Shown: in pieces, positions 1-13,621 of the stretch
How positions within the stretch are numbered: position 1 is the first letter of the stretch
Layout of the letters: every line of letters begins with the position of its first letter
From: Sporisorium sorghi
Taxonomy: Eukaryota; Basidiomycota; Ustilaginomycetes; Ustilaginales; Ustilaginaceae
Direction: 5' to 3'
DNA length: 13,621 bases
Assembly: GCA_023212695.1 (NCBI GenBank)
Contig: JALCCG010000417.1
Coordinates: 1 to 13,621, forward strand
Notes under the pieces: generated by a model
Seen by the model: the letters and a program-made list of their open reading frames with translations, nothing else
Told to the model about the DNA's origin: nothing
Databases searched by the model: none
Made by a program: the position numbers and the translations under genes

Positions 1-113
1 GCGGTGTCACTTTTGGAATGGCTGACCAAGGTGGTTGGATTTCAGTCTAGTTACAGGTGAGGATTTTCTGAATTTTTTAGTTTTCCCCAATTTTCCCCCT
101 GCCAAATCCAAGT

Positions 114-137
114 GGCACTGCCTTTTAAGGCGGTGCC
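114..137. repeat. Short inverted repeat (9-nt arms, 6-nt loop)
   Basis: GGCACTGCC and GGCGGTGCC are near-perfect inverted arms (one G-T type mismatch) around TTTTAA. They lie in the non-coding leader before gene A. The hairpin is too short to assign a function and could be chance. Confidence 0.4.
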
Positions 138-201
138 GTTTTTCCCTTCGACTAAATGAAGGCGCTTTATTCCTCATACTCTATTGCTCATGCTGTTTTT
201 C

Positions 202-218
202 TTTTTTTTTTTTTTTTT
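202..218. repeat. Poly(T) tract, 17 T
   Basis: Seventeen consecutive T lie about 60 bases upstream of the likely start codon of gene A (ATG at 278). The tract could be a poly(dA:dT) promoter element, a simple repeat, or the reversed tail of a retroposed sequence. No flanking duplication was recognised. Confidence 0.8.
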
Positions 219-277
219 GTTGGGCCGAAAGCTTCCTTGTCGCACTACCACCAACCCTTGCTCTTTCTGCCGTGATC

Positions 278-1820
278 ATGACACGTCCGGCTCCTACACC
301 TTTTTCGCGTGTGCTGCGCTCTCAGACCCGTGCAGAATGCACCAGCTCTGCCGCTAATGCTGTGCCTCCCCGGGCATCCTCTTCTGCAGTGCCTGCGGTA
401 CCTGAGTTGTCGGTACTTACAGTGCATCAGACCTCACTGGCTGCGCATGCTAATCACAGTTCGCCCCGAAACGAGGAGACGGCCAGGACGGCAGCCTGCA
501 GGCGACCCTTCTGCCACTGCTAGCGGTTTCGCCAGTGGACCCCCTACACCTGTCTTTGCACCCGTCGACGAGTATCCGCAAACCCCTGTCGCCTCCTTCG
601 CGGACGAGCAGCTGCCTCTGTCCCGCCAAGAGATTGACCCTCTGCTTCTGCAGGCGTCGACTGCCTTCTGTGAGGCACAGGTGGCCGCAGCCGCCGCTCG
701 CCAAGAGTTCGAGGCTCTCGTAGCCCGGAATCAGGCCTATCGCCAAGAGTGCGGGTGGCCGCAGTCTCATCTTGTCGATGCCCCATCCGACAGGCCGGAG
801 GAGCTTGCATCTGCCGCTCTGCGAACCACACCCGAGGTCGAGGCTAGCTGGCGCCGCGAGCTCGAGGAGACGGCCACGCCTCTGGGCTCTCCAATGCCTG
901 TCGACCGCCCAGACCACATCGATAGCCATGACAGGTGCTCGTCTGACCATCAGCATCCTGGCACGTCCGATACCGGGCCTTTCACGCCGTCGCCCGCTCC
1001 ATCTTGCCCTCCCTCGCCTGTCCCAGTCGCATTTCATGCTCCCTCCGCCACCGAGATCTTGGAGTGGTCGCAGCGGCTCATGGCGCCTTCCCTTCTCATC
1101 TTTGTCGCCCATCGACACTGGCCACCAAGCTGGATCGTCGAGCCCAAGTCTGCAGCCGAGAAGCGTCTGCACCGTCTGGTTGTGCTGCGTCTCACAGAGG
1201 GCTCGCAGCCCTGGCCGACCCTGTCATGCAAACGCTGCAAGCGCCTTGATACTCCGTAAGTGATGCTACATCGCCCATGCTCGTTCTAGTTTGTTTCTCT
1301 GATCACCTCCCCCGTTTATGTTCGTGTCAACAGCTGTTTTGCCGCTGCATTTGCTGTGCCTTTTGGCAAGAAGCCCCGTGTGGCAGCTTGCTGTGTGCAC
1401 TGCTTCCTCCAGAAGGAGATCAAGTGCGAGAGGACGCAACCCGTGTCGGCTCGACATCGATATCTTGGCGACCAGCCACATCACGTCATTCTTGGCAGTG
1501 ATCGATCCGACCTGCGCACTCTGACCTTTGAGGGCAGTATTGGTGCTGGTGCGGTGCGTCGTCGCAACCGCCTCTCTGGCTGGGAGCAGTCGCTCTGGTG
1601 GCGTGATGCGTTCCAAGAGGTCTTCTACCTGGACGATGACATCGCGCCTCAGGTACATGCCGCGCTCGACTTCTTTTTGAAGCAGCGTCGTCTGCTCATC
1701 TCGGAACGGGAGCCTTATGAGGACCAGGGAGGTGCTCCTCTGTGTGAGCTCAACCTCGTTGAGGGCGACGAGCAGAGCCCCACCTCCCCTCTTGTGTCCG
1801 AGGCAGCTGACGGGGCGTGA
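278..1820 (+). CDS. Gene A: cysteine-rich putative zinc-binding protein, spliced
   Basis: Function is not recognised. The likely start is the ATG at 278 (MTRPAPTPFSRVLRSQ...). The N-terminal ~300 residues are rich in Pro, Ala, Ser and acidic residues and look disordered. The conserved part begins near 1205 with C-K-R-C, x6, C, continues across an intron at 1256-1333, and then has a CCxxC group, KCE and RYLGD. This is a plausible zinc-binding module, though not a canonical Zn2Cys6 cluster. The C-terminal ~110 residues are acidic and contain a Trp/Phe-rich stretch (WWRDAFQEVFYLDDD). The stop is TGA at 1818-1820. The reading frame changes once near 480-520: the frame from 278 closes at 521-523, while the next frame carries the rest. 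This is either a one-base insertion (real or an assembly error) or an unrecognised intron. Gene B at 3808-2663 is a paralogue by motif spacing and intron position. A regulatory or nucleic-acid-binding role is only an inference. Confidence 0.6.
1256..1333 (+). other. Intron in gene A (78 nt, phase 2)
   Basis: The donor GTAAGT starts at 1256 and the acceptor CAG ends at 1333, with a CTGAT branch-like box near 1298. Without splicing, the frame stops at TAA 1257-1259. With splicing, CC from exon 1 joins C of exon 2 to make Pro, followed by Cys-Phe, which completes the CxxCx6C pattern. Gene B has an intron at the equivalent position and phase. Confidence 0.85.
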
Positions 1821-2044
1821 TGTGCCTTTCCGTGGCTCGCCGCCCCTGTAGCCACCCATGTAATAACGTAATCGATGTGCATCCGACGCAATGAAATTGA
1901 TGGTAGTGCTCGTACATGATCATGAGCACGGCTGTGCGTGATCGCAATGAGCTGTGATTCGGAACACAAGAGTGTGAGAAGCTAATTTACGGTACATGAT
2001 GGTGTGAGAGCCTAAATACATGGTGAGCTGAATACATATCACAA

Positions 2045-2479
2045 CTAATGCCTGGATGAGCTGGCCACAGGGAGGGTTTCAAAGAAGCCGAAAGGATCGT
2101 CGTTTTCGATCTTCTCCGTAACCGAGCCGCCGGCCTTGCTGCTTTTGAGCGACAAAGCAAAGTCCCGTACGTCAGCAGGGTTCTGCGGGAAATCGCTGGT
2201 TGAGCAGCGGCGAATATGGTCGACAAAGGCGGTCTCGGCGGCCGGCGAAAGAGCTAGCTGGCCAGTCTGAGCATCTTTCTTCGCCTGAACCCCCTTCGAC
2301 CGGTCGTACAGCGTCGTCTTGGCAACGCCGTGGAAAGCGGGTGCAGCGCTGATTCGGGCACGCTGGCCAGCCTCCGATTCAGCCAAAGCCTGCTGATTCT
2401 TGTATTCTTTGGCATCGCGAGCGGCTGCAGCCTGTGTACGAGCTGCTTTTGATCGCTTCGAGGAGGTGTTCCGCGGCAT
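2045..2479 (-). CDS. Psq/CENP-B-like helix-turn-helix protein (pogo transposase N-terminus type)
   Basis: The 144-residue product starts at the ATG at 2479 (MPRNTSSKRSKAARTQ...); an upstream GTG is not a likely fungal start. A basic, Ala-rich N-terminus of about 30 residues precedes a helix-turn-helix region (about residues 28-65, with AFHGVAKTTLYDR). This resembles the Psq-type HTH of pogo/Tc1-family transposases, where a fold of the form AAxxFGVxxSTLxxR is typical. The next part, LSPAAETAFVDHI to FALSLKSS, resembles the start of the CENP-B second HTH. No DDE catalytic domain follows: the protein ends soon after DDPFGFFETLP. It could be a transposase remnant or a domesticated DNA-binding protein. 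Its C-terminal peptide recurs at the end of neighbouring gene B, which is on the same strand. A TATTTAAG sequence lies just upstream of the ATG, but it is too common to call a promoter. Confidence 0.6.
   Translation of the reverse strand: MPRNTSSKRSKAARTQAAAARDAKEYKNQQALAESEAGQRARISAAPAFHGVAKTTLYDRSKGVQAKKDAQTGQLALSPAAETAFVDHIRRCSTSDFPQNPADVRDFALSLKSSKAGGSVTEKIENDDPFGFFETLPVASSSRH
2076..2113. repeat. Copy 1 of a 38-nt coding repeat shared with gene B
   Basis: This stretch encodes the ENDDPFGFFET tail of the HTH protein. It aligns without gaps to 2721-2758 with about eight mismatches. The match extends through both third-codon and coding positions, so it reflects shared ancestry or a conserved peptide. 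Confidence 0.65.
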
Positions 2480-2662
2480 TTGCACAGAAAAAGCTTAAAT
2501 AGTTACGGAATTTGATTAAAAGCCAAAAGCGGGGTCCTTGGTGGTGCTGACGGTGTAAGTGGGGCTGGGTGGTGGTGGTTTCACTCAAAGGATCTCACGG
2601 CGATCATACAGGCCACTACCATCATACTTGGCAAGTTTCAAACTTTCAATTTGGTTCGAGCA

Positions 2663-3808
2663 CTACACGCTTTCGGGTACTATGTGAGTTACGGTACGAG
2701 AAGGGTCAGCCTTTCGAAGCGTTTCAGAGAAGCCAAAGGGCTCGTTGTCGTCGAACTTGTCCAGGAAAGAACGCCTTGGAGGCGGAGGGGTAGTCGCTGA
2801 CAGCGTCAAAAGGGCTTTGTTGTCATTCTCTGAAGTGTTGTCACCGGCATCGACGGTGTCAGGCGTCGTCCGCGTCGGCAAGCTCTTCGTCCTCCTCCGC
2901 GTTGGCAAGCTGCTCGTCCTCATCGATACGCTCTTCGTCGTCATCCGCGTCGGCAGGCTCTTCCTCTTCTTCCTCGTCAGCAGGCTCTTCGTCCTCGTAA
3001 TCATCGGTAGGCTCTTCATCCTCGTCGACAAGCCGCTCTTCTTCTTCTTCTTCCCCTTCTTCTTCTTCGTCGGCGGACTCCTCTCCTCCATGTGCAGAGA
3101 GCCAGAGGGTCTTGACGAGACGTGGTTCCAGAGAGTTGCAAATTCTTTGCGATCCTTCTCGTCTCCTGTGAGAGTAGCAAGCAAATGTAGATCGACGATG
3201 CGGGCCTTCTCGACGTCGGAAAGTGGCTGGCAGTCTCGATTGCGAATGGCTGCTCTGCTGTACTGAGCTGCCTTTCCTGTGAGATCAAGAATGAAGTGGT
3301 TGCGCTTCAGCTGTAAGAGCAAGTATGGTTAGTATTCAGGCTGTGGCATAACAAGCATCTGAAGCAACTTACTCGACGTTGCAGGCCCGGGATCGAAGTC
3401 ACCTCAGTGAAACTTGGACCATCCCCAAGGTATCGAATGGGATGCTGCTCCACATTGCCTGGTTCGCACTTGCGTTTTCTACCAATGCAGCAAGTACAGG
3501 CTCCGCCAGCAAGATAATGTGCAACCCCAAGGGGGCTGGCAACCGTAATCTTGAAGCACCTGAGTGCAGAAACCAGATATGAATCACGATCAGAAAGGAG
3601 CTCGAGAATCTGAAGATGTTGGCTGGACTCACCCTGCATCGTTTTGCTGGCAGAATTTGCAATGAATGTTGAGGGGTATCAGATCCTGCCACTCGCAGAG
3701 ACGCGCCCAGACCTGACGGCTCAGGCGTGTAAGAATGTACGGACGTATCACGCCGGTCTCGTCCAGCCAGTAGCTTGGCACTTGTTTGAGAAGAATTTCG
3801 AATGCCAT
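2663..3808 (-). CDS. Gene B: cysteine-rich paralogue of gene A, three exons
   Basis: Function is not recognised. Exon 1 runs 3808-3633 from the first in-frame ATG (MAFEILLKQVPSYWLD...), exon 2 runs 3559-3373, and exon 3 runs 3310-2663. Exon 1 ends in CKFCQQNDAG and exon 2 opens with CF, then CTCC, KCE and RYLGDGP. This reproduces the module of gene A with identical spacing from the third Cys through RYLGD. Exon 3 begins LKRNHFILDLTGK and has a helical stretch (DVEKARIVDLHLLATL), then a highly repetitive section at about 2870-3080, then the peptide DDNEPFGFSETL. In the exon 3 frame the repeat reads as Lys/Ser/Arg-rich; in another minus frame it reads as Glu/Asp-rich, closing at a TGA near 2864. 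One of these could be the ancestral frame with paired shifts. The open frame extends upstream of 3808 through a Gln run without an ATG, so the start could be further out in another exon. Confidence 0.6.
2721..2758. repeat. Copy 2 of the 38-nt coding repeat
   Basis: This stretch encodes the FDDNEPFGFSET segment near the end of gene B. It is the partner of 2076-2113. The copies lie about 645 bases apart in the same orientation. Confidence 0.65.
2870..3080. repeat. Imperfect trinucleotide/short tandem repeat inside gene B
   Basis: The plus strand is rich in repeated CTCTTCGTCxTC-type units. On the minus strand two frames stay open through most of it. One gives Lys/Ser/Arg-rich repeats (units like KSLPTR) and the other gives Asp/Glu-rich repeats (units like DEEPAD). 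Slippage in such a tract can switch between the frames. Confidence 0.8.
3311..3372 (-). other. Intron 2 of gene B (62 nt, phase 0)
   Basis: The donor GTAAGT starts at 3372, a perfect ACTAAC branch box follows, and the acceptor TTACAG ends at 3311. Splicing links LQRR to LKRNHF in phase 0. Confidence 0.9.
3560..3632 (-). other. Intron 1 of gene B (73 nt, phase 2)
   Basis: The donor GTGAGT starts at 3632 (minus strand), a CTGAT-like branch box lies in between, and the acceptor CTCAG ends at 3560. Splicing joins GG to G, giving Gly followed by Cys-Phe. The position, directly before the third Cys of the module, and the phase are the same as in the intron of gene A. Confidence 0.85.
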
Positions 3809-3873
3809 CACCACAACATGGCGCTTTGCTGCCCAGTAGTGGAGGTGCCTAGGCCCAACTCTTGAATGATAGA

Positions 3874-3891
3874 GCTGCTGCTGCTGCTGCT
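3874..3891. repeat. (GCT)6 microsatellite
   Basis: Six consecutive GCT units lie just upstream of the gene B start. On the minus strand the tract reads as a short Gln run in the frame leading into gene B, so it may be coding if the gene starts further upstream. Confidence 0.75.
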
Positions 3892-3961
3892 TTCCGGCTG
3901 GAACAAAGCATTGAAGCCAAACACCCCACTTCCAATACGCGTCTATGCAAGAAAGACCCAC

Positions 3962-4620
3962 TCAACTTCTACGCGACAACTGTCTTTCATCTACTCAAGA
4001 GGATGTTTGCTTTCCTTTGGCCTCTAGTAAGCGGAGAACGTGGACGTGCCACAAACGACCTCTCTAAAGGCAAGCAAGGATGCGGCACATGCCTTGTTGG
4101 CTGAGGCGTTTTCCGACGTTCTCCTGTCCAGGTCGCGAGGGTCCCTTAACATGTTCAGGGGAAAAAAAAAAAAAAAAAAAAAAAAAAGAAAAAAATGAAC
4201 TAAAACCCAGATACGTCACTTGTTCACGACGTTAGAACCCTGCCGACAGGATGCAGAACTTGACAGGCTGCGGTTGCACGCTAGCTGTACCGTCCTATTG
4301 GAACGCACTGATAAGAAAGAAAAATGCAAGGGCTTTGCCGATGTGCACGAAAGCTGATTGCCGAGGTCATGCAATCCCTTCTTCACACGATCACGCTAGT
4401 CTCGAAGGCAACGTCATGTACAGTAAATTACTGATTTAATGTATAGCGTCAAGTACCACATGTATGTCGAAGTCTCATCTCATTCCGATCACAGGCGGCC
4501 GAGCTCACTATCATGCGAGAGTACTACCTTTAGATCGAGTTTCGTATCAAAGAACGCGTCGGTACGGGCGTGTCGGCACCACATGAATCACGTTATGAGC
4601 CGGATGCGCGACATGATTTA
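3962..4620. other. Intergenic stretch without a supported gene
   Basis: Only short open frames (60-80 codons) with no recognisable similarity, splice structure or composition bias occur here. The one distinctive element is a long A tract at 4162-4187. The stretch lies between the 5' side of gene B and the 3' end of the RecQ gene. Confidence 0.6.
4162..4187. repeat. Poly(A) tract, 26 A
   Basis: Twenty-six A are followed by G and seven more A (4189-4195). A tract this long can mark the 3' end of a retroposed transcript or a non-LTR element on the plus strand, but no reverse-transcriptase sequence or target duplication was seen next to it. A simple repeat is equally possible. Confidence 0.8.
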
Positions 4621-4702
4621 GCCAAAGACCACCACATGAACTCGGACAAGGTCGATCAGCCGCCCTCTGCGAGGGAAGCAATGGCATCGCCCGAATCTGC
4701 AG

Positions 4703-5983
4703 TCATCTGCGAATGTTGAGGAAGCCGGGATTGAGCGTGAGCCTGCCTTCCAAGTCGAGCTGGTTTGCTGGAATCCTGAGCGATGCGCGCCCAATTCGAC
4801 TGTTGCCTGCCACCGCTCTGTCACTCCTCGACGCCGGCGACGCTCGTGCAGCCCAAGTATCCGGATCCTCATATGCGTACTGCCCCAGATTGGCAGCGGC
4901 GATGGCGGCGCTCTTGCGTGGCGCTGCAGGACGATCCTGTCTCGATGTAGTAGCTGCGGCTGGGGCGGATCGCCCTGACGTATCACCTGCAGGCAGGCAA
5001 GGTCGAGAACCGGGCGACAGGAACGAGTTCCAACCTGGGCCTCTCGTCGCTGCGATGTGAGCTGCACCATACTGGGCCTTATCCGCCTGGAAGAACCGCT
5101 GGCAGATGGAGACGTAGCGACTGCCGTACTTGTCGAGCCACCGATTGTGCCTGCCCTCGCGTTCGAGACCGCTTCTGAGAGACCCAACACTCGATGGCGC
5201 CAAAGCCGAAATCTCCTGCAGCAACTCGTCCGGGAGCAGCCAGCCCTGCGTCTGCCGTTCCTGCTTTGCGAGCGTGGCATCGAGCTTCTTCAGCTCACGG
5301 TAGCATCCCTGATTGGCGTCGCTCGATCGAGGATCAATCTCCAAGTCGTCCTCGCTTCCCTTGCTTTCGCGTGCTTGAAAGGTGGTCGTTGGACGCTGCG
5401 GAGCGGGCTTGGACACGCCCAGAGGAGCTTTGTCGTCCGAGTCGGCGTCGGAGTCATATTCGTCCTCAAACATCTCTGGAGGTACGAAGCCGTCGTCGTC
5501 CGCCTCCTCAACGTGTGCCGGTCGTTGCGCTCGATCTTGATTGGAGCGATGATTTCGGCGAGCCTCCTGCGAGCTCAGGCTGATGTTGGAAATGTCGTGG
5601 GCATCCTCGTCGAACTCAGCGAAATCGGTATCCTTCGCTTGCCTTTGCTGCTTACTGGCATTCTTGGACCGCGCTGGCGCTGACGCTGATGCCTCGGATG
5701 ATTTCGCCGTGAGCTGTAGATTGACCTTCCTCTTGCCGCTCAGCAACTGCGATGCTGCCGGGCCGAGGACGAGATACGACGTGCTGAAATTTTTGGCGTT
5801 CATGACGTCCTTCATCTTGAACACCCCCTCCGTGCAGAGGCGCTCGAACAGCCGATGAACCTCTTCCCTGGCAAGCGCAGAGCCAGCGCCGTGCACCTCG
5901 ACCTTGTCATGGCCCGCAGTTTTCACCTTCTTGGAACGAGCGCCGTAAAAGACGTCCGCAAAGTGGAGCAAGGTCCACTGGCC
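4703..5983 (-). CDS. RecQ C-terminal part: RQC winged helix, linker and HRDC
   Basis: In frame from GGC at 5983-5981, directly after the frame change. The RQC winged helix covers about 95 residues, starting [14 protein letters not shown] and including [20 protein letters not shown] and TSYLVLG. The helix beginning [10 protein letters not shown] and the nearby HG correspond to the DNA-binding wing region of BLM-type RQC domains. A Ser/Lys-rich and acidic linker follows ([10 protein letters not shown]). An HRDC domain of about 73 residues comes next ([15 protein letters not shown] to [14 protein letters not shown]). The tail is Ala/Arg-rich, ending NPGFLNIRR before TGA. Having both RQC and HRDC supports an Sgs1/BLM type rather than a short RecQ. 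The first ~44 residues of the longer open frame upstream of 5983 are a shadow of the zinc part. Confidence 0.92.
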
Positions 5984-5984
5984 T

Positions 5985-7475
5985 CTGGATGCCCGCGATC
6001 TCCTTGACCAGCTTGACCGCATTGATCGCGAGGTCCGTAACGTCCTGGACGCGGATGGTGCCAGTTTTGCGGCAGCAGTTGTCGCACGTGCTGTGGCATT
6101 GCTCCGGGGAAACATCCTCGCTAACGTAGCGCAACACCTGGACGCAACGACACTCGATGTTGTTCTCGCAGAATCTTTGCATCATGCACAACGAGTCGAT
6201 GCTGCAGTCAATGGCTTCCTGCGACTTGTCTTCCTCGCCGCGCATCATCCTCTCGGTCTTGTGCACGTCGGCGTACGAATAGTAGAGAATACAGACGGAG
6301 CTCTTTCCGTCACGTCCAGCTCGGCCCGTCTCCTGATAATAGCCCTCGAGCGACTTGGGCAGCGAATGGTGGATAACGAAGCGCACGTCGGGCTTGTCGA
6401 TGCCCATGCCAAAGGCGATCGTGGCCACGATCACCTTGAACTCGTTGCGCTGCCACTTTTGCTGTACCATCGACCGATCCTTCTTCTGCAGCTTCGCATG
6501 GTAGTGGTGCGCCGAGATGCCGTGCTTGATCAGATCGGCGGCGACCGTCTCGCACGAGTCACGGCTGAAGCAGTAGACGATGCCACACTCGTCCTTGTGC
6601 GAGGCGAGGATGAAGCTCGAGATCTCGTCGACCACCTTCCTCGGCGGCTTCGAGCGCACCTGATACTCGAGGTTGGGGCGGTTGAAGCTCGAAGACAACT
6701 CCAGGACATTCTTCATCTTCAGACACGCCTCGGCATCCTTGACGACGCGAGCATTGGCGGTCGCAGTGAGCGCCATGATGGGCACTGTGGGATATCTGAT
6801 GCGCAATTCGCCGAGCTCCGTGTAGTGCGGGCGGAAATCGTGACCCCACTGGCTCACGCAGTGCGCCTCGTCAACGACGAACCGAGCCAGCCGCTTTTGC
6901 GAGTGGAGGTGGTCCAGCAGTTTGTCCGCCCGGTTGGACGTGCGGACGAATTCCGGGGTGAGATAGAGCAGCCGCACAAAGCCGCTGCGATCCTGCACTG
7001 CAGTCATGGCCGCCCGCTTATCGTCTGCGTTCATATCACCGGTGAGCATGACCGCGGCGATGCCCAGTTCGATGAGGTGACGCACCTGATCTTCGATGAG
7101 AGAGAGAAGCGGGGATATGACGATGGTAACGCCCGGGGCAGAGTCCGTATCAATGCACGCCGGAAGCTGGTAGCATAGCGACTTGCCTCCACCGGCGGGC
7201 ATTAGCACGAAGACGTCGCAACCCGCCAGCGTGCCGTTGATGGCTTCGAGCTGGTTTGGACGGAAATGCCTCGGTCTGAAAAACTTATCACAGGCCTTGA
7301 CCAAGGGTGCTGTGGCATGCGTCGGATATCGTCCCTCGAGAGCGGCTGCTGCATGATGGGCCGCACAGCTTGAACTTAGCCTCGACCGGCAAGTCTTGCA
7401 CTTCTTCATCGTCCTCCTCGTCGTCGTCGCTGAGCTCGAAGATTTCGGCGTTGGCGAAGGATGTGTCTCGAGCAT
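5985..7475 (-). CDS. RecQ helicase core and zinc-binding part
   Basis: Numbering is from the ATG at 7475. Motif 0 is FRPNQLEAI (71-79). Motif I is MPAGGGKS (92-99), with Ala where Thr is usual. Motif Ia is [11 protein letters not shown] (120-130). Motif II is [19 protein letters not shown] (200-218), with an intact DEAH box and aromatic-rich loop. Motif III is ALTATA (235-240). Motif IV is GIVYCFSR (298-305). Motif V is [19 protein letters not shown] (348-366). Motif VI is [12 protein letters not shown] (379-390). The zinc part follows at 436-467 with C residues ending in CHSTCDNC. All catalytic residues are present, so this segment alone would encode a normal core. The ATG at 7475 is probably not the native start: the first ~45 residues look like out-of-frame reading of the acidic N-terminus, and helicase similarity begins at about residue 50. 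Confidence 0.93.
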
Positions 7476-7521
7476 CCGTGTGGGAGGGGTGGATCAGAGG
7501 CACCGCTGAGTCCAAGCGCTA

Positions 7522-8301
7522 CACGGCGGACGAGGACGACAACGTTGCCGGGCCGTTCGAGATCTGCCCTGAAACGCTGTTTGCTGCAGCCGGCACGAGG
7601 CTCTCGCCTACGACTTGAAATGAGTTCGAGGTCGTGCGCGGCGTTGAAGTGAAAGACGTGTTGATAGCACCGAATGTGGCGGGCGTTGGTCTTGCTGAGG
7701 GTTGCTCCACGAAGCGACCGTGGTTGGAGCCAGAGGGCTGAGACTCGGTGTAGGCGGAGCTCGATCTGGATTCCAGAACTCAAACGATCTCGTCCACCTC
7801 GTCGACCATCTGCTTTGCGCGTTTGAAGGCGTCGAGCCATTGGCGCCACTGGTCTGCGCCACGATAGTCGGGCGCTGGACGGGGTAGATCGGCTAGGCGA
7901 CCGAGCAGGATCGCATTTGTGTTTGCAAACACGGTGCTGAGCTCCTTGTCGCTGGAAATGTCGAATTTGGGGTTGAGTGGCTGCGGGATCGCCTGGGACG
8001 ATCGCACCGATGTGTGTGCGCGTGACATGGAGCTGCTCGAGCTTGGCTGCGGTTCGCGCGGTCCTGACGGCAGGTCGTTGCTGGCGTGGCTTGCCGGAGT
8101 ACCCTCGTCCTCGGATCTGATACGCTTTTGAACGTTGTGTGACGTGGGATCGTCGAGGACAGATCTCTTTGGGGATGGGCGATCGCCTGGCCTGGTGGGT
8201 TTCACGTCGGCGAAGAGGGCGTCGTCGTCATCGTCAAGGAAGATCGTCTCGAACCTGTGGTCGTCGGTGGCCCGCACGCGATATGGGAAGCGCTCCGGCA
8301 T
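7522..8301 (-). CDS. RecQ N-terminal region (disordered, acidic), interrupted by a TGA
   Basis: One minus frame reads through from the ATG at 8301 to 7782 (stop TGA 7780-7782) and continues sensibly to a TAG at 7519-7521. Visible features are an acidic patch (FLDDDDDALFADV) near residue 20, basic/Ser-rich stretches, SSSSSMSRAHTS, and a helical part ending in KQMVDEVDEIV just before the TGA. After the TGA the same frame stays Ser/Pro/Thr-rich. Divergent disordered N-termini are normal for Sgs1/BLM proteins. The frame is also open upstream to 8472 across a possible intron, so 8301 may not be the true start. Confidence 0.6.
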
Positions 8302-8346
8302 GGCTCCGAGCGAGACGTTGAATCGAAGGGTCCACGCGAGACACGG

Positions 8347-8484
8347 CTCTATGGGGGGCAAGTCTGCTGGGCAGGATGCTGTCGGGTAGTAGTTTCGGAG
8401 GCAAAGGAGCGAGCGTATGTCAGTTTGAATGCTGGAGGGGTGGGGTGCTTTGCAACAGAGCCAGCGATGCATTAATTACTTACC
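8347..8484 (-). other. Possible 5' intron of the RecQ gene
   Basis: GTAAGT at 8484-8479 is a perfect donor, and a CTGAC branch-like box lies near 8425. An acceptor at 8347 (AG of ATAGAG) would join an upstream open frame ending DPTQ in phase 0 to the frame that includes MPERFPYR. Several closer AGs exist, but they give the wrong frame. The donor is convincing; the acceptor and exon 1 are not. Confidence 0.4.
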
Positions 8485-9204
8485 TGAGTCGGATCAACGA
8501 GCGAGAGATGCGCATGCGGCGCCGCTGCAACAGAGGCAGTGCGGTAAGAGCCGGCGCAGATAGTATTGGACCGGGTAGCGAGGCGAACGCTGCTCTCGAA
8601 TGCGGAATGTGAGCGCGGGACAGCCTTGATCGATGGAAAGTCGATTCGAGCGGGTCCGGCGGCGAGTCTGGTAGACAGGTTGAAGTCGGCTTCGAGGCGG
8701 TTGCACGCGGCTAATGACGACGTTGGCACGGAAAGAGTACGAAAGGCCTGTGTATACGAGCGGAACGGGCGGGCTGGCGATGATTGGCTTTGAGGCGGAT
8801 GCGCGGGATGAGCTGGACTTAGGCAGTGACAGCGGATACAGTGCGAATGCCCAGCAGATACGAGTGGCTCAGGTGACGGAGAGCAGTCGACGAAGTGACG
8901 CGAGCGGGGCAGTTGAAGAGGCAGTACGTAGCGTTGAGGTGGACGCGCCCAATAGACTCGCTTATGGCGGCGGTGGATGTATTGCGGATCGTCGATGCGA
9001 GTCGTAATGAAAGCAGAGGATGGTTCTTGACGGCAATACGGTAACGAGCGGTGCGGGCCTTGAGCTGCTGGAAGCGCGATAGGGGTGGTGGAAGTAAAGA
9101 GGCCGCTGCCGCTAAATTTGCAGTGAACGGTTGATCTCTTTGCGACGTCGAGATCGACCGGTGCGCAGTCGGTCAGCTGTGCATGTGCCTGCCCTCGTCG
9201 TCTG
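8485..9204 (-). other. ATG-less open frame upstream of the RecQ gene
   Basis: One minus frame has no stop for about 240 codons (upstream stop near 9205) and contains no ATG. It ends exactly at the GTAAGT donor at 8484. The distal half looks non-coding (many His/Cys/Arg). The proximal half (NRLEADFNLSTRLAAGPA onward) is more protein-like. It could be a 5' exon of the RecQ gene, or chance. Confidence 0.35.
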
Positions 9205-9205
9205 T

Positions 9206-10099
9206 GTCAGGGTCGGGCATGTAAGGTAGCGCAGCAGGGGCGGCCATGAACGAGGCGACGCCGCAGCGAGCGCTTCCCACCATCGTGAAAGAGCATACCG
9301 GGACCACAGAGACGCCACACAGGGGCTAGACTGACAGACCCGGGAAATATGGCAGCTGAATGGGAACAGCAAGGTGCATGCAGACACAAAGCCGTGCATC
9401 CGACCCAGCGTAAGATGCCTATCAACATCCACAAAGGTTTGCGAGGTAAGACGGCGCCGAAAATCCTGACGTGGCGATGCAACGCTGTGCCAAAGAGTGC
9501 AGTTGGCGGCGCGCTGGGAAGAGCTGCTTGCTTGCTGGCGCACTTCTATCGAACCTTGGAGTGATAAGTTACGTGCATGTGGATGTACTCGCCGCTGAAT
9601 TCGGTCGCCGGTTTCCATACAGGATCCAGATGCATGCCGGTAATCGGGTACAGTATCTCAAACGCCGGCACCGAGATCCGATGTTGCCATAGGTCTTACT
9701 TTCAGCACGACGCCGAGATTGCCCGCCACAGCATCAACTCGAACCGAAAACTTAATGTTCTGGTGCGCAACTCAGAACGAGATGATTCCTGTGCATGAAG
9801 ATGCCATCCCGAGCACAGCAACCAGCTGAGCTTCTAGCTGGCTACAGTCCCACACAATCACTCGACACCATGTCATCTCGTCACCTCATCCTCACGTCGC
9901 AGAAAGAGATGGCCAAGAGTGCGAGAAGAGATCGATTGCCAACAACGCGTAACAGACAAGACAAACGCGAGACGAATGCCGAGACCAAGACTGACTAACA
10001 ATGATGTGAGGACAATGCCGTGGAAAGGAGGGGATCTTAAAGAGGCTATTCGAATGAGAGCTCGTGGGTTGGTATGCCAGCACAACGAGAGCATCTGGT
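9206..10099. other. Intergenic stretch without a supported gene
   Basis: Only short overlapping open frames occur on both strands, with no recognisable motif, splice structure or repeat. It separates the 5' side of the RecQ gene from the 3' end of the NTPase-like pseudogene. Confidence 0.6.
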
Positions 10100-11109
10100 T
10101 CAATCAAGGTCCATCTGAAGCTTGACAGGTCGGGGCTGCTCTTCAGTGGTTGATGCACCCGAAATCAAAGACAGGCTTGGCTGTACCTGTTTGTTCCACA
10201 CAGGGTTGGGCATGGTATTAAGATGGTCGTGGCCGTGCAAGGTGGGGTCGGCAGACAGAATCTTCTCAAAAGTTGGGCGAACCTTGAAAAAGTCGAGACA
10301 AGGATAAGCGTGCTTGTCATGCACACCTCAGATCGAGAGCCAAGGACACTGCTGACCTGTGATGGGCTGCAATTGCAGTCGCAACCCCCGAGGTGTGTCT
10401 CCAAATGAAACTTTGGTTCCCAGGTCGAGAAGCATGCTGATCAAAGCATGTGGCATGAGTGGCTCTTGTGCTGGGGCCATCGAGGCATGAGTAATGATCG
10501 GTCCTGCGAGTTTGGCCGCTTTGCGTGGATCAGTTTCTGTCATCTGTGGAGCCGATTGGTTCTTGGCCTCCCAGGCAACATAGGTCATGTAGCGCGCAGT
10601 GTGCATCTCAATGCAGCTGGCATGGTTGTTGCCTCTGTCGTTGTTGCCGTCCGCTTCGGCAAAGGGCTGGTTGAGATGGCCCATAAAGACCGGGATGATG
10701 CTGTCGATGCCATGCTGGCCATGCGCCATTTGCAGTGTGACACCGCGCTTCCAGCAATACCAAAGATATTCAGGCATGATCTCGGTGATCTCCTCTGGTA
10801 GCACGTCAAAGTGGGTAAAGTTGGTCCATGCTGGCAGCTTTTCGTCGATCACATTACTTCATGGTTGCATTGCACACAGACCGTTGCGCAAGCCGCCGTC
10901 ATAGACATCTCTTCGAGGGGCACAGCTTGACCAATGATGCTGGTGTAGTCGTTTTGGGTGGGCGGCTTTAGAGACTGTTGTTTGCAGCTACGCTCGAGGT
11001 CATCGAACCATTTGTGTTTTGCAGCATTGCAAGCAATGATGAAGGCAAGATGTGAAATGAGCTCACCGTAGGTTCCCTTGAGTGACACCATGACCAGGTC
11101 AAGCAGGCA
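10100..11109 (-). CDS. NTPase-like protein, C-terminal part in two frames
   Basis: Directly after the TGA at 11110 the frame continues to 10852 (LKGTYGELISHLAFIIA..., ending CNHEVM). A shift then moves reading to the frame with VIDEKLPAWTNFTHFDVLP. GIDSIIPVF follows, then a TGA at 10328-10330. After it, GVHDKHAYPCLDFFKV continues in the same frame to 10100. AWTNFTHF and GIDxxIPV are characteristic of the family's C-terminus. An ancestral CGA at the second TGA would read SIRGVHDKHAYPCL, which fits the family. Confidence 0.6.
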
Positions 11110-11112
11110 TCA

Positions 11113-12219
11113 TTGCACGAAACTCTCGAGTATGTGGCTGTACATGTTGAGCTGAAGCTTTCCCAGCAGGTCCTCTCGCGAATCGCTGAACAGCATGAAG
11201 AGTGAAGCAGCAATGGCCAGCACAGGCTCTGAGGGAGAATCAATGTACATGGCAGCCTTGTTGGTAATGTGGGTGGTGATACGCATGTGGCGGTCAACAG
11301 TCATATCCATGAAGATTTTCTGCTTTGTAAAGAGGGGGGAGCTGGGTGAGCAGGTTGGGACGAGGTTGAGCATGAGCCGCAAGGCCATGACGCTGAAGCA
11401 GTGCCTGGCATCGTTGTATCTGAAGTTGTAGTCGCAGATCAACTTGAGCTTGGCGACTTCCCAAAAGCTGTGATTCTTGAGGGAGCTCCACAAGGGATGT
11501 CTGTAGGTGATGATGTGTTGGTGCAGAAATGCCTTCGAAGCACAAGAGAGGCTCTGCTGCTCGGCCAAGAGCGCATCGAAGCCTACACCAACAAAGGTGG
11601 GGAGGGGCACAGCGGTCTTGCTACGAATCGACGTTTTGGCATCAATGTGTTCGACGAGATGAGCAGCACTGCTGCTGGTGCTCATGAGCATGAGCCAGAA
11701 AGTCAGATCCGTTTCGGGACGTGGCAGATCGCCCAAATAGCACCACGCACAGCAGAGGCTGTTGAGTGGGTGGATTCCGTCATTGTGTCCGACAACCATC
11801 ATCTTGACGCACTCATTGATTGCTACAATCACGGGTGGTGGGCGTGTGGCGCCAGTCTGGCCACAAAGCAAGTGCAGGTGGGACGAGATCCGGCTGATCT
11901 GACACTGGAGGTTGGAATAGGGTGCATAGATGTAATGCCGGAAGGTTTCCTCATACTTTTTCTCATCAAGCAAATCTCCGGTTGCTTGGCCGAGCAAGTT
12001 TTGGGCCTCCAAGGTGGCATCTGCGAAGAAGTTGTGGTGCTCTTGGTTTTGACTGGCGTTTAGATCGAGATGATTGAGTTGCAGAAGGTAGAGATGCTTA
12101 GCTTTGTTGGTAGGGCACTTGTCGAGGCTCTCAGCAAGCATTTGGAACAAAGCGCTGAGAAAGCAAGCCACGTGAAGGTTGCACTTGAATGGGTGGGACA
12201 GATGGGCGTGTAAAAAAAA
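11113..12219 (-). CDS. NTPase-like protein, middle part (Walker B-like and C-terminal motifs)
   Basis: In frame after the T9 frameshift, from LHAHLSHPFKCNL to a TGA at 11110-11112. PPPVIVAINECVKM (near 11800-11840) is a Walker B-like strand with Asn in place of the usual Asp. FWLMLMSTSSSAAHL resembles a sensor segment. Also present are VGFDALLAEQ, HPLWSSLKNHSFWEV, HMRITTHITNKAAMY and PSEPVLAIAASLF. Translation of the same frame continues after the TGA with LLDLVMVSLKGTYGEL, so the stop is a nonsense change, not the natural end. Confidence 0.65.
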
Positions 12220-12220
12220 A
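12212..12220. repeat. A9/T9 homopolymer at a frameshift
   Basis: Nine A on the plus strand (T9 on the coding strand) are where the reading frame of the NTPase-like gene slips. Eight would restore the downstream frame. Homopolymers are common sites of both replication slippage and sequencing error. Confidence 0.8.
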
Positions 12221-13105
12221 GTCAATGACGCTGTTGTCGGGAAAGGGAAAGCCAGCCTTTGTGTTGCCAATAGCATTGTTCGGACGAAAGCAGACATAGA
12301 GCAGAGGCGTGAGATGACGGCAATCGAGCACCATGCGTGTCTTGCCTGTACCGCTTGACTGGACGATGGGGGTGCCTCGAAAGTAGGGCTTGAGGTGTTT
12401 CTTCTCGAGTTGGTCGAACTTGGAATCGAGTTGAGAGACAAAGTCGAGAAAGCGGCTGGGCGCATGGCCTTGGTACGGGCGGCCGAACTGGGATGCAAAT
12501 CGAGTGTTGGTGTCTGCAACCTCGGCCGAACTGGGACCAACTGGATATGAGACGGCGACATGGACGAGTACAAGCGCAAGAGCGCGGTCATCGTCAGAGG
12601 CGATCCGGTTTTTGAGTTCAGAATAGACCAAGCGTAAGGCTGAACCAAGCTCAGATTGACTTTTGACGGCCCTGAACAGCTCCAGGAGATGGGAGCCAAG
12701 CTTATCAATGTTTTCGATGATACGTTTCGCAAGCCGACCAGTGGTGTAGATAAAGTCATCATGGTCCTCGGGTGTCAAAGCACGATTGTGCATGCGTATC
12801 AGAAAAGGCCAACAATCAAGCTTGCGAAAGTCCGGCATGCATGAGTTGGCCTTGACAGTGTGAGGCGATTGCTGTTCAGCCTGGATGTTACTGCTGATGG
12901 GAGGAGGCATGGTGGGCTCGGAAAGCGCATCGATAAATTTGCGAAGGTGTTCCAGGGGCCATTGGCTGGGGTTGACATGACAATTGTGGATAATGTGCCA
13001 AACAGCTTGGTCATGGTCGGATAGCTGTCGAGGCTGTGGATCGTCCAGAAGGAAACAATCCACCTTTCCAGCGATCTGCTGCATTTGCGAAGGGGAGAGG
13101 GGCAT
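12221..13105 (-). CDS. NTPase-like protein, N-terminal part with P-loop
   Basis: About 295 codons lie in frame from the ATG at 13105; a TTG upstream at 13132 is not a credible fungal start. The N-terminus is helical and unremarkable. A Walker A-like VQSSGTGKTRMV sits at residues 248-259 (near 12338-12364). The first Gly of the classical GxxxxGKT is replaced by Gln, as is usual in this fungal family. Next come LLYVCFRP and AGFPFPDNSVIDFF, also family-like. The frame is lost in the T9 run at 12212-12220: with one T fewer it continues into the next segment. Confidence 0.65.
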
Positions 13106-13345
13106 CGTGGTGCGAAATTGTGGATGAACCAAGATGCGACAGGTTGCGATGCTAGTGTCTCGTCGATTCTAACGTAGATGGTGGTAAATTTACTGTAGTC
13201 GTGGTAGTCGTGGTGGAAGGCATGGCTGCATTTATCAGTCTGCCTTGTCAGGCTCTGCTGGCTACTGTAGCTGCCTCGCTGGCATGCGTCTCTTAACCTA
13301 GTTCACGTAGATGCGAGATTCATGTAGATGAGGAATTGAGGGGGA

Positions 13346-13448
13346 ACTGACTGGCTCTGAGGGCCATTGGATTTTTGCAATTTTGGATGGTCCTGAGGGC
13401 TGGTGGACTGACCGGCTCTTAGAGCTGCTGGATTTTCACAATTTTAGA
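13346..13448. repeat. Two degenerate direct repeats (period 61 nt)
   Basis: A 42-nt unit at 13346-13387 recurs at 13407-13448 with about nine mismatches. Both start ACTGAC-GGCTCT and contain TGGATTTT..CAATTTT. They lie upstream of the NTPase-like gene, in a stretch with no gene. Confidence 0.6.
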
Positions 13449-13490
13449 ATTTTCAGGCAGCAGCTCCACTATATTTCTGGCCCAGATGTG

Positions 13491-13545
13491 GAGGGGGACT
13501 TGCCTGTTGGGGAAAAAATTCTCCTCCCACAGGCAAGTCCCCCTC
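13491..13545. repeat. Inverted repeat with 17-bp perfect arms
   Basis: GAGGGGGACTTGCCTGT (13491-13507) is perfectly complementary to ACAGGCAAGTCCCCCTC (13529-13545). Three further G-C pairs follow beyond a one-base bulge, with an A/T-rich loop between. Such a hairpin could be a structured RNA, a mobile-element terminus or a replication-slippage product. The flanks show no obvious target duplication. Confidence 0.8.
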
Positions 13546-13621
13546 TCCTCCCATCAACATCACATCTGAAATGATTCATTCAACACTAGACTGCTACATG
13601 AATGGTGGCATGGGTGGCATG

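Follow-up and report, generated by a model that had tools for sequence, protein, structure and literature searches.

In ordinary fungal Zn(II)2Cys6 clusters (PF00172), the basic half comes first and contacts DNA, and another short, CX2C-based module, the retroviral-type zinc knuckle, has the form CX2CX4HX4C. The published spacing of the Zn(II)2Cys6 cluster is CX2CX6CX5-12CX2CX6-8C as given in PMC5542705, and the loop is described as reaching X15 in Pleurotus (PMC7295025). Here we examine a six-cysteine module encoded by two paralogous genes, A and B, in a 13,621-nucleotide stretch of Sporisorium sorghi DNA (the window), which is a single contig of a 23 Mb fungal assembly. The contig also carries a RecQ gene whose product shares 76% identity with a protein of Sporisorium scitamineum. 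The features of the two genes are as follows.

282..1255, plus strand: open frame of gene A, first Cys-bearing exon, with in-frame ATGs at 357 and 447
1227..1478, plus strand: gene A module, CX2CX6C-X18-CX2CX7C-E ... RYLGDxP, with intron 1256-1333 inside
1256..1333, plus strand: gene A intron, 78 nt, GTAAGT..CAG, phase 2, directly 5' of the Cys3 codon
1334..1820, plus strand: gene A last exon, with Cys3 to Cys6, RYLGD and a C-terminal region related to the C183 copy
2663..3310, minus strand: gene B last exon, with a second conserved block, RNH...QPLSxxEKxxIxDL...LSGD-like
3311..3372, minus strand: gene B intron 2, 62 nt, GTAAGT..CAG, phase 0
3373..3559, minus strand: gene B second exon, with Cys3 to Cys6 and RYLGD
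3415..3661, minus strand: gene B module, CX2CX6C-X19-CX2CX6C-E ... RYLGDxP, with intron 1 inside
3560..3632, minus strand: gene B intron 1, 73 nt, GTGAGT..CAG, phase 2, directly 5' of the Cys3 codon
3633..3808, minus strand: gene B first exon as preliminarily described, with an open frame reaching 3961 and homology to the C11 copy that extends upstream of 3808

The preliminary description of this DNA held that genes A and B share a cysteine motif with a phase-2 intron directly before the third Cys, and both splicing and alignment bear this out. Joined at the junctions proposed there, the gene A module reads CKRCKRLDTPCF and the gene B module reads CKFCQQNDAGCF; left unspliced, each gene runs into a stop within the first donor. 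From Cys3 onward, the two modules align without a gap and are identical at 16 of 48 positions. They share the C at +22, the KCE that occupies +29 to +31 and, at +41 to +47, RYLGD-x-P, as had been reported. The BLASTP score for A against B is 42.4 bits (E 1e-8, 35% identity over 80 aa), whereas the best of 200 full shuffles reaches 20.0 and the best of 200 shuffles in which the Cys residues are kept reaches 28.1, which rules out a chance similarity. The family core also includes an RLxRxVxxRL segment upstream of the six-cysteine module. The proposed gene starts did not hold up as well. ATG 278 of gene A is not in the frame of the Cys exon, and the frame that it opens ends with a stop at 523. 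ATG 278 may be joined to the Cys exon by an upstream intron or a frameshift; otherwise the start is ATG 357 or 447. The gene B start at 3808 is probably internal, since the open frame continues and the alignment with the C11 paralogue extends further upstream.

One full member (C11), one partial member (C183) and two fragments elsewhere in the genome support the earlier suggestion of a real protein family. The C11 paralogue matches B at 43% identity over query residues 1-101 (E 7.7e-26), the C183 half paralogue matches A at 28% identity (E 2e-9), and neither has a stop in the matched stretch. Intron 2 of gene B corresponds in position and phase to an intron of the C11 paralogue (C11:24594-24685), and the conserved block in the last exon of B is followed by a Lys-rich low-complexity stretch and then an EPFGFSETL tail. 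In the C183 copy, only Cys3 to Cys6 are present; an AG occurs at the site of the A/B intron, with no donor and no first half-site found there. The fragment at C11:33108-33239 is interrupted by two TGA and one TAA, and that at C359:8841-9056 consists of the C-terminal block only. Two features of A and B prove variable in this wider set. The phase-2 intron before Cys3, which had been called fixed, is present in A and B but absent from C11, and RYLGD is kept in A and B but is replaced by LAGER in C11 and YRGD in C183. Since C11 lacks both, neither feature is fixed in the family. Genes A and B and their copies are best read as a small, diverging, lineage-restricted family of one smut-fungus lineage.

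Searches beyond this genome gave little else. In a database of 5.8 billion proteins, the search at ~135-429 aa returned two matches only, both of them pieces of gene A itself, and the search at ~73-231 aa returned none at E up to 1; relatives of the length of gene A (>430 aa) lie outside both ranges, and long relatives, or very diverged ones, may escape these length limits and the exact-word filter. A control query with the RecQ exon retrieved smut proteins, so smuts are represented in this database. Among solved structures, a profile of A, B and C11 matched a single chain, that of an alginate lyase (E 1.1), which we judge to be chance, and in viral contigs 31 stretches fit a pattern and none is a relative. 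Among the papers listed in literature searches, no title or abstract beginning describes such a module, the exact spacing strings retrieved no paper, and the term "circularly permuted" was absent from the eight papers listed of 149. In the parts of the proteins tested, no 19-residue stretch has a Kyte-Doolittle mean >1.42, so that nothing points to secretion or a membrane location; a secreted effector is rejected on this basis for the parts tested, the true N-termini of A and B being uncertain.

Between A and B, on the same strand as B, lies a truncated pogo/Tc5-like HTH frame, and the left end of the contig resembles repeats. This frame and gene B have a common 25-residue C-terminal tail (12/25 identical), and one relative of the frame elsewhere in the genome matches PF03221; the frame itself lacks the Cys module, however, and A and B lack a PF03221 match. 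It could be proposed that A, B and their copies are decaying or mobile-element-derived genes, copied and broken around repeats and without present function. The two fragments noted above would fit such a history, as would the missing first half-site of C183, the out-of-frame ATG 278, the truncated HTH frame and the repeat-like contig end. However, open frames, Cys residues and clean splice sites are all kept in A, B and C11 at identities of 43% (B-C11) and 35% (A-B), neither A nor B matches a transposon protein in Pfam, Tc5/pogo transposases included, and DNA searches with 1-1200, 1200-1600 and 1821-5000 (1601-1820 being left out) found no second copy of 157-4627. We therefore consider decay quite unlikely.

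The preliminary description recognized no named domain with this spacing. This stands insofar as Pfam offers no match, but the half-site spacing is that of the Zn(II)2Cys6 cluster and the loop alone is out of range. One possible reading of the six Cys is CX2CX6C-X18/19-CX2CX6/7C, with CX2CX6CX18CX2CX6C in C11, a loop of X19 and a last gap of X6 in B, and X18 and X7 in A. The Cys3-Cys4 loop of 18 (A, C11) or 19 (B) residues exceeds the 5-12 given in PMC5542705 and the maximum of 15 given in PMC7295025. Like the cluster, the module has two CX2CX6C-type half-sites, and its second half has, in B and C11, a basic CxxCxxRKRxC pattern resembling the cluster first half; it differs in its longer loop and in that the basic half is second instead of first. 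The first half of the module also lacks two features seen in the cluster, an Arg/Lys between Cys2 and Cys3 and an Asp following Cys3. The pairing of Cys residues in the second half is ambiguous because each member has an extra adjacent Cys, seen as CC in A and in C183 and as CxCC in B and in C11. In the gap-free alignment, the CX2C of A is offset by one column from that of B and C11, and alignment of the latter two at +22 gives an alternative pairing, CX1CX7C. A retroviral-type zinc knuckle is likewise short and based on CX2C, but the module has CX2CX6C and no His at the needed place.

A Pfam comparison, which the preliminary description had proposed, placed the module in no known zinc-finger family: for A, B, C11 and the C-terminal blocks of B and C11, no family scored above its cut-off, PF00172 included. 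A match to bHLH_NPAS4 (E 0.02-0.12) was judged to be chance. Membership in PF00172 is rejected, given the lack of a model match, the overlong loop, and a first half without the Arg/Lys and Asp/Pro pattern. A genome search with PF00172 listed 85 places at E up to 1, 80 of them over the cut-off, and none of the 85 falls on the family contigs C355, C11, C183 or C359, though this search reads exon by exon and is thus a fair test only for the intronless C11 copy. The module might nevertheless be a cluster in standard order that has drifted past the Pfam model; the half-site spacing is compatible with this, and the 80 places would be possible sources. The loop length and the missing first-half residues argue against this, as do p values of 0.13-0.83 for the first half under a cluster first-half matrix, and we rank it as the least likely of the readings considered.

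With filters off, a HMMER model of 26 cluster domains from the same genome aligns A, B and C11 in swapped order, and the half matches are weak (9.7 bits maximum). The profile-profile comparison of the module with real clusters (17.55, probability 12%) is not above shuffles, being beaten by 6/60 column shuffles in which the five all-Cys columns were kept. When the second half is scored under the cluster first-half matrix with Cys ignored, shuffles do as well in 5/2000 cases for A, 36/2000 for B and 55/2000 for C11, p values that are not independent, since the three are homologues, and that come from several half/matrix combinations tried. Under this matrix, the second halves of A, B and C11 score 6.35, -0.03 and 0.39, respectively; the mean for real first halves is 14.1. 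For C11, the second half suits the second-half matrix almost equally well (p 0.027 versus 0.0096 with the first-half matrix, with 55/2000 shuffles for both). The C183 second half, equaled by 1186/2000 shuffles under the first-half matrix, fits neither cluster-half matrix (p 0.21, 0.17), and the module first half is unlike both cluster halves (p 0.11-0.94). Beyond the Cys residues, the second half of the module thus bears a weak resemblance to the basic first half found in real clusters.

Much of this evidence would also suit a different, unnamed zinc fold in which four Cys hold a single zinc in a ribbon or treble-clef-like module, for instance the CX2C of the first half and a pair from the second, with the CX6C spacing a coincidence. 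The lack of a Pfam match for A, B and C11, the profile comparison that does not exceed Cys-kept shuffles, a first half unlike either cluster half, the 18-19-residue loop, and the ambiguous second-half pairing created by the extra Cys are all in keeping with this. A four-Cys site, however, would not need a third Cys, and a third Cys 6-7 residues past the pair is kept in both halves in 3/3 full members; a second half that is weakly like the basic half of the cluster also counts against it. We regard the single-zinc fold as a real possibility, second to the reading that we tentatively favor, a long-loop, possibly half-swapped variant of the Zn(II)2Cys6 cluster in a lineage-restricted smut family. 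Metal binding by the module, already thought probable in the preliminary description, is plausible. The core of the favored variant would be two CX2CX6-7C half-sites and the 18-19-residue loop, with the six Cys most likely holding two zinc ions as in the cluster. In B and C11 the basic half reads ACTCCxxRKRxC, and its position, second and thus the reverse of ordinary clusters, points to a possible swap. The host proteins may be nuclear proteins that bind nucleic acids. The more specific proposal, that of a binuclear cluster with its halves exchanged within the smuts, the non-basic half first, the DNA-contacting half second and a new 18-19-residue loop between them, appears doubtful.

If the module is not a rearranged cluster, its interest would be modest, as a small, unnamed family of one fungal lineage that probably binds zinc. 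If the half-swapped cluster is real, the module would be a rearranged form, missed by the present Pfam model, of a very large fungal transcription-factor domain. Counts of fungal regulators based on PF00172 would then be too low, and the order of the cluster's two similar halves would prove exchangeable.

Spliced at the junctions proposed in the preliminary description, genes A (plus strand) and B (minus strand) read CKRCKRLDTPCF and CKFCQQNDAGCF, respectively, after which 48 positions align without a gap and with 16 identities. The A–B alignment spans 80 amino acids at 35% identity (42.4 bits, E 1e-8), well above the best of 200 full shuffles (20.0) and the best of 200 shuffles in which Cys was kept (28.1). 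The proposed common module, a six-Cys stretch, is upheld by these values.

The splice sites of both genes are canonical, and in each unspliced gene a stop falls inside the first donor. Gene A as first drawn keeps its junctions and module, but its ATG at 278 lies in another frame than the Cys exon, and that other frame ends in a stop at 523. Codon-usage scores, from a model trained on two conserved genes, favor the Cys frame in seven of eight 90-base steps starting at 548 but give no information upstream of that point; the 5′ end may involve an intron or a frameshift, or A may begin at 357 or 447. Two database proteins, P0001 and P0002, both encoded on a contig of 2583 bases, correspond to parts of A's two exons, called separately as if intronless. 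For B, the proposed frame scores highest in exons 1, 2, and 3, with negative scores in exons 1 and 2. ATG 3808 is probably not the true start of B, because no stop interrupts the frame as far as 3961 and, upstream of this ATG, W...RHVVV can be aligned with the paralogue on contig C11. For the last exon the Lys frame is chosen, since an RNH...QPLS block, also in C11, and a tail described below both fall there; an imperfect tandem repeat (73%, 2864–3053) lies in this exon, with Lys-rich and Glu-rich frames both open across it. A T tract precedes both genes (poly-T at ∼202–218 before A; poly-A at ∼4162–4187, poly-T in B's direction, before B).

Searches of the same genome (23.17 Mb, 469 contigs) with the A, B, C11, and C183 proteins as queries gave the following.

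C11, 24159–24599 and 24683–24913: full member
C183, 6694–7107: partial member, third to sixth Cys and the region beyond
C11, 33108–33239, minus strand: fragment with stops
C359, 8841–9056, minus strand: C-terminal block only

No first half-site was found upstream of the C183 member in the stretch read, and two protein database searches, restricted to ∼135–429 and ∼73–231 amino acids and to sequences passing an exact-word filter, returned no relatives outside this genome. Across the second parts of A, B, C11, and C183, the four that can be aligned, the invariant residues are the third Cys and, counted from it in A, Gly +10, Cys +22, Cys +30, Gly +44, and Arg +76. A phase-2 intron directly precedes the third Cys in A and B, as first described; C11 has continuous coding DNA there, and the intron is therefore shared but not fixed. 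At the equivalent place C183 has AG followed by TTGCTTT, with no donor identified. B and C11 share a second, phase-0 intron two codons ahead of RNH, and A's last exon is uninterrupted.

A and B converge, with one more minus-strand frame between them. The other features of the window are as follows.

2045–2494, minus strand: truncated pogo-like candidate frame of 144 residues between A and B, with relatives in the same genome
2073–2117 (pogo-like frame) and 2718–2762 (B), minus strand: shared tail, 35 of 45 bases identical
4703–7493, minus strand: RecQ/Sgs1-type helicase gene (Pfam DEAD, Helicase_C, RecQ_Zn_bind, and RQC; HRDC slightly below cut-off)
10328–13168, minus strand: long frames with a P-loop-like GTGKTRMVLD stretch, no Pfam match over cut-off

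The 144-residue frame has 17 other related places in the genome (E < 1e-3), the best of which lies on C145 and has a match to PF03221, the DNA-binding domain of Tc5 transposase; a Pfam scan of the frame itself gave no match. It looks like a truncated pogo-like gene. Its end shares a 25-residue tail with that of B (EKIENDDPFGFFETL and DKFDDNEPFGFSETL, respectively). A text search among 75 loci of the genome found these two copies only; a genome search with the tail returned the self-match and missed B's copy, and is too weak to exclude further ones. In a protein database search, the helicase exon at 5910–7493 shares 76% identity, across 84% of its length, with a protein of Sporisorium scitamineum, which places the source among smut-like basidiomycetes. 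The gene is split over two overlapping frames, which indicates an intron or frameshift around 5907–6181. Bases 4628–4925 are 66% identical to C160:25136–25489.

The window is contig C355 in full (13,621 bases). Its left end, C355:1–75, agrees at every base with C183:1–75 in reverse complement; this one shared end suggests that the contigs are neighbors, with the C183 member ∼8 kb from A. C355 probably breaks inside a repeat at this end (1–160). Bases 52–98 and 92–156 resemble C77 and C130. Three short pieces, 10559–10590, 10686–10823, and 12119–12179, resemble C183 DNA at 2.4, 2.5–2.6, and 4.4 kb, so that a relative of the 10328–13168 frames may sit near the C183 module gene.

The module reads CX2CX6C-X18-CX2CX7C in A, CX2CX6C-X19-CX2CX6C in B, and CX2CX6C-X18-CX2CX6C in C11. 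In the gap-free alignment A's second Cys pair is shifted by one column relative to the pair in B and C11; with the alternative pairing at +22, the latter two would read CX1CX7C. Fungal zinc clusters have the pattern CX2CX6CX5–12CX2CX6–8C (PMC5542705), with loops of up to 15 in a mushroom set (PMC7295025). Against these ranges the half-sites fit, but the 18–19-residue loop does not; the earlier remark that no named domain with this spacing was recognized holds for the loop and fails for the half-sites.

The module was also compared with the Zn(II)2Cys6 cluster (PF00172) half by half. A HMMER model of 26 domains of this genome (from 30 loci among 85 listed PF00172 places, 80 over cut-off) aligns weakly with A, B, and C11, with the halves in exchanged order (second halves, 7.3–9.7 bits; first halves, 1.5–4.5), and gives C183 0.9 bits. 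A matrix test that ignores Cys, with eight of 26 second halves left out for lacking CX2CX6C spacing with flanks, separates true first from true second cluster halves (26/26 and 18/18). Scored as cluster first halves, module second halves were equaled or beaten by 5 (A), 36 (B), 55 (C11), and 1186 (C183) of 2000 Cys-kept shuffles; for C11 the count under the second-half matrix is also 55/2000. Real first halves average 14.1 under this first-half matrix, and module second halves score 6.35 (A), −0.03 (B), and 0.39 (C11). Under either matrix, p values of the module's first halves range from 0.11 to 0.94. The profile–profile score against clusters, 17.55, was exceeded by 1 of 60 full shuffles and by 6 of 60 that kept the five all-Cys columns. 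By these sequence scores, evidence for the exchanged order is suggestive in the second half and absent in the first. On the tests made, membership of the family in PF00172 is rejected. The main rival to a cluster-like site, a different, single-zinc fold, is only slightly less likely.

A, B, and their relatives are a real, small, diverging family, whose module is probably zinc-binding. The best-supported mechanism, held tentatively, would be a binuclear, zinc-cluster-like site in a nucleic-acid-binding protein of the nucleus.
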